Below are positions 1 to 64,000 of a stretch of 64,000 nt of DNA, in pieces (the first letter of the stretch is position 1; every line of letters starts with the position of its first letter). A program made the translations under genes and the position numbers. The DNA comes from Sulfitobacter litoralis (GTDB taxonomy: Bacteria; Pseudomonadota; Alphaproteobacteria; Rhodobacterales; Rhodobacteraceae). The DNA is taken from the NCBI RefSeq assembly GCF_900103185.1, contig NZ_FNJD01000004.1, positions 124,001 to 188,000 of the forward strand, written 5' to 3'. The notes under the pieces were generated by a model. It made no database searches. It was not told where the DNA came from and saw only the letters and a program-made list of their open reading frames with translations.

Positions 1-153
1 ACATACAAAACCGCCACACCGGTCGAAGTCGACCGCCTGCTTGCTGAAGCCAATGCATTGCGTAGTGCCTATCTCTCTGCCGCAGTCGCCAAAGCATCGC
101 GCAAGTTTACCGGCCTGTTCCGCACCGCACCCCGCGGCACGGCAGCAGCTTAA
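1..153 (+). CDS. Small hypothetical protein, 3' end only
   Basis: The window opens inside a reading frame whose last 50 residues are visible, ending with TAA at 151-153. The tail contains VEVDRLLAEANALRSAYL, an amphipathic helix-like stretch, followed by a basic segment and an Ala-rich end (RGTAAA). It lies 83 bases upstream of a DUF1127 gene on the same strand, and small proteins of this look commonly travel with DUF1127 genes in Rhodobacterales. I do not recognise a function. The start is outside the window. Confidence 0.55.
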   Translation, partial: TYKTATPVEVDRLLAEANALRSAYLSAAVAKASRKFTGLFRTAPRGTAAA

Positions 154-236
154 ACCGCCAGCGCTTTGCTGACGGAACATACCAAACCGAATGCGGTGGA
201 TAGGCCGCCGCATAGACGTGAAAGAGAGAATAAGAA

Positions 237-455
237 ATGAGCTATACATCCACATATACCGCCGCGCCCGTTGCGGGTCTGATGCCCAAGCTGCGCATGT
301 CGTTGAACGCATTCCGCGCCTACAGCGCTGATCAACGCGCCAAACGCCAGACCTTCCGCGAATTGTCGGCGATGAATGACCGAGATCTGGCAGATATCGG
401 TGTTGCACGTGGCGAAATCCGCCATATTGCTTCGCAAGCGGTTGCACTGCGCTAA
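237..455 (+). CDS. DUF1127 domain-containing small protein
   Basis: A 72-residue protein with a variable N-terminus and the typical C-terminal DUF1127 helix pair: FRELSAMNDRDLADIGVARGEIRHIA, in which the pattern LsamnDRDLaDIGvsRgeI is diagnostic (residues about 43-66). DUF1127 proteins are small, basic and Arg-rich; in Rhodobacter a member (CcaF1) is reported to bind RNA and to sit just upstream of the CcsR stress small RNAs. A purine-rich AGAGAG lies before the ATG. A strong hairpin with an anti-Shine-Dalgarno-like loop follows 30 bases after the stop, which matches that arrangement. The exact function here is inferred from the family only. Confidence 0.85.
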   Translation: MSYTSTYTAAPVAGLMPKLRMSLNAFRAYSADQRAKRQTFRELSAMNDRDLADIGVARGEIRHIASQAVALR

Positions 456-484
456 ACCGTACGTCTCAAGCCGCAAGAATTTCC

Positions 485-523
485 CCGCCGCGAAGTCCTC
501 CCACTTCGCGGCGGTTTTATTTT
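485..523 (+). terminator. Terminator hairpin with anti-SD loop (cuckoo/CcsR-like)
   Basis: Perfect 11-bp stem: CCGCCGCGAAG at 485-495 and CTTCGCGGCGG at 504-514, with an 8-base loop TCCTCCCA and a T-rich tail TTTTATTTT. It is a good intrinsic terminator for the DUF1127 gene. The loop carries UCCUCCC, complementary to Shine-Dalgarno sequences. Rhodobacter CcsR RNAs and the wider cuckoo RNA family have C/U-rich anti-SD loops downstream of DUF1127 genes, so this may be a single-copy member made from the 3' UTR. Confidence 0.75.
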
Positions 524-740
524 GTCTGATCAAGTGTTTACGAGGTGATTTTGGGTGTCGGTGATTCCCATACCTGCAGTCGTTTAACTTACTATCGCCC
601 CCGAAAACTCCGTTCCCCGCTGCGACCTCAAAACAGGGTTTTGCGATCAAAGCTATTGCCAGAATTATATTCTTTGCCGTCATTGAATGATACGACTCGG
701 TACTTGGTTGGCGCTGCGCCATTGAAGCGCAGCTGCGTCA

Positions 741-768
741 TGTTACCTCCCCCTTAGACGTAACGGAG
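741..768 (+). promoter_or_regulatory. Leader hairpin touching the Shine-Dalgarno site
   Basis: GTTAC at 742-746 and GTAAC at 760-764 can pair, closing a pyrimidine-rich loop that begins CTCCCCC. The SD sequence GGAG is at 765-768, seven bases before the ATG at 775. CTCC (747-750) could instead pair directly with that GGAG. Either fold would affect ribosome access. This is a structural inference from complementarity only. Confidence 0.35.
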
Positions 769-774
769 AATATC

Positions 775-1527
775 ATGATCAAACACGCCACACTCACCGC
801 AATCGCCCTTGCTACCGGCGTCAGTGCTGCTCAGGCAGAGACGCTGAATGTCGGTATGTCGGGCGGGTACTTTCCTTTCACCTTTGTAAAGCTCGACGTG
901 CTACAGGGGTTCGAGGTCGATTTCATTAACGCCGTCGCCAAGGAAACCGGCGACGAAGTCAATTTCGTCACTATGTCCTTTTCCGGCCTGATCGGCGCGC
1001 TGGAATCCGGCCGCATCGACACGATCGCAAACCAGATCACCATCACCCCCGAGCGCGAGGCAAGGTTCGCCTTTTCGCAACCCTACGTCTTTGACGGGGC
1101 GCAAGTCGTGGTTAAGGCCGGCAACGAAGACACCATCGGTAGCGTTGAAGACCTGAGCGGGAAAACCGTTGCGGTCAACCTCGGCTCTAACTTTGAGGAG
1201 TTGTTGAACGAACTGCCAAATGCGGGCGAGATCGACATTCGCACCTATGAAAGCAACATCGCCCAAGATACGGCGCTTGGTCGGGTGGATGCCTTTGTTA
1301 TGGACCGCGTTTCGTCCGGCCAGCTGATTGCCGAAAGCCCGCTGCCGCTGGCGCTGGCTGGTAAACCCTTTAGCGAAATCCGGAATGCCCTGCCGTTCCG
1401 CAACGATGACGAAGGCAAAGCTCTGCGCGACCGGTTCGACGTGGCAATCACCAAGCTGAAAGAGGACGGCACCCTGACCGAGATTTCGGAAAAGTGGTTC
1501 GGCTCTGACATCACGACAGCCGAGTAA
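775..1527 (+). CDS. Amino-acid ABC transporter substrate-binding protein (cystine-type)
   Basis: A 250-residue family 3 periplasmic solute-binding protein. Residues 1-21 form a signal peptide ending AQA. The mature protein shows the family landmarks: GGYFPFTF near the start, GFEVDFINAVAKE, NQITITPER, a hinge segment VNLGSNFE, GRVDAFVMDR, and a C-terminal EKWFGSDIT. The NQITITPER and EKWFG-DIT blocks resemble cystine binders (TcyA/TcyJ, FliY), so L-cystine or a related amino acid is the likely ligand, but substrate is not proven. It is the first gene of a three-gene operon; the permease starts six bases after its stop. An SD GGAG lies at 765-768. Confidence 0.85.
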   Translation: MIKHATLTAIALATGVSAAQAETLNVGMSGGYFPFTFVKLDVLQGFEVDFINAVAKETGDEVNFVTMSFSGLIGALESGRIDTIANQITITPEREARFAFSQPYVFDGAQVVVKAGNEDTIGSVEDLSGKTVAVNLGSNFEELLNELPNAGEIDIRTYESNIAQDTALGRVDAFVMDRVSSGQLIAESPLPLALAGKPFSEIRNALPFRNDDEGKALRDRFDVAITKLKEDGTLTEISEKWFGSDITTAE

Positions 1528-1533
1528 GCCAAG

Positions 1534-2208
1534 ATGCGAGGACTGGATTTCGACTACATGCTGGGCTTGCTGCCCGTGTTGCTGGGCTATGTCCCGCTAA
1601 CGCTTTTCATGGCGTTTGTGGGCATGGTCTGCGCATTGGTGCTGGCATCTGCTCTCGCGGTAGAGCGGGTGTTCCGGATTCCGGTCCTCGACGTCTTTGT
1701 GCGGCTGTTCATCAGCTTTTTTCGCGGCACGCCATTGTTGGTGCAGTTGTTTCTGTTCTACTACGGCTTGCCGCAAGTCTTGGGCTTTCTAGGAAATATT
1801 GACGGCGTCACCGCGACGATCATGGGGCTAACACTGCATTTCTCGGCCTATATGGCCGAAAGCATTCGTGCCGCTATTCTGGGCGTGGACCGCAGCCAGT
1901 GGGAGGCCGCGCAAGCGGTTGGGATGACCCAAGGACAGATGATGCGACAGATCATTCTACCACAGGCATCACGCGTCGCCGCGCCGACGCTTGTGAACTA
2001 CTTTATCGACATGATCAAAGGCACCTCGCTGGCGTTTACTCTTGGCGTGACCGAACTGATGGGCGCGACCCAGAAAGAAGCCGCTGGCAGCTTCCTCTAC
2101 TTCGAAGCCTTTCTAGTCGTCGCCGCGATCTATTGGGTCATGGTAGAGACATTGGCCTTCGCGCAGCGTCACCTAGAAGTCTATCTAAACAAGGCACATG
2201 CGCGATGA
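1534..2208 (+). CDS. Amino-acid ABC transporter permease
   Basis: A 224-residue inner-membrane permease of the His/Glu/Gln/Cys family. It has about five hydrophobic segments and the conserved cytoplasmic EAA loop, seen as WEAAQAVGMTQGQMMRQIILPQ around residues 127-148, which contacts the ATPase. An FFRGTPLLVQLF block, typical of polar amino-acid permeases, is near residue 62. It follows the binding protein by six bases, and its stop overlaps the start of the ATPase gene (ATGA at 2205-2208), implying translational coupling. It forms the membrane channel of the cystine-type importer. Confidence 0.88.
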   Translation: MRGLDFDYMLGLLPVLLGYVPLTLFMAFVGMVCALVLASALAVERVFRIPVLDVFVRLFISFFRGTPLLVQLFLFYYGLPQVLGFLGNIDGVTATIMGLTLHFSAYMAESIRAAILGVDRSQWEAAQAVGMTQGQMMRQIILPQASRVAAPTLVNYFIDMIKGTSLAFTLGVTELMGATQKEAAGSFLYFEAFLVVAAIYWVMVETLAFAQRHLEVYLNKAHAR

Positions 2209-2984
2209 CCAAGACAGAGACCATTTCAGAGACGGGCAGGGCGAGGGGCGACGGGATCACCATATCCGGTTTGACCAAGTCCTTTGGCACCACTGCCGTG
2301 TTGAAAGACATCTCGCTTGATATCGCCCAAGGCGAACGGGTGGTGATCATCGGCCCGTCGGGCACGGGTAAATCCACCTTGCTGCGCTGCCTAAACTTTC
2401 TTGATGCGCCAGACGCGGGCGTGATCCGCATTGGCGATATGTCTGTCGATGCGGCGACGGCGAAACGCGCCGATATTCTAGCGCTGCGGCGGCGCACGTC
2501 CTTCGTGTTCCAGAACTACGCGCTGTTTGCCAACAAGACCGCGCGCGAGAATATCACTCAGGCGCTGATCACCGTTCAGGGCTATAGCAAGGCCGACGCC
2601 AACGCACGTGCCGATGCAACGCTGCGCGAAACCGGCCTGTTCGAGAAAGCCGACAGCTATCCGGCCGCCCTGTCCGGTGGCCAGCAGCAACGGGTTGGTA
2701 TCGGACGCGCAATGGCGCTGGATGCGGATCTGATGCTGTTTGACGAACCGACCTCGGCGCTGGATCCGGAGTGGGTCGGCGAGGTGCTGGACCTGATGCG
2801 CCGCGTGGCCGAGAAGCGACAGACCATGCTGATCGTGACCCACGAAATCCAGTTCGCGCGCGAGATTGCGGATCGGATCGTCTTTATGGACGAGGGGCGG
2901 ATTGTCGAACAGGGCCCACCGGCAGAACTGCTTGATGCGCCCAAAGACCCGCGCACCCAATCGTTCCTGCGCCGCGTGTCCTGA
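2205..2984 (+). CDS. Amino-acid ABC transporter ATP-binding protein
   Basis: A 259-residue ABC ATPase. Walker A GPSGTGKST is at residues 50-58, the signature LSGGQQQR near 155, Walker B LMLFDEPTSALDP just after it, and the switch His in VTHE near residue 205. A longer upstream frame is open from 1899, but the ATG at 2205 overlaps the permease stop as ATGA and puts the Walker A motif where the family has it. It energises the adjacent permease and completes the operon. Confidence 0.9.
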   Translation: MTKTETISETGRARGDGITISGLTKSFGTTAVLKDISLDIAQGERVVIIGPSGTGKSTLLRCLNFLDAPDAGVIRIGDMSVDAATAKRADILALRRRTSFVFQNYALFANKTARENITQALITVQGYSKADANARADATLRETGLFEKADSYPAALSGGQQQRVGIGRAMALDADLMLFDEPTSALDPEWVGEVLDLMRRVAEKRQTMLIVTHEIQFAREIADRIVFMDEGRIVEQGPPAELLDAPKDPRTQSFLRRVS

Positions 2985-3156
2985 AGGTTCATCTTAAAGC
3001 AAATGATAAGCCACGATTGCTAGGCAAAGTCCGACGCAGTTAGAGCTACGCTTTGCATCTGCCGGTCCGAGGTGAATGTTTGGTGCACTGCTCATCAACC
3101 ACAGAAACTGGTCTGCCGGCATGGGCCGACTGCGGGACCTTGCGCGTATAGGTGAA

Positions 3157-3246
3157 TGGCGGAGAGACAGGGATTCGAACCCTGGGAACCCGTGAAGGCT
3201 CAACGGTTTTCGAGACCGCCCCGTTCGACCACTCCGGCACCTCTCC
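3157..3246 (-). tRNA. tRNA-Ser(CGA)
   Basis: On the minus strand the sequence starts GGAGAGGTGCCGGAGTGG and ends in TCTCTCC, a G discriminator and an encoded CCA. The anticodon stem GCGGT/ACCGT encloses the loop CTCGAAA, giving anticodon CGA, which reads UCG. The long variable arm and the T-arm GGTTCGAATCC fit class II tRNA-Ser. The length is 90 nt including CCA. Confidence 0.93.
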
Positions 3247-3391
3247 GCATCGGTGTGGTGCGTCCGTTTAGGATGGATTTTACGGGGTGGCAAGGGGGGC
3301 TCGGCCAGTTTTCGCGGACACGGGGAATTTCATTGCTGACAAACCGATTTTGCCTAAGGTCTTGGGTGAATAACCTGAAAGGAATGCCACC

Positions 3392-4234
3392 ATGCGCCAA
3401 CTGACCCGTTTACCGTTAACTTTATGTTTTGGATTAGCGGTCATGATCGCCGTGGCTGCACCGATGGCGCGGGCTGCCGATAGGGAAAGGGTCGATGCAT
3501 TTCTGGAAGTTACCGGGTTTGACGTCGCGCTTGAAAGCATCCGGCTGTCGGCTGATTCCGCGCCACAGATGCTGGGTATTGATGCGGATGCCTTTGGCTC
3601 TGAATGGTCACGATTGGTACGCGAGGTTTTTGAGACGGATTTGATGCTTGATATGGGGGCCGGCATACTTGCCCAGGCCTTGAGCGATGAGGCACTGGAC
3701 CACGCGTCCGACTTCTATGCTACCGATCTGGGGAAGCGGTTGGTCGCGGCTGAAAACGCCTCTCATATGGAGGAAGATGATGCTGCGAAGTCCGAAGCGG
3801 GCGATGCGATTCTGAATGGGTTGCGCGGGATTAATTCTCCGCGTGTTGAATTATTGTCCCGCCTGAATGGTGCCAGCGATGTGGAGGAAAGCTCCATAAG
3901 GGCACTCCAAGAAGTGCAGGTCAGATTCCTGATGGCAGCCGCCGGCGCGGGGGTTATCGACCTACAGATGGAAGAGCCCGACCTGCGCGAAGCGATGCGC
4001 GCGCAGGAACCCGAGATGCGTGCCTCTATCAAAGAGAATGCGTTGGCGGGGGCGGCCTATACCTATCAGGCATTTTCGGATGAAGAGGTGCTGGCCTATG
4101 CAAAAGCCCTTGAAGACCCACAGATGCAGAAAGTTTATGCGTTGATGAATGCTGTGCAGTTTGAAATCATGGCGAACCGGTACGAACAGGTCGCGCAACG
4201 GCTGGGCAATATGCAACCCAGTCAGGACTTGTAA
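3392..4234 (+). CDS. Secreted DUF2059-like protein, copy 1
   Basis: A 280-residue protein with a signal peptide (residues 1-28, cleaved near MARAA). The rest is acidic and predicted helical. The block ALSDEALDHASDFYATDLGKRLVAAENAS (about residues 96-124) resembles the DUF2059 core, in which helices end in a [FY]Y-T--Gk pattern. No catalytic motif is visible. The next gene, two bases downstream, encodes a paralogue with the same order: signal peptide, a helical domain with an F--G-GAQI--LE segment, and a repeated tail. They are probably co-transcribed. Function is unknown; the proteins should be periplasmic or lipid-associated. Confidence 0.75.
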   Translation: MRQLTRLPLTLCFGLAVMIAVAAPMARAADRERVDAFLEVTGFDVALESIRLSADSAPQMLGIDADAFGSEWSRLVREVFETDLMLDMGAGILAQALSDEALDHASDFYATDLGKRLVAAENASHMEEDDAAKSEAGDAILNGLRGINSPRVELLSRLNGASDVEESSIRALQEVQVRFLMAAAGAGVIDLQMEEPDLREAMRAQEPEMRASIKENALAGAAYTYQAFSDEEVLAYAKALEDPQMQKVYALMNAVQFEIMANRYEQVAQRLGNMQPSQDL

Positions 4235-4236
4235 TC

Positions 4237-5046
4237 ATGCGGACGTTTATTATTGCGGTCGGCCTGTGGCTGCTGGCGCTCCCGGTTTGGGCAGATGCCC
4301 GAACCACGGTGTTGGTGGATGTGCTGCGCCTTGGCGAGCTGGCTGAAATTTTGCAGCGCGAGGGACTAGAGAACGCTGAACAATTGGACCGTGACATGCT
4401 GGGAGGGCAAGGCGGACCGGGCTGGGAGCTTCAGGTGCGCGCAATCTATAGCCCGGAACGGATTGTCGAAACCGTTCGCACGGCGCTGCAAATTGCTTTG
4501 ATGGGACAAGAGCGCGAAGATGTCATCCGCTTTTTCGCGCAAGGTACAGGCGCGCAGATCATCGCCCTGGAAAACGAAGCGCGGGCTGCAATCACCGACC
4601 CAGAAATCGAAGAAGCTGCGCGCGCTCGGCTTTCTGATCTGGACGGGACCGCTGACGCCCGCCTTGCGCAGATCACTGCACTGATCGACAGCGGCGACAT
4701 GGTTGAACGGAATGTCGCTGCGGCGATGAACTCCAACTTTCAATTCATGCGTGGTATGTCCGACGGTAACGCCCTGCAAATGACGGAGGCCGAGATGTTA
4801 GCCGACGTCACGCAGCAGCATGACGCGGTTAGCGAAGACACCCGCAGCTGGCTGTACAGCTACCTGGCTTTGGCCTATTCTCCGTTGGAGGATGACGCTC
4901 TTGAACGCTACATCGCATTTTCGAAAACCGATGCTGGGCGCAGCCTGAACAGCGCCTTGTTTGACGGGTTCGGAGCAGCCTACGAGGACGTGTCCTATGC
5001 CCTTGGGCGTGCCGTGGCGCTGAACATGGTCGCCGAAGACCTATAG
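4237..5046 (+). CDS. Secreted DUF2059-like protein, copy 2
   Basis: A 269-residue protein with a signal peptide (MRTFIIAVGLWLLALPVWA). It begins two bases after the stop of its paralogue. The helical repeat unit appears twice: IRFFAQGTGAQIIALENEA near residues 88-106 and ERYIAFSKTDAGRSLNSALF near residues 225-244, matching the first gene at equivalent positions. The duplication inside each protein and between the two genes suggests an old tandem duplication. No enzymatic motif is seen. Function is not known. Confidence 0.75.
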   Translation: MRTFIIAVGLWLLALPVWADARTTVLVDVLRLGELAEILQREGLENAEQLDRDMLGGQGGPGWELQVRAIYSPERIVETVRTALQIALMGQEREDVIRFFAQGTGAQIIALENEARAAITDPEIEEAARARLSDLDGTADARLAQITALIDSGDMVERNVAAAMNSNFQFMRGMSDGNALQMTEAEMLADVTQQHDAVSEDTRSWLYSYLALAYSPLEDDALERYIAFSKTDAGRSLNSALFDGFGAAYEDVSYALGRAVALNMVAEDL

Positions 5047-5094
5047 CGTCCTAAGACGCCGCGCCGATATATCCCCGTCACGGCCCTGTGGCAC

Positions 5095-5123
5095 TTGACA
5101 TCAGGGGGGCGGTGCATCATACG
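5095..5123 (+). promoter_or_regulatory. Probable promoter of rplU-rpmA
   Basis: A consensus -35 box TTGACA at 5095-5100 is followed after 17 bases by CATACG at 5118-5123. It is the only good match in the 223-base gap before rplU and would give a leader of about 140 nt. Confidence 0.5.
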
Positions 5124-5137
5124 GCAATCCTCAACCT

Positions 5138-5169
5138 AAGGGTGCCCGTTTCGGGTGCCTTTGTTATTT
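5138..5169 (+). promoter_or_regulatory. Terminator-like hairpin in the rplU leader
   Basis: The arms AAGG...CCCG (from 5138) and CGGG...CCTT (to 5161) surround a short TTT loop and are followed by TTGTTATTT. The hairpin lies between the candidate promoter and the rplU start, so it could act as an attenuator or autoregulatory site, as leaders of ribosomal protein operons often do. It could instead mark the end of the upstream DUF2059 operon. Confidence 0.4.
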
Positions 5170-5269
5170 CATGAACATCCTGAAATGGGATGCGCTGTCC
5201 GAGGTGGGCCAAGGCCCGACGAACTCCCGAATGGGGACCACAGGATGCGGAAACAGTAAAGGAAGACGC

Positions 5270-5983
5270 ATGTTTGCGGTCATCAAGACAGGCGGCAAGC
5301 AGTACAAAGTTCAATCCGGCGATATGCTTCGGGTAGAACGTTTGGCTGCTGACGCGGGCGAAACAGTCCAATTCAACGAAGTTCTCATGCTGGGTGGCGA
5401 TTCTCCCAAGCTGGGCGCACCTTTGGTTACAGGCGCCGGCGTACAAGCCGAAGTCGTCGACCAGATCAAGGGCGAGAAAGTTATTCACTTCGTCAAGCGT
5501 CGCCGGAAGCACTCCTCCAAGCGCACCAAAGGCCACCGTCAAAAATTGACGCTGGTTAAAATCGGCGAGATCCTGTCATCTGGCGCGGATAAGTCCGACG
5601 TCAAAGCGGCAATCGGCACCGGTTCCGTGAGCGCCGCTGCCGTGACTGCTATGGAAGAGCGTTATGCGCTGAACAAAAGTGATCAGGCCGAAATGGCCAA
5701 GCGCGTGAAGAACAATCAAGCCGAAGAAAAATCGGCTAAGCCTGCCAAGGCGAAGAAGGCCAAAGCTGCCCCTGCAGCTGAAGGTTCCGACGATCTGAGC
5801 AAGATCTCGGGCGTTGGTCCGGTCATCGTTGGCAAGCTGAACGGTGAAGGCATCACAACCTTCGCACAGATCGCTGCTTGGACAGACGCTGACGTCGAAG
5901 CTATCGAAGAGAAACTGTCGTTCAAAGGTCGCGTCGGTCGTGAAGACTGGATCGCACAGGCCAAAGAACTCGCAAAAGGCTAA
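5270..5983 (+). CDS. rplU: 50S ribosomal protein L21 with C-terminal HhH-like extension
   Basis: A 237-residue protein. Residues 1 to about 103 are a complete L21 ([14 protein letters not shown] at the start; the basic [19 protein letters not shown]-binding loop near 80). Ordinary L21 ends there. Here a middle segment and a Lys/Ala-rich linker (about 150-175) lead to a helix-hairpin-helix-like domain with [15 protein letters not shown] and a final [20 protein letters not shown]. The same style of domain is appended to other proteins, such as NuoE, in this order. The start was chosen at 5270 because AAAGGAAG precedes it and MFAVI is the canonical N-terminus. rpmA follows after 12 bases. Confidence 0.93.
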
Positions 5984-5995
5984 GGAGAGACACCA

Positions 5996-6265
5996 ATGGC
6001 ACATAAAAAAGCAGGCGGCTCATCCCGTAACGGCCGCGACTCAGCAGGTCGTCGTCTTGGCGTGAAGAAATATGGCGGCGAAGCTGTCATTCCCGGCAAC
6101 ATCCTGGTGCGTCAGCGCGGTACAAAGTACTGGCCGGCTCAAGGCGTTGGCATGGGCAAGGATCACACGATCTTTGCTGTCGTCGACGGCAAGGTTCAGT
6201 TTCACAAGGGACTGAAGAACCGGACGTTTATTTCGGTCCTGCCAGTGGCAGAAGCCGCAGAATAA
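5996..6265 (+). CDS. rpmA: 50S ribosomal protein L27
   Basis: An 89-residue protein beginning [20 protein letters not shown], the canonical L27 N-terminus that reaches the peptidyl-transferase centre; no extra N-terminal cleavage peptide of the Firmicutes kind is present. [22 protein letters not shown] follows. It is the second gene of the rplU operon, with AAGGAGAGA upstream as SD. A strong terminator lies 27 bases after the stop. Confidence 0.97.
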
Positions 6266-6292
6266 GCCGCACCCAAAAGGTCTAAAAAATTA

Positions 6293-6322
6293 GGGATCGG
6301 CGGAAACGCCGGTCCCTTTTCC
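6293..6322 (+). terminator. Terminator after rpmA
   Basis: Stem GGGATCGGCG (6293-6302), loop GAAA, and CGCCGGTCCC (6307-6316), 10 bp with one G-T pair, then TTTT. It ends the rplU-rpmA transcript. Confidence 0.85.
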
Positions 6323-6358
6323 TTTCCGTCGTCCTGTGTCGGAAAATAGGGGAATGCA

Positions 6359-6463
6359 CCTTGATTGACTGATACATCAAGGCTGCAAGGGACGGTGTTC
6401 GGACACCGTTGGGAGAGACGATATTTGAGGTGGACACTGGCCGCGCTGACGGTGGCCCCTGTC
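6359..6463 (+). promoter_or_regulatory. Structured leader upstream of the GNAT gene (three hairpins)
   Basis: Three successive perfect or near-perfect hairpins lie between the rpmA terminator and the GNAT start: CCTTGAT/ATCAAGG (6359-6365 with 6376-6382), ACGGTGT/ACACCGT with loop TCGG (6392-6398 with 6403-6409), and GACA..GGCC/GGCC..TGTC (6433-6442 with 6454-6463). None has a T-tract. The arrangement looks like a structured 5' UTR; no known riboswitch was recognised. Confidence 0.4.
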
Positions 6464-6495
6464 TCGTTCGTGCCGTTCGGAGGAGGAACAGAGCG

Positions 6496-7032
6496 ATGGA
6501 AGATTTAACAATGTCGCAACAGCAAGTGATTGCAACTGAACGGTTCGACCTGCGCCCTGTGCGTCTTTCGGATCGTGGCATGATTGAACATTACGCCAGC
6601 GATCCACGGGTTGCGATGCGCACCGCCTCTATTCCGCACCCGCTGCCGCCGGGGGTGATCGAAAGCTATGTAACACGCGCGACCAGCACGCCGAGAACCG
6701 AAGATGTTTGGGTGATGGACGGACTAAAAACCGGTGGTTCCGAGGTAATGGGCGTCATTTCCCTGATCCGAATGGACCGAGACCAATCGGAAGTTGGATA
6801 TTGGGTGGCCCCTGCGTTCTGGAATACGCATCTAGCCTCTGAAGCCGTGCAGGCGCTGGTACAAGCCAACCCGCTGCACAACAAAAATATGTTTGCCTCG
6901 GTGTTTCGCGACAACCCTGCATCTGCCAAAGTGTTGACAAATGCAGGTTTCCGCTATCTTGGCAATGCTGAAACCTATTGTCTGGCCCGCGAGACCTGCG
7001 TACCTACCTGGACGTATAGCTGCAAACTATGA
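6496..7032 (+). CDS. GNAT family N-acetyltransferase (RimJ/RimL-like)
   Basis: A 178-residue acetyltransferase. ERFDLRPVRLSDRGMIEHYASDPRV opens the domain as in RimJ/RimL and ribosomal-protein or small-molecule acetyltransferases. VGYWVAPAFWNTHLASEAVQALV matches the acetyl-CoA-binding beta-alpha unit, and NPASAKVLTNAGFRYLG is the characteristic end. The start at 6496 has AGGAGG at 6481-6486; the frame is open further upstream but lacks an SD there. MSQQQV at 6511 is an alternative start. It lies between rpmA and obgE, and the obgE start is 27 bases downstream. The substrate is unknown. Confidence 0.85.
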   Translation: MEDLTMSQQQVIATERFDLRPVRLSDRGMIEHYASDPRVAMRTASIPHPLPPGVIESYVTRATSTPRTEDVWVMDGLKTGGSEVMGVISLIRMDRDQSEVGYWVAPAFWNTHLASEAVQALVQANPLHNKNMFASVFRDNPASAKVLTNAGFRYLGNAETYCLARETCVPTWTYSCKL

Positions 7033-7059
7033 CCACACGTGCCCCGAAAGGCCTTTTAG

Positions 7060-9194
<2,135 letters not shown>

Positions 9195-9196
9195 CG

Positions 9197-9226
9197 TCCA
9201 AATGGTTTAAAATCCTCGCCGAAGGC
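9197..9226 (-). repeat. Dispersed intergenic element, copy A
   Basis: Reading on the minus strand: GCCTTCGGCGAGGATTT, four variable bases (TAAA), then CCATTTGGA. It starts three bases after the proB stop codon and lies in the 78-base gap before proA. Two more copies occur at 37456-37485 and 57169-57198 with the same 17 + 4 + 9 layout. Confidence 0.75.
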
Positions 9227-9272
9227 TTTAGGTAGTAGGTAACTCGAAATCATAAAAAGCAGTAATTAGGGT

Positions 9273-10550
9273 ATGACCTTGGATATGACACAGACAGACG
9301 ACATTCCCGCGTTGATGGCAGATATCGGCGCGCGCGCCAAAGCTGCCGCCGCGACGTTGGGCTTTGCCAGTGCCGACCAAAAGCAGACCGCGCTGGAAAA
9401 AGCCGCTGATGCGTTGATCGCGAGCAGCGCCGATATTCTGGCGGCCAACGCCAAAGATCTCGAATTCGGCCGCGACAAGGGGCTTTCCGACGCAATGATG
9501 GACCGGCTGCTGCTGGACGACGCACGGATCAGCGCGATTGCCGACAGCCTGCGCAGTATCGCAGCCCAGGATGATCCCGTCGGGCAGGTGCTGACCGAAT
9601 GGGACCGGCCCACCGGCCTGAACATCCAGCGCGTGCGCACGCCATTGGGCGTCATCGGGGTGATTTATGAATCACGCCCCAACGTAACAGCCGACGCTGG
9701 TGCGCTTTGCCTAAAGGCCGGCAATGCCGTGATCCTGCGGGGCGGGTCCGAAAGCTTTCATTCCTCCCGCGCGATCCACGCAGCGCTGAAAGTCGGGCTC
9801 GAAGCGGCTGGCCTGCCAGCGGATTCGATCCAGCTGGTGCCTACACGCGACCGTGCGGCAGTCAGTGAGATGTTGACCATGACCGACACGATTGACGTGA
9901 TTGTACCGCGCGGCGGCAAGGGTCTGGTTGGCTTGGTACAGCGCGAAGCCCGTGTCCCGGTCTTTGCCCACCTCGAAGGGATTGTGCACATCTATATCGA
10001 TGAAAATGCTGACCCTGAAAAAGTCTTGAAGGTCGTGTTGAACGCCAAAACCCGTCGCACCGGCATTTGTGGATCGGCTGAATGCTTGCTGATCCATGAA
10101 AAAGTCGCGCGGACCATGGGCAAGGGCGTGATCAAGGCACTCTTGGATGCCGGCGTTGAAGTTCGTGCAGACGGGGAGCTATCTCAGATTGAAGGCACCG
10201 TGCCAGCGACGCCCGACGATTGGGGTCACGAATATCTTGATATGATCATCGCGGCCAAGACCGTAGGCAGCATTGACGACGCGATCACCCATATCCGGAC
10301 CTACGGATCGAACCACACGGACTGTATCATCACCGAAGACAACGCCGCTGCGACCAAATTCATGACGCGGCTCGATTCAGCAATCCTGATGCACAACGCG
10401 TCCACGCAGTTCGCGGATGGCGGCGAGTTTGGCATGGGGGCAGAGATTGGCATCGCCACGGGCAAGATGCACGCCCGCGGCCCTGTTGGGGCAGAACAGC
10501 TAACCAGCTTCAAATATCTCGTGCGCGGCGATGGTGCGGTGCGCAGCTAA
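9273..10550 (+). CDS. proA: Glutamate-5-semialdehyde dehydrogenase (gamma-glutamyl phosphate reductase)
   Basis: A 425-residue NADPH-dependent reductase that acts directly after ProB. Landmarks: [34 protein letters not shown], the catalytic cysteine in [13 protein letters not shown] near residue 270, and the C-terminal [23 protein letters not shown] block. The start at 9273 gives MTLDMTQT; the second ATG at 9285 is an equally possible start. It is co-directional with obgE and proB, and its stop region overlaps the convergent chpT gene by four bases. Confidence 0.96.
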
Positions 10551-11149
10551 CCCTTGATACTGAGCGTGATTGTGGTCTCGGTCACGATAGACGTTAACTG
10601 CTGCCCGCTGTCTTTCACGATGGCGGGCAACAAGCCGAACTGAACTTGAGCAGGCAGCAGTCGCTCTGCCAGCGGTTGCCCTGCCAACACACCCCATAGT
10701 GCTGCGTTAATATTCAGACGGTCGGCGGTCCCCGTAATATCCCACCCCGTAGTGCGGTGCTCGATTTCGATCCGACCGCCATAAGGCATCCCCGTTTCCA
10801 GACAGAGCAGCCCTAAAAATACCATCCGTAAGGCGCTGCGCGAGGGAGCTGCCCCCAGAGGCCAGATCACCTCCCACTTGGACTGCGCATAGAGGTCGCG
10901 TAGGATATCAGTGGTCTCTTGTGCCGCGACAGGCTGCGTATTGCCACCGCCAAAGGCCACGCGAAAGAACCGCAACCGCGCACTGGCGTTGCGCACGCTT
11001 TCGTCGATCAACGCGACTTCGGGGCTCATGTTCATGCCCGACATCAAAAGCAGTTCAAGCCCATTGTTGATCGCGCCCACGGGCGATATCAAGTCGTGAC
11101 AGATCCGGCTGCCGATCAACGCGGCGAAATCAGTGTCGGTCTCAGCCAT
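10547..11149 (-). CDS. chpT: ChpT-like histidine phosphotransferase
   Basis: A 200-residue protein of the alphaproteobacterial phosphotransferase family. The phospho-acceptor His is in the motif [21 protein letters not shown] near residues 14-34, followed by a degenerate GHKL-like C-terminal domain that does not bind ATP. ChpT dimers relay phosphate from CckA to CtrA and CpdR. The start is MAETDTDF with GAGAGG upstream; the frame is open for 22 codons further but without an SD. It is divergent from the DUF3553 gene. A perfect CtrA site elsewhere in this window (26929) is consistent with a working CckA-ChpT-CtrA system. Confidence 0.85.
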
Positions 11150-11217
11150 AGGAATACCTCTCTCATCAACTTGCCCGCGCTTTGAACGGCCGCACCGCAC
11201 AGCAAAAGGACGCACGT

Positions 11218-11421
11218 TTGGAAGACCTCAATGCGATACTGACACCCGGAATGCTGGTACGCCACCCTTCGTATCCCGATTGGGGTGTGGGGCAGGTGCA
11301 AAGCAACATCGGCAGCAAGGTCACGGTAAACTTTCGGAGCGAAGGCAAGATCGTGGTCGACAGCTTTCGGGTGATGCTCACCCCTGTCTTTGATGAAGGC
11401 TCTTCGTTAGCAAATCGTTAA
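11218..11421 (+). CDS. DUF3553 domain-containing small protein
   Basis: A 67-residue protein, EDLNAILTPGMLVRHPSYP then DWGVGQVQSNIGSKVTVNF, which is the DUF3553 beta-rich fold related to the domain at the C-terminus of UvrD-type helicases and of CarD-like proteins. I chose the TTG start at 11218 because AAAGGA lies seven bases upstream at 11205-11210; a TTG at 11182 would add 12 residues but has no SD. Its function is unknown. It is divergent from chpT with a short shared control region. Confidence 0.75.
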   Translation: MEDLNAILTPGMLVRHPSYPDWGVGQVQSNIGSKVTVNFRSEGKIVVDSFRVMLTPVFDEGSSLANR

Positions 11422-11520
11422 TTTTTCGCGTAAAGGCGCTGCGGCGCGGCGCAAGCATTGCGCGACAGGCCCTAACTGCCTATTTATCCGCGTAATTGCG
11501 ACCGGAGACGATACCAGCTC

Positions 11521-12285
11521 ATGACCATTGCAAAAGCGGCAGAGTTCGAAGTCCGTCTGGCGCGCACCCAAGCGGAGCTTCATGCGGCACAGAGGCTGCG
11601 CTATGATGTGTTTGTTACCGAACTGGGTGCGGGCGGCTCTTTGGTTGACCACGACAACAAGCTTGAAGTCGATCAATACGATGATTTTGTCGATCATTTG
11701 CTACTTATCGACCGTAAAACTGCGCAAACGGTTGGTGTCTACCGCCTGATCCGCCGCTGCATGGCGACCCGGGCAGGCGGGTTCTATTCCGAAAACGAAT
11801 ATGATTTGACCGCGCTGAAGTCCTCGGGGCGTGAAATCCTTGAGCTTGGGCGGTCGTGTCTGCATCCATCCTATCGCGGCGGCATTGCTATGCACCAGCT
11901 TTGGGCGGGGCTTGCATCCTATGTGGCGCGCCACGAGATCGAGATCCTGTTCGGCGTGGCAAGCTTTCACGGGACCCAAGCGGATGCTCTCGCAGAGCCT
12001 TTGTCGTTGCTGCACCACGCCTATCTTGCGCCCCCCGAACTGCGGGTCACGGCTTTGCCTAAAGCGCGGCAGAAGATGGACCTGATCCCCGCGGATACGC
12101 TGAACCGTCGACAGGCGATGGTACAGATGCCCAGCCTGATCAAAGCCTATCTGAGGCTTGGCGGCTGTGTGGGCGAGGGGGCCTTTATCGATTATGACTT
12201 TAACACAACGGACGTACTTTTAATGCTCGACACCGCGCGGCTTAGCGAACGCCAGGCCAAGATCTACAGTGGACAGCCCGCGTGA
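11521..12285 (+). CDS. olsB: L-ornithine N-alpha-acyltransferase (OlsB-like)
   Basis: A 254-residue GNAT-fold acyltransferase. It contains EVRLARTQAELHAAQRLRYDVFVTELGAG near the start, a VGVYRLIRR strand, and the ELGRSCLHPSYRGG block, typical of OlsB, which transfers 3-hydroxyacyl groups from ACP to ornithine. The next gene, overlapping by four bases (GTGA), encodes a PlsC-type acyltransferase matching OlsA, so together they would make ornithine lipid in the inner membrane. I looked for a Pho box upstream and did not see one. An inverted repeat GCGCAA/TTGCGC lies at 11449-11463. Confidence 0.85.
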   Translation: MTIAKAAEFEVRLARTQAELHAAQRLRYDVFVTELGAGGSLVDHDNKLEVDQYDDFVDHLLLIDRKTAQTVGVYRLIRRCMATRAGGFYSENEYDLTALKSSGREILELGRSCLHPSYRGGIAMHQLWAGLASYVARHEIEILFGVASFHGTQADALAEPLSLLHHAYLAPPELRVTALPKARQKMDLIPADTLNRRQAMVQMPSLIKAYLRLGGCVGEGAFIDYDFNTTDVLLMLDTARLSERQAKIYSGQPA

Positions 12286-13136
12286 GCGCGGCTTGGGACA
12301 GCGCCGATCACCCGGCACCAGACACCATTGGGCCACTGGGGTGGGCGCTAGCTTTGATCCGCGGTCTTGTGCTGGCCACGGTGGTTTTTACAGGGCTGCT
12401 GGTCCTGCTCTGTATCCGCCTGATTGAGCGCCCCTTGTGCGGGCAAGGCCGCCCCGTGACCCCGCATATCACCCAAACCGTCTGCAAAATCGCGTTCTGG
12501 ATCATGGGGTTGAGGCGCGAGGTCATTGGCACCCCGATGCGCCACAGGGGCGCTGTCGTTGCCAATCACACTAGCTGGCTTGATATCTTCAGCCTGAACG
12601 CAGCGCAGCGCATTTATTTTGTATCAAAGTCCGAGGTCGCCAGCTGGCCCGGCATCGGGTGGTTGGCCAAGGCGACCGGCACGTTGTTCATCGAACGCAG
12701 CCCCAAACATGCCCGCAAACAGACCGAGATTTTCCAACAACGGCTGCTTGATAATCACCGGCTGCTGTTCTTTCCCGAAGGCACCAGCACCGACGGCAAG
12801 CAAATCTTGCCGTTCAAAACCACGCTGTTTCAATCCTTTTTTGCGCCAGAGCTGCGCGATGCGATCTGGGTTCAGCCTGTTACCGTGCTTTATACTGCGC
12901 CAGTTGGGGCCGATCCGCGGTTCTATGGCTGGTGGGGTGACATGAGCTTTGGCGGGCATCTGGTGCGCACGCTGGCGTCCGCGCGGCAGGGGAAAGTGAC
13001 CACGATCTACCACACGCCACTGGCCGTCGCCGATTTCGACAACCGCAAAACGCTGGCCCAAGCGTGCGAAACACAGGTCCGTAGTGCGCATCCGTCGGAA
13101 CAAATAGCAGCCCCAAACACCGCGGAACTGCGCTGA
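12282..13136 (+). CDS. olsA: Lyso-ornithine lipid O-acyltransferase (OlsA, PlsC family)
   Basis: A 284-residue membrane-bound acyltransferase. An N-terminal hydrophobic segment (residues 23-45) precedes the PlsC catalytic box, which is ANHTSWLD here (the HX4D motif), then FIERSPKHARK, and FFPEGTSTDGK for substrate binding. It uses GTG as start at 12282, overlapping the olsB stop as GTGA. In the pathway it adds the second fatty acid to lyso-ornithine lipid. A 1-acyl-glycerol-3-phosphate acyltransferase role is the alternative, but the context strongly favours OlsA. Confidence 0.85.
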   Translation: MSAAWDSADHPAPDTIGPLGWALALIRGLVLATVVFTGLLVLLCIRLIERPLCGQGRPVTPHITQTVCKIAFWIMGLRREVIGTPMRHRGAVVANHTSWLDIFSLNAAQRIYFVSKSEVASWPGIGWLAKATGTLFIERSPKHARKQTEIFQQRLLDNHRLLFFPEGTSTDGKQILPFKTTLFQSFFAPELRDAIWVQPVTVLYTAPVGADPRFYGWWGDMSFGGHLVRTLASARQGKVTTIYHTPLAVADFDNRKTLAQACETQVRSAHPSEQIAAPNTAELR

Positions 13137-13173
13137 GATAGACGTTTAATCCGCGGAATATGCGGCTTGAGCC

Positions 13174-13202
13174 TTGCGAAGCGTTCAAAACCGGACTATA
13201 CG
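13174..13202 (+). promoter_or_regulatory. Probable promoter of rpsB-tsf
   Basis: TTGCGA at 13174-13179 and TATACG at 13197-13202 are separated by 17 bases. This would produce a leader of roughly 115 nt before rpsB, which contains several short inverted repeats (for example CCGGTT near 13263 with AACCGG near 13307) and might host S2 autoregulation. Confidence 0.5.
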
Positions 13203-13324
13203 CGCGTCACTTAAACCCGCAGTCGGGGTTGGGCCTTTGGGGGAGAAATCCTCAAACGTCCGCCGGTTGGTCCCATTCTGGGATCGAGACCCCCGATGAG
13301 GCAAAACCGGAAAGGTATAAAGAC

Positions 13325-14194
13325 ATGGCTCTTCCTGAGTTCTCCATGCGCCAACTGCTTGAAGCAGGCGTACACTTTGGTCACCAAACACAGCGCTGGA
13401 ACCCACGTATGGGTCCGTTCATTTACGGCGCGCGTAACGGCATCCACATCATGGACCTTACACAGACTGTTCCAATGCTGGATCAAGCTCTGCAAGTTAT
13501 CCGTGATACCGTCGCCAAAGGCGGCAGCATTCTTTTCGTTGGTACCAAGCGTCAGGCTGCTCAGCCGATCGCCGACGCCGCAGAGAAATGCGCACAATAC
13601 TACATGAACCACCGTTGGTTGGGCGGCACGCTGACAAACTGGCAAACTGTTTCCAAATCCATCCAGCGCCTGAAGTCCATCGACGAACAGTCCGAGCGTG
13701 GCTTTGGCGGTCTGACCAAGAAAGAGCGTCTTGGCATGGAGCGTGACCAGTTCAAACTGGAAGCATCGCTTGGTGGTATCCGTGAAATGGGCGGTCGCCC
13801 TGACCTGATCTTCGTCATCGACGTCAAAAAAGAAGCACTGGCCGTGGCCGAAGCGAACAAACTGGGCATCCCCGTTATCGCTGTTGTCGACACCAACTGT
13901 TCGCCCGACGGGATCGACTATATCATCCCAGGCAACGACGATGCTGCACGCGCGATCCACCTGTATTGCGATCTGGCCGCTCGTGCCGCGCTGGACGGTA
14001 TGTCCGCTCAGCTGGGTGCTGCAGGCGTTGATATCGGTGCGATGGAAGAAGCGCCTGAAGAAGAAGCCCTGATCGACGGTGGCGTCGAAGTTGGTAACGC
14101 TTCGGAAGAAACCGTATCGAACGACGCAATGGCCAAAGACGCACCTCTGGATATCGAATCCAAGAAGGAAACGCTGGCCGACGCCAAGTCATAA
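13325..14194 (+). CDS. rpsB: 30S ribosomal protein S2
   Basis: A 289-residue S2 beginning [21 protein letters not shown], the canonical start; the frame runs open upstream but those codons are leader. Landmarks: [35 protein letters not shown] and [19 protein letters not shown]. The protein is longer than the usual 240-260 residues because of an acidic tail ([17 protein letters not shown] onward, about 50 residues) with no known role. It forms the classic rpsB-tsf operon with the elongation factor Ts gene 126 bases downstream. Confidence 0.97.
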
Positions 14195-14207
14195 GCGTCG
14201 CGAAATA

Positions 14208-14284
14208 GACGGGCAGGGGGCATGTTTCCCTCTGCCTGTCATACCAACATGACATGATTGAGACAGTGGTGCAGGACGTCCTGC
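14208..14284 (+). promoter_or_regulatory. Hairpins between rpsB and tsf
   Basis: GACGGGCAG-type and CTGCCTGTC arms (14208-14240) form a hairpin, and GCAGGACGTCCTGC (14271-14284) is a perfect palindrome. Neither has a T-tract. They may be a partial terminator or mRNA processing site that sets the S2 to EF-Ts ratio. Confidence 0.4.
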
Positions 14285-14320
14285 CCCTCAATTTATCCCA
14301 ATTCAAGGAGAACCAAAGCG

Positions 14321-15196
14321 ATGGCAATTACAGCATCCATGGTCAAAGAACTGCGCGACACAACTGGTGCCGGCATGATGGACGCCAAAAAAGCGTTGAC
14401 TGAAACAAACGGCGACATGGAAGCCGCCGTTGACTGGCTGCGCACCAAGGGTCTGGCGAAAGCGGCCAAGAAATCCGGTCGTACCGCAGCCGAAGGCCTC
14501 GTTGCCGTGAAGGTTGACGGCGGTCGCGGCGTTGCTGTCGAAGTAAACTCCGAAACCGACTTCGTTGGCAAAAATGCTGACTTCCAGAAAATGGTTTCCG
14601 GTATCGCAGACGTCGCAACCGGCGTTTCCGACATTGACGCATTAAACGCGGCTGATATGGGCGGCAAGCCTGTTTCCACCGTCATCACCGACGCCATCGC
14701 GAAAATCGGCGAAAACATGTCGGTACGCCGCATGCAGTCCATCGAAGGCGAACAGGTCGTGTCTTATGTGCACAACGCAGTGGCACCTGGCATGGGCAAA
14801 ATTGGTGTTCTGGTCGCAATGACCGGCGGCAACGAAGAGCTGGGCAAACAGATCGCGATGCACATCGCTGCTGTAAACCCTGCGTCCTTGTCCGAAGCGG
14901 ATCTGGACCCAGCTGTTGTTGAAAAAGAAAAGCAGGTTCAAATGGATATCGCACGCGAGTCCGGCAAGCCTGAAGCTGTGATCGAAAAAATGATCACCGG
15001 TCGTATGCAGAAATACATGTCTGAAGTGACACTGCTGAACCAAGCATTCGTTGTGAACCCTGACCTGTCCGTAGGTAAGGCCGCAGAAGAAGCCGGGGCG
15101 ACCATCACCGGTTTCGTCCGTTTGGAAGTTGGCGAAGGCATCGAAGTCGTCAAAGAAGATTTCGCAGCAGAAGTCGCGAAAGCCGCCAAAGGCTAA
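14321..15196 (+). CDS. tsf: Elongation factor Ts
   Basis: A 291-residue guanine-nucleotide exchange factor for EF-Tu. The N-terminal UBA-like domain is [20 protein letters not shown] (residues 7-26), and the EF-Tu-contacting motif TDFVGKN is at residues 79-85. The rest matches full-length EF-Ts with the dimerisation domain. AAGGAG at 14305-14310 is the SD. It is co-transcribed with rpsB; a strong hairpin terminator follows 20 bases after the stop. Confidence 0.97.
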
Positions 15197-15216
15197 ACAG
15201 CTTTACAGCAAACACG

Positions 15217-15254
15217 AAAAAGGGCGAGGGTGCACCAGCATCTTCGCCCTTTTT
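15217..15254. terminator. Bidirectional terminator, tsf / aroQ
   Basis: AAAAAGGGCGA at 15217-15227 and TCGCCCTTTTT at 15244-15254 form a perfect 11-bp stem with a 16-base loop. The A- and T-rich flanks let it serve both tsf (plus) and aroQ (minus). Confidence 0.88.
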
Positions 15255-15284
15255 CATTTAAAATCAGTTACTAAGGGGCGACAA

Positions 15285-15722
15285 CTAAGCTTTCAAATGA
15301 TCTCTCAGCGCGTCGAGCGCCATCAGATAGCCTGTGGCACCGAAGCCGCAGATTTGCCCCAGTGCCACTGGCGCGATGTAAGACCGATGACGGAATTCCT
15401 CGCGCGCATGGATATTGCTCAGGTGAACCTCGACCACGGGAAGCTCTACCGAAGCGATCGCGTCCATCAGCGCAATCGACGTATGCGTATAGGCACCAGC
15501 ATTTAAAATAATCGCAGCATGCTTACCCTTGGCGGCGTGGATCAGATCGATCAGCGCGCCTTCGTGATTGGACTGATCAAATGCGATACCAAACCCCAGC
15601 GATTTCGCTTTATCGCGGCACATAGTTTCGATGTCGGCCAAGGTGGTTTTGCCATAAACATCGGGTTGGCGCGTGCCTATTAAGTTCAGGTTCGGACCGT
15701 TAAGGATCAGAATGGATGTCAT
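15285..15722 (-). CDS. aroQ: 3-dehydroquinate dehydratase, type II
   Basis: A 145-residue dodecameric dehydratase of the shikimate pathway. It starts MTSILILNGPNLNLIGTRQPDVYG, giving the P-loop-like active-site strand and the catalytic Tyr at residue 23; NAGAYTHTSIAL supplies substrate contacts, and VEVHLSNIHAREEFRHRS carries the catalytic His. It lies 60 bases downstream of the rhodanese gene on the same strand. Confidence 0.96.
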   Translation of the reverse strand: MTSILILNGPNLNLIGTRQPDVYGKTTLADIETMCRDKAKSLGFGIAFDQSNHEGALIDLIHAAKGKHAAIILNAGAYTHTSIALMDAIASVELPVVEVHLSNIHAREEFRHRSYIAPVALGQICGFGATGYLMALDALRDHLKA

Positions 15723-15782
15723 AGTCGTGACCTTGTAATTACAGTATGATCGCCGAGGCGTAGCATAGGCGCTTTAGCGGAG

Positions 15783-16187
15783 TTAGTCTTTCTTTTCAGC
15801 GAATTCGACCGGACCACCGTGCTTTTCCCACGTTGAGAAACCTTCACGCAGATGCGCCGCGTCAAAGCCCATATCTTGCAGCGTTGCCGTTGTGATCGCA
15901 GAGCGCCATCCTGAAGCGCAGTGAAACACAAATGTTTTATCCTCGCCGAAGACCTCTTTGAAATACGGACTATCGGGATCGACCCAGAATTCGATCATGC
16001 CACGGGGCGCGTGAAAGCTGCCGGGAATATAGCCGCTGCGCTGGCGTTCACGGATATCGCGCAGATCAACGACCACGACGTCCGGGTCGTTCAGCATCCC
16101 GATCAGATCAGGCGTTTCGATCTCGCGGATCCGCGCGCGGGCGGCAGCAACCATATCCGCCGAAGACATCTTGAGCGTCATATTCAT
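15783..16187 (-). CDS. Rhodanese-like domain protein
   Basis: A 134-residue single-domain sulfurtransferase fold. The active-site loop is FHCASGWRS with Cys at residue 90, and VDLRDIRERQRSGYIPGSFHAPRG is the typical N-terminal signature. The six-residue loop after Cys suits persulfide chemistry rather than phosphatase activity. It may be co-transcribed with aroQ downstream. The physiological donor and acceptor are unknown. Confidence 0.88.
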   Translation of the reverse strand: MNMTLKMSSADMVAAARARIREIETPDLIGMLNDPDVVVVDLRDIRERQRSGYIPGSFHAPRGMIEFWVDPDSPYFKEVFGEDKTFVFHCASGWRSAITTATLQDMGFDAAHLREGFSTWEKHGGPVEFAEKKD

Positions 16188-16488
16188 CCTTTCATCCTAG
16201 GGCTGTCGCCAGTCCGCATCGCGTCCTGTTGCATCAGCGTTGTTGATGTGGATTATGTCACGCAGAACAACAGGGTAAAGGGAGAAGCGGCGCGGACACT
16301 GTACCGATACTGCGGAGAACAAAATGGATGAAGATCCGGTGTTTTATGAATACTTTCAATGGGTAAATAGTCATTCCTATGAAACTACATTAGCCGTAGC
16401 TCACTATTATTTTACATAATATTGATTATAGGATTCAGATAATCCAGCGTCGCCTGCCTCTCACGCCCTTATAAATAAGGATAAAACA
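16188..16488. other. AT-rich intergenic region before the FAH gene
   Basis: This gap of 301 bases becomes clearly AT-rich from about 16345 to 16450, in contrast to its neighbours. It probably holds the divergent promoters of the rhodanese and FAH genes. The only coding candidate is the 31-codon frame at 16324. Confidence 0.5.
16324..16419 (+). CDS. Possible 31-residue small protein
   Basis: A short frame MDEDPVFYEYFQWVNSHSYE followed by 11 residues ending AHYYFT. GGAG at 16314-16317 is six bases before the ATG. It is rich in Tyr, Phe and acidic residues and its base composition is AT-rich, unlike the neighbouring genes. It could be a real small protein, a remnant of a decayed gene, or chance. 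I do not recognise it. Confidence 0.25.
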   Translation: MDEDPVFYEYFQWVNSHSYETTLAVAHYYFT

Positions 16489-17328
16489 ATGAAACTTTGC
16501 CGTATCGAAACCGCCGATGGCATCAAACCGGCGATCGTCGACGCAGATGGTGCTGCGCGTGACTTATCGCAACACCTTCCTGACATCGAACTTTCAAGCG
16601 TGGCACCCGCAGCGCTCGATAAACTGCGCAGCCTGGATATCGCGACGCTGCCCCTGATCTCGGGTCGTTTTGCGCCGGTTATCAATGACATACGTCGCAT
16701 TTTGTGTATCGGTCTGAATTATTCAGACCACGCGGCCGAAGCTGGCATGGCTGTACCCGATCATCCCATCCTGTTCAGCAAGCTCTGTGCTGCGACAGGT
16801 GCCAATGAACCGATCATCATTCCCAAGGATTCAGAAAAAACCGATTGGGAAGTCGAGCTTGCGGTCATTATCGGCACCAAGGCGCAGCATGTATCAGAAG
16901 CGGATGCGTTGTCTTATGTGGCGGGCTACGCGACCTTCAATGACGTGTCGGAACGTGCCTTTCAGACTGAATTCGGCGGCCAATGGGTCAAGGGCAAGTC
17001 CTGCGACAGTTTTGCCCCCATCGGCCCGTATCTGGTGACCGCTGACGACGTTCCAGATCCTCAGAACCTTGATCTGTGGCTAGATGTGAACGGTACCCGC
17101 CGCCAAACCGGCAACACCAGCACAATGGTGTTTTCTGTGGCCGAAATTATCTCTTTTCTCAGCCGTTTCATGACCTTACGGCCCGGAGATGTGATCGCCA
17201 CTGGCACACCGCCCGGTGTGGGTATGGGGTTCAAACCGCCGGTCTACCTAAAACCCGGCGATGTGGTCGAGCTTGGCATCGAAGGATTGGGCGATCAACG
17301 TCAAGAAGTCATTAAATACAATGGGTAA
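16489..17328 (+). CDS. Fumarylacetoacetate hydrolase family protein
   Basis: A 279-residue enzyme of the FAH fold. ICIGLNYSDHAAEAGM marks the domain start near residue 68, the metal ligands lie in the WEVELAVIIG segment and FNDVSER, and ATGTPPGVGMGFKPP is the conserved glycine-rich end. These proteins hydrolyse or isomerise 2-oxo/acylpyruvate-type substrates, or act as ureidoglycolate lyase or oxaloacetate decarboxylase. The substrate is not evident from context. AAGGA precedes the ATG. It converges on phoB with a five-base gap and no obvious terminator. Confidence 0.88.
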   Translation: MKLCRIETADGIKPAIVDADGAARDLSQHLPDIELSSVAPAALDKLRSLDIATLPLISGRFAPVINDIRRILCIGLNYSDHAAEAGMAVPDHPILFSKLCAATGANEPIIIPKDSEKTDWEVELAVIIGTKAQHVSEADALSYVAGYATFNDVSERAFQTEFGGQWVKGKSCDSFAPIGPYLVTADDVPDPQNLDLWLDVNGTRRQTGNTSTMVFSVAEIISFLSRFMTLRPGDVIATGTPPGVGMGFKPPVYLKPGDVVELGIEGLGDQRQEVIKYNG

Positions 17329-17333
17329 GCGCC

Positions 17334-18023
17334 CTACCCTAACGCATAGCCTGCACCGCGCACCGTGCGGATTGGATCATCGCCGCCGTGGGACGTCAGC
17401 GCTTTGCGCAGACGGGCGATGTGAACATCAACGGTGCGCGTGTCGACATAGATATCGCGCCCCCAAACGTGATCTAGCAACTGGTCACGGCTGAAGACAC
17501 GGCCGGGCCGCTCAAGCAACGTCACAAGCAAACGGTATTCTGTTGGCCCCAGCTTTAGCTCGTTCGCAGCACGGTTTACACGGTGACGTTCTGGATCAAG
17601 CGTAATGTCGGCATAGCTGAGCGCCGCACCGGAGGACGCAGGTCGCACGCGGCGCAGCTGTGTGCGCACGCGGGCCATCAGCTCGCGCATCGAATACGGT
17701 TTTACCACATAATCATCGGCGCCCGTCTCCAGCCCGCGCACGGTGTCCACTTCTTCGGATCGTGCCGACAGCATGATCACGGGGATATTGCGCGTATCTT
17801 CGCGGGTCTTAAGCTGACGACAGACCTCTATCCCGCTTAACAGCGGCATCATCCAATCAAGGATAACCAGGTCGGGCAGCGCCTCTGCAACCAGCAAGAT
17901 CGCTTCCTCGCCATTCTCGGCCCGCCGGACGTCAAACCCTTCGGATTCAAGATTATACGCCAGAATTTCGCGCTGTGCGGGTTCGTCTTCTACCAACAAG
18001 ATCTGAGGTTGAGCGGCAGACAT
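17334..18023 (-). CDS. phoB: Phosphate regulon response regulator PhoB
   Basis: A 229-residue OmpR-family regulator. The receiver domain has the acidic pair in LLVEDEPAQ, the phospho-acceptor Asp56 in LVILDWMMP and the Lys in VVKPYSMREL. The winged-helix DNA-binding domain (from about 130) contains LKLGPTEYRLLVTLLERPGRVFSRDQLLDHVWG and ends VRTVRGAGYAL. It is the last gene of the pst operon, five bases after phoU, and should bind the Pho box before pstS. Confidence 0.95.
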   Translation of the reverse strand: MSAAQPQILLVEDEPAQREILAYNLESEGFDVRRAENGEEAILLVAEALPDLVILDWMMPLLSGIEVCRQLKTREDTRNIPVIMLSARSEEVDTVRGLETGADDYVVKPYSMRELMARVRTQLRRVRPASSGAALSYADITLDPERHRVNRAANELKLGPTEYRLLVTLLERPGRVFSRDQLLDHVWGRDIYVDTRTVDVHIARLRKALTSHGGDDPIRTVRGAGYALG

Positions 18024-18027
18024 GGCC

Positions 18028-18735
18028 CTACCCCTTCAGCTTGGTGGAGGTATTGTCCGCCTTGGGGCGATCCTCGTCCGGATGGGTACCGGTTACCAGA
18101 TAGACAACCTGTTCCGCGATGGATGTGACAAGATCGCCCATGCGTTCAACGTTCTTGGCAATGAAATGAAGGTGCATGCACGATGTGATATTGCGCGGGT
18201 CTTCCATCATGAAGGTCAGGAATTCGCGGAACAGCGCATTATACATCTGGTCGACGTCTTCATCCCGCGCGATCACATCCATAGCCAGTTCTGCGTCGCG
18301 CTGAACATAGCAATCAAGCGCGTCCTTGAGCATGGATTCAACCGTCTTACACATGCGACGAATGGCACCAGTACTGTCGGCAACAGCGGGAAGCTGCGCC
18401 AAAACGCTATTTCGCTTGGCCATATTTTTCGCATAGTCGCCAATACGTTCTAAGCTGGCGCTAATCTTGATGACGCTGAGGATCAAACGCAAATCAACAG
18501 CCGTCGGGGCACGCAGTGCGATAATACGGGCGGCGCGTTCATTGATCAGCTCTTCGAGTGCGTCAATGGCCTTGTCCCCGCCGCGCACCTGTTCTGCCAG
18601 CTCTTCGTCACGGGTTTCCAGCGATTGTGCGGCAAGGCGAATGGCATCTTCAACCATCCCGCCCATTTTCATGATCTGCGCTTGAACGCTTTCCAGGTCA
18701 CGGTCAAAAGCAGAAGCAATGTGTTGTTCTTGCAT
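18028..18735 (-). CDS. phoU: Phosphate signalling protein PhoU
   Basis: A 235-residue helical protein with two PhoU repeats, each carrying the E/D-xxx-D metal pattern: MKMGGMVEDAIRLAAQSLETRD near the start and ERIGDYAKNMAKR near 95, then the second copy with MIEDPRN-like and ERMGDLVTSIAEQVVYLVTG segments. PhoU links the PstSCAB transporter to PhoR and damps the response when phosphate is plentiful. It sits between pstB and phoB with five-base gaps on both sides. Confidence 0.94.
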   Translation of the reverse strand: MQEQHIASAFDRDLESVQAQIMKMGGMVEDAIRLAAQSLETRDEELAEQVRGGDKAIDALEELINERAARIIALRAPTAVDLRLILSVIKISASLERIGDYAKNMAKRNSVLAQLPAVADSTGAIRRMCKTVESMLKDALDCYVQRDAELAMDVIARDEDVDQMYNALFREFLTFMMEDPRNITSCMHLHFIAKNVERMGDLVTSIAEQVVYLVTGTHPDEDRPKADNTSTKLKG

Positions 18736-18740
18736 GATAC

Positions 18741-19538
18741 TTATCCAATCCGGCCAGTGATATAGCTTTCCGTCCGAGGGTCCTCGGGCGATGTGAAAAT
18801 CTTGTCGGTCTCACCGAACTCAACCAGATTGCCGAGGTGGAAGAACGCCGTCCTCTGGCTCACCCGCGCGGCCTGTTGCATGGAGTGGGTGACGATCACC
18901 ACCGAATAATCCTGACGCAGTTCGTCGATCAACTCTTCGACTTGCGCGGTCGCAATCGGATCCAGCGCGGAACAGGGTTCATCCATCAGCAGCACTTCGG
19001 GTTCGGTCGCGACGGCGCGTGCGATACACAGACGTTGTTGCTGACCGCCCGACAGGCCGGTGCCCGGGGCATGAAGGCGGTCTTTGACCTCATTCCAGAT
19101 GGCACCGCGTTTCAACGCACGCTCAACGATATCGTCCAGTTCTGACTTATTGCGGGCAAGACCGTGGATGCGGGGCCCATAAGCAACGTTGTCATAGATC
19201 GATTTCGGGAACGGGTTAGGCTTTTGGAAGACCATACCGACCTTGGCGCGCAACTGTACCGGATCAACCGCGCTGTCATAGATATCTTCGCCATCAATCA
19301 AGATATCGCCTTTGACAGTGCAGATATCAATCGTGTCGTTCATCCGATTGATACAGCGCAGAAAAGTCGACTTGCCACAGCCTGACGGACCGATAAAGGC
19401 AGTGACCGTTTTGTCTTGGATATCAACCGACACGTCTTTGATCGCGTGGGTGTCACCATAGTAAACCTGCACGTTGCGGGCGGCGATTTTTGTTTTGTGA
19501 GTTGTCACGTCCGTCTCCGAAATTACGTTGTCTTTCAT
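18741..19538 (-). CDS. pstB: Phosphate ABC transporter ATP-binding protein
   Basis: A 265-residue ABC ATPase. Walker [11 protein letters not shown] ends at residue 58, the signature LSGGQQQR and Walker [14 protein letters not shown] follow, and the PstB-typical RINRMND and [17 protein letters not shown] blocks are present. The start MKDNVISET at 19538 has AGAGGCAAGG upstream; codons further upstream are open but would extend into pstA. It powers high-affinity phosphate import. Confidence 0.95.
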
Positions 19539-19555
19539 TGCCTTGCCTCTCATTC

Positions 19556-20896
19556 CTACCAGCGCCGCTCGAACCTGCGCCGCAACATGACAGCGATGGC
19601 GTTCATGGTGATCAAAAAGACCAGCAGGATGATGATACCGCCCCAAGCACGTTCATAGAATGCCGGATCAGCCCGTTTCGCCCATTCGTAGATTTGCGCC
19701 GGCATGGCAGAGTTGGGGTCCATCAGCCCCGATGCAATGCCGTCAGGCGGGTTCGACGCGATGAAGCCCACCATGCCGATCAACAGCAATGGGGCCGTTT
19801 CACCAAGCGCCTGCGCTAGACCGATAATTGTGCCAGTGAGGATACCCGGAGCAGCCAAGGGCAGCACGTGGTGGAACACCGATTGCATCTTCGACGCCCC
19901 TACCCCCAGTGCCGCATCACGGATGCTGGGCGGGACAGATTTCAGCGAAGCGCGGGTCGAGATGATGATTGTTGGCAGTGTCATCAGCGTTAGCACCAGC
20001 CCGCCCACCAGCGGGGCAGAATTCGGCAGGTGCATATAGTTGATGAAAACCGCCAGACCCAGAATACCGAAGACAATCGACGGCACCGCGGCGAGGTTAG
20101 AGATATTCACCTCGATGATGTCTGTCAGCAGGTTCTTGGGCGCGAATTCCTCTAGGTAGATCGACGCGGCGACCCCGATGGGCAGAGCCAGCGCCAGCAC
20201 GACCAGCATCATGAACAGCGATCCGATCATCGAAACGCCCATGCCGGCGGCTTCTGGCCGTGCGTCCGACGCGTCAGAACCAGTGATAAAGTCGACGTTA
20301 AACCGTTTGTGCAGCGCCCCGTCCGCAATCAGCGCGTCCACCAGATCAAGCTGCTCTGTGTTGATGCTTTTGTCGTTGGCGATGCTCTCGCGGGTGACAC
20401 GGCCCTTCAGGTATCCATCGACGCGGCTGTTGGTCAGGAATTCGAATTCCACCGCAGTCCCGATCAGTTCGGGGTTCGCCAAGACAAAGTCGCGCAGCTG
20501 TGCCGCCGCATCCTTGGAGATGATCGCGCCCATCTCCTTAGGCTTCAAATCTGTGGTGATCCCGGCCTCGGCCACCTTGGCCTCCAGTGCGGCAGCCATC
20601 AGTGGCGCATAGCCAAAGGTCGAAACTTTTTTGATCTCGTCCAGATTACGGTTGCCGTTCTTGTCCAGCTTTGCCTCAAGCAGTTGCACATTCAACGTAA
20701 GAAATGTCTGTTGAAACGCTCCTGCGCCGCGGCCGATGATTGTGGTCAGCAAGATTGCTAGCATCAGCAGGCCAACAGCAATGGCGGCGATGCCATAGGC
20801 TTTGAACCGGGCTTCGGCGCGGTTGCGTTTTACAGTACGTGCATCTGGTTTCAGCAGCGATTGGCGCGGCTTTGCGGGGTTGGGCATATCGGTCAT
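19556..20896 (-). CDS. pstA: Phosphate ABC transporter permease PstA (long form)
   Basis: A 446-residue permease, longer than the 290-300 residues of E. coli PstA. After a first membrane helix (about 33-55) a large periplasmic insertion of roughly 170 residues (DUF3333-type) precedes the usual permease core, which contains [14 protein letters not shown] and the cytoplasmic EAA-like loop [22 protein letters not shown]. The long form is usual in alphaproteobacteria. Its start overlaps the pstC stop by four bases (ATGA). Confidence 0.94.
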
Positions 20897-22392
20897 TCGT
20901 ACTGCTCCCGGTATTTGCGCACGATCAGAAGCGCTAGAACGTTCAGCCCCAAGGTCAACACAAACAGCGTCAGACCAAGGGCAAAGGCGACCAGCGTTTC
21001 AGGGCTGGCAAAGTCGGTATCCCCGGTCAGCTGGCTGACGATACGGGTGGTGATGGTGGTCATCGCTTCCAGCGGATTGCCCGAGATGCGGGCGATAGCC
21101 CCTGCCCCCAGCACAACGATCATCGTCTCGCCGATGGCCCGGCTTGCGGCGAGCAACACAGCCCCCACGATCCCCGGCAGTGCGGCAGGCAGCACGACCT
21201 GCCGGATCGTCTCGGAATGGGTCGCGCCCAGACCAAACGAGCCGTCGCGCATCGATTGCGGTACAGCGTTGATGATATCGTCGCTTAACGAAGAAACGAA
21301 GGGGATCAGCATGATGCCCATAACCAGCCCTGCCGTCAGAACAGATGTGGCCCCGCTCATCCAGTCGACCCCCAGAAGTCCGTCCTCGCCACGCCCAAAG
21401 ACTTTTACCAGAAACGGACCGACCGTCAGCAGGGCAAACAGACCGTAAACGATTGTCGGGATACCCGCGAGGATTTCCAGCAAAGGTTTGGCAAAGGCGC
21501 GTACTTTGTTGTTGGCGTATTCAGACAGGTAGATCGCGGCAAAAAGACCGATCGGCACGGCCACCAGCAGCGCAATGAACGAGATATAGAGCGTCCCCCA
21601 GAGCAGCGGCAGGATCGACAGATCACTGTCGCCACGAAAGTTCGGAGCCCATGTCGTGCCTAGAAAGAAATCCTGCCATGGATGCAGGCGGAAGAAGTTC
21701 AATGTCTCGAACAACATCGACAGCACAATCCCCACAGTTGTCAGGATCGCCAGCGACGCAGCGAGCACCAGCAACCCAAGCAGGAACCGTTCCACCGTAT
21801 TGCGCGCTCGAAAATCGGCGCGTGCGGTGCGCAGCGCGATAAACATCCCGCCCAATACAAGCACGCTGATCACAGCGATCATCAGCCAACGGCCGGTGAC
21901 CTCCATGCTGCGATAGCGTTGCGCTGCCGCCAGTACCTCTGGCGTCACGTCAGACCCAAGCGCCACGCCGGTGCCTGCCAGAAGCGCGCGCACGTCTGTG
22001 GCGGTCACATCCATATCGCGGGCGCTGTCGGCATCCAGCGTGCCGCTTTGCACAGCAGCATCAAGCCCGTTGGCCACGCGGCGCACGTCGCTCATGACCA
22101 GGTTGACCGAAGACCCTTCGTTCACAGCGCTTTGCGGAATCATGTCGATCACTGCATTCTGAATCAGCATCGGCTGGACCAGCATCCAGATCGCCAAGAC
22201 GAACAGCGCCGGAATGGCGGTGAGCATCGCGGCATTATAGCCATAGTAATTCGGGAGGGAGTGCAGCTTGCGCGCATCGCCCGAAACAGACGACATGACC
22301 CGGCTGCGTACCAGACCATAGGCAAGGACTGTTAATATCAAAACAACGGCAACTAAGAGCGTCGTTGATCCCACATTGAATAAATCGCGCAT
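20893..22392 (-). CDS. pstC: Phosphate ABC transporter permease PstC (long form)
   Basis: A 499-residue permease. The N-terminal part has a membrane helix, a soluble stretch of about 100 residues and further helices; the C-terminal 280 residues are the conserved core with IPTIVYGLFALLTVGPF and the cytoplasmic loop SFGLGATHSETIRQVVLPAALPG. The extended N-terminus matches the alphaproteobacterial form that pairs with DUF3333 PstA. A hairpin terminator separates it from pstS, so it is expected to be made at a lower level than the binding protein. Confidence 0.94.
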   Translation of the reverse strand: MRDLFNVGSTTLLVAVVLILTVLAYGLVRSRVMSSVSGDARKLHSLPNYYGYNAAMLTAIPALFVLAIWMLVQPMLIQNAVIDMIPQSAVNEGSSVNLVMSDVRRVANGLDAAVQSGTLDADSARDMDVTATDVRALLAGTGVALGSDVTPEVLAAAQRYRSMEVTGRWLMIAVISVLVLGGMFIALRTARADFRARNTVERFLLGLLVLAASLAILTTVGIVLSMLFETLNFFRLHPWQDFFLGTTWAPNFRGDSDLSILPLLWGTLYISFIALLVAVPIGLFAAIYLSEYANNKVRAFAKPLLEILAGIPTIVYGLFALLTVGPFLVKVFGRGEDGLLGVDWMSGATSVLTAGLVMGIMLIPFVSSLSDDIINAVPQSMRDGSFGLGATHSETIRQVVLPAALPGIVGAVLLAASRAIGETMIVVLGAGAIARISGNPLEAMTTITTRIVSQLTGDTDFASPETLVAFALGLTLFVLTLGLNVLALLIVRKYREQYE

Positions 22393-22453
22393 GGTGGCCC
22401 TCGGTCGTGGCCTATGTCAGGCCATCATTGTTTGGAAAGTATCAGTCCGGCAG

Positions 22454-22486
22454 CAAAAAACCGGAGACGCCTTGCAGCGCCTCCGG
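22454..22486 (-). terminator. Internal terminator between pstS and pstC
   Basis: On the minus strand CCGGAGGCGC pairs with GCGTCTCCGG (one mismatch) around a short loop and is followed by TTTTTT. It lies 15 bases after the pstS stop. Partial termination here would give excess binding protein over the membrane components. Confidence 0.8.
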
Positions 22487-22501
22487 ATCGCAAGGCAGGG
22501 T

Positions 22502-23542
22502 TTAGGAACCGCTGCCCAATACAGTTTCGTCAGCAACAACCGACTGTGTCTTCGCCAGTTCTGGGTCGGCAACCAGACCGTATTCGGCCAAAGGACCGTC
22601 GGGGCCTGCAATCTCGTCCGCCACGAAGAATTCAGCGTATTCCTTAAGGCCTGGGATCACACCGATGTGTGCTTTCTTGACGTAGAAGAACAGCGGGCGG
22701 GATACGGGGTAGTCGCCGCTCGAAATGGTTTCGACTGTTGGCTCTACGCCGCCCATGTTGGCAACGGTCAGCTTGTCGGTGTTGTTCTCGTAGAACGCCA
22801 GACCGAAGACGCCGATGCCGTCTTTGTTGCTTTCGATGCGCGCCAGCGTTTCGGTGTAGTCACCGTCGATGTCCACGGACACACCATCGGTGCGCAGCGC
22901 GATACATGCTTTTTCAGCGGCTTTCTTGTCGTCGCCATTCGCGGCTTTGAACGCTTCGAAGTCGCCGGTTTCTTCACAACCTGCCAGGATCACTTTTTCT
23001 TCGAAGACTTCGCGCGTGCCGTGCTTGGTGCCGGGGATGTAGGCCTGGATCGGCTGCTCGGGGAAGCTGGCGTTCACGTCGGACCACATTTTGTTGGGGT
23101 TCGCCACGATCTCGCCGTCGACAACGACTTCGGCGGACAGGGCTTTGTACCAGTCTTCGGGGGTGAATTCGAATGTGTTGCCATTGATGTGGGATGCAAA
23201 GACGATGCCGTCATAGCCGATCTGAACTTCGATGATGTCCGTCACACCGTTCGCGGCGCAGGCTTCAACTTCGGAGCTTTTGATCTGGCGCGAGGCGTTT
23301 GCCACGTCGATTGTGTTCTCGCCAACACCTTCACAAAAACGCTTCAGACCCGCCGAGGAGCCACCGGATTCAACAACAGGTGTCGGGAAATCGAAGTTTT
23401 CGCCAAAGGCTTCGGCAACGATGGATGCATAGGGCAGAACAGTGGAGGAACCGGCAACCTGTACCTGATCACGCGCGGCAGCGGCGGTTGCGGATACGGC
23501 GGCAATGGCCAGCGCGGAAGTGGTGAGTTTAACGAGCGACAT
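22502..23542 (-). CDS. pstS: Phosphate ABC transporter substrate-binding protein
   Basis: A 346-residue periplasmic phosphate binder. A signal peptide (MSLVKLTTSALAIAAVSATA) is followed by the ligand loop VAGSSTVLPYA, then ESGGSSAGLKRFCEG and GTKHGTREVFEEKV, the phosphate-contacting serine and arginine-rich turns of this family. The start at 23542 has GGAGAC as SD; 31 codons further upstream are open but run through the Pho box leader and are not likely translated. It is the first gene of the pst-phoU-phoB operon. Confidence 0.94.
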   Translation of the reverse strand: MSLVKLTTSALAIAAVSATAAAARDQVQVAGSSTVLPYASIVAEAFGENFDFPTPVVESGGSSAGLKRFCEGVGENTIDVANASRQIKSSEVEACAANGVTDIIEVQIGYDGIVFASHINGNTFEFTPEDWYKALSAEVVVDGEIVANPNKMWSDVNASFPEQPIQAYIPGTKHGTREVFEEKVILAGCEETGDFEAFKAANGDDKKAAEKACIALRTDGVSVDIDGDYTETLARIESNKDGIGVFGLAFYENNTDKLTVANMGGVEPTVETISSGDYPVSRPLFFYVKKAHIGVIPGLKEYAEFFVADEIAGPDGPLAEYGLVADPELAKTQSVVADETVLGSGS

Positions 23543-23620
23543 GATGTCTCCTGTCAGCTTAGAATTGTCTGACCACCCCCATGGTGATCTTGCCGCAGCA
23601 ATAGGCAAGCGACACTGAGC

Positions 23621-23653
23621 TTTTGTGACAGCCATGTTACAGTTTTATGACGC
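23621..23653 (-). promoter_or_regulatory. Pho box, three 11-bp units
   Basis: On the minus strand three direct units lie head to tail: GCGTCATAAAA, CTGTAACATGG and CTGTCACAAAA. CTGT-AC/CTGTCAC spaced by 11 is the PhoB-binding consensus. The site ends 78 bases upstream of the pstS start, within the 152-base gap between phoR and pstS. Confidence 0.85.
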
Positions 23654-23694
23654 TGGCGGAAATTGTAAATTATTTTGGATCGAAACGTGACATT

Positions 23695-24738
23695 TCACGC
23701 CGCATCCAAGGGTAGAATCACCGTAAACCGTGCCCCATCTCCCAGATCAGAGGTAATTTTCAGCCGTCCGCGGTGCCGGTTCAGGATATGTTTTACAATC
23801 GCCAGCCCCAGCCCCGTCCCGCCAAGCGCGCGACTGCGGTGGCTGTCGGCGCGGTAGAACCGTTCGGTCAGGCGCGGCAGGTGGACAGGGTCGATCCCCG
23901 GCCCGTGATCGCGGACCGTGATCCTTACAGCGGGGCCTCGCAACGACGGGTCACGCAATGTGGTCTCTACCAAGATTTCGACCTCTTTCCCCACCCCACC
24001 GTATTTAATGCCGTTTTCAATAAGGTTCGTGAACACTTGCAACAGCTGGTCCGTGTCGCCCATCAGCGGCAGAGGATCGTCCCCCATCGTGGCCACCAGC
24101 GTCACATCTGCCTCTACGGCCAAGGGGTTAAGATTGCGCATGGTCGATTGCAGCACATAGCGCAGATCAACCTTGTCTGTCGGACGCACTCGTTCGTTTG
24201 ATTCCACCCGTGACAACGACAGCAGATCCCCCACCAGCCGGTTCATGCGCTCGGCTTCTCCGGTCATGATGGTCAAAAACCTGTCCCGTGCGGGCGCATC
24301 GTCTCGTGCAGGGCCGCGCAGCGTTTCGATAAACCCCATCATCGCGGTCAGCGGTGTACGCAGCTCGTGGCTGACATTGGCGACAAAATCGCGGCGCATC
24401 TGGCTGGCGTTAGTGACTTGGGTGATATCCTGAAAGCTGAGCAAGACATAATTCATGCCCGTCACCTTGCGCACATGCACCCGAAAGGTCGTGTCATTGC
24501 CATTGTCGCTTGCCAGATACTGCGCCTCGCGCGGGGTGTCGTCCTGCTGGCATTGCTCGACCGCGTCCACCACTGCCGGTTGACGCAGGACGTTGATAAA
24601 GTGACGGTCCAACGCGCCCCGTCCCAGCAGCGCCTCGGCGGGCGCGTTCATCGCAACGATACGTTCGGCACGGTCAACGGCCAGCGTTGGTAAAGGCAGC
24701 GCCGCCAGCAAGTCCGGCAGATGCGGGCGCAGCACCAT
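23695..24738 (-). CDS. phoR: Phosphate regulon sensor kinase PhoR (no visible membrane anchor)
   Basis: A 347-residue histidine kinase: PAS domain (about 8-105), then DHp helix with RRDFVANVSHELRTPLTAM (His124), and an HATPase domain with NLIENGIKYG (N box), DHGPGIDP (G1) and RALGGTGLGLAIVKH (G2). It is the expected partner of PhoB and lies just upstream of the Pho box. Unlike E. coli PhoR I see no N-terminal transmembrane helix; the protein starts almost directly with the PAS domain, and the previous gene ends two bases before it. It may be soluble or recruited through PhoU and the transporter. Confidence 0.9.
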   Translation of the reverse strand: MVLRPHLPDLLAALPLPTLAVDRAERIVAMNAPAEALLGRGALDRHFINVLRQPAVVDAVEQCQQDDTPREAQYLASDNGNDTTFRVHVRKVTGMNYVLLSFQDITQVTNASQMRRDFVANVSHELRTPLTAMMGFIETLRGPARDDAPARDRFLTIMTGEAERMNRLVGDLLSLSRVESNERVRPTDKVDLRYVLQSTMRNLNPLAVEADVTLVATMGDDPLPLMGDTDQLLQVFTNLIENGIKYGGVGKEVEILVETTLRDPSLRGPAVRITVRDHGPGIDPVHLPRLTERFYRADSHRSRALGGTGLGLAIVKHILNRHRGRLKITSDLGDGARFTVILPLDAA

Positions 24739-24740
24739 GC

Positions 24741-25262
24741 TCAGACGGGTTTAAGCTGGTTGGCAAAGCGCCGCGCGTTGTCTTGGTAGTGTTTCGCGCT
24801 GGCGGTCAGCCCTGCAATCGCCGCCGCGTCCAGATCGCGCACGACCTTGCCCGGCGCGCCCATCACCAGCGACCCGTCGGGGATCACCTTGTTTTCGGTG
24901 ATCAACGCCCCTGCCCCGATCAGGCAGTTCCTGCCGATCTTGGCCCCGTTCAGGATCGTCGCCCCCATGCCGACCAGCGAATTGTCACCGATGGTACAGC
25001 CGTGCAGCATGACCTTGTGGCCGATCGTGCAGTTCTCCCCCACGGTCAGCGGGCAGCCCGGGTCCGTGTGAAAGACGCAGTTCTCCTGCACGTTACTGCC
25101 TTTGCCGACGAGGATCAGCTCGTTATCACCGCGCAGCGTGCAGCCGAACCAGACAGAGGCCCCTGCTTCAAGCGTCACATTCCCGATGACATTCGCATCC
25201 GGGGCGACCCATGCATCTGCGTGTACCTGCGGGGTGATGTCGGCCAAAGCGTAAAGCGTCAT
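24741..25262 (-). CDS. Gamma-carbonic anhydrase family protein
   Basis: A 173-residue left-handed beta-helix protein with hexapeptide repeats ([LIV]-G-x4 spacing through residues 20-130). The zinc-ligand histidines fit FHTDPG and the GHKVMLHG segment. Family members include active gamma-carbonic anhydrases and many homologues of unknown activity (YrdA, PaaY). It overlaps gmk by four bases and precedes phoR by two, so it belongs to the yicC-gmk-CA-phoR run. Confidence 0.9.
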
Positions 25263-25900
25263 TTCGTGTCCTCGAATTCTGATTGCAATGCGCGCACATG
25301 ATCGACCAGTTTCGGCTGCTGCGAAAGGCGCAATCTTTCGGCGGTGATGATCGACTTCAGCTTGGCCTCTGTCACCGTCAGATCGTCGTTGACCAGCACA
25401 TAGTCATAGCCGGCCCAATGGCTGATCTCGTCCCAGCTTTTTTCCATCCGCAGGGCGATGGTATCGGGGGCGTCCTGACCACGGGTTTCCAGACGGCGGC
25501 GCAACTCCTTGATCGACGGCGGCAGGATAAAGATCGACAGCACATGCTGTTTGAGCGCCGAGTTGCTGATCTGCTGCGCGCCCTGCCAATCCACGTCAAA
25601 CAGAACGTCGCGACCGCTATCGATCGCCTTTTGCACCGGTCCCTTGGGCGAACCGTAATAGTTGTTAAAGACCCGCGCGTGCTCCAGCATGTCGCCGTCG
25701 TTCACCATGGCGCGGAAATCATCCTCGGCAGTAAAAAAGTAATCCTTACCATCTACTTCGCCGACACGCGGGGCGCGGGTTGTAGCCGAAACAGAAAACT
25801 CAAGCGAGGTATCCCAATCGCGCAGCTTGCGTGCCAGCGTCGATTTACCCGCCCCCGAGGGCGAGCTGAGGATGATCAATAGGCCGCGTCGGTCGCTCAT
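25259..25900 (-). CDS. gmk: Guanylate kinase
   Basis: A 213-residue enzyme converting GMP to GDP. The P-loop [10 protein letters not shown] is at residues 12-21, the GMP-binding region includes [19 protein letters not shown] and the YGSPKGPV lid, and [12 protein letters not shown] carries the Walker B-like strand. It lies directly after yicC, three bases apart, a gene pair widely conserved in bacteria. Confidence 0.97.
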
Positions 25901-25903
25901 GTC

Positions 25904-26794
25904 TTACTCCACATTCTGCACTTGTTCGCGCATCTGGTCTATCACCGCCTTCAATGCCAGCCCGATCTGGGTCAGCGCGGTGTTTTGTGCCTTGGCGCAC
26001 AGCGTGTTAGCCTCGCGGTTGAACTCCTGCATCAGGAAATCCAGCTTGCGCCCCACGGCCCCGTCCTGCGCAAGCAAGGCGCGGGCGGCATCCACATGGG
26101 CGTGCAGGCGGTCGATCTCTTCGGTGATATCGGATTTGACCGCGATCAGCGCCAGTTCCTGCGCCAGCCGGTCGGCATCCACGCCTTCAGCATTGTCCAG
26201 CACCCGTGCAAGATTGCGCTGGAGCGTCAGTGACACCTCTTTCTTGCGTGTCTGTGCCTGTGTTGCCGCTTGTGCTGTCAAATCCGCGACCTCTGACAAC
26301 TGTGCCTCTAGCACCCGCGCCAAGGCCGCCCCTTCACGCGCGCGCATGGCGTTGAAGTCTTCAACCACCGCAGGGAACTCGGCCAGCAGCGTCGCACAAA
26401 GGGCCGCCGCGTCATCCACCGTCGTCGCCTGTTCCAGCACGCCGCGCATGGTTACGATGTCCGTCGCTTTGGACGGCGCCAGCGAGATACCCGCGTCCAT
26501 CGCGCGTGCTTCGATCTGGTGCAGGGCGTCTAAAACGGTTTCAAGCTGATCTGCGTTCACCGTCAATGCGCCGCCGCCATCCTCGCGCGTTATCCGCAGA
26601 TTGCAGGTGACATTGCCACGGGCGATGGCAGTGGTCAGTTGTTTGCGCAGACCTGCCTCGAGCCCGTCGACCCAGTCCGGCACACGCAGTCGCAGATCAA
26701 GCCCCTTGCCGTTGACCGACCGGAGTTCCCAGCCCCAGCTATGCGGGCCGGACGCCCCACTTGCCGAAGCAAAACCCGTCATCGAACGTATCAT
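25904..26794 (-). CDS. YicC family protein
   Basis: A 296-residue protein beginning MIRSMTGFASASG, the invariant YicC N-terminus, with WELRSVNGKGLDLRLRVPDW (N-terminal domain) and a C-terminal DUF1732 domain ending in KLDFLMQEFNREANTLCAKAQN, where the acidic residues bind metal. YicC proteins are endoribonucleases; in E. coli YicC affects small-RNA turnover. The start at 26794 is set by homology of MTGFA; longer frames have no support. It heads the yicC-gmk-CA-phoR run. Confidence 0.92.
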   Translation of the reverse strand: MIRSMTGFASASGASGPHSWGWELRSVNGKGLDLRLRVPDWVDGLEAGLRKQLTTAIARGNVTCNLRITREDGGGALTVNADQLETVLDALHQIEARAMDAGISLAPSKATDIVTMRGVLEQATTVDDAAALCATLLAEFPAVVEDFNAMRAREGAALARVLEAQLSEVADLTAQAATQAQTRKKEVSLTLQRNLARVLDNAEGVDADRLAQELALIAVKSDITEEIDRLHAHVDAARALLAQDGAVGRKLDFLMQEFNREANTLCAKAQNTALTQIGLALKAVIDQMREQVQNVE

Positions 26795-26928
26795 GGCATG
26801 GTCCTTGTCGATTGCGATCTTTGCGCGCCTTAAAAGCGAAAGAACCAAATGGGGCAAGTAAAAAGCCATTCCCCGTCCGCTGGTGGGTTTTGGTAGGCTG
26901 ATGTGCACGCTTTAATTCTGCGCGAAGC

Positions 26929-26944
26929 TTAATGGTCTATTAAC
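26929..26944. promoter_or_regulatory. CtrA-binding site
   Basis: TTAATGGTCTATTAAC is an exact match to the CtrA consensus TTAA-N7-TTAAC. It lies 113 bases before the start of the PAS-domain gene and 135 bases before yicC on the other side, in their shared control region. Confidence 0.7.
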
Positions 26945-27056
26945 CAAGTTTACTGTTTTATCTACAAACCACCGCTAATTTGACTAAACCCTTTGGAATT
27001 CTCCTGGCACCGCACTGCCGACACTTCGACCGCGACGATTGCAAAAAGGCTATTTC

Positions 27057-27725
27057 ATGACACATCTTCCCCCTTTGGGCGACCACCCCCAAGTCGTACC
27101 ACGTCGCAGGATGCCGCCGTTTTCCCCTGCAATGTCCGAGGTGCAGGCCTATTGGCAGGGGCTATGCCGTGGTCAGCCGGTTCCGTTCCGGTCCCAGGTC
27201 GACCCCTCCGAAATTGCCAGCCTGCTGGATCGTGCCTTTGTGCTTGAGCGAAAACGATCCGAGGTCGCCCGCTTTCGCATTACGGGATCCTATCTATGCG
27301 ATGCTATGGCGATGGACCTGCGCGGGATGCCAATGATTTCGCTGTTCGCCCCGTCCGAGAGACGCCGGTGCAGTGATTGGCTTGATCAGATCCTCGCACA
27401 GCCCGCAATCGGGGAAATGACGCTCATCGGTCAGGACGCCACTGTTCATGCCCGGATGCTGGTGCTGCCGTTGCGCAGCGACATGGGTCAAATCGACCGG
27501 ATGCTTGGTTGCCTGGAGTCTACGTCAAACGCCAGCGCATACCCGGGCTTCTATAAAATTGGTGATCTGGCCACCACCGCGATCCCACGCCCCCCACGGG
27601 CCTATCTGACCCGCGATACCTGCGCGACTGCCACCGATGGGTTTGCCAACGCCGGTGTCGGTTACACCACGCAGGGCCCGCGCGCCCGTCCGTCTTATCT
27701 GAGGCTGGTCAAGTCTGACGTTTAG
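27057..27725 (+). CDS. PAS domain-containing protein (PAS_5 type)
   Basis: A 222-residue soluble protein. Residues about 30-165 form the PAS domain typical of alphaproteobacterial stand-alone PAS proteins (DUF1457/PAS_5): AYWQGLCRGQPVPFRSQVDPSEIASLL, then FRITGSYLCDAMAMDLRGMP. The remaining C-terminus is basic and probably disordered. Caulobacter MopJ, a CtrA-controlled modulator of the CckA-CtrA pathway, has this single-domain design, and the perfect CtrA site upstream fits, but orthology is not shown. The ATG at 27057 is preferred over 27039 on the basis of the usual N-terminus; the SD is weak. Confidence 0.8.
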   Translation: MTHLPPLGDHPQVVPRRRMPPFSPAMSEVQAYWQGLCRGQPVPFRSQVDPSEIASLLDRAFVLERKRSEVARFRITGSYLCDAMAMDLRGMPMISLFAPSERRRCSDWLDQILAQPAIGEMTLIGQDATVHARMLVLPLRSDMGQIDRMLGCLESTSNASAYPGFYKIGDLATTAIPRPPRAYLTRDTCATATDGFANAGVGYTTQGPRARPSYLRLVKSDV

Positions 27726-27762
27726 GAACAATCAGGACCGCCAAGCCTTCTGATCAATGAAG

Positions 27763-27800
27763 AAGGCCGCGCATCTGCTCTGCACGGCCTTTAATTTTTT
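27763..27800 (+). terminator. Terminator after the PAS gene
   Basis: AAGGCCG (27763-27769) and CGGCCTT (27785-27791) form the stem, extended by an inner GCA/TGC, followed by TTAATTTTTT. It lies between the convergent PAS and DAHP synthase genes. Confidence 0.75.
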
Positions 27801-27815
27801 CAATGTCTGCAGTGC

Positions 27816-29189
27816 TTAACCGGCCGCTTTAACCTGCTGGCTGGACCGGCGTGCCGAAAGCTCCTCCGCGACGAGGAACGCAAGTTCAAGCGACTGACTG
27901 GCATTCAAACGCGGGTCGCAGGCGGTGTGGTAGCGATCTGACAGGTCTTCGTCCTGCACGGCGCGTACACCGCCGGTGCATTCGGTCACATCCTGTCCCG
28001 TCATCTCGAAATGCACGCCACCGGGTACTGTGCCTTCGGCCGCATGAACCGCAAAGAACTCGCGCACTTCACGCAGCACGGAATCAAACGGACGGGTTTT
28101 ATAGCCACTCGAGGATTTAATCGTGTTGCCGTGCATCGCGTCGCAGGTCCAGACGACATTCGCGCCCTCTTCCTGCACGGTTTTGATCAAACGCGGCAGG
28201 TGTTCGCCGACATTGCCGGCCCCGAAACGCGCGATCAGGGTCAGACGGCCCTCTTCGTTTTCAGGGTTCAGCTTGTGCATCAACAGCTTGAGGTCGTCGC
28301 TGGTCATGGTCGGGCCGCACTTCAGGCCGATCGGGTTCTGCACGCCGCGGGCAAATTCCACATGCGCGCCGTCGGGTTGACGGGTACGGTCGCCGATCCA
28401 GATCATGTGACCGGAACCCGCCAGCCATTTGCCGGTCTGGCTGTCCTGACGGCACAGCGCCTCTTCGTATTCCAACAGCAGCGATTCATGGCTGGTATAA
28501 TATTCTACCGATTGCAGCGTATGAGCCGTCTCGGATGTCACGCCAGCGGCCGCCATGAAATCGAGCGTATCTGAAATACGGTTCGCGATCTCGCGGTATT
28601 TCTCTGCTTTTTCGCTTTCGGTAAAGCCCAGGGTCCAGCCGTGCACCTGATGCACGTCCGCATACCCACCGGTCGAGAACGCACGGATCAGGTTTAACGT
28701 CGCTGCAGCCTGCGTGTAGGCGCGCAGCATCTTTTTGGGGTCCGGAATACGCGCCTCTGGGGTAAAGGCGAGCTCGTTGATGATGTCACCACGGTAGCTT
28801 GGCAGCTCTAGGCCATCAACGGTCTCTGTCGCTGCGGAACGCGGCTTGGCAAATTGGCCTGCCATCCGGCCAAGTTTGATCACTGGTACTTTCGCACCAT
28901 GCGTCAGCACAATCGCCATCTGCAACATCACCTTGAAGGTGTCGCGGATCATGTCGCTGCTGAATTGCTCAAAGCTTTCGGCACAATCGCCCCCCTGCAG
29001 CAAGAACGCCTCGCCGCGACCGGCGGCCGCCAGATGCTTTTTAAGCCGCCGCGCTTCGCCGGCGAAAACCAACAATGGATAACGGGACAATTCAGCTTCG
29101 ACCGCGCGCAGCGCGTCCTGATCAGGATAGTCGGGCATCTGGATCCGCGGTTTGTCGCGCCAGCTTGATTTTGTCCAATCGGTCATCAT
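27816..29189 (-). CDS. 3-deoxy-7-phosphoheptulonate synthase, class II
   Basis: A 457-residue plant-type DAHP synthase that commits phosphoenolpyruvate and erythrose 4-phosphate to aromatic synthesis. Landmarks: [55 protein letters not shown] and [11 protein letters not shown], with [19 protein letters not shown] near the C-terminus providing the Mn-binding His and Glu. Either of the two adjacent ATGs at 29189 and 29186 may be used. Convergent with the PAS gene and divergent from the GlxA-type regulator. Confidence 0.95.
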
Positions 29190-29389
29190 TTTTCTCCGAA
29201 GTCCGCAGCGCCCAGAGTGACGGGCGCAAAGAAGGTGAATGTGTGGTATATAAAGATCAGGCTCAAGTGACCAGAACCGAAATTCAACCTATTGACCTTC
29301 GCCGCCGGTCATGGCCAAGTTTTCGGCAGGTTTTTGAGGGCATCGCCCACTTTGCCCCCATAAATAACCCAAACCTGAAAGGCTGCGTG

Positions 29390-30394
29390 ATGACTGACAC
29401 CCGTCTGGCCAACCGCTTTCCCACTGACGCAGAAAAGACACGCCGGTTTGTCTTTGTGTTGTTGGAAGATTTTACACTGCTGAGCTTTGCTTCGGCGGTC
29501 GAATGCTTGCGGATCGCTAACCGTATGTCCGGGCGCACGGCCTATGACTGGCGCCTAATCGGCGAAGACGGCGGACGCGTGCGCTGTTCGGCGGGGGCGG
29601 AATACACGCTGGACGGCAGTCTGGATGAACTGCGCCGCGAAGATACGTTGGTTGTGTGCAGTGGTATCAACGTGCAGGCAGCGACCACTAAAAAGCTATT
29701 GGGCTGGCTACGCCGCGAAGCCCGCAAGGGCATGATGGTCGGTGGTCTGTGTACCGCCGCATTTACGCTGGCCAAAGCCGGTTTGCTGGACGGTAAAAAG
29801 GCCACGATCCACTGGGAGAACCAGGACAGCTTTAGCGAGGATTTCGAGGACGTAATCCTGACCAAGTCCGTCTTTGTGGTAGACGGGAACCGGATGACAA
29901 CTGCCGGTGGGACGTCGTCGATCGATCTGATGCTCAAGCTGATTGCCGATGATCTGGGCGAGGATCTGGCGAATGCGGTTGCTGACCAATTGATCTATAG
30001 CTCCATTCGGACCGACCAAGACACGCAGCGTCTGTCCGTGCCGACGCGCATTGGCGTGCGCCACCCCAAACTCGGGCAGGTCATCCAGATGATGGAGGCC
30101 AATATCGAAGAGCCGATCAGCCCTTCGTCGCTCGCGCGTGATGTAGGCATGTCCACGCGGCAGCTGGAGCGCCTCTTCCGTCGGTATCTAAGCCGCAGCC
30201 CCAAGCGTTATTACATGGAACTACGTCTGCAAAAATCCCGCAACCTGCTGATGCAAACCGATATGAGCGTGATCAATGTCGCACTGGCTTGCGGCTTTGC
30301 GTCCCCGTCGCATTTCTCAAAGTGCTACCGTGCACATTATGATACGACACCCTATCGTGAGCGCGGATCACATGCCGCCAGGCCGGTCGCCTAA
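29390..30394 (+). CDS. GlxA family transcriptional regulator (DJ-1/PfpI + AraC)
   Basis: A 334-residue regulator. The N-terminal DJ-1/PfpI-like sensor (about 20-190) has FVLLEDFTLLSFASAVECLRIANR and the nucleophile-elbow region GGLCTAAFTLAKAG. The AraC DNA-binding domain (about 225-325) has two helix-turn-helix motifs, SSLARDVGMSTRQLERLFRRYL and VINVALACGFASPSHFSKCY. Such proteins often control catabolism of amines, glycine betaine, carnitine or arginine. ATG at 29390 gives the normal N-terminus. It is convergent with the sugar dehydrogenase, stops overlapping by three to four bases; target genes are not identifiable here. Confidence 0.88.
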   Translation: MTDTRLANRFPTDAEKTRRFVFVLLEDFTLLSFASAVECLRIANRMSGRTAYDWRLIGEDGGRVRCSAGAEYTLDGSLDELRREDTLVVCSGINVQAATTKKLLGWLRREARKGMMVGGLCTAAFTLAKAGLLDGKKATIHWENQDSFSEDFEDVILTKSVFVVDGNRMTTAGGTSSIDLMLKLIADDLGEDLANAVADQLIYSSIRTDQDTQRLSVPTRIGVRHPKLGQVIQMMEANIEEPISPSSLARDVGMSTRQLERLFRRYLSRSPKRYYMELRLQKSRNLLMQTDMSVINVALACGFASPSHFSKCYRAHYDTTPYRERGSHAARPVA

Positions 30395-31485
30395 TCTGTG
30401 CCGATCCGGTAGACTGCGCCGTTCCCGACCGAGATGAACCAGATCGCGCCGTCCGGTGCTTCGACAATGTCGCGCACGCGGGCGGTTTCGGGGGTTTTGA
30501 TCTGGGCGACCTCACGCAGCGGAGCCCCCTTAAGGCGCGCGATGTAGTTGAACTTGAGCGACCCCACCAAGATATCACCGCGCCAGTCCGGAAACATCTT
30601 GCCAGAATAGACCAGCAACCCCGAAGGGGCGATGGACGGGTCCCAGTAGTATGCGGGCTGTTCCATCCCTTCTTTCGTGGTGCCTTCGCCTATTTTCGCA
30701 CCGGAGTAGTGCCGCCCGTACGAAATCACAGGCCAGCCATAATTCGCGCCCTTGCGCACGGCGTTAACCTCGTCCCCGCCGCGCGCACCGTGCTCTGACA
30801 CCCAAAGCTTCCCGCTCGGGTCAAGCCCCGCCCCTTGCGGGTTGCGATGCCCGTAGGACCAGATTTCAGGCAGCACGCCGTCGCGCCCGACAAAGGGGTT
30901 GTCCTGCGGCACGCTCCCGTCGCGGTTCACGCGAACGACTGATCCGTTGTGCTGGCCCAGATCCTGCGCCGCCGGTCTGTCGCCGCGCTCTCCGATGGTG
31001 ACGAACAGTGTCCCGTCACGCGCCTCTACGACGCGGCTGCCAAAGTGCTGCCCCTTGGACGATCCCCGCGACATGCTGAACAGATCACGCACATTTTCCA
31101 ACCGACTGCCGTCTGGCGACAGCTCAGCAGCGGCGAGCGCGGTACCAGCCCCGCCGTCAAGCGCCTTGGCATAGGTTAGGAAAACGGTCCGGGTCGTGTC
31201 AAAGTCGCGCGCAAGGGTGATATCAAGCAAACCACCCTGACCTGCATCCACAACCTGCGGCGCCCCCGCGACCTCATAGAGGGTACCGTCACGGGCGCGC
31301 AGCAACCGGCCATCTCGTTCAGTGATAAGTACGTCACCTCGGGGGAGCACCGCCAACGCCCATGGCGTATCCAGCCCTGATACCCGCTGTTCGATCGTCA
31401 TTTCTTGCGCAAAGACGTATGGTGCCCCAAAGACCATCGCGCCCAACGACAGCGCCAACGCCCGTTTCACAACCCTGCGGATCAT
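30391..31485 (-). CDS. PQQ-dependent sugar dehydrogenase (soluble, YliI/Asd type)
   Basis: A 364-residue secreted beta-propeller. A signal peptide (cleaved near VFAQE, residue 27) precedes the GSDH/YliI fold: RVSGLDTPWALAVLPRGDVLITERDGRL, GGLLDITLARDF, GERGDRPAAQD, IWSYGHRNPQGAGLDPSG and SEHGARGGDEVN, giving the active-site His and the Ca-coordinating residues. It oxidises aldose sugars with PQQ in the periplasm. The start at 31485 has GGAGA as SD. The frame stays open on this strand for 566 codons upstream, but that stretch is antisense to the neighbouring transporter gene. Confidence 0.9.
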   Translation of the reverse strand: MIRRVVKRALALSLGAMVFGAPYVFAQEMTIEQRVSGLDTPWALAVLPRGDVLITERDGRLLRARDGTLYEVAGAPQVVDAGQGGLLDITLARDFDTTRTVFLTYAKALDGGAGTALAAAELSPDGSRLENVRDLFSMSRGSSKGQHFGSRVVEARDGTLFVTIGERGDRPAAQDLGQHNGSVVRVNRDGSVPQDNPFVGRDGVLPEIWSYGHRNPQGAGLDPSGKLWVSEHGARGGDEVNAVRKGANYGWPVISYGRHYSGAKIGEGTTKEGMEQPAYYWDPSIAPSGLLVYSGKMFPDWRGDILVGSLKFNYIARLKGAPLREVAQIKTPETARVRDIVEAPDGAIWFISVGNGAVYRIGTD

Positions 31486-31644
31486 GGCTTTCTCTCCTGA
31501 TACACCCCGTTGATGTAAAGCTAGAGCATGCAGCGCTATGATCCACATCGTCTTGCGCCAGTTTACCTTTGGACAACGCTTTTCTTTTCTCAAATCGGCG
31601 CATAGGTTCTTTTGCAGAACACGATGTTCAACAGGGAGAATAAT

Positions 31645-32835
31645 ATGAAAAAGATGCTTATGGCCACAACGGCTGCAGCATTGCTGGCCACCAATGCCTA
31701 TGCCGATGCACACAGCAAAGATGTGAAGCTCGGCGTGATCTTTGGTTTCACCGGCCCGATTGAATCGCTGACCGGTATCATGGCGGAAAGCGCCGAGCTT
31801 GCCATGAAAGAAGTCACCGACAGCGGCATGCTGATGGATGGGGCCACGGTTTCGGCCTCGCGCGCTGACACGGGCTGCGTGGACAACGCGCTTGCGGTGT
31901 CCAGCGCTGAACGTCTGATCTCCGAAGGGATCAACGGCATTGTGGGCGCGGCTTGCTCTGGCGTGACTGGTGCGGTCTTGCAAAACGCGGCCTTGCCAAA
32001 CGGGATGGTGATGATCTCGCCCTCCGCCACGTCCCCCGGCCTGACATCGATGGACGACGACGGTCTGTTCTTCCGCACCGCGCCTTCGGACGCCCGTCAG
32101 GGTGAAGTCATGGCCGACGTGCTGATGGAAGAAGGCATCAAGCAGGTCGCAGTCACCTATACCAACAATGACTACGGCAAGGGATTGGCGGACGCATTCC
32201 AGCAGGCCTATGAAGCCGCTGGCGGTACGATCACCATTTCGGCGGCCCACGAAGATGGCAAGGCCGATTACTCTGCTGAAGTTGGCGCGCTGGCCTCTGC
32301 CGGTGGCGACCGTCTTGTTGTGGCGGGTTATGTCGATCAGGGCGGCTCTGGCCTCGTGCGTGCAGCTATCGATTCCGGTGCGTTCGACACATTCCACTTC
32401 CCCGACGGGATGATCGCGGCGAACCTTGAAAATAACTTCGGCACCGAGCTGGACGGCTCGACCGGCCAACACCCCGGCACCGACAGCCCCGGCGCTGACA
32501 AATTCACCGCGCTTGTCGACGGTGCGTTTGATACGACATCGCCTTTCGCTCCTGAAAGCTATGATGCAACCGCGCTGTTGATGTTGGCGATGCAGGCCGC
32601 GGGCTCCACAGATCCGCAAGTCTATAAGGATCAGATCATGTCGGTGGCCAATGCCCCCGGCGAAAAGATCTATCCCGGCGAACTGGGCAAAGCGCTTCAG
32701 ATCCTCAAGGACGGTGGCGAAGTCGATTATGACGGCGCAACTGCGGTGGAGCTGATCGGACCCGGCGAATCTGCTGGCAGCTACCGTCAGATCAAGATCG
32801 AAGGCGGCAAAATCACGACGGTTCAATACCGCTAA
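31645..32835 (+). CDS. Branched-chain-type ABC transporter substrate-binding protein
   Basis: A 396-residue periplasmic binding protein of the HAAT/LivJ class. A signal peptide ends at ANAYADA. The mature domain begins KLGVIFGFTGPIESLTGIMAESAELAMKE, and GIVGAACSGVTGAVLQNAA is the ligand-binding loop. The start at 31645 has AGGGAG at 31633-31638. It opens the operon with livG, livF, livH and livM downstream; a terminator-like hairpin directly after it would allow higher expression. The ligand may be a branched-chain amino acid, another amino acid, an amide or an aromatic compound. Confidence 0.88.
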   Translation: MKKMLMATTAAALLATNAYADAHSKDVKLGVIFGFTGPIESLTGIMAESAELAMKEVTDSGMLMDGATVSASRADTGCVDNALAVSSAERLISEGINGIVGAACSGVTGAVLQNAALPNGMVMISPSATSPGLTSMDDDGLFFRTAPSDARQGEVMADVLMEEGIKQVAVTYTNNDYGKGLADAFQQAYEAAGGTITISAAHEDGKADYSAEVGALASAGGDRLVVAGYVDQGGSGLVRAAIDSGAFDTFHFPDGMIAANLENNFGTELDGSTGQHPGTDSPGADKFTALVDGAFDTTSPFAPESYDATALLMLAMQAAGSTDPQVYKDQIMSVANAPGEKIYPGELGKALQILKDGGEVDYDGATAVELIGPGESAGSYRQIKIEGGKITTVQYR

Positions 32836-32854
32836 CATCTCATAACATGACAGA

Positions 32855-32889
32855 AAACAGCCCGCTGCACTGCAGCCGGGCTGTTTTTG
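32855..32889 (+). terminator. Terminator between the binding protein and livG
   Basis: ACAGCCCG (32857-32864) and CGGGCTGT (32877-32884) form a perfect 8-bp stem, extended by A-T pairs, with TTTT following. As in the pst operon, it separates the binding protein gene from the rest of the transporter. Confidence 0.85.
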
Positions 32890-32925
32890 CAACGGGGCTT
32901 GGGCTCTGCACGGGGAGACATAGTA

Positions 32926-33705
32926 ATGATCGTCGTAGACGACATCCATAAACATTTCGGCGGGTTTCACGCCGTGGAAGGTGCCAATCTGACCATTGGC
33001 AAAGGCACGATCACCGGCTTGATCGGCCCGAACGGTGCGGGCAAAACCACGCTGTTCAACGTCATCGCCGGCGTGCTCAAGCCCACGTCGGGCCGTGTAA
33101 CCATGGACGGCGAGGATATCACCGGCCTGCCCCCGCATACGCTGTTTCACAAGGGGTTGCTGCGGACCTTCCAGATCGCCCATGAATTTTCATCCATGAG
33201 CTGCCGCGAGAACCTGATGATGGTGCCCGGTGATCAGGCCGGCGAAACGCTGTGGAACACATGGTTCGGACGCAAGCGCATCGCAGATCAGGAACGCGCC
33301 CTGCGCGCCAAGGCGGACGAGGTGCTCGAGTTTTTGACGGTCGAACAACTGGCCGAGCAAAAGGCGGGGCAGATCTCGGGCGGTCAGAAAAAGCTGCTAG
33401 AGTTGGGGCGGACCATGATGGTCGACGCGAAAATCGTGTTTCTGGACGAAGTCGGTGCCGGCGTGAACCGCACGCTGCTGAACACCATCGGCGACGCGAT
33501 CATCCGCCTGAACCAAGAACGCGGCTATACCTTCGTCGTCATCGAACACGACATGGATTTTATTGGCCGCTTGTGTGATCCGGTGATCTGTATGGCCGAG
33601 GGCAAAGTTCTGGCCCAAGGCACACTGCCCGAAATCAAAGCAAACGAGCAAGTGATCGAGGCCTATCTGGGCACCGGGCTCAAGAACAAGGCTGTGTCTG
33701 CATGA
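32926..33705 (+). CDS. livG: Branched-chain amino-acid ABC transporter ATP-binding protein
   Basis: A 259-residue ABC ATPase of the LivG type. Walker A GPNGAGKTT is near residue 40, LRTFQIAHEFSSMSCRENLMM is the Q-loop region typical of LivG, the signature reads ISGGQKKLLELG, and Walker B KIVFLDEVGAGVN; here the usual DEP is DEV. GGGGAGA at 32912 is the SD. Its stop codon overlaps the first base pairs of a 46-codon frame (ATGA at 33702-33705). Confidence 0.9.
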   Translation: MIVVDDIHKHFGGFHAVEGANLTIGKGTITGLIGPNGAGKTTLFNVIAGVLKPTSGRVTMDGEDITGLPPHTLFHKGLLRTFQIAHEFSSMSCRENLMMVPGDQAGETLWNTWFGRKRIADQERALRAKADEVLEFLTVEQLAEQKAGQISGGQKKLLELGRTMMVDAKIVFLDEVGAGVNRTLLNTIGDAIIRLNQERGYTFVVIEHDMDFIGRLCDPVICMAEGKVLAQGTLPEIKANEQVIEAYLGTGLKNKAVSA

Positions 33706-33842
33706 GACGCCCGCGGGCTGCATCGCCCCTCTGTGCGGGACTGGCCCTGCCGCAGACAGCAGCGGTTTGGACAGGCGAAAATTCCTGTGACGCGACGGTC
33801 CCCTGTGGCGGCCTTGATACCGAAAGAAAGAAACCGACATGA
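33702..33842 (+). CDS. Possible 46-residue protein bridging livG and livF
   Basis: The frame starts ATGA over the livG stop and ends TGA over the first bases of livF (ATGA at 33839-33842), so it fills the livG-livF gap exactly. The peptide starts MRRPRAASPLCAGLALPQTA, with a possible short signal-like segment, continues VWTGENSCDATVPCGGLDTE, and ends RKKPT. It has three cysteines. If translated it would couple livG to livF and explain the poor SD of livF. No family is recognised. Chance in a GC-rich gap remains possible. Confidence 0.4.
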   Translation: MRRPRAASPLCAGLALPQTAAVWTGENSCDATVPCGGLDTERKKPT

Positions 33843-34660
33843 GCAACCCATATGGCGATCGGGGCAACAAGGACCTATCGATCGCGAACCCCAAAGGCCA
33901 AGGCACCGCGCAACCTGTCAAAACCGGCGGCAAGAGCCACCCTGCGCCGGGCGGGCCGTTCTTGATCGGTGACACGATGACGGGTGGCTATGGCAAGGGC
34001 CCGGATATTCTGCACGGCTGTACAATCGCTGTCGAAAAAGGCGAGATCGCGGTTATCGTCGGTCCCAATGGCGCGGGCAAGTCCACCGCGATGAAAGCCG
34101 TGTTCGGCATGCTGGATGTCCGACAGGGTCATGTGCGTCTGGACGGCGAAGACATCACCGCGCTGTCACCGCAGGACCGTGTGGCCAAGGGCATGGGCTT
34201 TGTGCCGCAAACCTCGAATATTTTCACCTCGATGACCGTCGAAGAAAACCTCGAGATGGGGGCCTTCATCCGCCGCGATGATTTCCGCGATACGATGGCT
34301 CAAGTCTATGACCTGTTCCCGATCCTCAAGGAAAAACGCTATCAGCCAGCGGGTGAGCTGTCGGGCGGCCAACGTCAGCAGGTGGCCGTGGGTCGCGCGC
34401 TGATGACCCAGCCCAAAGTTCTGATGCTGGACGAACCTACCGCCGGTGTCTCGCCGATCGTGATGGACGAGTTGTTTGACCGTATCATCGAGGTTGCCCG
34501 CACCGGCATTCCGATCCTGATGGTGGAACAGAACGCCCGTCAGGCGCTTGAGATTGCGGATAAGGGATATGTTCTGGTGCAAGGGGCGAACGCTTTTACT
34601 GGTACAGGCAAAGAGCTTTTGGAAGATCCCGAAGTTCGTAAATCCTTTTTGGGGGGTTAA
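33839..34660 (+). CDS. livF: Branched-chain amino-acid ABC transporter ATP-binding protein (extended N-terminus)
   Basis: A 273-residue ABC ATPase of the LivF type: Walker A GPNGAGKST near residue 76, LSGGQRQQVAVGRAL signature, Walker B VLMLDEPTAGVSP and VEQNARQAL. The first 40 residues (MSNPYGDRGNKDLSIANPKG onward) are Gly/Lys/Pro rich and absent from typical LivF, in which the ATPase fold starts near residue 3. An internal start at GDTMTGGY would give a shorter protein. It stands between livG and an unknown secreted-protein gene. Confidence 0.9.
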   Translation: MSNPYGDRGNKDLSIANPKGQGTAQPVKTGGKSHPAPGGPFLIGDTMTGGYGKGPDILHGCTIAVEKGEIAVIVGPNGAGKSTAMKAVFGMLDVRQGHVRLDGEDITALSPQDRVAKGMGFVPQTSNIFTSMTVEENLEMGAFIRRDDFRDTMAQVYDLFPILKEKRYQPAGELSGGQRQQVAVGRALMTQPKVLMLDEPTAGVSPIVMDELFDRIIEVARTGIPILMVEQNARQALEIADKGYVLVQGANAFTGTGKELLEDPEVRKSFLGG

Positions 34661-34663
34661 GCG

Positions 34664-35110
34664 ATGCGATGGACCCTTCCTCTGGCTCTTGTGGCCTTTG
34701 CAGAACCCGCCTTAGCACAGGAAAGCACCGACGCGGCACCGCCTGCCCCAGCGGCCGGCACTGTTTCATCAACACCGCCAGAGCCGTTTCAGCAAACCAT
34801 CGCCATCGGCTGCCACTTTGTCTGGGAGTGCGTCGAAAACGAACCCTGTACAGAGACAGAGTTCTCCCCCGACGTCACCGGCACCGCAGGCGGCGCATCT
34901 GCTGATGCGCTGGCGGTTCAATCACAAATGGTCAGCGACGCCGAAACCGTCACGCTGACTGGCACGAAACAGGATAAGGCGCTGTCCCTGACGGGCGGTG
35001 GGTTTGACGCCCGCCACCTGCTTAGCATCGCCGCCGACGGGGCATCCCGTTACACCGTGCATTACGCTGATGGGCCTATCGCCATCAGCTATCTAGGGAC
35101 ATGTAAATAA
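34664..35110 (+). CDS. Secreted protein of unknown function within the liv operon
   Basis: A 148-residue protein with a signal peptide (MRWTLPLALVAFAEPALAQ). The mature part starts with an Ala/Pro/Thr-rich linker, then a domain with four cysteines: IGCHFVWECVENEPCTE near residues 45-60 and LGTCK at the C-terminus, which could form two disulfides. No family was recognised. It begins three bases after livF and its stop overlaps the livH start (TAATG), so it is clearly co-translated with the transporter and probably works with it in the periplasm. Confidence 0.8.
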   Translation: MRWTLPLALVAFAEPALAQESTDAAPPAPAAGTVSSTPPEPFQQTIAIGCHFVWECVENEPCTETEFSPDVTGTAGGASADALAVQSQMVSDAETVTLTGTKQDKALSLTGGGFDARHLLSIAADGASRYTVHYADGPIAISYLGTCK

Positions 35111-36120
35111 TGGACTTACTTAACGCTTTTGTCGCCTTGGCCAACTATGTGCTGGTCCCGGGCATTGCTTACGGGTCGCAACTGGCGCTTGGCGCGCTTG
35201 GGGTGACACTGGTTTACGGTATCTTGCGGTTCTCGAACTTTGCCCATGGCGATACCATGGCGCTTGGGGCCATGTCGGCAGTGCTGATCACGTGGGGGTT
35301 CCAGTCGCTGGGGCTGAGCCTGGGGGTCTTACCGACCGCACTGCTGGCCCTACCATTCGCGATCATCATCACTATCGGGCTGCTGCTTGGCACCGACAAG
35401 CTGGTCTATAGCTTCTACCGCGAAAAGAAGGCCAAGCCGGTGATTTTCGTCATCGTCTCGCTGGGGGTGACTTTCGTCTACAATGGCATCACCCGCTTCA
35501 TCATCGGTGCAGAGGATCAACGCTTTCTGGATGGCGAACGCTTCATCATCTCGGCGCGGGACTTCAAAGAGATGACCGGTCTCGAAGAAGGGCTGGCGAT
35601 CAAGACCACCCAAGGGCTGACGGTTGTTACGGCTGTCATCGTCGTTGCCGCGTTGTTTTGGTTCTTGAACAAGACGCGGTCGGGCAAATCCATGCGCGCC
35701 TATTCCGACAACGAAGATCTGGCGCTGCTGTCGGGCATCAACCCTGAACGGGTGGTCATGATCACATGGATCATCGTCGCCTGCCTTGCGACCACCGCGG
35801 GCGTGCTTTACGGGTTGGACAAGTCCTTTAAACCCTTCACCTATTTTCAACTGTTGCTGCCGATTTTCGCCGCCGCCATCGTGGGCGGGCTTGGCAGCCC
35901 CATCGGAGCAATCGCAGGCGGTTTTGTCATCGCGTTTTCCGAGGTGACAATCACCTACGCGTGGAAGAAAGTGTTCGGCTACCTCGCGCCCGAGGGGCTT
36001 GCCCCCGACGGATTGGTCCAGCTTCTGTCCACCGACTATAAATTCGCCGTCAGCTTCGTGATCTTGTTGATCGTGTTGCTGTTCAAACCCACAGGTCTAT
36101 TCAAGGGGCAATCGGTATGA
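35110..36120 (+). CDS. livH: Branched-chain amino-acid ABC transporter permease LivH
   Basis: A 336-residue membrane protein with about eight hydrophobic segments. GSQLALGALGVTLVYGILRFSNFAHGD near residues 20-46 is the LivH N-terminal signature, and PIFAAAIVGGLGSPIGAIAGGFVIA lies near residue 250. It starts by overlapping the previous stop (TAATG) and ends overlapping livM (ATGA at 36117). Confidence 0.92.
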   Translation: MDLLNAFVALANYVLVPGIAYGSQLALGALGVTLVYGILRFSNFAHGDTMALGAMSAVLITWGFQSLGLSLGVLPTALLALPFAIIITIGLLLGTDKLVYSFYREKKAKPVIFVIVSLGVTFVYNGITRFIIGAEDQRFLDGERFIISARDFKEMTGLEEGLAIKTTQGLTVVTAVIVVAALFWFLNKTRSGKSMRAYSDNEDLALLSGINPERVVMITWIIVACLATTAGVLYGLDKSFKPFTYFQLLLPIFAAAIVGGLGSPIGAIAGGFVIAFSEVTITYAWKKVFGYLAPEGLAPDGLVQLLSTDYKFAVSFVILLIVLLFKPTGLFKGQSV

Positions 36121-37421
36121 ACGAGACAGTCAAAAACACCGGCCTTTTCGCCATCGTCGCGGTTCTGATCGTACTGACCGGCGTGACCCAAAGCTGGAAC
36201 GCCGCGCTGCTGATCATTGCGATGGGGCTGATTTCAAGCATCATGGCGCTTGGGGTAAACCTGCAATGGGGCTTTGCAGGACTTTTCAACGTGGGCATCA
36301 TGGGGTTTGTGGCACTGGGTGGTCTCGCCGCTGTGCTGATTGGTATGCCCCCCTCCGAAGGGGCTTGGTCCGCGGGCGGCTGGGGCATTGTCGCCGCCTT
36401 GCTGATGGGGGCTGCGACGATCCTGCTGGCGGTTCAAGTGATGAAGCGCATGGCCAAGGGCTGGCTCCGCACGCTTCTCGTGCTGGCGGTTCTGGTCGGC
36501 GGGTTTTTCATCTTTCGCGCTCTGCTCGACCCTTCGGTCAGCGCGGTAGAGGCCGTGAGCCCCGCCACCACAGGCTATCTTGGCGGGCTTGGCCTACCGG
36601 TGATCTTTGCCTGGCCGGTTGGCGGGCTGTTTGCCGCTGGTGCTGCCTGGCTGATCGGAAAAACCGCCCTTGGGCTGCGGTCGGATTACCTTGCGATTGC
36701 CACCTTGGGCATCGCGGAAATCATCATCGCTGTGCTCAAGAACGAGGACTGGCTGTCGCGCGGCGTCAAGAATGTTATCGGCATCCCGCGCCCTGTGTCC
36801 TATGAGATCGACCTGCAAAACGACGCGGGCTTTGTGGCACAAGCGGCTGGGTTCGGGTTCAACCCTGTGGAAGCGTCAACGCTTTGGGTCAAGTTCTTGT
36901 ACGTTTGCCTGTTCGCCGTGGTGCTGCTGGTGCTCATGTGGCTGAGCCAGCGGGCACTGAATTCGCCTTGGGGCCGGATGCTGCGCGCGATCCGCGATAA
37001 TGAAGTTGCAGCCGAAGCCATGGGCAAGGATGTTACCGCGCGGCATTTGCAGGTGTTCATCCTCGGCTCCGCCATCTGCGGCATCGCCGGGGCGATGATG
37101 ACCACGCTGGATGGCCAGCTGACGCCCGGATCCTATCAGCCGTTGCGGTTCACCTTCCTGATCTGGGTCATGGTAATCGTCGGCGGTTCTGGCAATAATC
37201 TGGGGGCCGTGCTGGGGGGCTTTCTGATGTGGTATCTTTGGGTGATGGTAGAACCCATGGGCCTGTGGCTGATGCAGATGGTGACCGCGGGCATGTCTGA
37301 TGGCTATTGGCTAAAAGACCATTTGATCGACTCCGCCGCCCATATGCGGTTGATGACCATGGGCGCAGTGCTGCTGCTGGTCCTTAGGTTCAGCCCGCGC
37401 GGATTGATCCCCGAGAAGTAA
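36117..37421 (+). CDS. livM: Branched-chain amino-acid ABC transporter permease LivM
   Basis: A 434-residue permease, longer than many LivM proteins because of an inserted hydrophobic region around residues 80-170. LGVNLQWGFAGLFNVGIMGFVALGGLAA is the typical core start, SDYLAIATLGIAEII a central motif, and NSPWGRMLRAIRDNEVAAEAMGKDV the cytoplasmic ATPase-contact loop. It overlaps livH by four bases and ends the operon; a strong hairpin follows. Confidence 0.92.
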   Translation: MNETVKNTGLFAIVAVLIVLTGVTQSWNAALLIIAMGLISSIMALGVNLQWGFAGLFNVGIMGFVALGGLAAVLIGMPPSEGAWSAGGWGIVAALLMGAATILLAVQVMKRMAKGWLRTLLVLAVLVGGFFIFRALLDPSVSAVEAVSPATTGYLGGLGLPVIFAWPVGGLFAAGAAWLIGKTALGLRSDYLAIATLGIAEIIIAVLKNEDWLSRGVKNVIGIPRPVSYEIDLQNDAGFVAQAAGFGFNPVEASTLWVKFLYVCLFAVVLLVLMWLSQRALNSPWGRMLRAIRDNEVAAEAMGKDVTARHLQVFILGSAICGIAGAMMTTLDGQLTPGSYQPLRFTFLIWVMVIVGGSGNNLGAVLGGFLMWYLWVMVEPMGLWLMQMVTAGMSDGYWLKDHLIDSAAHMRLMTMGAVLLLVLRFSPRGLIPEK

Positions 37422-37428
37422 AAGAATA

Positions 37429-37454
37429 GGCTTTATCCCCTGCGGGATAAGGCC
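37429..37454 (+). terminator. Hairpin after livM
   Basis: GGCTTTATCCC (37429-37439) and GGGATAAGGCC (37444-37454) make an 11-bp stem with one G-T pair and a CTGC loop. There is no T-tract; instead copy B of the dispersed element follows two bases later, so termination or processing at this place may involve that element. Confidence 0.5.
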
Positions 37455-37455
37455 T

Positions 37456-37485
37456 GCCTTCGGCGAGGATTTAGGTCCATTTGGA
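37456..37485 (+). repeat. Dispersed intergenic element, copy B
   Basis: GCCTTCGGCGAGGATTT at 37456-37472, variable AGGT, then CCATTTGGA at 37477-37485, followed by AG. It lies between the convergent livM and HerA-like genes, directly after the livM hairpin. Confidence 0.75.
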
Positions 37486-37492
37486 AGGGGCA

Positions 37493-39043
37493 TCAGCGCC
37501 CTTTGAACAACCCGCCCAGAATACCACGCACAATGCGGCGGCCGGTTGTGCCCTTAAGCTCTTTGATCACCACGCTCGCGATGGCACCGCCGAAGCTGTC
37601 ATCGCTTTTGGTCGTGCGTTTCGCCGTGGATCGTGTCACCCGTTTGCCAGCATAACGCCGCGCTGCGTTGAATTCACGCAGGGCTGGCGATGTGTCTTCG
37701 GCTTCCGCTTGCTCTTCGGCCTGTGCCGCTTCTTTCGCGGCATCCTCTGCCCGTTTGGCCAACATTTCGAAAGCCGAGGCGCGGTCGAGGCGGGTGTCGT
37801 ATTTCCCAGCCATCGGGCTTTGCGCCATCAGGGCAGCGCGGGTGGCAGGATCAAGGGGGCCTAGCTGCGAGGACGGCGGACGGATCAAGGTCCGCTCGAC
37901 CACACCGGGTATCCCCTTTTTCTGCAGCATCGACGTGACGGCTTCGCCCACGCCGACCTCGCGGATCGCTTCTTCGGTCTCGAAACGCGGATTGTCGCGG
38001 TAGGTTTGGGCGGCGAGACGCAGGTCTTTGCGGTCTCGGGCGGTAAAGGCGCGCAGGGCATGCTGGATACGGTTGCCCAACTGGCCAAGGATATCTTCGG
38101 GTACATCGGCGGGGTTTTGCGTGATGAAATACACCCCCACCCCTTTGGAGCGGATCAGACGCGCCACCTGTTCCACCTTATCTACCAGCGCTTTGGGGGC
38201 GTCATCAAACAGCAAATGTGCTTCGTCAAAAAAGAAAACAAGTTTGGGTTTCTCCGGATCGCCGACCTCGGGCAGTTCCTCGAAAAGTTCGGACAGCAGC
38301 CACAGCAGAAAGGTCGCATAAAGTTTTGGGGCTTGCATCAGCTTGTCAGCGGCGAGGATGTTGATAAAGCCGCGCCCGTCCGTGTCGGTCCGCATCAGAT
38401 CGCTTAGCGCTAGCGCAGGTTCACCAAAAAGGTCAGCCGCCCCTTGGTTTTCAAGGACCAGGAGCCGCCGCTGGATCGCGCCCACGGACGCCGCAGACAC
38501 ATTGCCATAGCGCAGAGCCAGCGTAGACGCGTTCTTGCCGATCCAGACTAGCAGGGATTGCAAATCTTTCAGGTCCAGAAGCGGCAATCCGTCTTCGTCG
38601 GCGACACGAAAGGCGATGTTCAAAATGCCCTCTTGCGCCTCGGTCAGGTCCAACAGCTGCGCCAGCAGCAACGGGCCCATCTCCGAAATCGTCGTCCGGA
38701 CGGGATGGCCCTGTTTGCCGTACATATCCCAGAAGGTCACAGGGAAAGCGCTGTAGTCGAAATCGTCAAAGCCGATGGTTTGCGCGCGCTCGGTAAAGGG
38801 GGTGTGCAACTTATGGCTGGCGGATCCGGCCTGCGCGAGGCCAGATAGATCGCCCTTTACGTCAGACAAGAAGACCGGCACCCCAGCCGCAGAGAAGCCT
38901 TCGGCCAGAATTTGCAACGTGACCGTTTTGCCCGTGCCCGTCGCCCCCGCGATCAGACCGTGACGGTTGGCATAGCCGATGTTGAGAAATTGTTTGGTCG
39001 CGTAGGCTTCGCCACCCCCGCCGATGAAAATATCATTTGTCAC
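37493..39043 (-). CDS. HerA-like/YjgR ATPase (DUF853)
   Basis: A 516-residue P-loop ATPase of the HerA-FtsK superfamily, YjgR branch. Walker [11 protein letters not shown] is at residues 31-40, [19 protein letters not shown] follows, [17 protein letters not shown] is Walker B, and [30 protein letters not shown] contains the sensor and Arg finger region. The C-terminal 100 residues are Ala/Glu/Arg rich and low complexity. The physiological role of YjgR proteins is not known. It stands alone, with candidate small RNAs upstream. Confidence 0.9.
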
Positions 39044-39120
39044 GTATTTAAGTCCTTTTAGGCCAATAGCCTTCAGTCAAAGTGCAGGGTGAGCATACAA
39101 ACTTAACCTTTTCACACCAT

Positions 39121-39213
39121 AGTGATTTTGTCGCCGATCGTGATGTCCTTTTCGTATCGGCGACACTTCCTCCCTGTCAGACTTGGCCGTGCCTTCGGGT
39201 ACGGCCCTTTTTT
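39121..39213 (+). ncRNA. Candidate small RNA 1 with anti-SD stretch
   Basis: A perfect 10-bp hairpin (TGTCGCCGAT at 39129-39138 with ATCGGCGACA at 39156-39165) is followed by single-stranded CTTCCTCCCTGT at 39166-39177, then by an intrinsic terminator: GGCCGTGCC, TTCG loop, GGTACGGCC and a T6 run. The layout hairpin / C-U-rich seed / terminator is that of trans-acting small RNAs, and CUUCCUCCC could pair with Shine-Dalgarno sequences. The 5' end is uncertain; I saw no clear promoter. Confidence 0.55.
39185..39213 (+). terminator. Terminator of candidate small RNA 1
   Basis: Nine-base-pair stem (39185-39193 with 39198-39206, one G-T) capped by a TTCG tetraloop, followed by CTTTTTT. No protein-coding gene on this strand precedes it for over 1.5 kb. 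Confidence 0.85.
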
Positions 39214-39291
39214 CATTGTGGCCAAGTTTACCGGTCTGAAACGATTGTGAAATTTTATGTTGACGGTTCATCAATGCTTTCGTAACCTGCC

Positions 39292-39360
39292 CTTAATAGG
39301 TCGGCCAAGTCCGACGGGGAGAACGAAGAACAGGGAAAGGGGCGCTTTGCGCCCTTTTTT
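39292..39360 (+). ncRNA. Candidate small RNA 2, complementary to small RNA 1
   Basis: TTGACG (39260-39265) and TAACCT (39283-39288), 17 bases apart, could start a transcript near 39294. It would contain a small hairpin TCGG-CCAAGT-CCGA (39301-39314), a purine-rich single strand, and a terminator with GGGCGC/GCGCCC stem and T6. CGGCCAAGTC (39302-39311) and ACAGGGA (39330-39336) are perfectly complementary, in the right antiparallel order, to 39180-39189 and 39171-39177 of candidate small RNA 1. Confidence 0.45.
39339..39360 (+). terminator. Terminator of candidate small RNA 2
   Basis: GGGCGC (39340-39345), TTT loop, GCGCCC (39349-39354), then six T. The AAAG before the stem can pair with the T-run. 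Confidence 0.85.
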
Positions 39361-39512
39361 CTATTGCGCCCCCCAATGGGCCGCCTGCCGCCTTAACCCC
39401 CGATGAAATAGGCGAAATTTTGCCTTAAATCACGATCGTTTCACCGCTATCATCCTGACATTAGCGTTGGCGCATGGTAGATGGCGTCGAATTTAACTGA
39501 TTTGGAACGAGC

Positions 39513-40202
39513 ATGAAAAAGTATATCACACTTCTCCCTCTTTGCGCGGCGATGGCTCTGACTATGCCCGTTTCCGGTTACGCACAAACTGCAGCCACGG
39601 AAACACCCGCAGCAACAGACGCCCCGGAAACAACGGCACCGACTGCTGAAGCGGCCCCTGCGACCGAAGAGAACACCACTACCGGCAGCAGCACGGATGT
39701 GCAATCGCAGCTCAGCCTTGGTGAAGACTCTGACGGTGAGCCGACCCTTGGAAAGCCCTACACCAAAGAAGTGATCGGTGCGTGGGAAATGCGCTGCATC
39801 AAGACCGAAGAAGAGATCGACCCCTGCCAGATGTACCAGCTGATGGATGATGGCCAGGGCGCACCTGTTGCCGAATTCTCGCTGTTCCGTCTGCCAAGCG
39901 GCGGCAAGGCAACGGCAGGTGCAACGGTTGTTGTACCGTTGGAAACGGCCCTGCCCTCGCAAATGACACTGACCGTCGATGGGGGCAAAGCCCGCCGTTA
40001 TCCTTTCGCGTTCTGTAACCCCGTTGGCTGCTATGTGCGCATGGGGCTGACCGATGCCGACGTTGCTGCATTCAAGCGCGGCAAGGAAGCGGTGATCACG
40101 ATTGTGCCCGCGCTGGCCCCCGACCAGAAGGTTGAACTGGCATTGTCGCTTGACGGGTTCACAGCCAGCTTCGACAAATCCTCGATTGTTGAAAACAAGT
40201 AA
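39513..40202 (+). CDS. Invasion-associated locus B (IalB) family protein
   Basis: A 229-residue secreted protein. A signal peptide (to about residue 25, GYAQT) is followed by a 45-residue Thr/Ala/Pro/Glu-rich linker and the IalB domain: GAWEMRCIKTEEEIDPCQMYQLM, VVVPLETALPSQMTLTVDGGKARRYPFAFCNPVGCYVRMGLT, with the paired cysteines of the family. IalB was named in Bartonella, but homologues are widespread in free-living Rhodobacterales, in which the role is unknown. A terminator follows the stop. Confidence 0.9.
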   Translation: MKKYITLLPLCAAMALTMPVSGYAQTAATETPAATDAPETTAPTAEAAPATEENTTTGSSTDVQSQLSLGEDSDGEPTLGKPYTKEVIGAWEMRCIKTEEEIDPCQMYQLMDDGQGAPVAEFSLFRLPSGGKATAGATVVVPLETALPSQMTLTVDGGKARRYPFAFCNPVGCYVRMGLTDADVAAFKRGKEAVITIVPALAPDQKVELALSLDGFTASFDKSSIVENK

Positions 40203-40240
40203 GTCTTTGGGTGGTCATCTGGCCCCCCTGAGTTACAACA

Positions 40241-40269
40241 GCCGCCTCTGACCGAGGCGGCTTTTTTTA
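40241..40269 (+). terminator. Terminator after the IalB gene
   Basis: Perfect 9-bp stem AGCCGCCTC (40241-40249) / GAGGCGGCT (40255-40263) with loop TGACC and a run of seven T. Confidence 0.92.
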
Positions 40270-40298
40270 TACGTCGACGTTTGGGTATTCTCGCGTGT

Positions 40299-41507
40299 TC
40301 AGATTGCGCGCAGGGCCAACACCGCGTTCATGCCGCCAAAGGCAAAAGCATTGGACAGCGCGACAGTGACACGCGAATCCCGTGCGATATTCGGCACAAC
40401 GTCCAGCGCACAGTCGGGGTCGGGTTCTTCGTAGCCGATGGTCGGGGCGATCACCCCATCACGTAGCGCCATAATGCAGGCCAAAAGCTCTACCGCGCCG
40501 GTGCCACCGATCAAATGGCCGTGCATCGACTTGGTTGAGCTGATCATCAGCCTGTCCGCGTGGGTCCCAAAGACATCCGCTACCGCTGCGCATTCAGTCT
40601 TGTCATTGGCCATCGTACCGGTGCCGTGCGCGTTGATATAGCCTACCTCGTCTGGGTTGATCCGCGCGTCCTGCAGAGCGCCCTTGATGGCGCGTGCGGC
40701 CCCTGCCTTGGAGGGCATCACAATATCTGACGCGTCCGATGTCATTGCAAACCCTGACACCTCACACAGGATTTCTGCCCCTCGGGCACACGCGTGGTCG
40801 TAGTCCTCGAATACAAAGATACCGGCCCCTTCGCCCTGCACCATCCCGTTCCGATTGGCCGAAAACGGGCGGCAGGCGTCGCGTGACATCACGCGCAGGC
40901 CTTCCCACGCTTTGACGCCGCCGAAACACAGCATGGATTCCGACCCGCCCGTGACCATGACCGGTGCCATACCGCTGCGGATCATTGAAAAGGCCTGCGC
41001 CATTGCGTGATTTGATGATGCGCAGGCGGTAGAGACGGTGAACGACGGCCCCTTGAGGCGATGCTCCATGCTGACGTGGCTGGCTGCGGCGTTGTTCATC
41101 AGACGTGGCACGACAAAGGGATGCACGCGGTTCTTTCCCTCGGCATAAACCGCGCGGTAGTTATCGTCCCACGTGCTCACCCCGCCGCCTGCCGTACCAA
41201 GCACCACGCCGGATTTTGCGGCAAGCTCGCCTTCGAAAACAAGCCCCGACTGGATAATCGCCTCGGAGGCCGCGGCCAGCGTGAATTGGGTGAACCGGTC
41301 ATAGAGCGCAATTTTTTGGCGGTTGTGCTGGCTTTCACCGTCAAATCCGTGCACCTGCCCGCCGATCTGGATCGACAGCCGTTCCACGTCGCGAAACGCA
41401 AGCGGCCCAATACCACAAACCCCGTTGCGCATGGCCGCAAGCGTATCGGGCACGTTCAACCCCAGCGGATTGACCGTGCCCGCGCCCGTGATGACGACCC
41501 GTTTCAC
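40299..41507 (-). CDS. Beta-ketoacyl-ACP synthase (KAS II/FabF-like)
   Basis: A 402-residue condensing enzyme. The active-site Cys162 is in VSTACASSNHA, and the two His are in INAHGTGTMAND (His294) and STKSMHGHLIGG (His331). It starts MKRVVITGAGTVNPLGLN, typical of FabF. Its stop lies close to a terminator and it directly follows, by three bases, a dedicated acyl carrier protein, with an LpxD-like acyltransferase before that. This suggests a special acyl chain made on that ACP rather than bulk fatty-acid synthesis. Confidence 0.9.
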   Translation of the reverse strand: MKRVVITGAGTVNPLGLNVPDTLAAMRNGVCGIGPLAFRDVERLSIQIGGQVHGFDGESQHNRQKIALYDRFTQFTLAAASEAIIQSGLVFEGELAAKSGVVLGTAGGGVSTWDDNYRAVYAEGKNRVHPFVVPRLMNNAAASHVSMEHRLKGPSFTVSTACASSNHAMAQAFSMIRSGMAPVMVTGGSESMLCFGGVKAWEGLRVMSRDACRPFSANRNGMVQGEGAGIFVFEDYDHACARGAEILCEVSGFAMTSDASDIVMPSKAGAARAIKGALQDARINPDEVGYINAHGTGTMANDKTECAAVADVFGTHADRLMISSTKSMHGHLIGGTGAVELLACIMALRDGVIAPTIGYEEPDPDCALDVVPNIARDSRVTVALSNAFAFGGMNAVLALRAI

Positions 41508-41510
41508 GCG

Positions 41511-41768
41511 TCAGGCCTGCTCGGCGCGCAGCCGTTCAACCCCTGCGACGATGCTCGCAACGCTAGAGATATCAAACCCCGTGGCGTCGGGCTGGTTCGC
41601 GTTGAACGGGACCGATACATCAAAGGTTTCTTCGATCGCAAAGATGCTTTCGACGATGCCCATGCTGTCGATGCCCAGACTGTCCAGTGTGCTGCTCATG
41701 CTCACGTCCGAGGGCGTCAGAAACGCTTGATCGGCGATGATGCTGATGACCTGATCTTTGATGTTCAT
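41511..41768 (-). CDS. Acyl carrier protein (accessory type)
   Basis: An 85-residue ACP with the phosphopantetheine attachment Ser35 in LDSLGIDSMGIVESIFAIEE. The Ala/Asn/Pro-containing C-terminal half (VPFNANQPDATGF) departs from housekeeping AcpP and is more like the specialised AcpXL of rhizobia in the FAIEE-F-V-VPF segment. It lies between an LpxD-like gene upstream and a KAS gene downstream on the same strand. Confidence 0.88.
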   Translation of the reverse strand: MNIKDQVISIIADQAFLTPSDVSMSSTLDSLGIDSMGIVESIFAIEETFDVSVPFNANQPDATGFDISSVASIVAGVERLRAEQA

Positions 41769-41802
41769 CCTAAGTCTCCATCAGAGCGGGCCGCGGACGA
41801 CC

Positions 41803-42900
41803 CTAGCTTGTTTCACTGTCTTTGGAGCTGCCCATCTGGGATTTTAACGCGGCCACATCGCGAAGCAAGCGCGGCAAGCGACGCAGCGCCTTGTAGCCTT
41901 CGATCTGCTTGCCCATTTCCGTCGCGGGATAGCCCAGCAAGGACCGGCCTGCTGGCGCGTTCGACAGGATCTTGGTGCCGCCACCCGCGATCACACCGTC
42001 GCCGATGGTGATGTTGTCGCTGACACCCACCTGACCGCCAAGCACGACATTATCGCCAATCGTCACCGAGCCCGCGATGCCAACCTGACCACAAAGCAGA
42101 CAGTTCTTGCCCACCACAACGTTGTGGCCCAGATGCACGAGGTTATCGAGCTTGGTGCCGTCGCCAATCGTGGTGTTGCGAATGGTGCCGCTATCCACCG
42201 TGCAGTTCATCCCACATTCCACGTCATTCCCGATGGTCACACTTCCAAGCGTGTGAATACGGTTCCATTGTTGCGCTTTTGTGTCGCCGCGATCGCCAAG
42301 TGTCTTGCGGGTCTGCTCAACTGTGCTGGGTTCGGCTGTCACAAAGGAAAATCCGTCGCCGCCAATGCGCGCGCCTGGTTGTGCGATGAAATCGTCGCCG
42401 ATGCGGACCCGAGCACCGATGCTGACATGATCCCGCAGATAGGCGCTCTTGCCCAGAACCGCGTCTGTTCCGATATAGCATTGCGGCCCGATGACAGAGC
42501 CAGCGCCAATCTGCGCACCTGCCGCCACAATGGCCAGCGGCCCTACAGATACATCGTCTGCCAGCTGTGCTGTCGGGTCAATGACGGCAGAGGGGTGGAT
42601 ACCCGTCCCAAAGCCCTGCCCCGGGTCCATCATGCGGGTCAGTCCCGACATGGCAAAACGCGGACGATCCGGCAGGATCGCCGCCTTCAATCCCATCTCT
42701 TGCCAGTCGGCATCGGGCCAGAGCATAGCAGCACGCGCCGCGCCGTCTGACAGGGATTGCGCGTATTTGGGGCTCATGGCGAGCGCCAGATCGTCGGGAC
42801 CCGCGTCGGCTGGCTCTGCCAATTTGGCAATCGAGATGGACGTATCGCCGACCGCTGGCAAGCCAAGCGCGTCGGCGATCTGTTGGATGGTATAAGTCAT
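41803..42900 (-). CDS. lpxD: LpxD-like UDP-3-O-acylglucosamine N-acyltransferase
   Basis: A 365-residue acyltransferase. The N-terminal uridine-binding domain (residues 1-100, MTYTIQQIADALGLPAVGD) is followed by a left-handed beta-helix of hexapeptide repeats, and the catalytic His is in LVHLGHNVVVGKN; a helical C-terminus ends the protein. LpxD adds the N-linked hydroxy fatty acid of lipid A from ACP. The usual LpxD neighbours (bamA, fabZ, lpxA, lpxB) are absent here, so this could be a second LpxD acting with the accessory ACP, or the sole lpxD moved. It is 27 bases from the L,D-transpeptidase gene upstream. Confidence 0.88.
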   Translation of the reverse strand: MTYTIQQIADALGLPAVGDTSISIAKLAEPADAGPDDLALAMSPKYAQSLSDGAARAAMLWPDADWQEMGLKAAILPDRPRFAMSGLTRMMDPGQGFGTGIHPSAVIDPTAQLADDVSVGPLAIVAAGAQIGAGSVIGPQCYIGTDAVLGKSAYLRDHVSIGARVRIGDDFIAQPGARIGGDGFSFVTAEPSTVEQTRKTLGDRGDTKAQQWNRIHTLGSVTIGNDVECGMNCTVDSGTIRNTTIGDGTKLDNLVHLGHNVVVGKNCLLCGQVGIAGSVTIGDNVVLGGQVGVSDNITIGDGVIAGGGTKILSNAPAGRSLLGYPATEMGKQIEGYKALRRLPRLLRDVAALKSQMGSSKDSETS

Positions 42901-42927
42901 ATGCGGTCTCCCCTTATCAGGGACGAG

Positions 42928-44556
42928 TTAACCCTGAACCGCGCCCAATGCCACCCCCGCCTTGCTCAGCGCATCCCAAATGCGACCGTCGCGGCCATAG
43001 ATGTCGGCACGATACTGCGTGTGACCCCGTGGCGTGGTAAAGGCGGTCCGATAGATGAGGTGGACGGGCAGTTCTTTGTCCAGATGCACAAAGGTTTCAC
43101 GTCCTGTGGCCAACTGGCGTTTGAAATACCCGACCGGATCAGCAGTTTGCGCCGCCAGAAGTGTATAGGCAAAATCGAACGGATCCGCGAGCCGCACGCA
43201 GCCGTGGCTAAAGGCGCGCACATCGCGGCTGAAGAGGCTCTTGGACGGCGTGTCGTGCAGGTAAATGTTGTATTTGTTGGGGAAGATGAACTTTACCAGA
43301 CCAAGTGCATTGGACCGACCGGGCTTTTGACGCATGCCATAGGGGAACGTGCGTTCGGTATAGCGGCTAAAGTTCACCGAGCCTCGGCTGACGATCCGGC
43401 CCCGGCCATCGATCAGATCAATATGGCCCGCAGCATTCGGATTCCGCTTCATCGAAGGCAGGTATTCCTTGGTCACAATTGACCGTGGCACCGTCCATGT
43501 GGGGTTGATGACGATATATTCCATCACATCCGAAAATTCCGGAGTCAGACGGTCGGACTCATTTGCACCGACGACGGTACGGGTTTCGAAGGTTACCAAT
43601 CCGTTATCGACCACAGAGGCGGTAAACGCAGGAATGTTAACCAGAATGTGACGTGCACCGCGTTCCTTGTTCAGCCAGCGCTCGCGCTCCATCGCGACGA
43701 TGACCGACTGCAGACGGGTTTCGACGGTTTTGTTGATCTCGGCCATGGTGCTAGGACCGGCCACGCCGTCTTCGTTCAAACCGTGGTCTTTCTGAAAGCT
43801 CAGAACGGCGTCTTGCAGGGTTGCGTCATACGTCATCACGTTCGACCGCTTGAGGTACCCCATCGACATCAAGCGGTTACGCAGCGCGACCACCTGCGCC
43901 CCTTGCGCGCCCGGTTTCAATGACGACGCGGGCACCGCAGGGCCCCAACCGCCCTGGCTCAGCAGCTGTTCCATCCGTAGCTTTTCACGCATCAGAGCGT
44001 TATATTCCATCGTGTTCGGACGCAGATTGCGCAGAAACGGCGTGGGATCTGCGGCAATGAAATCGGTCAGAGTGGTTTGACGGTCGCGGTACGGCACCTC
44101 GCGCACGATGGACGGGTCGATACGCGACGGCACCAGCACACCGGTTTGAAGGTCGCGGGCGTATTGTAAGAACACGCGCGTCATCTCTACCTCGGCGAGA
44201 CCGCGATCACGCGGAGTTTGCGCAGCCTTTAGCGTTTCCATCAACCCTTGGGGGTCGTAGCGCGCGACAGGCAACCCATGCAGATCTGCGGCGCGGATGG
44301 CAGACATCAACGCAGCGCGACGTGCACGCTGTGTGTCGTTTGCTTCGGTCCAGATCGGCGCGTAACCGTGGGTCCGGTAATACGCAGCGATGTCTTCGTC
44401 CCGCGATGCGGCTTCCGCGACGGCTTGTTTGAACGCGGTCACCTGCGCAAAAGCGGGCTGCGGTGCGGTAAGGAGCGTCAAAGCTGTCGCTGCCGCCCCG
44501 AGAAAACCAGTAAGGCGGCGAAATTTCCGCGATTGAATAGCTAAAATACGAGTCAT
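42928..44556 (-). CDS. L,D-transpeptidase, LdtD/YcbB type
   Basis: A 542-residue periplasmic enzyme. A signal peptide (to about 37, AFAQ) precedes a helical N-terminal domain, a peptidoglycan-binding domain (about 210-275, LKPGAQGAQVVALRNRLMSMGY), and a YkuD catalytic domain (about 300-490) with AFSHGCVRLADP, where Cys453 is the nucleophile. It forms 3-3 cross-links in peptidoglycan. It is divergent from a DUF882 peptidase; in E. coli the ldtD (ycbB) and mepK (ycbK) genes are also neighbours. Confidence 0.92.
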   Translation of the reverse strand: MTRILAIQSRKFRRLTGFLGAAATALTLLTAPQPAFAQVTAFKQAVAEAASRDEDIAAYYRTHGYAPIWTEANDTQRARRAALMSAIRAADLHGLPVARYDPQGLMETLKAAQTPRDRGLAEVEMTRVFLQYARDLQTGVLVPSRIDPSIVREVPYRDRQTTLTDFIAADPTPFLRNLRPNTMEYNALMREKLRMEQLLSQGGWGPAVPASSLKPGAQGAQVVALRNRLMSMGYLKRSNVMTYDATLQDAVLSFQKDHGLNEDGVAGPSTMAEINKTVETRLQSVIVAMERERWLNKERGARHILVNIPAFTASVVDNGLVTFETRTVVGANESDRLTPEFSDVMEYIVINPTWTVPRSIVTKEYLPSMKRNPNAAGHIDLIDGRGRIVSRGSVNFSRYTERTFPYGMRQKPGRSNALGLVKFIFPNKYNIYLHDTPSKSLFSRDVRAFSHGCVRLADPFDFAYTLLAAQTADPVGYFKRQLATGRETFVHLDKELPVHLIYRTAFTTPRGHTQYRADIYGRDGRIWDALSKAGVALGAVQG

Positions 44557-44869
44557 TGATTCCCCCGAAATCGGTGAGCTTTGGTTTCCCTAGATACGCA
44601 TGGAACCCCGGCATATTGTCCAATAACAAAGCCCGTGAACTGGAATCTAAGGGTAAATTGATGCTTATCCGCATCGCCCCTGTTGCAAAAATGAACACCT
44701 CCCTAAGCGTTGCGCAAAAATTCGCCTAAATTTGTTGTGAGATGGAACCTTTTCGATTCAGCACTTGGTTCAAGAATCGCGCTATGCCATAAATTGTTGC
44801 ATCTGGGGATCGATGGAAATTTCCGTGTAACATCATGGAACCAAAGGCAGAAAACGGGACACATAATTA
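44557..44869. other. Divergent control region, ldt / DUF882 peptidase
   Basis: This gap of 313 bases is AT-richer than its neighbours. For the plus-strand gene a possible promoter is TTGGTT at 44765-44770 and CATAAA at 44788-44793 with 17-base spacing. No coding frame is convincing and no CtrA site with exact spacing was found. Confidence 0.4.
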
Positions 44870-45439
44870 ATGACTGGTAAGAGCACTTCGGGCATGACCC
44901 GGCGCTCCGTATTGGGCGCATTCGCAGCGACAGCCGTAGCAGCAGCACCGAGCTTTGCAAACGCAGCAGGATTTTTACGTGGGGCCGGCGATATTCGTCG
45001 CATCAAGATGTATTCCGGTCGTACCGGCGAACGCATCGACATGATCTATTGGATCGAAGGCAACTACATCAAAGATGCCGTATCCGAATTGAACTATTTT
45101 ATGCGCGACTGGCGTACCGATGGTGTCAAATCGATGGACTTGCGTACCGTCGATATCATGGCCGCCTCGCACAACCTTCTCGACGTATCCGAACCTTACA
45201 TGCTTTTGTCCGGCTATCGCAGCCCGCAGACAAACGCGATGCTGCGCTCCAGATCGGGCGGTGTAGCCAAGAACTCCTTGCACATGCGGGGTCAGGCCGC
45301 TGATTTGCGTCTCGCATCCCGTTCGGTGAACCAAATGGCCCGCGCGGCAATCGCCTGCAACGGCGGCGGTGTCGGTCGCTACTCGGGCTCGAACTTCGTC
45401 CATATGGATTGCGGTCAGGTGCGTAACTGGGGCGGTTAA
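44870..45439 (+). CDS. DUF882 (MepK/YcbK-type) peptidase, Tat-exported
   Basis: A 189-residue protein with a twin-arginine signal (MTRRSVLGAFAATAVAAAP). The domain has LNYFMRDWRTDGVKSMDLRTVD, the zinc-site motifs LSGYRSPQTNAML and SLHMRGQAADLR (HxxxxAxD type), and FVHMDCGQVRNWGG at the end, the second His. YcbK/MepK cleaves the 3-3 cross-links made by L,D-transpeptidases. It is divergent from such an enzyme, so the pair likely balance synthesis and cleavage. A perfect terminator follows. Confidence 0.9.
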   Translation: MTGKSTSGMTRRSVLGAFAATAVAAAPSFANAAGFLRGAGDIRRIKMYSGRTGERIDMIYWIEGNYIKDAVSELNYFMRDWRTDGVKSMDLRTVDIMAASHNLLDVSEPYMLLSGYRSPQTNAMLRSRSGGVAKNSLHMRGQAADLRLASRSVNQMARAAIACNGGGVGRYSGSNFVHMDCGQVRNWGG

Positions 45440-45466
45440 TCGCGCCTCTGAGTTTACCACGGAAAC

Positions 45467-45489
45467 AAAGCGCCCTCGGGCGCTTTTTT
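45467..45489 (+). terminator. Terminator after the DUF882 gene
   Basis: AAAGCGCC (45467-45474), CTCG loop and GGCGCTTT (45479-45486), perfect 8 bp, followed by further T. Confidence 0.9.
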
Positions 45490-45525
45490 CGTTTTTAAAC
45501 ACCGCCAAAGAACACCGTCAGATTT

Positions 45526-45957
45526 TCAGCCGATCCACGCCAGCGTGACCCAGGCCAACACCCCATAGCGCAGTGCCTTGCCGATCCCGACGATCGCCAC
45601 AAAGGACCAAAGCGGTTCTTTCAACACGCCTGCCGTGACGGTCAGCGCATCCCCGACAACAGGGAACCAGCTGACCAGCAGCGACCAGCGCCCATAGCGC
45701 GCGTACCATGTCTCGGCGCGTGCCATCTGCGACGGCGATGCGGGGAACCAGCGTTTGCCCTGAAACCGCAACACCGCATGACCCAGCCCCCAATTTACCA
45801 CCGACCCCAGCACATTGCCGACCGTTGCCACAGCCAGCAACACAAGAACCCCGTGCTGACCATGTAGCATCAGACCGACAAGCAGCGCTTCGGATTGCAT
45901 CGGAAGAATCGTAGCAGCCAGAAAGGCGACGGTGAATAGGCTGAGGTATCCGGTCAT
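45526..45957 (-). CDS. YqaA family (SNARE-associated/DedA-like) membrane protein
   Basis: A 143-residue integral membrane protein with about four hydrophobic segments: GYLSLFTVAFLAATILPM at the start, LVLLAVATVGNVLGSVVNWGLG, WSLLVSWFPVVGDALTV and WSFVAIVGIGKALRYGVLAW. The G-x-V-x-G-x-x-x-N-W-x-x-G pattern (GSVVNWGLG) is typical of YqaA, related to DedA proteins of lipid or membrane homeostasis. The ATG at 45957 is preferred, with GGGGAG nine bases upstream; an ATG at 45981 would add eight residues. The exact role is unknown. Confidence 0.85.
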   Translation of the reverse strand: MTGYLSLFTVAFLAATILPMQSEALLVGLMLHGQHGVLVLLAVATVGNVLGSVVNWGLGHAVLRFQGKRWFPASPSQMARAETWYARYGRWSLLVSWFPVVGDALTVTAGVLKEPLWSFVAIVGIGKALRYGVLAWVTLAWIG

Positions 45958-46046
45958 CCGGACCATCTCCCCGAACGGCATGCCACGCCGCTATCGGGCG
46001 GCTGCAACCGCAAGTCATCGCGGTGAATTTTATCGTAAGAGGGATA

Positions 46047-46136
46047 TGGCGGACAGACAGGGATTCGAACCCTGGAGACGGTCTCCCGCCTACACACTTT
46101 CCAGGCGTGCGCCTTCGACCACTCGGCCACCTGTCC
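46047..46136 (-). tRNA. tRNA-Ser(GGA)
   Basis: On the minus strand the gene starts GGACAGGTGGCCGAGTGG and ends CTGTCC, G, CCA. The anticodon loop CTGGAAA gives anticodon GGA, reading UCU and UCC. A long variable arm and a TTCGAATCC T-loop confirm class II tRNA-Ser; 90 nt with encoded CCA. Confidence 0.93.
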
Positions 46137-46218
46137 ATTGAGGGGGTGTTTAGCGTGACCTGCTGTCAGGGTGCAAGGGGTAAAACGCGCGAATTTCAAC
46201 AAGATTTCAATGCGCCGC

Positions 46219-46938
46219 TCAGCTGTCGAGATGGACGTATATCCGACGGGTGTCGCGCCCCTTTTTCTCAATCTTACCAAGGCGTATCGCGCCGATCTCT
46301 CCGGTTCTGGCGACATGGGTACCGCCACAGGGCTGAAGGTCGATCCAGGCGTTATCCTCGCCGATCTGCACCAACCGCACCTCGGCTGCTGTCGCCGGTG
46401 GGGCGACAGACAATGTCTTGACCAGATCAGGAGCGGCTTGCAGTTCTTCTTGGGTAATCCAATGATCGGTAATCGGTAAATCTTGCCCAATATAAGACAG
46501 CAGCGCGTCTTCTATCGCGTCGCGATCCTCTGGCGCATCGGCTAGATCAAAGTCGATCCGTCCGTGTGTCGCCGAAATCTGCCCGCCGACCACGGGAAAC
46601 GGCACCACCACAGACAGCAAATGCAACAGGCTGTGCACGCGCATATGCCGGTGACGGCGGTCCCAATCCAGCGCTAGCGTCACATGGGTACCCGCCTGTG
46701 GAATAACCGCCGGTTCGGCGGGGACCAGAATAACACTGCCGTCCTGCCCCTTTACCGTGGTGGCAATAGGCATACGTTGCCTGTCCCAGCTCAGCCAACC
46801 ACTGTCGCCGGGTTGCCCGCCGCCAGTGGGGTAAAACAGCGCACGGTCCAGTACGATCCCACCTTCAGGCGTGATAGAGACGACTTTTGCCGCGCTGTCG
46901 CGGGCGTAGGTGTCGGTAAGGTAGATCGGTTGGCTCAA
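46219..46938 (-). CDS. Alanyl-tRNA editing protein (AlaX-like)
   Basis: A 239-residue free-standing editing domain homologous to that of AlaRS. It has FYPTGGGQPGDSGW, the zinc-binding HMRVHSLLHLLS motif, and LQPCGGTHVARTGEIG, the second zinc ligand set. It removes serine or glycine from mischarged tRNA-Ala. Its start overlaps the end of the MscS gene by four bases, making it the last gene of the trgA-trgB-cysK-mscS-alaX run. Confidence 0.92.
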   Translation of the reverse strand: MSQPIYLTDTYARDSAAKVVSITPEGGIVLDRALFYPTGGGQPGDSGWLSWDRQRMPIATTVKGQDGSVILVPAEPAVIPQAGTHVTLALDWDRRHRHMRVHSLLHLLSVVVPFPVVGGQISATHGRIDFDLADAPEDRDAIEDALLSYIGQDLPITDHWITQEELQAAPDLVKTLSVAPPATAAEVRLVQIGEDNAWIDLQPCGGTHVARTGEIGAIRLGKIEKKGRDTRRIYVHLDS

Positions 46939-49289
46939 TTGTCCGCTTCTCCGTCTGGTTTCGGCGCTTTTGGCGCTGGTTCGGGCGCGCGATTGCGGAA
47001 CCAGACATCGCGCTGTGGAAAGGGGACTTCGATTTTTTCTTCGGCAAAGCGGTCGACAATGGCGTGGTTAATATCGCTCTGGACCGACATCATCCAGTTC
47101 ACGTCCCGCAAAAATGCCCGGATCTCAAATTCAAGCGCATCTGCGCCAAAGCTCACCAACAGCACATTCGGCGCGGGGTTTGCCAGCACTAAGGGTTGTG
47201 CTTCAGCGATCTCTCGCAGAACAGTTTCGACCCGACGGGTATCGGTGCCATAAGCCACACCCACCTTTACGATAAGCCGCCCCACAGTATTGCCACGGGT
47301 AAAGTTCGTCACTGTGCCGCTGACCAAATCGGCGTTGGGGACAATAACATCGGTGCGGTCAAAGGTTTCGATCCGCGTCGACCGAACGGAAATGTCGCGC
47401 ACATAGCCCGACTTTCCGCCGACCTCGATCCAGTCGCCTTCCGAGATCGGCCGCTCGATCAGCAAGATGATCCCGGATACAAAGTTGCTGACGATATTTT
47501 GCAGGCCAAAACCGATACCGACCGACAAGGCACCAGCCACAATCGCGAGCGAGCTCAGGTCGATCCCCGCACCGGTGATCGCCGCCAGTGCGGCCAGAAA
47601 AATACCGACATACCCAAGCCCCGACAGCAAGGCGTTCTGCCCACCGATATCAATCTTGGTTTTGGGCAGCACATTGCTGCGCAAGGTGCCTTGCAACAAA
47701 CGCGTCAGCAGATAACCGATGGCGAAAATGATGGTAAACGCCAGCAGGTTCGACGGTGCAATACGGCTTTCTCCGACGGTAAATCCGCGCCCGAATGCGG
47801 CCCAAAGCTCTGTCAGATCGGCGACCCGCGCGCCCCAGACCAGCGCCAGCGCAGGCGCGGCCAGCATCAGCAGGATCAACCCGAAGAGCAACGGCATCAA
47901 GGCTTCGCGGGCAGCCGGTCCCTGCCCTGTTATCGCGCCGTACACATCTGCCGAAAACCGTTGCAACGCCATGACCAGCCCCAACACCGCCAGCGTCGTG
48001 ACATAGGGGCGCAAAATCGCGTCGGACAGGTCTTGGTAGCCAAAGGCGAACAGAACCGGCGCGGCAATCGACACAGCAATCGCCCCCAGCCCTGCGCTGC
48101 GCACGATCCGCGCATGCGTAGAGGCTTTGGTCACGCCATCTGCGTCTGGAGTGTCCTCGTCGGGGTCGCGATAGCCGCGCAAAATCCGGCCAATTTGAAA
48201 CAGCGCGAGGCTGGTCAGCACGGCTAGCGGAAACTGCACGACCGCACGGGTCGCCGTACTGGGGTCACCGAATTCCAACACTGTCAGGGCGACGATCGAT
48301 AAGATGATGACGAGCGTGATGGCATTCACATAAAGCCGCGCCATTTTTCGTTGGGCTGCAGGTAACGGCAGCAACGCCTCCTCCTGCTCGCGGGCGAACA
48401 CGCGTTCAGAAACCCAGCGAAACCCGAATATCATGAGCCCGATGATCGGCAGCAGTTCGACGAGCAAAGAAGATCGCGCGCCTAGAAAACCGCTTTGACG
48501 GGCGGCAATTGACAGCAAAAACAAGCCCGCCAATGGAAAAAGGATGCGCAACAGCGAGACGATGAACCGCCAGATGCCCAGACCACGCGCCTGACGATCG
48601 CGCAACGCATTCACAATCCCCATTGCCCACAGTCGGCCCCGAAAGAGCAGCAGCAGGCCCGCCAAGCCAGCCAATAGTACGGTCGGAAGATTACGTTCCA
48701 ACGTATCCAGTGCGCTGTCGGTGTCTTGTTCTGCACTTTCTTCCCAGAAAGCGGCGAAGGCGTTTTGCACGTCAACCAGTGCGGGGGCCCAATAGGCCGG
48801 GTTTAGGGGTGACGGCGTCGCACGCAGCAGCCGTTCGGTTTGTCGATCACGGATGCGTTTGTCGATCTCGCGGACCAGACCGTCAGCCCGCAGGAACTCT
48901 CGTTCTGCGATCTGGACGGGGGCGAGCAGCGTGTTCAGTTGTTGATTGATATCGGCGCGGGTTTTAGCGACTTCGGGCGCTTCGGGTTCGGCGTTCTCGC
49001 CCTCAGGCACAGGACCCAAAGCGGCAAGCTGGTCGCGCAGTGCGGCGATGCGATCGGCGTTCAAGGTGCGCGCCGCCTCGAATTCAGACCGGTAACCGAC
49101 CACACGCGCGCGCATGCTTTCAAGTTCGGTGGTCGGGGTATCGACCTCTTCCACCGATTGTTCAGCCTTAACGGCGACGCTGTCCCACCGCTCTGCCGTT
49201 TCTTCGACATCGGTCTGCGCGATGGCCGCGGTCGTCAGGCAAAGCGCCAGAAGACCGCCGGCCAGAAGCCCCCTGAGCGTGGCGTTCAT
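46935..49289 (-). CDS. Mechanosensitive ion channel (MscS family, DUF3772 N-terminus)
   Basis: A 784-residue protein. A signal peptide (MNATLRGLLAGGLLALCLTTAAIAQ) leads a periplasmic coiled domain (DUF3772-like, to about 170), then about nine membrane helices and the MscS core: LSVGIGFGLQNIVSNFVSGIILLIERPISEGDWIEVGG, followed by the cytoplasmic beta domain GYVRDISVRSTRIETFDRTDVIVPNADL. The start at 49289 overlaps the cysK stop as ATGA; the open frame beyond it runs inside cysK. It releases solutes at hypo-osmotic shock. Confidence 0.9.
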   Translation of the reverse strand: MNATLRGLLAGGLLALCLTTAAIAQTDVEETAERWDSVAVKAEQSVEEVDTPTTELESMRARVVGYRSEFEAARTLNADRIAALRDQLAALGPVPEGENAEPEAPEVAKTRADINQQLNTLLAPVQIAEREFLRADGLVREIDKRIRDRQTERLLRATPSPLNPAYWAPALVDVQNAFAAFWEESAEQDTDSALDTLERNLPTVLLAGLAGLLLLFRGRLWAMGIVNALRDRQARGLGIWRFIVSLLRILFPLAGLFLLSIAARQSGFLGARSSLLVELLPIIGLMIFGFRWVSERVFAREQEEALLPLPAAQRKMARLYVNAITLVIILSIVALTVLEFGDPSTATRAVVQFPLAVLTSLALFQIGRILRGYRDPDEDTPDADGVTKASTHARIVRSAGLGAIAVSIAAPVLFAFGYQDLSDAILRPYVTTLAVLGLVMALQRFSADVYGAITGQGPAAREALMPLLFGLILLMLAAPALALVWGARVADLTELWAAFGRGFTVGESRIAPSNLLAFTIIFAIGYLLTRLLQGTLRSNVLPKTKIDIGGQNALLSGLGYVGIFLAALAAITGAGIDLSSLAIVAGALSVGIGFGLQNIVSNFVSGIILLIERPISEGDWIEVGGKSGYVRDISVRSTRIETFDRTDVIVPNADLVSGTVTNFTRGNTVGRLIVKVGVAYGTDTRRVETVLREIAEAQPLVLANPAPNVLLVSFGADALEFEIRAFLRDVNWMMSVQSDINHAIVDRFAEEKIEVPFPQRDVWFRNRAPEPAPKAPKPDGEADN

Positions 49290-50320
49290 TGGTCTTCGAA
49301 AACGCCAGGAATGGATTGTGGCGCACGGTCCAGCCAACCTGGTACCGGCAGGTTTTTTTCGCGCAGGAAATCGGGGTTGAACAGTTTCGACTGATAACGC
49401 GTGCCAAAGTCGCACAGGATCGTCACAATGGTATGACCAGGCCCCATATCCTTGGCCAAACGCACGGCGCCCGCCACGTTCACGCCCGACGACGCGCCAA
49501 GGCACAGCCCTTCGTGTTGTAGTAGGTCAAAGACATAGGGCAGCGCCTCGGCGTCCGACACGTTATAGCTGAAATCAGGCGTGAACCCTTCGAGGTTCTT
49601 GGTAATGCGGACCTGACCGATGCCCTCGGCGATCGATCCGCCTTCGGCAACCAGTTCACCTTTGGTGTAATAGTTATGTAGCGCCGCCCCATCGGGATCG
49701 GCAATCGCGATTTTCACGCCCTTGGGCTGCAACGCCATGCCAATACCGGCCAGCGTCCCGCCTGAACCGACCGCACAGCAGAACCCATCGACCTTGCCGC
49801 CGGTCTGTTCCCAGATTTCGGGGCCGGTGGTTTCAATATGCGCCTGACGGTTGGCAACGTTGTCAAACTGGTTGGCCCAGATCACACCCTCGTTTGTGGT
49901 ACGTGCCAGCTCGTTCGCAAGACGTTCAGAATAGCGCACAAAGTTGTTGGGGTTGCGATACGGCGCGGCTGGCACCTGCACCAGCTCGGCACCGGCCAGA
50001 CGCAGCATGTCCTTCTTTTCCTGACTTTGCGTTTCAGGAATGACAATCACGGTTTTGAACCCCATCGACGCGCCGACCAGCGCAAGCCCGATGCCGGTGT
50101 TGCCCGCCGTGCCTTCAACAATCGTGCCGCCGGGTTTCAGCGTGCCCTTGGCGATGGCATCCTGAATGATGAACAGGGCGGCCCGGTCCTTGACCGATTG
50201 GCCGGGGTTCATGAATTCTGCCTTGCCATATATCTCGCAGCCGGTTTCCTCGCTCGCCTTGCGCAGACGGATAAGAGGTGTGTTGCCAATGGCCTGTGCC
50301 AGATCAGATGCGACGTGCAT
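49286..50320 (-). CDS. cysK: Cysteine synthase A
   Basis: A 344-residue PLP enzyme that makes L-cysteine from O-acetylserine and sulfide. Lys44 in MNPGQSVKDRAALF binds PLP, the substrate loop is EGTAGNTGIG, and the phosphate-binding loop is GSGGT. The sequence is of the longer alphaproteobacterial type. In Rhodobacter sphaeroides cysK lies next to trgAB and contributes to tellurite resistance; the same neighbourhood is seen here with trgB 14 bases upstream. Confidence 0.94.
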   Translation of the reverse strand: MHVASDLAQAIGNTPLIRLRKASEETGCEIYGKAEFMNPGQSVKDRAALFIIQDAIAKGTLKPGGTIVEGTAGNTGIGLALVGASMGFKTVIVIPETQSQEKKDMLRLAGAELVQVPAAPYRNPNNFVRYSERLANELARTTNEGVIWANQFDNVANRQAHIETTGPEIWEQTGGKVDGFCCAVGSGGTLAGIGMALQPKGVKIAIADPDGAALHNYYTKGELVAEGGSIAEGIGQVRITKNLEGFTPDFSYNVSDAEALPYVFDLLQHEGLCLGASSGVNVAGAVRLAKDMGPGHTIVTILCDFGTRYQSKLFNPDFLREKNLPVPGWLDRAPQSIPGVFEDQ

Positions 50321-50334
50321 GGAATGCTCCTAAA

Positions 50335-51468
50335 TCAAGTTATATCTGGTGTAGCTGCGGGCGCTTCCAACCTCAAGCGTTCCCGATGCCGCGCGAGCCA
50401 ATACGCGGCAATCACCAGCGGCGCATTGGCAGCTTCAAGCTGGTGCACCATGGTCATCAGCGCATCAAAGCCGATGAGATGGGACCGGATATCTTCGTTT
50501 TCCACCTCAAGCCCGTTCACACCGGTGCTACCATCGGGCAAATCTGCAAGCCCCAGATAGATATAGAAAAATTCGGTAGAATCCCCGGGGGAGGCATAGA
50601 CTTCCGCGATTTTTTCAAGCTTGCGCAGGGTCAGCCCGGCTTCTTCCTGCGCCTCACGATGCGCGGCGTCTTCGGGGCTTTCGCCCGGATCAACGCGGCC
50701 CGCGATGGGTTCAAGCTGCCACTGCGCGCGATCCCCCCGCGCCACCGGCCCCATGCGCAGCTGCTCTACCAGCATCACCCGATCTCGCACCGGATCATAG
50801 GGCAGCACCAACGCGGCGTCGGTCGCGATGAAGACCGCACGCTCCAGCACATCGGTCATCGTGCCATCAAATCGCTCGTGTGAAAGGTGATATTCATTCA
50901 AAGCGAAATAATTGGTATAGGCGCGGTCAATCTGGTCGATCCGCACCTTGCCGTCCAGCGTCCCTGCCCCGTGTTTCGACCCAAGCGCATTCACCTGCGC
51001 CGCCGCCCGTGACCGGATCATCGGGAACATCTGCGCCACGCGGTCGGCGGTGTAGACGCCGAAATAATCCATCACCTCGCGCGCGGCAAAGCAACTGAGC
51101 GCGCCCCATTCCGCCTGCCATTGCGCCAGCGACCACGGTTCGCGCGTGGACCATTGATCTGGCCGCGCAAAATAACCCAAGGCGCTGGCTCCGCTTTCCA
51201 GCCTCACCCCTTTTAGATCGTAGGCAAAGCTGCCCTCGTAGAAATTCAACCGGTCCAGATCGTTTTGACCGAGCCCGCGCAGCAGCAGCCCCTCAGCGCT
51301 TTGACCTGACGCAGGTACGATACAAGGAAAAGGCCCTTCCACCACCGACAAGGCCACGTGATCGGGCAGACGGTCTGCTGAAATATCCAACCGGTCCGAG
51401 GTGCGGCCCAGTACGATTTCAAGCAGGGGCACATGGCGCAGGGATCCATAAAGGAAAAGATCAGTCAT
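50335..51468 (-). CDS. trgB: TrgB: gamma-glutamylcyclotransferase-like plus NUDIX fusion
   Basis: A 377-residue two-domain protein. The N-terminal half begins LFLYGSLRHVPLLEIVLG, an AIG2/GGCT-like fold (residues 3-110). The C-terminal half is a NUDIX domain (from about 190) with the full Nudix box: G-x5-E-x7-REAQEEAG, seen between GRVDPGESPEDAAHR and REAQEEAGL. It resembles ADP-ribose pyrophosphatases of the tellurite-resistance type. It lies between trgA (three bases away) and cysK. Confidence 0.9.
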   Translation of the reverse strand: MTDLFLYGSLRHVPLLEIVLGRTSDRLDISADRLPDHVALSVVEGPFPCIVPASGQSAEGLLLRGLGQNDLDRLNFYEGSFAYDLKGVRLESGASALGYFARPDQWSTREPWSLAQWQAEWGALSCFAAREVMDYFGVYTADRVAQMFPMIRSRAAAQVNALGSKHGAGTLDGKVRIDQIDRAYTNYFALNEYHLSHERFDGTMTDVLERAVFIATDAALVLPYDPVRDRVMLVEQLRMGPVARGDRAQWQLEPIAGRVDPGESPEDAAHREAQEEAGLTLRKLEKIAEVYASPGDSTEFFYIYLGLADLPDGSTGVNGLEVENEDIRSHLIGFDALMTMVHQLEAANAPLVIAAYWLARHRERLRLEAPAATPDIT

Positions 51469-51471
51469 CGC

Positions 51472-51912
51472 TTAAGGGAACCTTCTATCAATGACGTTGG
51501 TCACGATGCCACTAACGGCCCCGCCCAAAAGGACGACCGCGATAATCGGCACCGTCGCGATAATCAGAAAGTATTCTGCCCCGATACCGATCATCCCCAC
51601 GAGCGCATCACCAACCCCGTCGAAACGATGCATCATCGCTTTCTCAATCATCTCGCGCCCACTTTGCACAAACAGCCCCCAGAAGACCAAGACCACCGCG
51701 CCGGTTACGCCGATAGTAATGCCTTCTGATATGCCGCCGCCGACACGCGACCCAACGACCCGCCACCCCACGATAAGACCGAGGGCGATGTTGGTGGGAA
51801 TAAAATACCCGAACTGCGTCGACGTAGGCATCAATGGCATGATCATGCGGGACAGGGCATAGCCCATCAGCGCCAAACAAACGGCAGCGGTCAGACGGGC
51901 GGCGGTCGGCAT
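51472..51912 (-). CDS. trgA: TrgA family membrane protein
   Basis: A 146-residue protein with four hydrophobic segments: AAVCLALMGYALSRMIM, FIPTNIALGLIVGW, ITIGVTGAVVLVFWGLFV and FLIIATVPIIAVVLLGGAVSGIV. In Rhodobacter sphaeroides trgA precedes trgB and both are needed for high tellurite resistance; the order and adjacency are the same here. The biochemical activity is not known. Confidence 0.88.
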   Translation of the reverse strand: MPTAARLTAAVCLALMGYALSRMIMPLMPTSTQFGYFIPTNIALGLIVGWRVVGSRVGGGISEGITIGVTGAVVLVFWGLFVQSGREMIEKAMMHRFDGVGDALVGMIGIGAEYFLIIATVPIIAVVLLGGAVSGIVTNVIDRRFP

Positions 51913-51944
51913 TGGAACATCCTTAGACTACGGGCAATGCGCCC

Positions 51945-53153
51945 CTAGGCTGGGCGTTTCACAGTGATCTGTGTCACATCGCAATTGCCGCTGTCAAAGG
52001 TAGACGCGCATGAGGTCAGATAGAAATCCCACATGCGTTTAAAGCGTTCATCGAACCCCATGCGGGATATCTCTTCCCATTTCTCATTGAAGGTCCGATG
52101 CCAACGCCGCAGAGTCACATCATAGCTTTTCCCGAACTCAATAGACTTTTCAACGGCTAAACCGGCGTTCTCAACCTGTTGCTTTAACACCGTGGGGCTT
52201 GGGAGCATGCCACCCGGAAAGATATATTTCTGAATAAAATCAACGCCTCGCTTGTAAACCTTCCAGCGGCGATCTGGCACAGTGATGATCTGCAGGGTTG
52301 CCTGACATCCAGGTTTAAGACAGTCGTGCAATGTCTTGAAATAAGACGGCCAATACTGTTCGCCGACGGCTTCGAACATTTCTATACTGGCGATACCGTC
52401 ATATTTGCCGCGTTCGTCGCGATAATCTTGAAGCTTAAATTCAACAACGTCTGATAAACCTGCGTTTTCTATCCGTTCTTTGGCGTAGTTAAACTGTTCT
52501 TTACTGATGGTCAGACAGGTTACCTTTAGCCCGCGCTCCTTAGCGGCATATTCTGCAAAACCGCCCCATCCGCAGCCGATCTCCAGCACGTGATCCCCGG
52601 GCACGACCCCCATCTGATCCACCATAGAGGCGTATTTCGCTGTCTGCGCTGACTCCAGAGATTGTTGGACCCCGTCTTCGAAAATTGCGCTGGAATAGGT
52701 CATCGTGTCATCAAGCCACAATTTGTAAAAATCATTACCTAAATCATAGTGATAGCTGATGTTCTTGCGTGCCTGCTTTTTGCTGTTGCGCTGCAACCAG
52801 AAGCGCAGGGATTCAAATTTACGGATCAGCCCCATACCGGGAAAGGAGTCGTAAATGTCCTCATTCGCATGGGCGACGTCCATAAAGGCCTGCAGGTCCG
52901 GCGTGCTCCACCATTCATCGAGGTAGGCGTCGCTAAATCCAAGGTCACCCTCCCTGATAAGGCGGGCGAACAAGTCATTGTTATGGATACGGATTTCAGC
53001 AACCGGGACCGGATTCTGACCAACCGCGCGAAAGCACCGCCCGTCGGGCATGATAAAGTCGACCTGCCCATTTTGCATTTCTTGCGCCATCGCAAAAACA
53101 CGCGAGAAATATCGAGGAAGGGCAGCCTGCCCCTCGGTGCTGGTCAAAATCAT
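51945..53153 (-). CDS. Cyclopropane-fatty-acyl-phospholipid synthase family methyltransferase
   Basis: A 402-residue SAM-dependent enzyme that modifies unsaturated acyl chains in membrane phospholipids. ISYHYDLGNDFYKLWLDDTMTYSSAIF is the family signature, VLEIGCGWGGFAEYAA the SAM-binding glycine loop, and SIEMFEAVGEQYWPSYF the catalytic segment. In R. sphaeroides a cfa-like gene (cfaA) next to phrA is reported to belong to the sigma-E singlet-oxygen response. The photolyase gene lies 77 bases upstream on the same strand, with an inverted repeat between them. Confidence 0.9.
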   Translation of the reverse strand: MILTSTEGQAALPRYFSRVFAMAQEMQNGQVDFIMPDGRCFRAVGQNPVPVAEIRIHNNDLFARLIREGDLGFSDAYLDEWWSTPDLQAFMDVAHANEDIYDSFPGMGLIRKFESLRFWLQRNSKKQARKNISYHYDLGNDFYKLWLDDTMTYSSAIFEDGVQQSLESAQTAKYASMVDQMGVVPGDHVLEIGCGWGGFAEYAAKERGLKVTCLTISKEQFNYAKERIENAGLSDVVEFKLQDYRDERGKYDGIASIEMFEAVGEQYWPSYFKTLHDCLKPGCQATLQIITVPDRRWKVYKRGVDFIQKYIFPGGMLPSPTVLKQQVENAGLAVEKSIEFGKSYDVTLRRWHRTFNEKWEEISRMGFDERFKRMWDFYLTSCASTFDSGNCDVTQITVKRPA

Positions 53154-53203
53154 TCGCTCTCCTGTATGCGCTTGGACGCGTATCTTATTGGTTTATGGGG
53201 GTT

Positions 53204-53220
53204 ACGTGGGTGATCCACGT
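53204..53220 (-). promoter_or_regulatory. Inverted repeat between phr and the cfa-like gene
   Basis: ACGTGG (53204-53209) and CCACGT (53215-53220) are perfect 6-bp arms around GTGAT. The repeat lies in the 77-base gap, 51 bases before the cfa-like start. It could be an operator or mRNA hairpin; no T-tract follows. Confidence 0.35.
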
Positions 53221-53230
53221 TTCATAAGGG

Positions 53231-54652
53231 TTAAAAGTTTCGCCCCTTGTAGGTTTCCAGAGCCCGCTCACGCCCTTCATCCAGCGCAATGATCTTTTCG
53301 GGATAGTCATCCTGCGCTGACAAGGGCCAGCTGCGCGGGATTGCATCGAAAAACGCGAGCGCATCCTTATGCGGATTGGCCCGCCCTTCGGCGATCCAAC
53401 GGCTGGCATAGTCCCTATTCTTATCAAATTTATCAAGCTGTGTCTCGGGGTTGAACACGCGAAAGTAAGGCGAGGCATCCGGCCCCGACCCCGCCGCCCA
53501 TTGCCACCCCATCGCATTGCTCGCGGGATCCCAGTCGATAAGACAATGTTCGAACCATTTTTGGCCGATCCGCCAATGACACATCAAATGTTTCGTCAAA
53601 TAACTGGCCACGATCATGCGGCCCCGGTTGTGCATCCGTCCGGTCACGTACAGCTCGCGCATGGCGGCATCGACAAAAGGCTCGCCCGTGCGCCCTTGTT
53701 TCCAGGCCTTAACCTCGGCACGGCGCTCGTCCTCGTTCCATGGAAAGGAATCCCATTCCTCGCGCCAGTTATCGGTCAACATCCGTGGCGTGTGATACAT
53801 CAGGTGGCACGCGAATTCGCGCCAAACCAGTTCTTTAAGGAAGGTCTCAGCCCCTTGTTTACCATCCTGCAGTGCGCGCTGGCCAGCGTGCCAACATTGG
53901 TGCGGGCTGATCTCGCCGAGAGACAGGTTCTCTGACAGGTTGGATGTACCATCGGTGCCAGGAATATCGCGGGTTTGCTTATATTCGGCCACCCCATGGG
54001 CCATAAAGCCCCCCAACCGCGACTGCGCGGCCTTTTCGCCGAGGCAAACAAAGGGGCGCACCACATCCGCACCACGGTTCATCGCGACCGCCAAGCCCCA
54101 ACCTTCCAGCGCATCGCTTGCGGGCCATTCCTCCGGCGCGCACAACTCAGACGGCGCGGCCAGCGGTGGCTCAACATCGCGGGTTTTGACGTTGTTCCAG
54201 AACGGCGTGTAGACCTTGTAGCAATCGCCTGCCTTGGTCTCTACGCTCCACGGCTCAAACATCACATGTCCGCCAAAGGACTTGGCATCAACGCCTTGGT
54301 CGCACAGGGTTTCTTTGATCTTGCTGTCACGCTGTAAACTCGCCGGATCATACAGCCGCGACCAATAGACAGCTTCCGCGCCTGTTTCCTTGACGAGGGC
54401 CTGCAACACGTCGAGCGCATCGCCTTCGCGCAGTACAAGCTTGCTGGACATCGCGTCAAAACTGTCGGCCAGCGCCCCGAGCCCCAGACCGAGCCGCCAT
54501 TTCGGCGCAGCGCCAAGGGCGTCGACCGTGGTATCCTTGATAAAGACGGGAATAACCGGACGGCCGGACTGCGCAGCAGCGGACAAGGCGGGGTGATCGC
54601 TCAGCCGAAGGTCGCGGCGATACCAAAGAAGAATGGGGCTGTTGTCGGACAT
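53231..54652 (-). CDS. phr: Deoxyribodipyrimidine photolyase
   Basis: A 473-residue FAD-dependent repair enzyme of the cryptochrome/photolyase family. The antenna domain begins ILLWYRRDLRLSDHPAL (residues 6-22). The FAD domain has the GRFGGFMAHGVAEYK-like region, LSLGEISPHQCWHAG, LVWREFACHLMYHTPRM, and FVDAAMRELYVTGRMHNRGRMIVASYLTKHL, which holds the substrate-contacting Trp/Met. It splits UV-induced cyclobutane dimers using blue light. The start at 54652 sets MSDNSPILLWYR; 12 codons upstream are open but not needed. Confidence 0.93.
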   Translation of the reverse strand: MSDNSPILLWYRRDLRLSDHPALSAAAQSGRPVIPVFIKDTTVDALGAAPKWRLGLGLGALADSFDAMSSKLVLREGDALDVLQALVKETGAEAVYWSRLYDPASLQRDSKIKETLCDQGVDAKSFGGHVMFEPWSVETKAGDCYKVYTPFWNNVKTRDVEPPLAAPSELCAPEEWPASDALEGWGLAVAMNRGADVVRPFVCLGEKAAQSRLGGFMAHGVAEYKQTRDIPGTDGTSNLSENLSLGEISPHQCWHAGQRALQDGKQGAETFLKELVWREFACHLMYHTPRMLTDNWREEWDSFPWNEDERRAEVKAWKQGRTGEPFVDAAMRELYVTGRMHNRGRMIVASYLTKHLMCHWRIGQKWFEHCLIDWDPASNAMGWQWAAGSGPDASPYFRVFNPETQLDKFDKNRDYASRWIAEGRANPHKDALAFFDAIPRSWPLSAQDDYPEKIIALDEGRERALETYKGRNF

Positions 54653-54785
54653 ATCAAACTTTGCGTTAAGGTGATGCAAAGCTAGCACGTCCCCCGTAAC
54701 GTCAAGACCATAACAGTCCCTATTAACGCCAAACGGCGACCCACAGGGGCCGCCGCTCGGTAGATTTAACTCAGGTAATGCCGGT

Positions 54786-55778
54786 TCAGGCGTTCACATC
54801 GACCACCACACGGCCCCGGATTTGCCCGTTCAGGATGTCCGCACCAAGTTTTGGCAAATCGCTGAGTGCTGCAGGCACAACCATATCTTCCAGTTTGGAG
54901 AGCGGCAGGTCTTTCCCGACCCGCTGCCATGCGCGCAGACGGTTCTCGTAGGGCTGCATAACGGAATCAATGCCCAGCAGGTTCACACCGCGCAGCAGAA
55001 AGGGGATGACAGTGGCGGGTAACCCTGCCCCACCCGCAAGACCAACAGCTGCAACCGAACCGCCGTATTTCATCTGCCCCAATACCCGCGCCAGCATCTC
55101 GCCCCCGACGGCATCAATGCAGCCGGCCCAGGTTTCGGCCTCGAGCGGGCGCTTGACGGTTTCGTTTAGCTCTTCGCGCGCAACGATCTGGCTGACGCCG
55201 AGAGATTTCAGATAGTCCGCTGTGTCAGGACGCCCGGTTACGCCAGCAACCTCATACCCCAAATTGGCAAGTATCGCGACTGCGACCGACCCGACACCGC
55301 CTGCAGCACCTGTGACTAGAACCGGCCCGTTGCCTGATACCAGCCCGTGATCCTCCAGCGCCATGACAGATAACATCGCGGTAAATCCCGCCGTGCCGAC
55401 AGCCATCGCCTGCCGCGTATCCAGCCCCTCGGGGAGAGGCACCAACCAGTCGGCCTTGACCCGCGCCTTTTGTGAATAGCCGCCCCAATGCGCCTCACCC
55501 ACGCGCCAACCGGTCAGCACAACCTTGTCGCCGGGTTTATAGCGATCATCGTCGGATGCTTCGACCGTGCCGGCAAAATCAATACCGGGGATGTGCGGAT
55601 ATTTGCGTACCAATCCGCCACCGGGGCCAATGCATAGCCCGTCTTTGTAGTTCACGGTCGAATATTCGACAGCAACTGTCACGTCACCCTCGGGCAAACG
55701 ATCAAGGTCAATCTGGGTCACTTCAGCATGGGTCTTGCCGGTTTCCTCATCTTTGTTCACCATCAACGCATTAAACAT
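54786..55778 (-). CDS. acuI: Acrylyl-CoA reductase (AcuI-type MDR oxidoreductase)
   Basis: A 330-residue zinc-independent medium-chain reductase, the exact length of AcuI. It starts MFNALMVNKDEETGKTHAEV, then VEYSTVNYKDGLCIGPGG, HIPGIDFAGTVEASDDDRY, VGTAGFTAMLSVMALEDHG and LVTGAAGGVGSVAVAIL (NADPH loop). AcuI detoxifies acrylyl-CoA produced from DMSP or 3-hydroxypropionate to propionyl-CoA. The second of two consecutive ATGs is preferred, at five bases from GGAG. The acuR and dddL genes are absent; a GntR regulator is divergent instead. Other quinone-oxidoreductase activity cannot be excluded. Confidence 0.88.
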   Translation of the reverse strand: MFNALMVNKDEETGKTHAEVTQIDLDRLPEGDVTVAVEYSTVNYKDGLCIGPGGGLVRKYPHIPGIDFAGTVEASDDDRYKPGDKVVLTGWRVGEAHWGGYSQKARVKADWLVPLPEGLDTRQAMAVGTAGFTAMLSVMALEDHGLVSGNGPVLVTGAAGGVGSVAVAILANLGYEVAGVTGRPDTADYLKSLGVSQIVAREELNETVKRPLEAETWAGCIDAVGGEMLARVLGQMKYGGSVAAVGLAGGAGLPATVIPFLLRGVNLLGIDSVMQPYENRLRAWQRVGKDLPLSKLEDMVVPAALSDLPKLGADILNGQIRGRVVVDVNA

Positions 55779-55922
55779 CATATCTCCTGTCTCGGGCCGC
55801 CGTTCAGGGCCCGCTTCATTTTGCCAGTAAACTCTGGGGAGCCCGAGGGGCTGGCCCCTCGGTCCCGAAGGTTCAAGCTGCACGCAGCGGATTTTGACCG
55901 CCGACTCGCATCTTGCAAAATT

Positions 55923-55935
55923 AATGTCAGACATT
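55923..55935. promoter_or_regulatory. GntR operator candidate 1
   Basis: AATGTCAGACATT is a perfect 6 + 1 + 6 palindrome containing TGTCAGACA, a typical shape for FadR-subfamily sites. It lies in the acuI/GntR divergent gap. Confidence 0.55.
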
Positions 55936-55955
55936 TAAAGTTTTTCCAAACCATA

Positions 55956-55968
55956 AATGTAAGACAAA
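55956..55968. promoter_or_regulatory. GntR operator candidate 2
   Basis: AATGTAAGACA repeats the first site with one change (C to A) and runs into the ATG of the GntR gene at 55968. A site at the start codon suggests autoregulation. Confidence 0.5.
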
Positions 55969-56711
55969 TGAATACCACGCCACAAACCGCCTCTGACTTG
56001 TCCAGCCAAATTGCTGCGAACATCCGCGATGCTATCATCAAGGGCGTGTTGATCGTGGACGAACGTCTGCCGTCTGAGGCAGAGCTTTCAGCTCAGTTCA
56101 ATGTTTCGCGCGCGACAGTACGCGAGGCGCTCAAGCGGTTGGCCGCGCAATCGTTGATCCGCACGCAACGCGGTGCGACAGGCGGCGCTTTCGTCAATCG
56201 CATTAGCTTTGAAGCCGCTCAAGCGCAGCAGATCACGACCTCTACCCTACTTTTGTCAATGAACGACGTCAGCTTTGAAACCGCCTGCGAGGCCCGTTTC
56301 GCACTTGAGAGAGCCTGCGCGCCTTTATCGGCAGCCCGAAGGCAAGACAGCCACCTAAAGGCGATGCAGGACGCGCTTGACACACAATCCGCGCCGGCGC
56401 TGTCAGATGCAGGGTTTTGCGCTGCCGATGTGGCATTCCACCGCGCATTGGTCGACGCAGCGGGCAACCCGGTCCTGTCTTACCAGCTCGCTGGCGCGGT
56501 CGAGGCGATGCAGCCTTTGATGAACATGATTACTTTCACGGCGTGGTCCCGCGATGCAATCGTCGCGCGTCACCGCGAGATCGCCACCGCAATGACGACA
56601 CGCAACGCTGCTGCCGTCGCGGCCGGACTGACGCTGCTTGAACAAGAGACCCAGACCCTTGCCCGTACCGTCTTTGCCCGCCGCACCAAGCAGCCGAACG
56701 CGGCACCGTAG
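55968..56711 (+). CDS. GntR family regulator (FadR/FCD subfamily)
   Basis: A 247-residue repressor-type regulator. The winged helix-turn-helix (about 14-80) has LPSEAELSAQFNVSRATVREALKRLAAQSLI. The FCD effector domain (about 100-230) is all helical with Asp/His metal-site positions in ADVAFHRALVDAAGNPVL and HREIATAM. FCD regulators sense small carboxylates or metals. It diverges from acuI and two matching palindromes lie between, so it probably controls acuI and itself. The start at 55968 gives the canonical length. Confidence 0.9.
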   Translation: MNTTPQTASDLSSQIAANIRDAIIKGVLIVDERLPSEAELSAQFNVSRATVREALKRLAAQSLIRTQRGATGGAFVNRISFEAAQAQQITTSTLLLSMNDVSFETACEARFALERACAPLSAARRQDSHLKAMQDALDTQSAPALSDAGFCAADVAFHRALVDAAGNPVLSYQLAGAVEAMQPLMNMITFTAWSRDAIVARHREIATAMTTRNAAAVAAGLTLLEQETQTLARTVFARRTKQPNAAP

Positions 56712-56744
56712 CCGCTGCACCTGCGGATTTTCATGGCTTTCCCC

Positions 56745-56772
56745 TTGCAAAGAAAACCACGTCCCTTATATC
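56745..56772 (+). promoter_or_regulatory. Probable promoter of ssrA
   Basis: TTGCAA (56745-56750) and TATATC (56767-56772), 16 bases apart, just before the start of the tmRNA acceptor piece. Confidence 0.5.
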
Positions 56773-56778
56773 TGAACT

Positions 56779-57104
56779 GTCCTTAGGGACTATGGGTATA
56801 AACGCGCATGTAATAAGCGGTTCGGACCCGGGGGCGGTACCCGGCGACTCCACCAATCATCCTTCATTTGGGGATTATGGGGTCGAAACAGGATCGACGA
56901 ACGTCTAAAGATGTAGCTTTATCTCGGCTGACTGCCACCGTTATCGGCGTAAAATGTACAATTGCAAATGACAATCGTGCTCCAATGGCGATGGCCGCGT
57001 AAGCGACCGGAACTATTGAAACTTAAGTCCTTACGTTTAGCGACCTAAGGCGGGGTTCGCAGGTACCTGGCAACAGAAACCTGCACTTACCCCTCCCGCC
57101 ACTT
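56779..57104 (+). ncRNA. ssrA: tmRNA, two-piece circularly permuted
   Basis: The gene order is permuted, as in alphaproteobacteria. The acceptor piece comes first and contains the T-arm region and 3' end CTCCACCA (CCA at 56853-56855). A 14-base intervening sequence (56856-56869) follows, then the coding piece starts GGGG at 56870. The G3-U70 alanine-identity pair can be formed. The tag frame at 56964-57002 reads ANDNRAPMAMAA then TAA. Downstream stems GCAGGT/ACCTGC (57059-57084) and GGCGGG/CCCGCC (57049-57100) mark the pseudoknot region. Outer ends are approximate. tmRNA rescues stalled ribosomes and tags the product for ClpXP. Confidence 0.92.
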
Positions 57105-57168
57105 TCTGATTTCTCTCTAAAACCTTGCGGTCGCACGGGACGGTGCCGGTTGACACGTATGTTGTGCT

Positions 57169-57198
57169 GCCTTCGGCGAGGATTTTTCACCATTTGGA
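57169..57198 (+). repeat. Dispersed intergenic element, copy C
   Basis: GCCTTCGGCGAGGATTT at 57169-57185, variable TTCA, and CCATTTGGA at 57190-57198, followed by AG as in copy B. It lies between ssrA and chrA. Confidence 0.75.
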
Positions 57199-57287
57199 AG
57201 CCGCTGGCGCGCTTGACCTTGGGCTCGGGGACTGCGACCTCTGACGTCAAGAATGTCGGGAGTATTTATGCGCAACAATAGCGAGCA

Positions 57288-58550
57288 ATGCGGATGAGCG
57301 CCCCTGATATGCGCCTGATGGCGCGTGTGTTCGGGCGGATCGGGGTGTTGTCCTTTGGCGGGCCCGCGGCGCAGATCGCGTTGATGCATCGCGAGTTAGT
57401 GGACCGGCATCAATGGCTATCCGAAGACAGCTTTTTGCGCGCTCTTTCCCTGTGTATGTTGCTGCCAGGTCCCGAAGCGATGCAACTGGCGACCTACGCC
57501 GGTTGGCGGCTGCGCGGTACCCTTGGCGGTTTGCTGGCCGGACTGCTGTTCGTGTTGCCGGGTGCGGCGGTCATTCTGGTGTTGGCATTCGGCTATGCGT
57601 ATTTCGGGCAGATGCCTTTGGTTCAGGCCGCGTTTATGGGCATCAAAGCGGCTGTGATTGTCGTTGTCGTGCAGGCGCTGCGCAATCTGGGACGTAAGGC
57701 GCTGCATGGTCGTGAGGGCTGGATACTGGCCACACTGTCCTTTGTGGCGTTGTTTATCTTTGGCGTGCCCTTCCCGCTGATCATTCTAACCGCCGGACTG
57801 TGGGGGGCCTTTAGAGCTGCTGATGGCACGCGCCCTTTAGAAATTGACGCGGCACCCCCACACCCTGCCCGCCCCATCGGCGTCATCGCCGGTTGGGGCA
57901 CGCTGTGGGCATCATCGCTGCTGTTCGTCTGGGCGATGGGTCATGAGTTTCTGCTTCAGATCGGATTGTTCTTTTCAAAACTGGCAGTGGTGACGTTTGG
58001 CGGGGCCTATGCCGTGCTGGCCTATATGGCGCAGACCGTCGTGCAGGATCACGGATGGATCACCACCGAGCAGATGATTGACGCCTTGGGGTTGGCCGAA
58101 ACCACGCCGGGACCGCTGATCTTGGTCACCGAATTTGTCGCCCTGCTGGCGGGATTTGCCCAGTCAGGACCATGGGGTGCTGTATCTGCCGGTTTTCTGA
58201 CGGTGTGGGTCACGTTTACACCTTGTTTTCTATGGATATTTCTCGCGGGACCGTATCTTGAGGTTATCTCGGCGCAGCCTCGTCTGGCGGGGGCGTTGCG
58301 GGCGATTACTGCCGCTGTCGTTGGCGTAATTGCCAATCTGTCCGTCTGGTTCGCGCTGCATGTTTTGTTCGAGCGCGTGCTTCCTATGGCGCATCTTGCT
58401 CTGCCGTTGCCTGATTGGTCCAGCATTGATCCCATCGCCGGCGCGCTGACGTTGATTGCGGCCGTGTTGATGTTGGCTTTTCGGTTCGGCATTGTGTCGA
58501 CCATGGCAGTGACGGCGATGCTGGCGCTCGGCTGGAACCTCTTGCTATAA
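57288..58550 (+). CDS. chrA: Chromate transporter (long-chain ChrA)
   Basis: A 420-residue membrane protein made of two homologous halves, each with the CHR motif: FGRIGVLSFGGPAAQIALM with LLPGPEAMQLATYAGW in the first, and FFSKLAVVTFGGAYAVLAYM with AETTPGPLILVTEF in the second. About ten to twelve membrane helices are visible. Long-chain ChrA exports chromate; some homologues have other anion substrates. ATGs at 57288 and 57294 are both possible. Confidence 0.92.
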   Translation: MRMSAPDMRLMARVFGRIGVLSFGGPAAQIALMHRELVDRHQWLSEDSFLRALSLCMLLPGPEAMQLATYAGWRLRGTLGGLLAGLLFVLPGAAVILVLAFGYAYFGQMPLVQAAFMGIKAAVIVVVVQALRNLGRKALHGREGWILATLSFVALFIFGVPFPLIILTAGLWGAFRAADGTRPLEIDAAPPHPARPIGVIAGWGTLWASSLLFVWAMGHEFLLQIGLFFSKLAVVTFGGAYAVLAYMAQTVVQDHGWITTEQMIDALGLAETTPGPLILVTEFVALLAGFAQSGPWGAVSAGFLTVWVTFTPCFLWIFLAGPYLEVISAQPRLAGALRAITAAVVGVIANLSVWFALHVLFERVLPMAHLALPLPDWSSIDPIAGALTLIAAVLMLAFRFGIVSTMAVTAMLALGWNLLL

Positions 58551-58565
58551 ATTTTTGCGCCCCCT

Positions 58566-58581
58566 TTTCACTGGTGTGAAA
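58566..58581. promoter_or_regulatory. Palindrome upstream of sspB
   Basis: TTTCAC-TGGT-GTGAAA is a perfect inverted repeat 43 bases before the sspB start and 16 bases after the chrA stop. It could be an operator for sspB; no T-tract follows, so it is not a typical terminator. Confidence 0.35.
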
Positions 58582-58623
58582 TGCCGTATGCTACTGTCAT
58601 CAACAAGGTCCGGAGAAGAAGTA

Positions 58624-59094
58624 ATGAGCCGAAGCATTGAGTATGGCAATCTGATGCACGATGCCATGCGCGGGTTAATTCGTCAGGTATTACTTGACGT
58701 TGCAGCCAATGGATTGCCCGGCAACCATCATTTCTTTATCACCTTTGACACCGCACACCCTGATGCAGAGCTGGCGGATTGGCTGTCGGATCGCTATCCC
58801 GGCGAAATGACAGTTGTGATGCAGCACTGGTACGACAAGCTTGAGGTTACCGAGGAAGGCTTCTCGGTCACGTTGAACTTTGGCGATGCGCCGGAACCGA
58901 TGTATATCCCCTATGACGCGATCCGGACCTTTGTGGACCCGTCGGTAGAATTCGGTCTGAAGTTCGAACAGCAAGAACCCGGCCAGTCGGACGAGGACGA
59001 AGACCTTCCGCAGCAGGACGAAAGCGAGCTTGAAGTCGAAGAAGAAGCCCCAAAAGCCGCTGAAGTCGTATCGCTCGACAGCTTCCGCAAGTAA
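58624..59094 (+). CDS. sspB: SspB family ClpXP adaptor
   Basis: A 156-residue protein of the alphaproteobacterial SspB family. It starts RSIEYGNLMHDAMRGLIRQVLLDV, then LPGNHHFFITFDTAHPDAELADWLSDRYPGEMTVVMQ, the ssrA-peptide-binding groove. An acidic linker (DEDEDLPQQDESELEVEEEA) connects to the C-terminal VVSLDSFRK, the likely ClpX-docking tail. It delivers ssrA-tagged proteins to ClpXP; the ssrA gene lies 1.5 kb upstream. The start at 58624 is supported by homology; GGAGAAG is upstream. Confidence 0.92.
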   Translation: MSRSIEYGNLMHDAMRGLIRQVLLDVAANGLPGNHHFFITFDTAHPDAELADWLSDRYPGEMTVVMQHWYDKLEVTEEGFSVTLNFGDAPEPMYIPYDAIRTFVDPSVEFGLKFEQQEPGQSDEDEDLPQQDESELEVEEEAPKAAEVVSLDSFRK

Positions 59095-59169
59095 TCGGTC
59101 GGCCAGCGATCGCTAGCCTCGAGGTTAGCGCCATCGTCTCATTGCACCGCTGCCCCCCGCGGGGTAAAC

Positions 59170-59199
59170 CCTGATCAGACATAAGCCCAAGATCAGGAG
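59170..59199 (+). promoter_or_regulatory. Hairpin occluding the fumC Shine-Dalgarno
   Basis: CCTGATC (59170-59176) and GATCAGG (59191-59197) are perfectly complementary. The SD AGGAG at 59195-59199 overlaps the 3' arm, and the ATG is at 59207. When paired, most of the SD would be hidden. Confidence 0.5.
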
Positions 59200-59206
59200 C
59201 CTTTTC

Positions 59207-60601
59207 ATGGCCGATACCCGTACCGAAACCGACAGCTTTGGCCCATTGGAAGTGCCGTCCGATAAATATTGGGGCGCACAGACGCAGCGGTCGATCATCA
59301 ACTTCCCTATCGGGTGGGAAAAACAGCCCGTGCCGATCATCCGTGCCCTTGGCGTGGTGAAAAAAGCCTGCGCGATGGAAAACCTGAATCAGGGGAATCT
59401 GGACCAGAAACTGGCCGATGCGATCACTGCCGCCGCGACCGAGGTGATCGAGGGTAAATTCGACGACAACTTCCCGCTGGTTGTCTGGCAGACGGGTTCG
59501 GGCACGCAGTCGAACATGAATGCAAACGAGGTCATCTCGAACCGCGCGATTGAAATGCTGGGTGGTGAGAAAGGGTCGAAAGATCCGGTACACCCCAATG
59601 ACCACTGCAACATGGGGCAGTCGTCAAACGACACATTCCCCACAGCGATGCACGTGGCCATCGGCATGCAGGCCCGCGATGTGCTGCTGCCCGGTCTGCA
59701 AAAACTGCACGACGCGCTGGCTGCAAAGTCTGAAGAATTTAAGGACATCATCAAGATCGGCCGGACCCACACGCAGGATGCGACACCGCTGACCTTGGGG
59801 CAGGAATTCTCTGGCTACGCGCATCAGGTGAAAAAAGGCATCGAACGGGTCAACGCCTGTCTGCCCGACATCTACGAACTGGCCCAAGGCGGGACCGCCG
59901 TCGGCACCGGCCTGAACACCAAGAAAGGCTGGGCCGAGGCCGTGGCGGCGCATATGGCTGACATTACCGGCCTGCCCTTTGTCACCGCCCCGAACAAGTT
60001 TGAATCACTGGCCGCCCATGACGCTATGGTCATGTTCTCGGGTGCGTTGAAAACCGTGGCCGGATCGCTGTTCAAGATCGCCAATGACATGCGTTTGCTG
60101 GGCTCCGGCCCGCGTTCCGGTCTGGGCGAATTGATCCTGCCCGAGAACGAGCCAGGATCGTCGATCATGCCAGGCAAGGTGAACCCGACGCAAGCCGAGG
60201 CGCTGACAATGGTGTGTGCCCACGTGATGGGGAATGACGCGGCGGTCGGCTTTGCAGGGTCGCAAGGTCACTTCGAGCTTAACGTCTATAACCCGATGAT
60301 GAGCTATAACGTCTTGCAATCCATGCAGCTTTTGGGCGACAGCGCGTCGGCCTTTACCGACAATATGGTTGTTGGCACGCAAGCAAATATCGAACGAATC
60401 GACAAGCTGATGAAAGAAAGCCTGATGCTGGTGACAGCGCTGGCCCCTACCATCGGCTATGACAACGCGACCAAAGTTGCGAAAACTGCCCACAAAAATG
60501 GCACGACCCTCAAGGAAGAAGCAATCGCCTTGGGCTTTGTCGATGCCGAAACATTCGACCGCGTGGTGCGGCCGGAGCAAATGATCGGACCAAAAGAATG
60601 A
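59207..60601 (+). CDS. fumC: Fumarate hydratase, class II
   Basis: A 464-residue tetrameric, iron-independent fumarase of the TCA cycle. [24 protein letters not shown] opens the protein, [30 protein letters not shown] and [16 protein letters not shown] line the active site, and [16 protein letters not shown] is the superfamily signature. Its stop overlaps the DUF4169 start (ATGA). A hairpin covering the SD may control its translation. Confidence 0.97.
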
Positions 60602-60774
60602 GCGCCCCCATCAATCTCAACAAGGTCAAGAAAGAGCGCAACCGCGCATCTCGAAAGGCCCGCGCTGATGAAAATTCAGTGCAGTTCGGCCAAAAGAAGG
60701 ACCAGAAGGAAGTTCTGAAAGAACGTCTGGCTCAAATCGCGCGCAATTTGGAAGCTCACAAGCGCGAAACATGA
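60598..60774 (+). CDS. DUF4169 family small protein
   Basis: A 58-residue basic, helical protein: [20 protein letters not shown], then [20 protein letters not shown] and [18 protein letters not shown]. The VNLNK-(K/R)xRK start and the HKR/HRR end match DUF4169. It starts on the fumC stop (ATGA) and its own stop overlaps the start of the next gene (ATGA at 60771-60774), so the three genes are translationally coupled. The function is unknown; its basic nature and RHH partner suggest nucleic-acid contact. Confidence 0.85.
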
Positions 60775-61001
60775 GCGCGAGACCTGTAAAACATTCGGTG
60801 ACCCTTCGGGGTCACCGCACGTCGATCTCGTTGGAAGATGAATTCTGGCATGAATTGCGCAGGTTCGCGCAAGAGATGGACATGCCGATCAACGCGCTGG
60901 TGGCACAGATAGATGCCGAACGCGGCGTGGAAGCAGGATTGGCATCTGCGATCCGCGTCTACGTCTTGCGTGCGCTCAAGGAGCGTCTGTCAGCCTCGTA
61001 G
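60771..61001 (+). CDS. Ribbon-helix-helix domain protein
   Basis: A 76-residue protein. KHSVTLRGHRTSISLEDEFWHELRRFAQEMDMPINALVAQID fits a ribbon-helix-helix fold: the beta strand HRTSISLED followed by two helices. The motif TSISLEDEFW is shared with alphaproteobacterial homologues that always follow DUF4169 genes. It may bind DNA, possibly as autoregulator of the fumC unit. A terminator follows 28 bases after the stop. Confidence 0.85.
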   Translation: MSARPVKHSVTLRGHRTSISLEDEFWHELRRFAQEMDMPINALVAQIDAERGVEAGLASAIRVYVLRALKERLSAS

Positions 61002-61028
61002 GGCACTCAAGCTCGAGGCAAACGAAAA

Positions 61029-61069
61029 GGCCAGCGTCTGATCGCAATCAAACACCGGCCCTATTTTTT
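61029..61069. terminator. Bidirectional terminator, RHH gene / fba
   Basis: Arms starting GGCC at 61029 and ending GGCC at 61060 form a 14-position stem with three mismatches and a CGCA loop, followed by TATTTTTT on the plus strand and by TTTTCGTTT on the minus strand. It lies between the convergent RHH and aldolase genes. Confidence 0.75.
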
Positions 61070-61085
61070 AGTCTTCAAAAAAATC

Positions 61086-61979
61086 TTAGGCGACGGATGC
61101 GTCGTAGATCTTGGTGATGTTCTGACCCAATGCTGCGTTGAACTCGGCATCGGTCATCTTGACGTTCAGCCCTTCTGTCAACGCCCGCGAAAAGCTGGCG
61201 ATCATCTTGGGGTTCTGGGTCAAACGCGCGCAGGCGTCTTCAGTCGAATACCCGCCCGACAACGCAACGACACGTAGCACATTCGGCAGATCGGCAAGGC
61301 TGTCGTAAAGGCCTGCGGTCTCTGGCAGGGTGACTTTCAGCATCACCGGTTCGTCGGCGGAAAGCTCGGCGAGATGCTTTTCAAGCTCGGACTTCAGAAT
61401 CGTTTCACATTCCGCTTTACTGTCCGAATGGATGTTCACCTCAGGCTCGATGATCGGCACCAGACCGGCGGCGCACACGGTTTTAGCGACGGCGAATTGC
61501 TGCGCCACAACCGACGCGATGCCTTCGGGATTAGCGGATTGGATGACCGACCGCTCCTTGGTGCCAAAGATACCAGCGGCTTTCGCGCGCGCCAGCAGAT
61601 CAGCAAGCTCGGGCATGGGTTTCAGCAGCTGCACGCCGTTTGATTCGTCTTCCAGACCTTTGTCGATCTTGAGGAAGGGCACGACGCCGCGGTCTTCCCA
61701 CAGCAGCTGTGCCACGGGTTTGCCGTTGATCGAATTGTCCATCGTGCGCTCGAACAGGATCGCGCCCAGAACTTTGTCAGAGGTGAAATCATCGGCCAGA
61801 ATGATACGCGCGCGCATGTCGTGCATGGCGTGAAACATCTCGGCGTCGCCGGAATAATCAGAAGGTTCAACGCCATAGAGGCTTAGCGCCTTTGGGGTCG
61901 ATCCGCCCGACTGGTCCAATGCGGCCACAAATCCCTGCCCTGTTTCCATTTGTGTGCGCTGTGCGTCTGTCGTGGTCAT
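61086..61979 (-). CDS. Fructose-bisphosphate aldolase, class I
   Basis: A 297-residue Schiff-base aldolase, of the short bacterial class I type. It includes GFVAALDQSGGSTPKAL, RIILADDFTSDKVLGAILFE, VVPFLKIDKGLE, LVPIIEPEVNIHSD and VMLKVTLPE, which carry the active-site lysines and acid. It cleaves or forms fructose 1,6-bisphosphate in glycolysis and gluconeogenesis without metal. It is a single gene between a terminator and the P450 gene. Confidence 0.94.
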   Translation of the reverse strand: MTTTDAQRTQMETGQGFVAALDQSGGSTPKALSLYGVEPSDYSGDAEMFHAMHDMRARIILADDFTSDKVLGAILFERTMDNSINGKPVAQLLWEDRGVVPFLKIDKGLEDESNGVQLLKPMPELADLLARAKAAGIFGTKERSVIQSANPEGIASVVAQQFAVAKTVCAAGLVPIIEPEVNIHSDSKAECETILKSELEKHLAELSADEPVMLKVTLPETAGLYDSLADLPNVLRVVALSGGYSTEDACARLTQNPKMIASFSRALTEGLNVKMTDAEFNAALGQNITKIYDASVA

Positions 61980-62048
61980 GATGATCCTGGCCCTTATTGA
62001 TTCCGTCGTGTGTCCGTTTAGCGCATCTATGCCCGCGATGATATATCG

Positions 62049-63401
62049 TTAGCGCCGGACAAAACGCAGCAAAATGCCATCTTTTGACCGAACCGTCAGA
62101 TGCGCCACGGGAACAGGGGGCTTTTCGCCGACAACCTCAATGCGGTAGTCGCGCAAGATACGCGACAGGATCAACGGTCCTTCGACCATGGCAAACCCTG
62201 CGCCCGGACAGACCCGCGCACCGGCGCTGAACGGCAGATAGGCCTCTCGCTGGCATTTCTTGCCGTTTTCGCTGTGCCATCGGGCCGGATCAAACCCGTC
62301 GGGGTTGTCCCACAGGCGTTCGTGACGATGCAGATGCCACGGGCTGATGACCACTTGCGCCCCCCGCGCCACTTGGCGATCGCGAAAAGTCGCGGGGCAA
62401 CTTGCCTCGCGCACCATCATCGGCACAGGGGGATAAAGCCGCAGCGCCTCGCGGAAGACATCGCGGCTTTGCTTGAGCTTGCCCATAACAGCAAAATCAC
62501 ACTGGTCGATCACCTGCGCCTCTTTGGCCAAACGGTCCTGCCAGTCGGGATGGGTCGCGACCAGATACATCGCCCAGGCCAGCGCCGACGCGCTCGTCTC
62601 GTGGCCCGCAAGAAAGAAGATCGCAACCTGATCGACCATCTCCTCCGTGGTGAAGGTAGAGCCGTCTTCGGGGTCAGGGGTCGTCATAATCTTGGTCGCC
62701 AGATCGTCGGGGGCAGTGCCTGCCTTGATCGCCTCCATCCGCTCGGCCGTCAGCGCGGTGATCAACTGCCGGATCTTGGCAGCGCTGCGTTTTGTATCTT
62801 GTCGGAACAGACGTGGCAGCCAACGCGGCAGCGGCACAAATGCCGCGATGTTCAGGATCGGCTGGCTGCGCTGGTAGGTTTTGAATTCGTCAAAGACCTC
62901 GCGGGCCATATGGTGTTCGATGGGAATCGAAAACAGCGTGCGAAAGATCACATCCGCTGCCGCGTGGCTCGTCTGCGCTTCGGCTTCTAGGGGTTCACCG
63001 TCATGGGGGGCCAGCCGGGCCGCCGCTGCCTCTGCCGCGTCCCAGATCGCGGGGAATGTTTCGCGCAATCGCCCGCCTTCAAACGCAGGGTCGATGATGC
63101 GCCGTTGTCGTTTCCAGGTTTCACCGTTGGTCAGAAAAACAGAATTGCCAAGCAGTGGCCGTAACCCTTCGCCGATCCGGTTGGATTTGGGGTAGTCGTC
63201 GGGGCGCGTCTTGAGCACGTCCTGGATCAGATCGGGCTGGTTGATCAGATAGCTTCGGAAAAATGGCGTTTTGAATTCCGCCATCCACGCACGATACAGC
63301 CGCGCAGGTTGAGCGGATAAGATGTCTTGGCGGAATAGCTTGGCATAGCGCCACAAAGACACTTTCGCGGGCCGGCTTTCAGGTTTGGGCGGCAGTGTCA
63401 T
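62049..63401 (-). CDS. Cytochrome P450
   Basis: A 450-residue soluble P450. The I-helix has FLAGHETSASALAWAMYL (the A/G-G-x-E-T-S oxygen-activation motif), the ExxR is FREALRLYPPVP, and the heme loop is LPFSAGARVCPGAGFAMVE with the thiolate Cys. The overall pattern is closer to CYP4/CYP102-like fatty-acid hydroxylases than to small-substrate bacterial types. No ferredoxin or reductase gene is near. Its start overlaps the stop of the upstream hydrolase gene by four bases, so the two are co-translated. Confidence 0.92.
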   Translation of the reverse strand: MTLPPKPESRPAKVSLWRYAKLFRQDILSAQPARLYRAWMAEFKTPFFRSYLINQPDLIQDVLKTRPDDYPKSNRIGEGLRPLLGNSVFLTNGETWKRQRRIIDPAFEGGRLRETFPAIWDAAEAAAARLAPHDGEPLEAEAQTSHAAADVIFRTLFSIPIEHHMAREVFDEFKTYQRSQPILNIAAFVPLPRWLPRLFRQDTKRSAAKIRQLITALTAERMEAIKAGTAPDDLATKIMTTPDPEDGSTFTTEEMVDQVAIFFLAGHETSASALAWAMYLVATHPDWQDRLAKEAQVIDQCDFAVMGKLKQSRDVFREALRLYPPVPMMVREASCPATFRDRQVARGAQVVISPWHLHRHERLWDNPDGFDPARWHSENGKKCQREAYLPFSAGARVCPGAGFAMVEGPLILSRILRDYRIEVVGEKPPVPVAHLTVRSKDGILLRFVRR

Positions 63402-64000
63402 GGCGCGGTCGAGGTGAATTTATTCACCGGTTTCACGATGCGGGATCGCGACGCGGGACGTCCAGCATAGCGTTCTGCAAGGCTATGCGGACCTGCGGTG
63501 ATCTGGAAATAGTCATAATCCTTGGGCGCATCAAAGGCACAGAGGTATTGGAAATGTAGCCGGAAGAACCGCCAGCGCAACGCTTTCCAACGCGCCGGGG
63601 TCAGCGATTGTGTGAAGGCCGCTGAAAACACCAGCGGCCAGCGTTTATCTTCGGGGGCCACGCCCGACACTGCAACCGGATCGCACAGCGCAAAGGCGCA
63701 GCCATCGCCGGGGGCAGTCACGTCGATCCAGGTAAGCCCGACGCATCGCGACAGATAGCGTAGATCGGCGCGCAGACGGTGTGCGTCCCGTAGGAAAGAC
63801 ACCATTGGGACTACCTGCCCCAAGCTCATAAAGGCCAGTTTCGGTCCCTCTGCCGGTACCCTGCCCGCGCGGATCAGGTCGGCAAGGATCGACACCCCCA
63901 GATGCGCCCCCGAGGAATGGCCCACGACCAGCACCTCGTCCACGTCAGACTTCAGCGCCTGAACGATTGCGTCGCCAAATTCGGTCATACGGGTTTCAAG
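63398..64000 (-). CDS. Alpha/beta hydrolase-like protein, partial (5' end outside window)
   Basis: The visible 200 residues continue without stop to the window edge (…LETRMTEFGDAIVQ). The nucleophile elbow GHSSGAHLG lies about 28 residues from the edge, so roughly the first 100 or more residues of the protein are missing. The Ser in GHSSG is the probable nucleophile; candidate acid residues lie in the VTAPGDGCA region and the catalytic His may be in ITAGPHSLAERY. The gene is coupled to the P450 downstream. An ATG at 63988 is internal, not the start. Confidence 0.8.
   Translation of the reverse strand, partial: LETRMTEFGDAIVQALKSDVDEVLVVGHSSGAHLGVSILADLIRAGRVPAEGPKLAFMSLGQVVPMVSFLRDAHRLRADLRYLSRCVGLTWIDVTAPGDGCAFALCDPVAVSGVAPEDKRWPLVFSAAFTQSLTPARWKALRWRFFRLHFQYLCAFDAPKDYDYFQITAGPHSLAERYAGRPASRSRIVKPVNKFTSTAP

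Follow-up and report, generated by a model that had tools for sequence, protein, structure and literature searches.

Does a small RNA gene of Sulfitobacter litoralis encode an antagonist of the regulatory RNA next to it, and is that neighbour its only target? The question is raised by two short RNA genes, here called RNA1 and RNA2, which lie on the plus strand between a HerA-like ATPase gene (37493–39043, minus strand, HerA_C protein), divergent from the pair, and ialB (39513–40202, plus strand, IalB protein), on its 3' side. All coordinates refer to the window, the whole stretch of 64,000 nt that was analysed, and the ends of both RNAs are predictions. Our main reading, to which we give a probability of roughly 0.7, is that RNA2 would be an independently transcribed sponge: it would mask the anti-Shine-Dalgarno (anti-SD) core of RNA1 and of its siblings SorX and SorY, and would thereby relieve their targets.

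We will start with RNA1 (39130–39213, plus strand), which appears to be an anti-SD small RNA (sRNA) similar to αR8, SorX and SorY, as judged from sub-threshold Rfam matches and from its fold. It has a predicted 5' hairpin (39130–39164), a single-stranded region (39166–39184) formed by the anti-SD core CTTCCTCCCTGT (39166–39177) plus CAGACTT, and an intrinsic terminator with a TTCG loop (39185–39213), which is found both by folding and by a terminator scan. The fold has z = -7.1 against 200 shuffles; it leaves the stretch CUUCCUCCCUGUCAGACUU unpaired between a stable 5' hairpin and the UUCG-capped terminator, which is the structure that had been proposed from the letters. Conservation is concentrated in a few segments: all 29 aligned sequences have TCCTCCCTGT unchanged, and TCCTCCCT followed by G or A is present in 208 of 218 homologous pairs. 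The sequence of the 5' hairpin drifts among relatives, and the hairpin is absent from the consensus fold of 29 sequences. When the loci are folded singly, 98 of 99 loci taken one per genus form a hairpin at the 5' end of RNA1 with an energy of at most -8 kcal/mol; 368 of 495 shuffles do the same, so that the excess is modest. In the terminator, one of the nine pairs predicted by the consensus fold has double-sided changes.

A conserved box precedes RNA1 on the plus strand (39094–39123), with CATAC, TTAACC (39103–39108) and CATAGT (39118–39123). It was aligned across the Sulfitobacter loci, one of which (L010) ends before the box. TTAA is found in 97 of the 99 one-per-genus loci and the full TTAACC in 66 of them. 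The box is a probable promoter or regulator site which does not resemble sigma-70 promoters, and it may bind a regulator common to RNA1 and the divergent HerA-like gene. Its letters can be read as ATAC...TTAACC...CCA, with equivalent sites in relatives.

The class of RNA1 can be approached through its Rfam scores, which are 36.4 bits for SorY (RF02651, cut-off 111), 35.2 for suhB/mmgR (RF00519, cut-off 41) and 32.4 for SorX (RF02784, cut-off 46.6), all below the gathering cut-offs. Among the RNA1 loci of 20 relatives the SorX score rises up to 46.1 bits. No other place in the S. litoralis genome matches suhB as well as RNA1, but a suhB search at E 0.1 also matches 8 of 14 control genomes, one of them above the cut-off. 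We call RNA1 only αR8-like because its suhB score is below the cut-off. In RNA1 the stretch CUUCCUCCCU agrees with the αR8 10-mer UUUCCUCCCU in 9 of 10 letters and is predicted to be single-stranded, and a Rho-independent terminator stands right behind the core as the class requires. The hairpin before the core is strong, whereas the definition of αR8 has a weak one. MmgR/αR8 RNAs also share with RNA1 the order of 5' hairpin, UUCCUCCCU core and terminator; in most species they adjoin the FGase gene, a linkage which is absent at RNA1, where the neighbours are the HerA_C and IalB proteins. With SorX and SorY of Rhodobacter sphaeroides RNA1 has in common CUCCCUGU, GACU...GGCC, a terminator and the size. 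It differs by CAGACU in place of UGGACU and by its location between two protein genes, unlike SorX, which is described as processed from an mRNA 3'UTR (PMC6238624). We take RNA1 as the closest relative in this genome of the αR8/MmgR–SorX–SorY class.

RNA2, the sponge candidate (about 39296–39362, plus strand, about 67 nt, aligned over 30 loci), has a different organization. It contains a 5' hairpin GUCGG-CCAAGU-CCGAC (39300–39315), seen in the fold and in the alignment, whose loop includes part of the target-complementary site; GGGGAG follows, and then an intrinsic terminator (39335–39362). The fold has z about -3. Double-sided changes are found in 8 of the 17 predicted pairs, all eight within the terminator. 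Promoter-like boxes TTGACG-N17-TAACCT span 39260–39288: the -35 box (39260–39265) reads TTGA followed by C or T in 98 of the 99 one-per-genus loci, and the -10 box TAACCT (39283–39288) has TAGCGT as family consensus in such loci. These boxes match the consensus at 8 of 12 positions. The promoter and terminator of RNA2 had been recognized in the original prediction; simple consensus scans of 39040–39520 miss both, as they give no promoter and call only the terminator of RNA1. It is on conservation that we consider them probable. In the 30 loci 18 of the first 26 positions of RNA2 are invariant and the remainder drifts, so that the sRNA-complementary 5' module is its most constrained part. A tandem duplication of this module is found in one genome (L239 in G369, minus strand, near position 700). 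No Rfam family matches RNA2 at the gathering score, either in the window or in the RNA2 loci of seven relatives.

How widespread is RNA2? With a model built from 30 Sulfitobacter loci, used at E 0.01, we find RNA2 in 342 of the 394 genomes sampled from the family, which correspond to 341 of 393 genera. A motif scan of named genomes gives at least 120 stretches; 77 of the 80 titles among the matches listed belong to groups which we take to be Rhodobacteraceae, Rhodobacterales or Paracoccaceae, the exceptions being L075, L104 and L117. Outside the family the model matches 43 of 337 class-wide genomes weakly, with 31.4 bits and below, and the hairpin module is missing in the top five of these loci, which were inspected. 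The neighbourhood is also conserved: among the matches listed, 108 of 120 named loci have the HerA-like gene upstream and divergent, and 111 of 120 have ialB downstream.

For the study of pairs we fetched 280 RNA2 loci, one of which lacks the RNA2 motif as a regular expression. An RNA1 motif is found upstream of RNA2 in 234 of the other 279 loci; the 45 loci without it were left out and 16 duplicate pairs were merged, which gives 218 unique pairs with a median spacing of 133 nt. From the 342 family genomes which have RNA2, the 130 best-scoring places were fetched, so that the pair counts lean toward better-scoring RNA2.

The two RNAs are complementary. RNAduplex pairs 39170–39178 with 39313–39321 and 39180–39189 with 39302–39311, that is 19 bp around a single A·C mismatch, with an energy of -38.9 kcal/mol. 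On the RNA1 side (39170–39189, plus strand) the duplex contains CTCCCTGTC, the mismatched A and GACTTGGCCG; on the RNA2 side (39302–39321, plus strand) it has CGGCCAAGTC, the mismatched C and GACGGGGAG. The first block, CGGCCAAGTC (39302–39311) with GACTTGGCCG (39180–39189), is the one originally described. A second collinear block does exist, but its RNA2 part is the adjacent GACGGGGAG (39313–39321), which pairs with CTCCCTGTC (39170–39178). We have rejected the partner formerly proposed, ACAGGGA (39330–39336): only 8 of the 218 homologous pairs have it downstream, whereas 213 of them keep GGGAG directly behind the hairpin. The extra GGCCAAGT at 39220–39227, which had been noticed as a repeat of the motif, is real in its letters; it looks like chance, since only 4 of 218 pairs have such a motif between the RNAs.

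Within the window the pairing is better than expected by chance. When 12,794 segments of 30 nt from both strands are compared, the best partner of RNA2, its own antisense aside, is the RNA1 site (-40.5 kcal/mol); the next unrelated segment reaches -36.2 kcal/mol. The 26-nt RNA1 site gives -38.9 kcal/mol with RNA2, and the best of 2000 mononucleotide shuffles gives -33.8 kcal/mol. Of the 218 homologous pairs, 196 have a net hybrid energy below -10 kcal/mol. The duplex is predicted to cover most of the anti-SD core of RNA1, and all five bases of CTCCC are paired to RNA2 in 201 of 218 predictions, in agreement with the earlier suggestion that pairing hides the anti-SD stretch. The RNA2 site is predicted to lie over the mRNA-binding core of its target, as is expected of a sponge. 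Both sites hardly change among relatives, in contrast to the rest of the RNAs, which drifts.

Because the pairing sites are so invariant, few positions of the duplex can co-vary; their invariance could also reflect other partners. Covariation is present in the RNA2 terminator and at one position of the duplex; the RNA1 5' hairpin has no consensus support. The duplex position is an extra T in RNA1 (GACTTG in place of GACTG), which is associated with an A in RNA2 (AAGTC). Among the 218 pairs, 12 have both, 6 only the T, 10 only the A and 190 neither, an imperfect association in which 16 of 28 cases are one-sided. With one locus per genus the counts are 6, 3, 7 and 83 (Fisher p = 1e-4). When a tree of 202 loci is calculated with FastTree from HerA peptides (16 of the 218 pairs lack a usable one and were left out), with the root fixed to neither state, dependent evolution of the two positions is better than independent evolution (LR 27.6, 4 df, p = 1.5e-5). 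An earlier simulation on the tree was compatible with chance (612 of 2000); its null fitted badly, as it produced 76 A-states on average vs 20 observed. None of 5000 permutations reaches the strength of the cognate duplexes, whose advantage is only about 0.3 kcal/mol. The T/A co-variation and the cognate advantage give moderate support for pairing.

RNA2 also occurs where RNA1 is undetected. A covariance model finds RNA1 in 85 of 100 family loci; in the other 15 RNA2 is present with no RNA1 match at E 0.001, and RNA1 is undetected in some genera. We searched for SorX in 16 genomes: 14 of those 15 (G242, with locus L201, was left out) together with G232 and G162, whose loci (L044 and L305) likewise have no RNA1 match upstream of RNA2. 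All 16 genomes match at E 0.01, 13 of them above the Rfam cut-off. These 13 are the ones that count, since 4 of 14 control genomes match at E 0.01 and none above the cut-off. The SorY model also gives a match in 110 of 120 family genomes. We fetched 30 sibling loci, 27 with a readable core and 3 without. The exact sequence CCTCCCTGTTGGACT is found in 23 of the 27 cores, and it fits AGTCCGAC(A/G)GGGAG of RNA2 with no mismatch if G-U is counted as a pair. The duplexes of RNA2 with these 27 siblings have energies from -30.1 to -43.2 kcal/mol; in 26 of them the energy is reached by none of 500 shuffles, and in the remaining one (L338) by a single shuffle. S. litoralis itself carries, at other places in its genome, two SorX loci which exceed the Rfam cut-off, L063 (G000:C28:48858–48947) and L064 (G000:C37:40390–40438). 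Each of them is predicted to give -36.0 kcal/mol with RNA2, vs -38.9 for RNA1.

Since RNA2 is kept where RNA1 is undetected and is about equally complementary to SorX and SorY, we consider it a candidate sponge for the group of anti-SD sRNAs. The best reading of these sequences is that RNA2 would be more than a private antagonist of RNA1, which would be its neighbouring target. The idea of a regulator with an adjacent antagonist is in this way supported by comparison, but its scope has to be widened to include the siblings.

The same pair can be followed in R. sphaeroides. One genome (G110) has the only SorY match above the cut-off among 120 genomes, at C4:1632645. This position agrees with the published transcription start of SorY at 1,632,642 (PMC6238624), so that the genome is very likely that of strain 2.4.1. 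Its tandem RNA pair lies between a catalase gene and ialB. Its RNA1 scores 29.1 bits with the RNA1 model (E 2.7e-6) and matches no Rfam family at E 0.1; for its RNA2 the predicted duplex has -36.0 kcal/mol with RNA1 and -38.6 kcal/mol with SorY. An sRNA called UdsE (formerly RSs2778) has been described in this species: its 5' end coincides with a transcription start, it is detected by northern blots, RNase E and PNPase are involved, and it is reported as derived from a 5'UTR and co-transcribed with mRNA (PMC8625941). The accessible part of that paper assigns it no function, as a sponge or otherwise. As katE is RSP_2779 and a catalase gene stands before the two RNAs in G110, the gene numbers indicate that UdsE is probably the RNA2 of R. 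sphaeroides; it could be RNA1 instead.

How would such a sponge work? The single-stranded CUUCCUCCCUGU of RNA1 would cover the ribosome-binding sites of mRNAs, as its class suggests. The 5' hairpin of RNA2 with GGGGAG behind it would mimic a target which contains a Shine-Dalgarno sequence, and would form 19 bp with RNA1 and a duplex of almost the same length with the SorX/SorY siblings elsewhere in the genome. Pairing may begin at the RNA2 loop (CCAAGU with ACUUGG) and then zip through GGGAG; the anti-SD core of RNA1 and its siblings would be masked, and the presumed effect on their targets is relief. We infer that the pair is expressed in S. litoralis. As the RNA2 promoter is sigma-70-like, a steady supply and a thresholding role are suggested. 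Hfq is probably involved, and the paired RNAs probably decay, as with CrfA in Caulobacter.

CrfA is the closest analogue. It is a proven sponge of the αR8 sRNAs SisA-D in Caulobacter crescentus, induced by carbon starvation (PMC12559287). Judged by its published description, it resembles RNA2 as a short RNA whose G/A-rich element can pair with the conserved anti-SD core that several αR8 siblings share, with the same predicted outcome. Unlike CrfA as it is described there, RNA2 adjoins one of its targets (234 of 279 loci) and has its site in a 5' hairpin GTCGG-loop-CCGAC plus GGGGAG, with pairing past the 10-mer into GACTTGGCC. In R. sphaeroides, which belongs to the same bacterial family as the host of RNA2, StsR is another sRNA which acts on an sRNA, UpsM. 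The available description (PMC8307010) sets it apart, as StsR is controlled by RpoHI/RpoHII and UpsM comes from the dcw 5'UTR, whereas the promoter of RNA2 is sigma-70-like. We found no sponge of SorX or SorY in the open-access literature searched; a search with RNA2-like letter strings gave, among the matches listed, only sibling-like strings in unrelated papers.

Other explanations have to be weighed against a sponge. The position of ialB behind RNA2 in most named loci invites the view that RNA2 is the 5' leader of this gene, attenuated or processed, and that the match lets RNA1 and its siblings control ialB in cis. The report on UdsE, which is probably the R. sphaeroides copy, is in line with it: the RNA is called 5'UTR-derived and there is RT-PCR evidence of co-transcripts with mRNA (PMC8625941). 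However the 3' end of RNA2 is a terminator whose pairs show compensatory changes, some 150 nt upstream of the start of ialB; behind it, 29 of 30 Sulfitobacter segments have a putative promoter element, CTGACA (L024 ends before). Furthermore the 5' module is the most constrained part of RNA2 and has been duplicated on its own in L239, and we find this explanation unlikely. Slightly less probable still is a conventional sRNA which acts on mRNAs and is itself regulated by RNA1 and its siblings. It would fit the retention of RNA2 where RNA1 is undetected and the observation, reported for Caulobacter, that over-expressed SisA also lowered full-length CrfA (PMC12559287). But the conserved module has the form that a decoy needs, as it mimics a Shine-Dalgarno sequence and can pair with the anti-SD siblings, and according to the same paper CrfA was mistaken at first for an mRNA regulator.

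The complementarity might finally be a by-product, if what RNA2 conserves is simply a purine stretch resembling an SD sequence, to which any anti-SD sRNA would be complementary with no function involved. GGGGAG is indeed SD-like, and the near invariance of the interaction sites limits what co-variation can say. This explanation is the least credible of all: the pairing runs well past the SD part into AGTC-C-GAC and GGCC, no conserved start codon is seen behind the SD-like stretch in the 30-locus alignment, and the extra T and A are associated between the two RNAs.

The independently transcribed sponge remains our preferred reading. A stronger version of it, which we put forward tentatively and hold at somewhat less than even odds, would make RNA2 a master antagonist throughout the Rhodobacteraceae, steadily made from a sigma-70 promoter, which buffers every αR8/SorX/SorY anti-SD sRNA and sets a threshold for the stress-induced siblings. 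It would have arisen independently of CrfA, and we postulate in that case that an αR8-type sponge has been acquired at least twice.

The principle of a sponge for αR8 sRNAs has already been published for Caulobacter (PMC12559287). What is new, within the literature searched, is that a different lineage has a separate RNA, which is linked to one of its targets, is found family-wide and fits SorX and SorY. Both of these are stress sRNAs that have been studied in R. sphaeroides, and no antagonist of them is described in that literature. If our reading is true, RNA2, with its presence in most of the sampled genera, would be a missing layer of control over the core shared by SorX and SorY; together with CrfA it would suggest that αR8-type sponges are recurrent in Alphaproteobacteria, in this case with genetic linkage to one target.

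Some minor features were also observed. A target search with ACAGGGAGGA gave three sites in the genome, one of which is the antisense of RNA1 itself, so that we claim no mRNA targets. The site in contig C26 was set aside: it is a CcsR1-like hairpin with CCTCCTCCCTGTG (L069, G000:C26:2100–2193), which scores 28.9 bits vs a cut-off of 65.3. In two genomes SorX-like RNAs form neighbouring doublets, in G240:C35:29511–29788 (L337 and L343) and in G268:C3:381885–382107 (L336 and L344).
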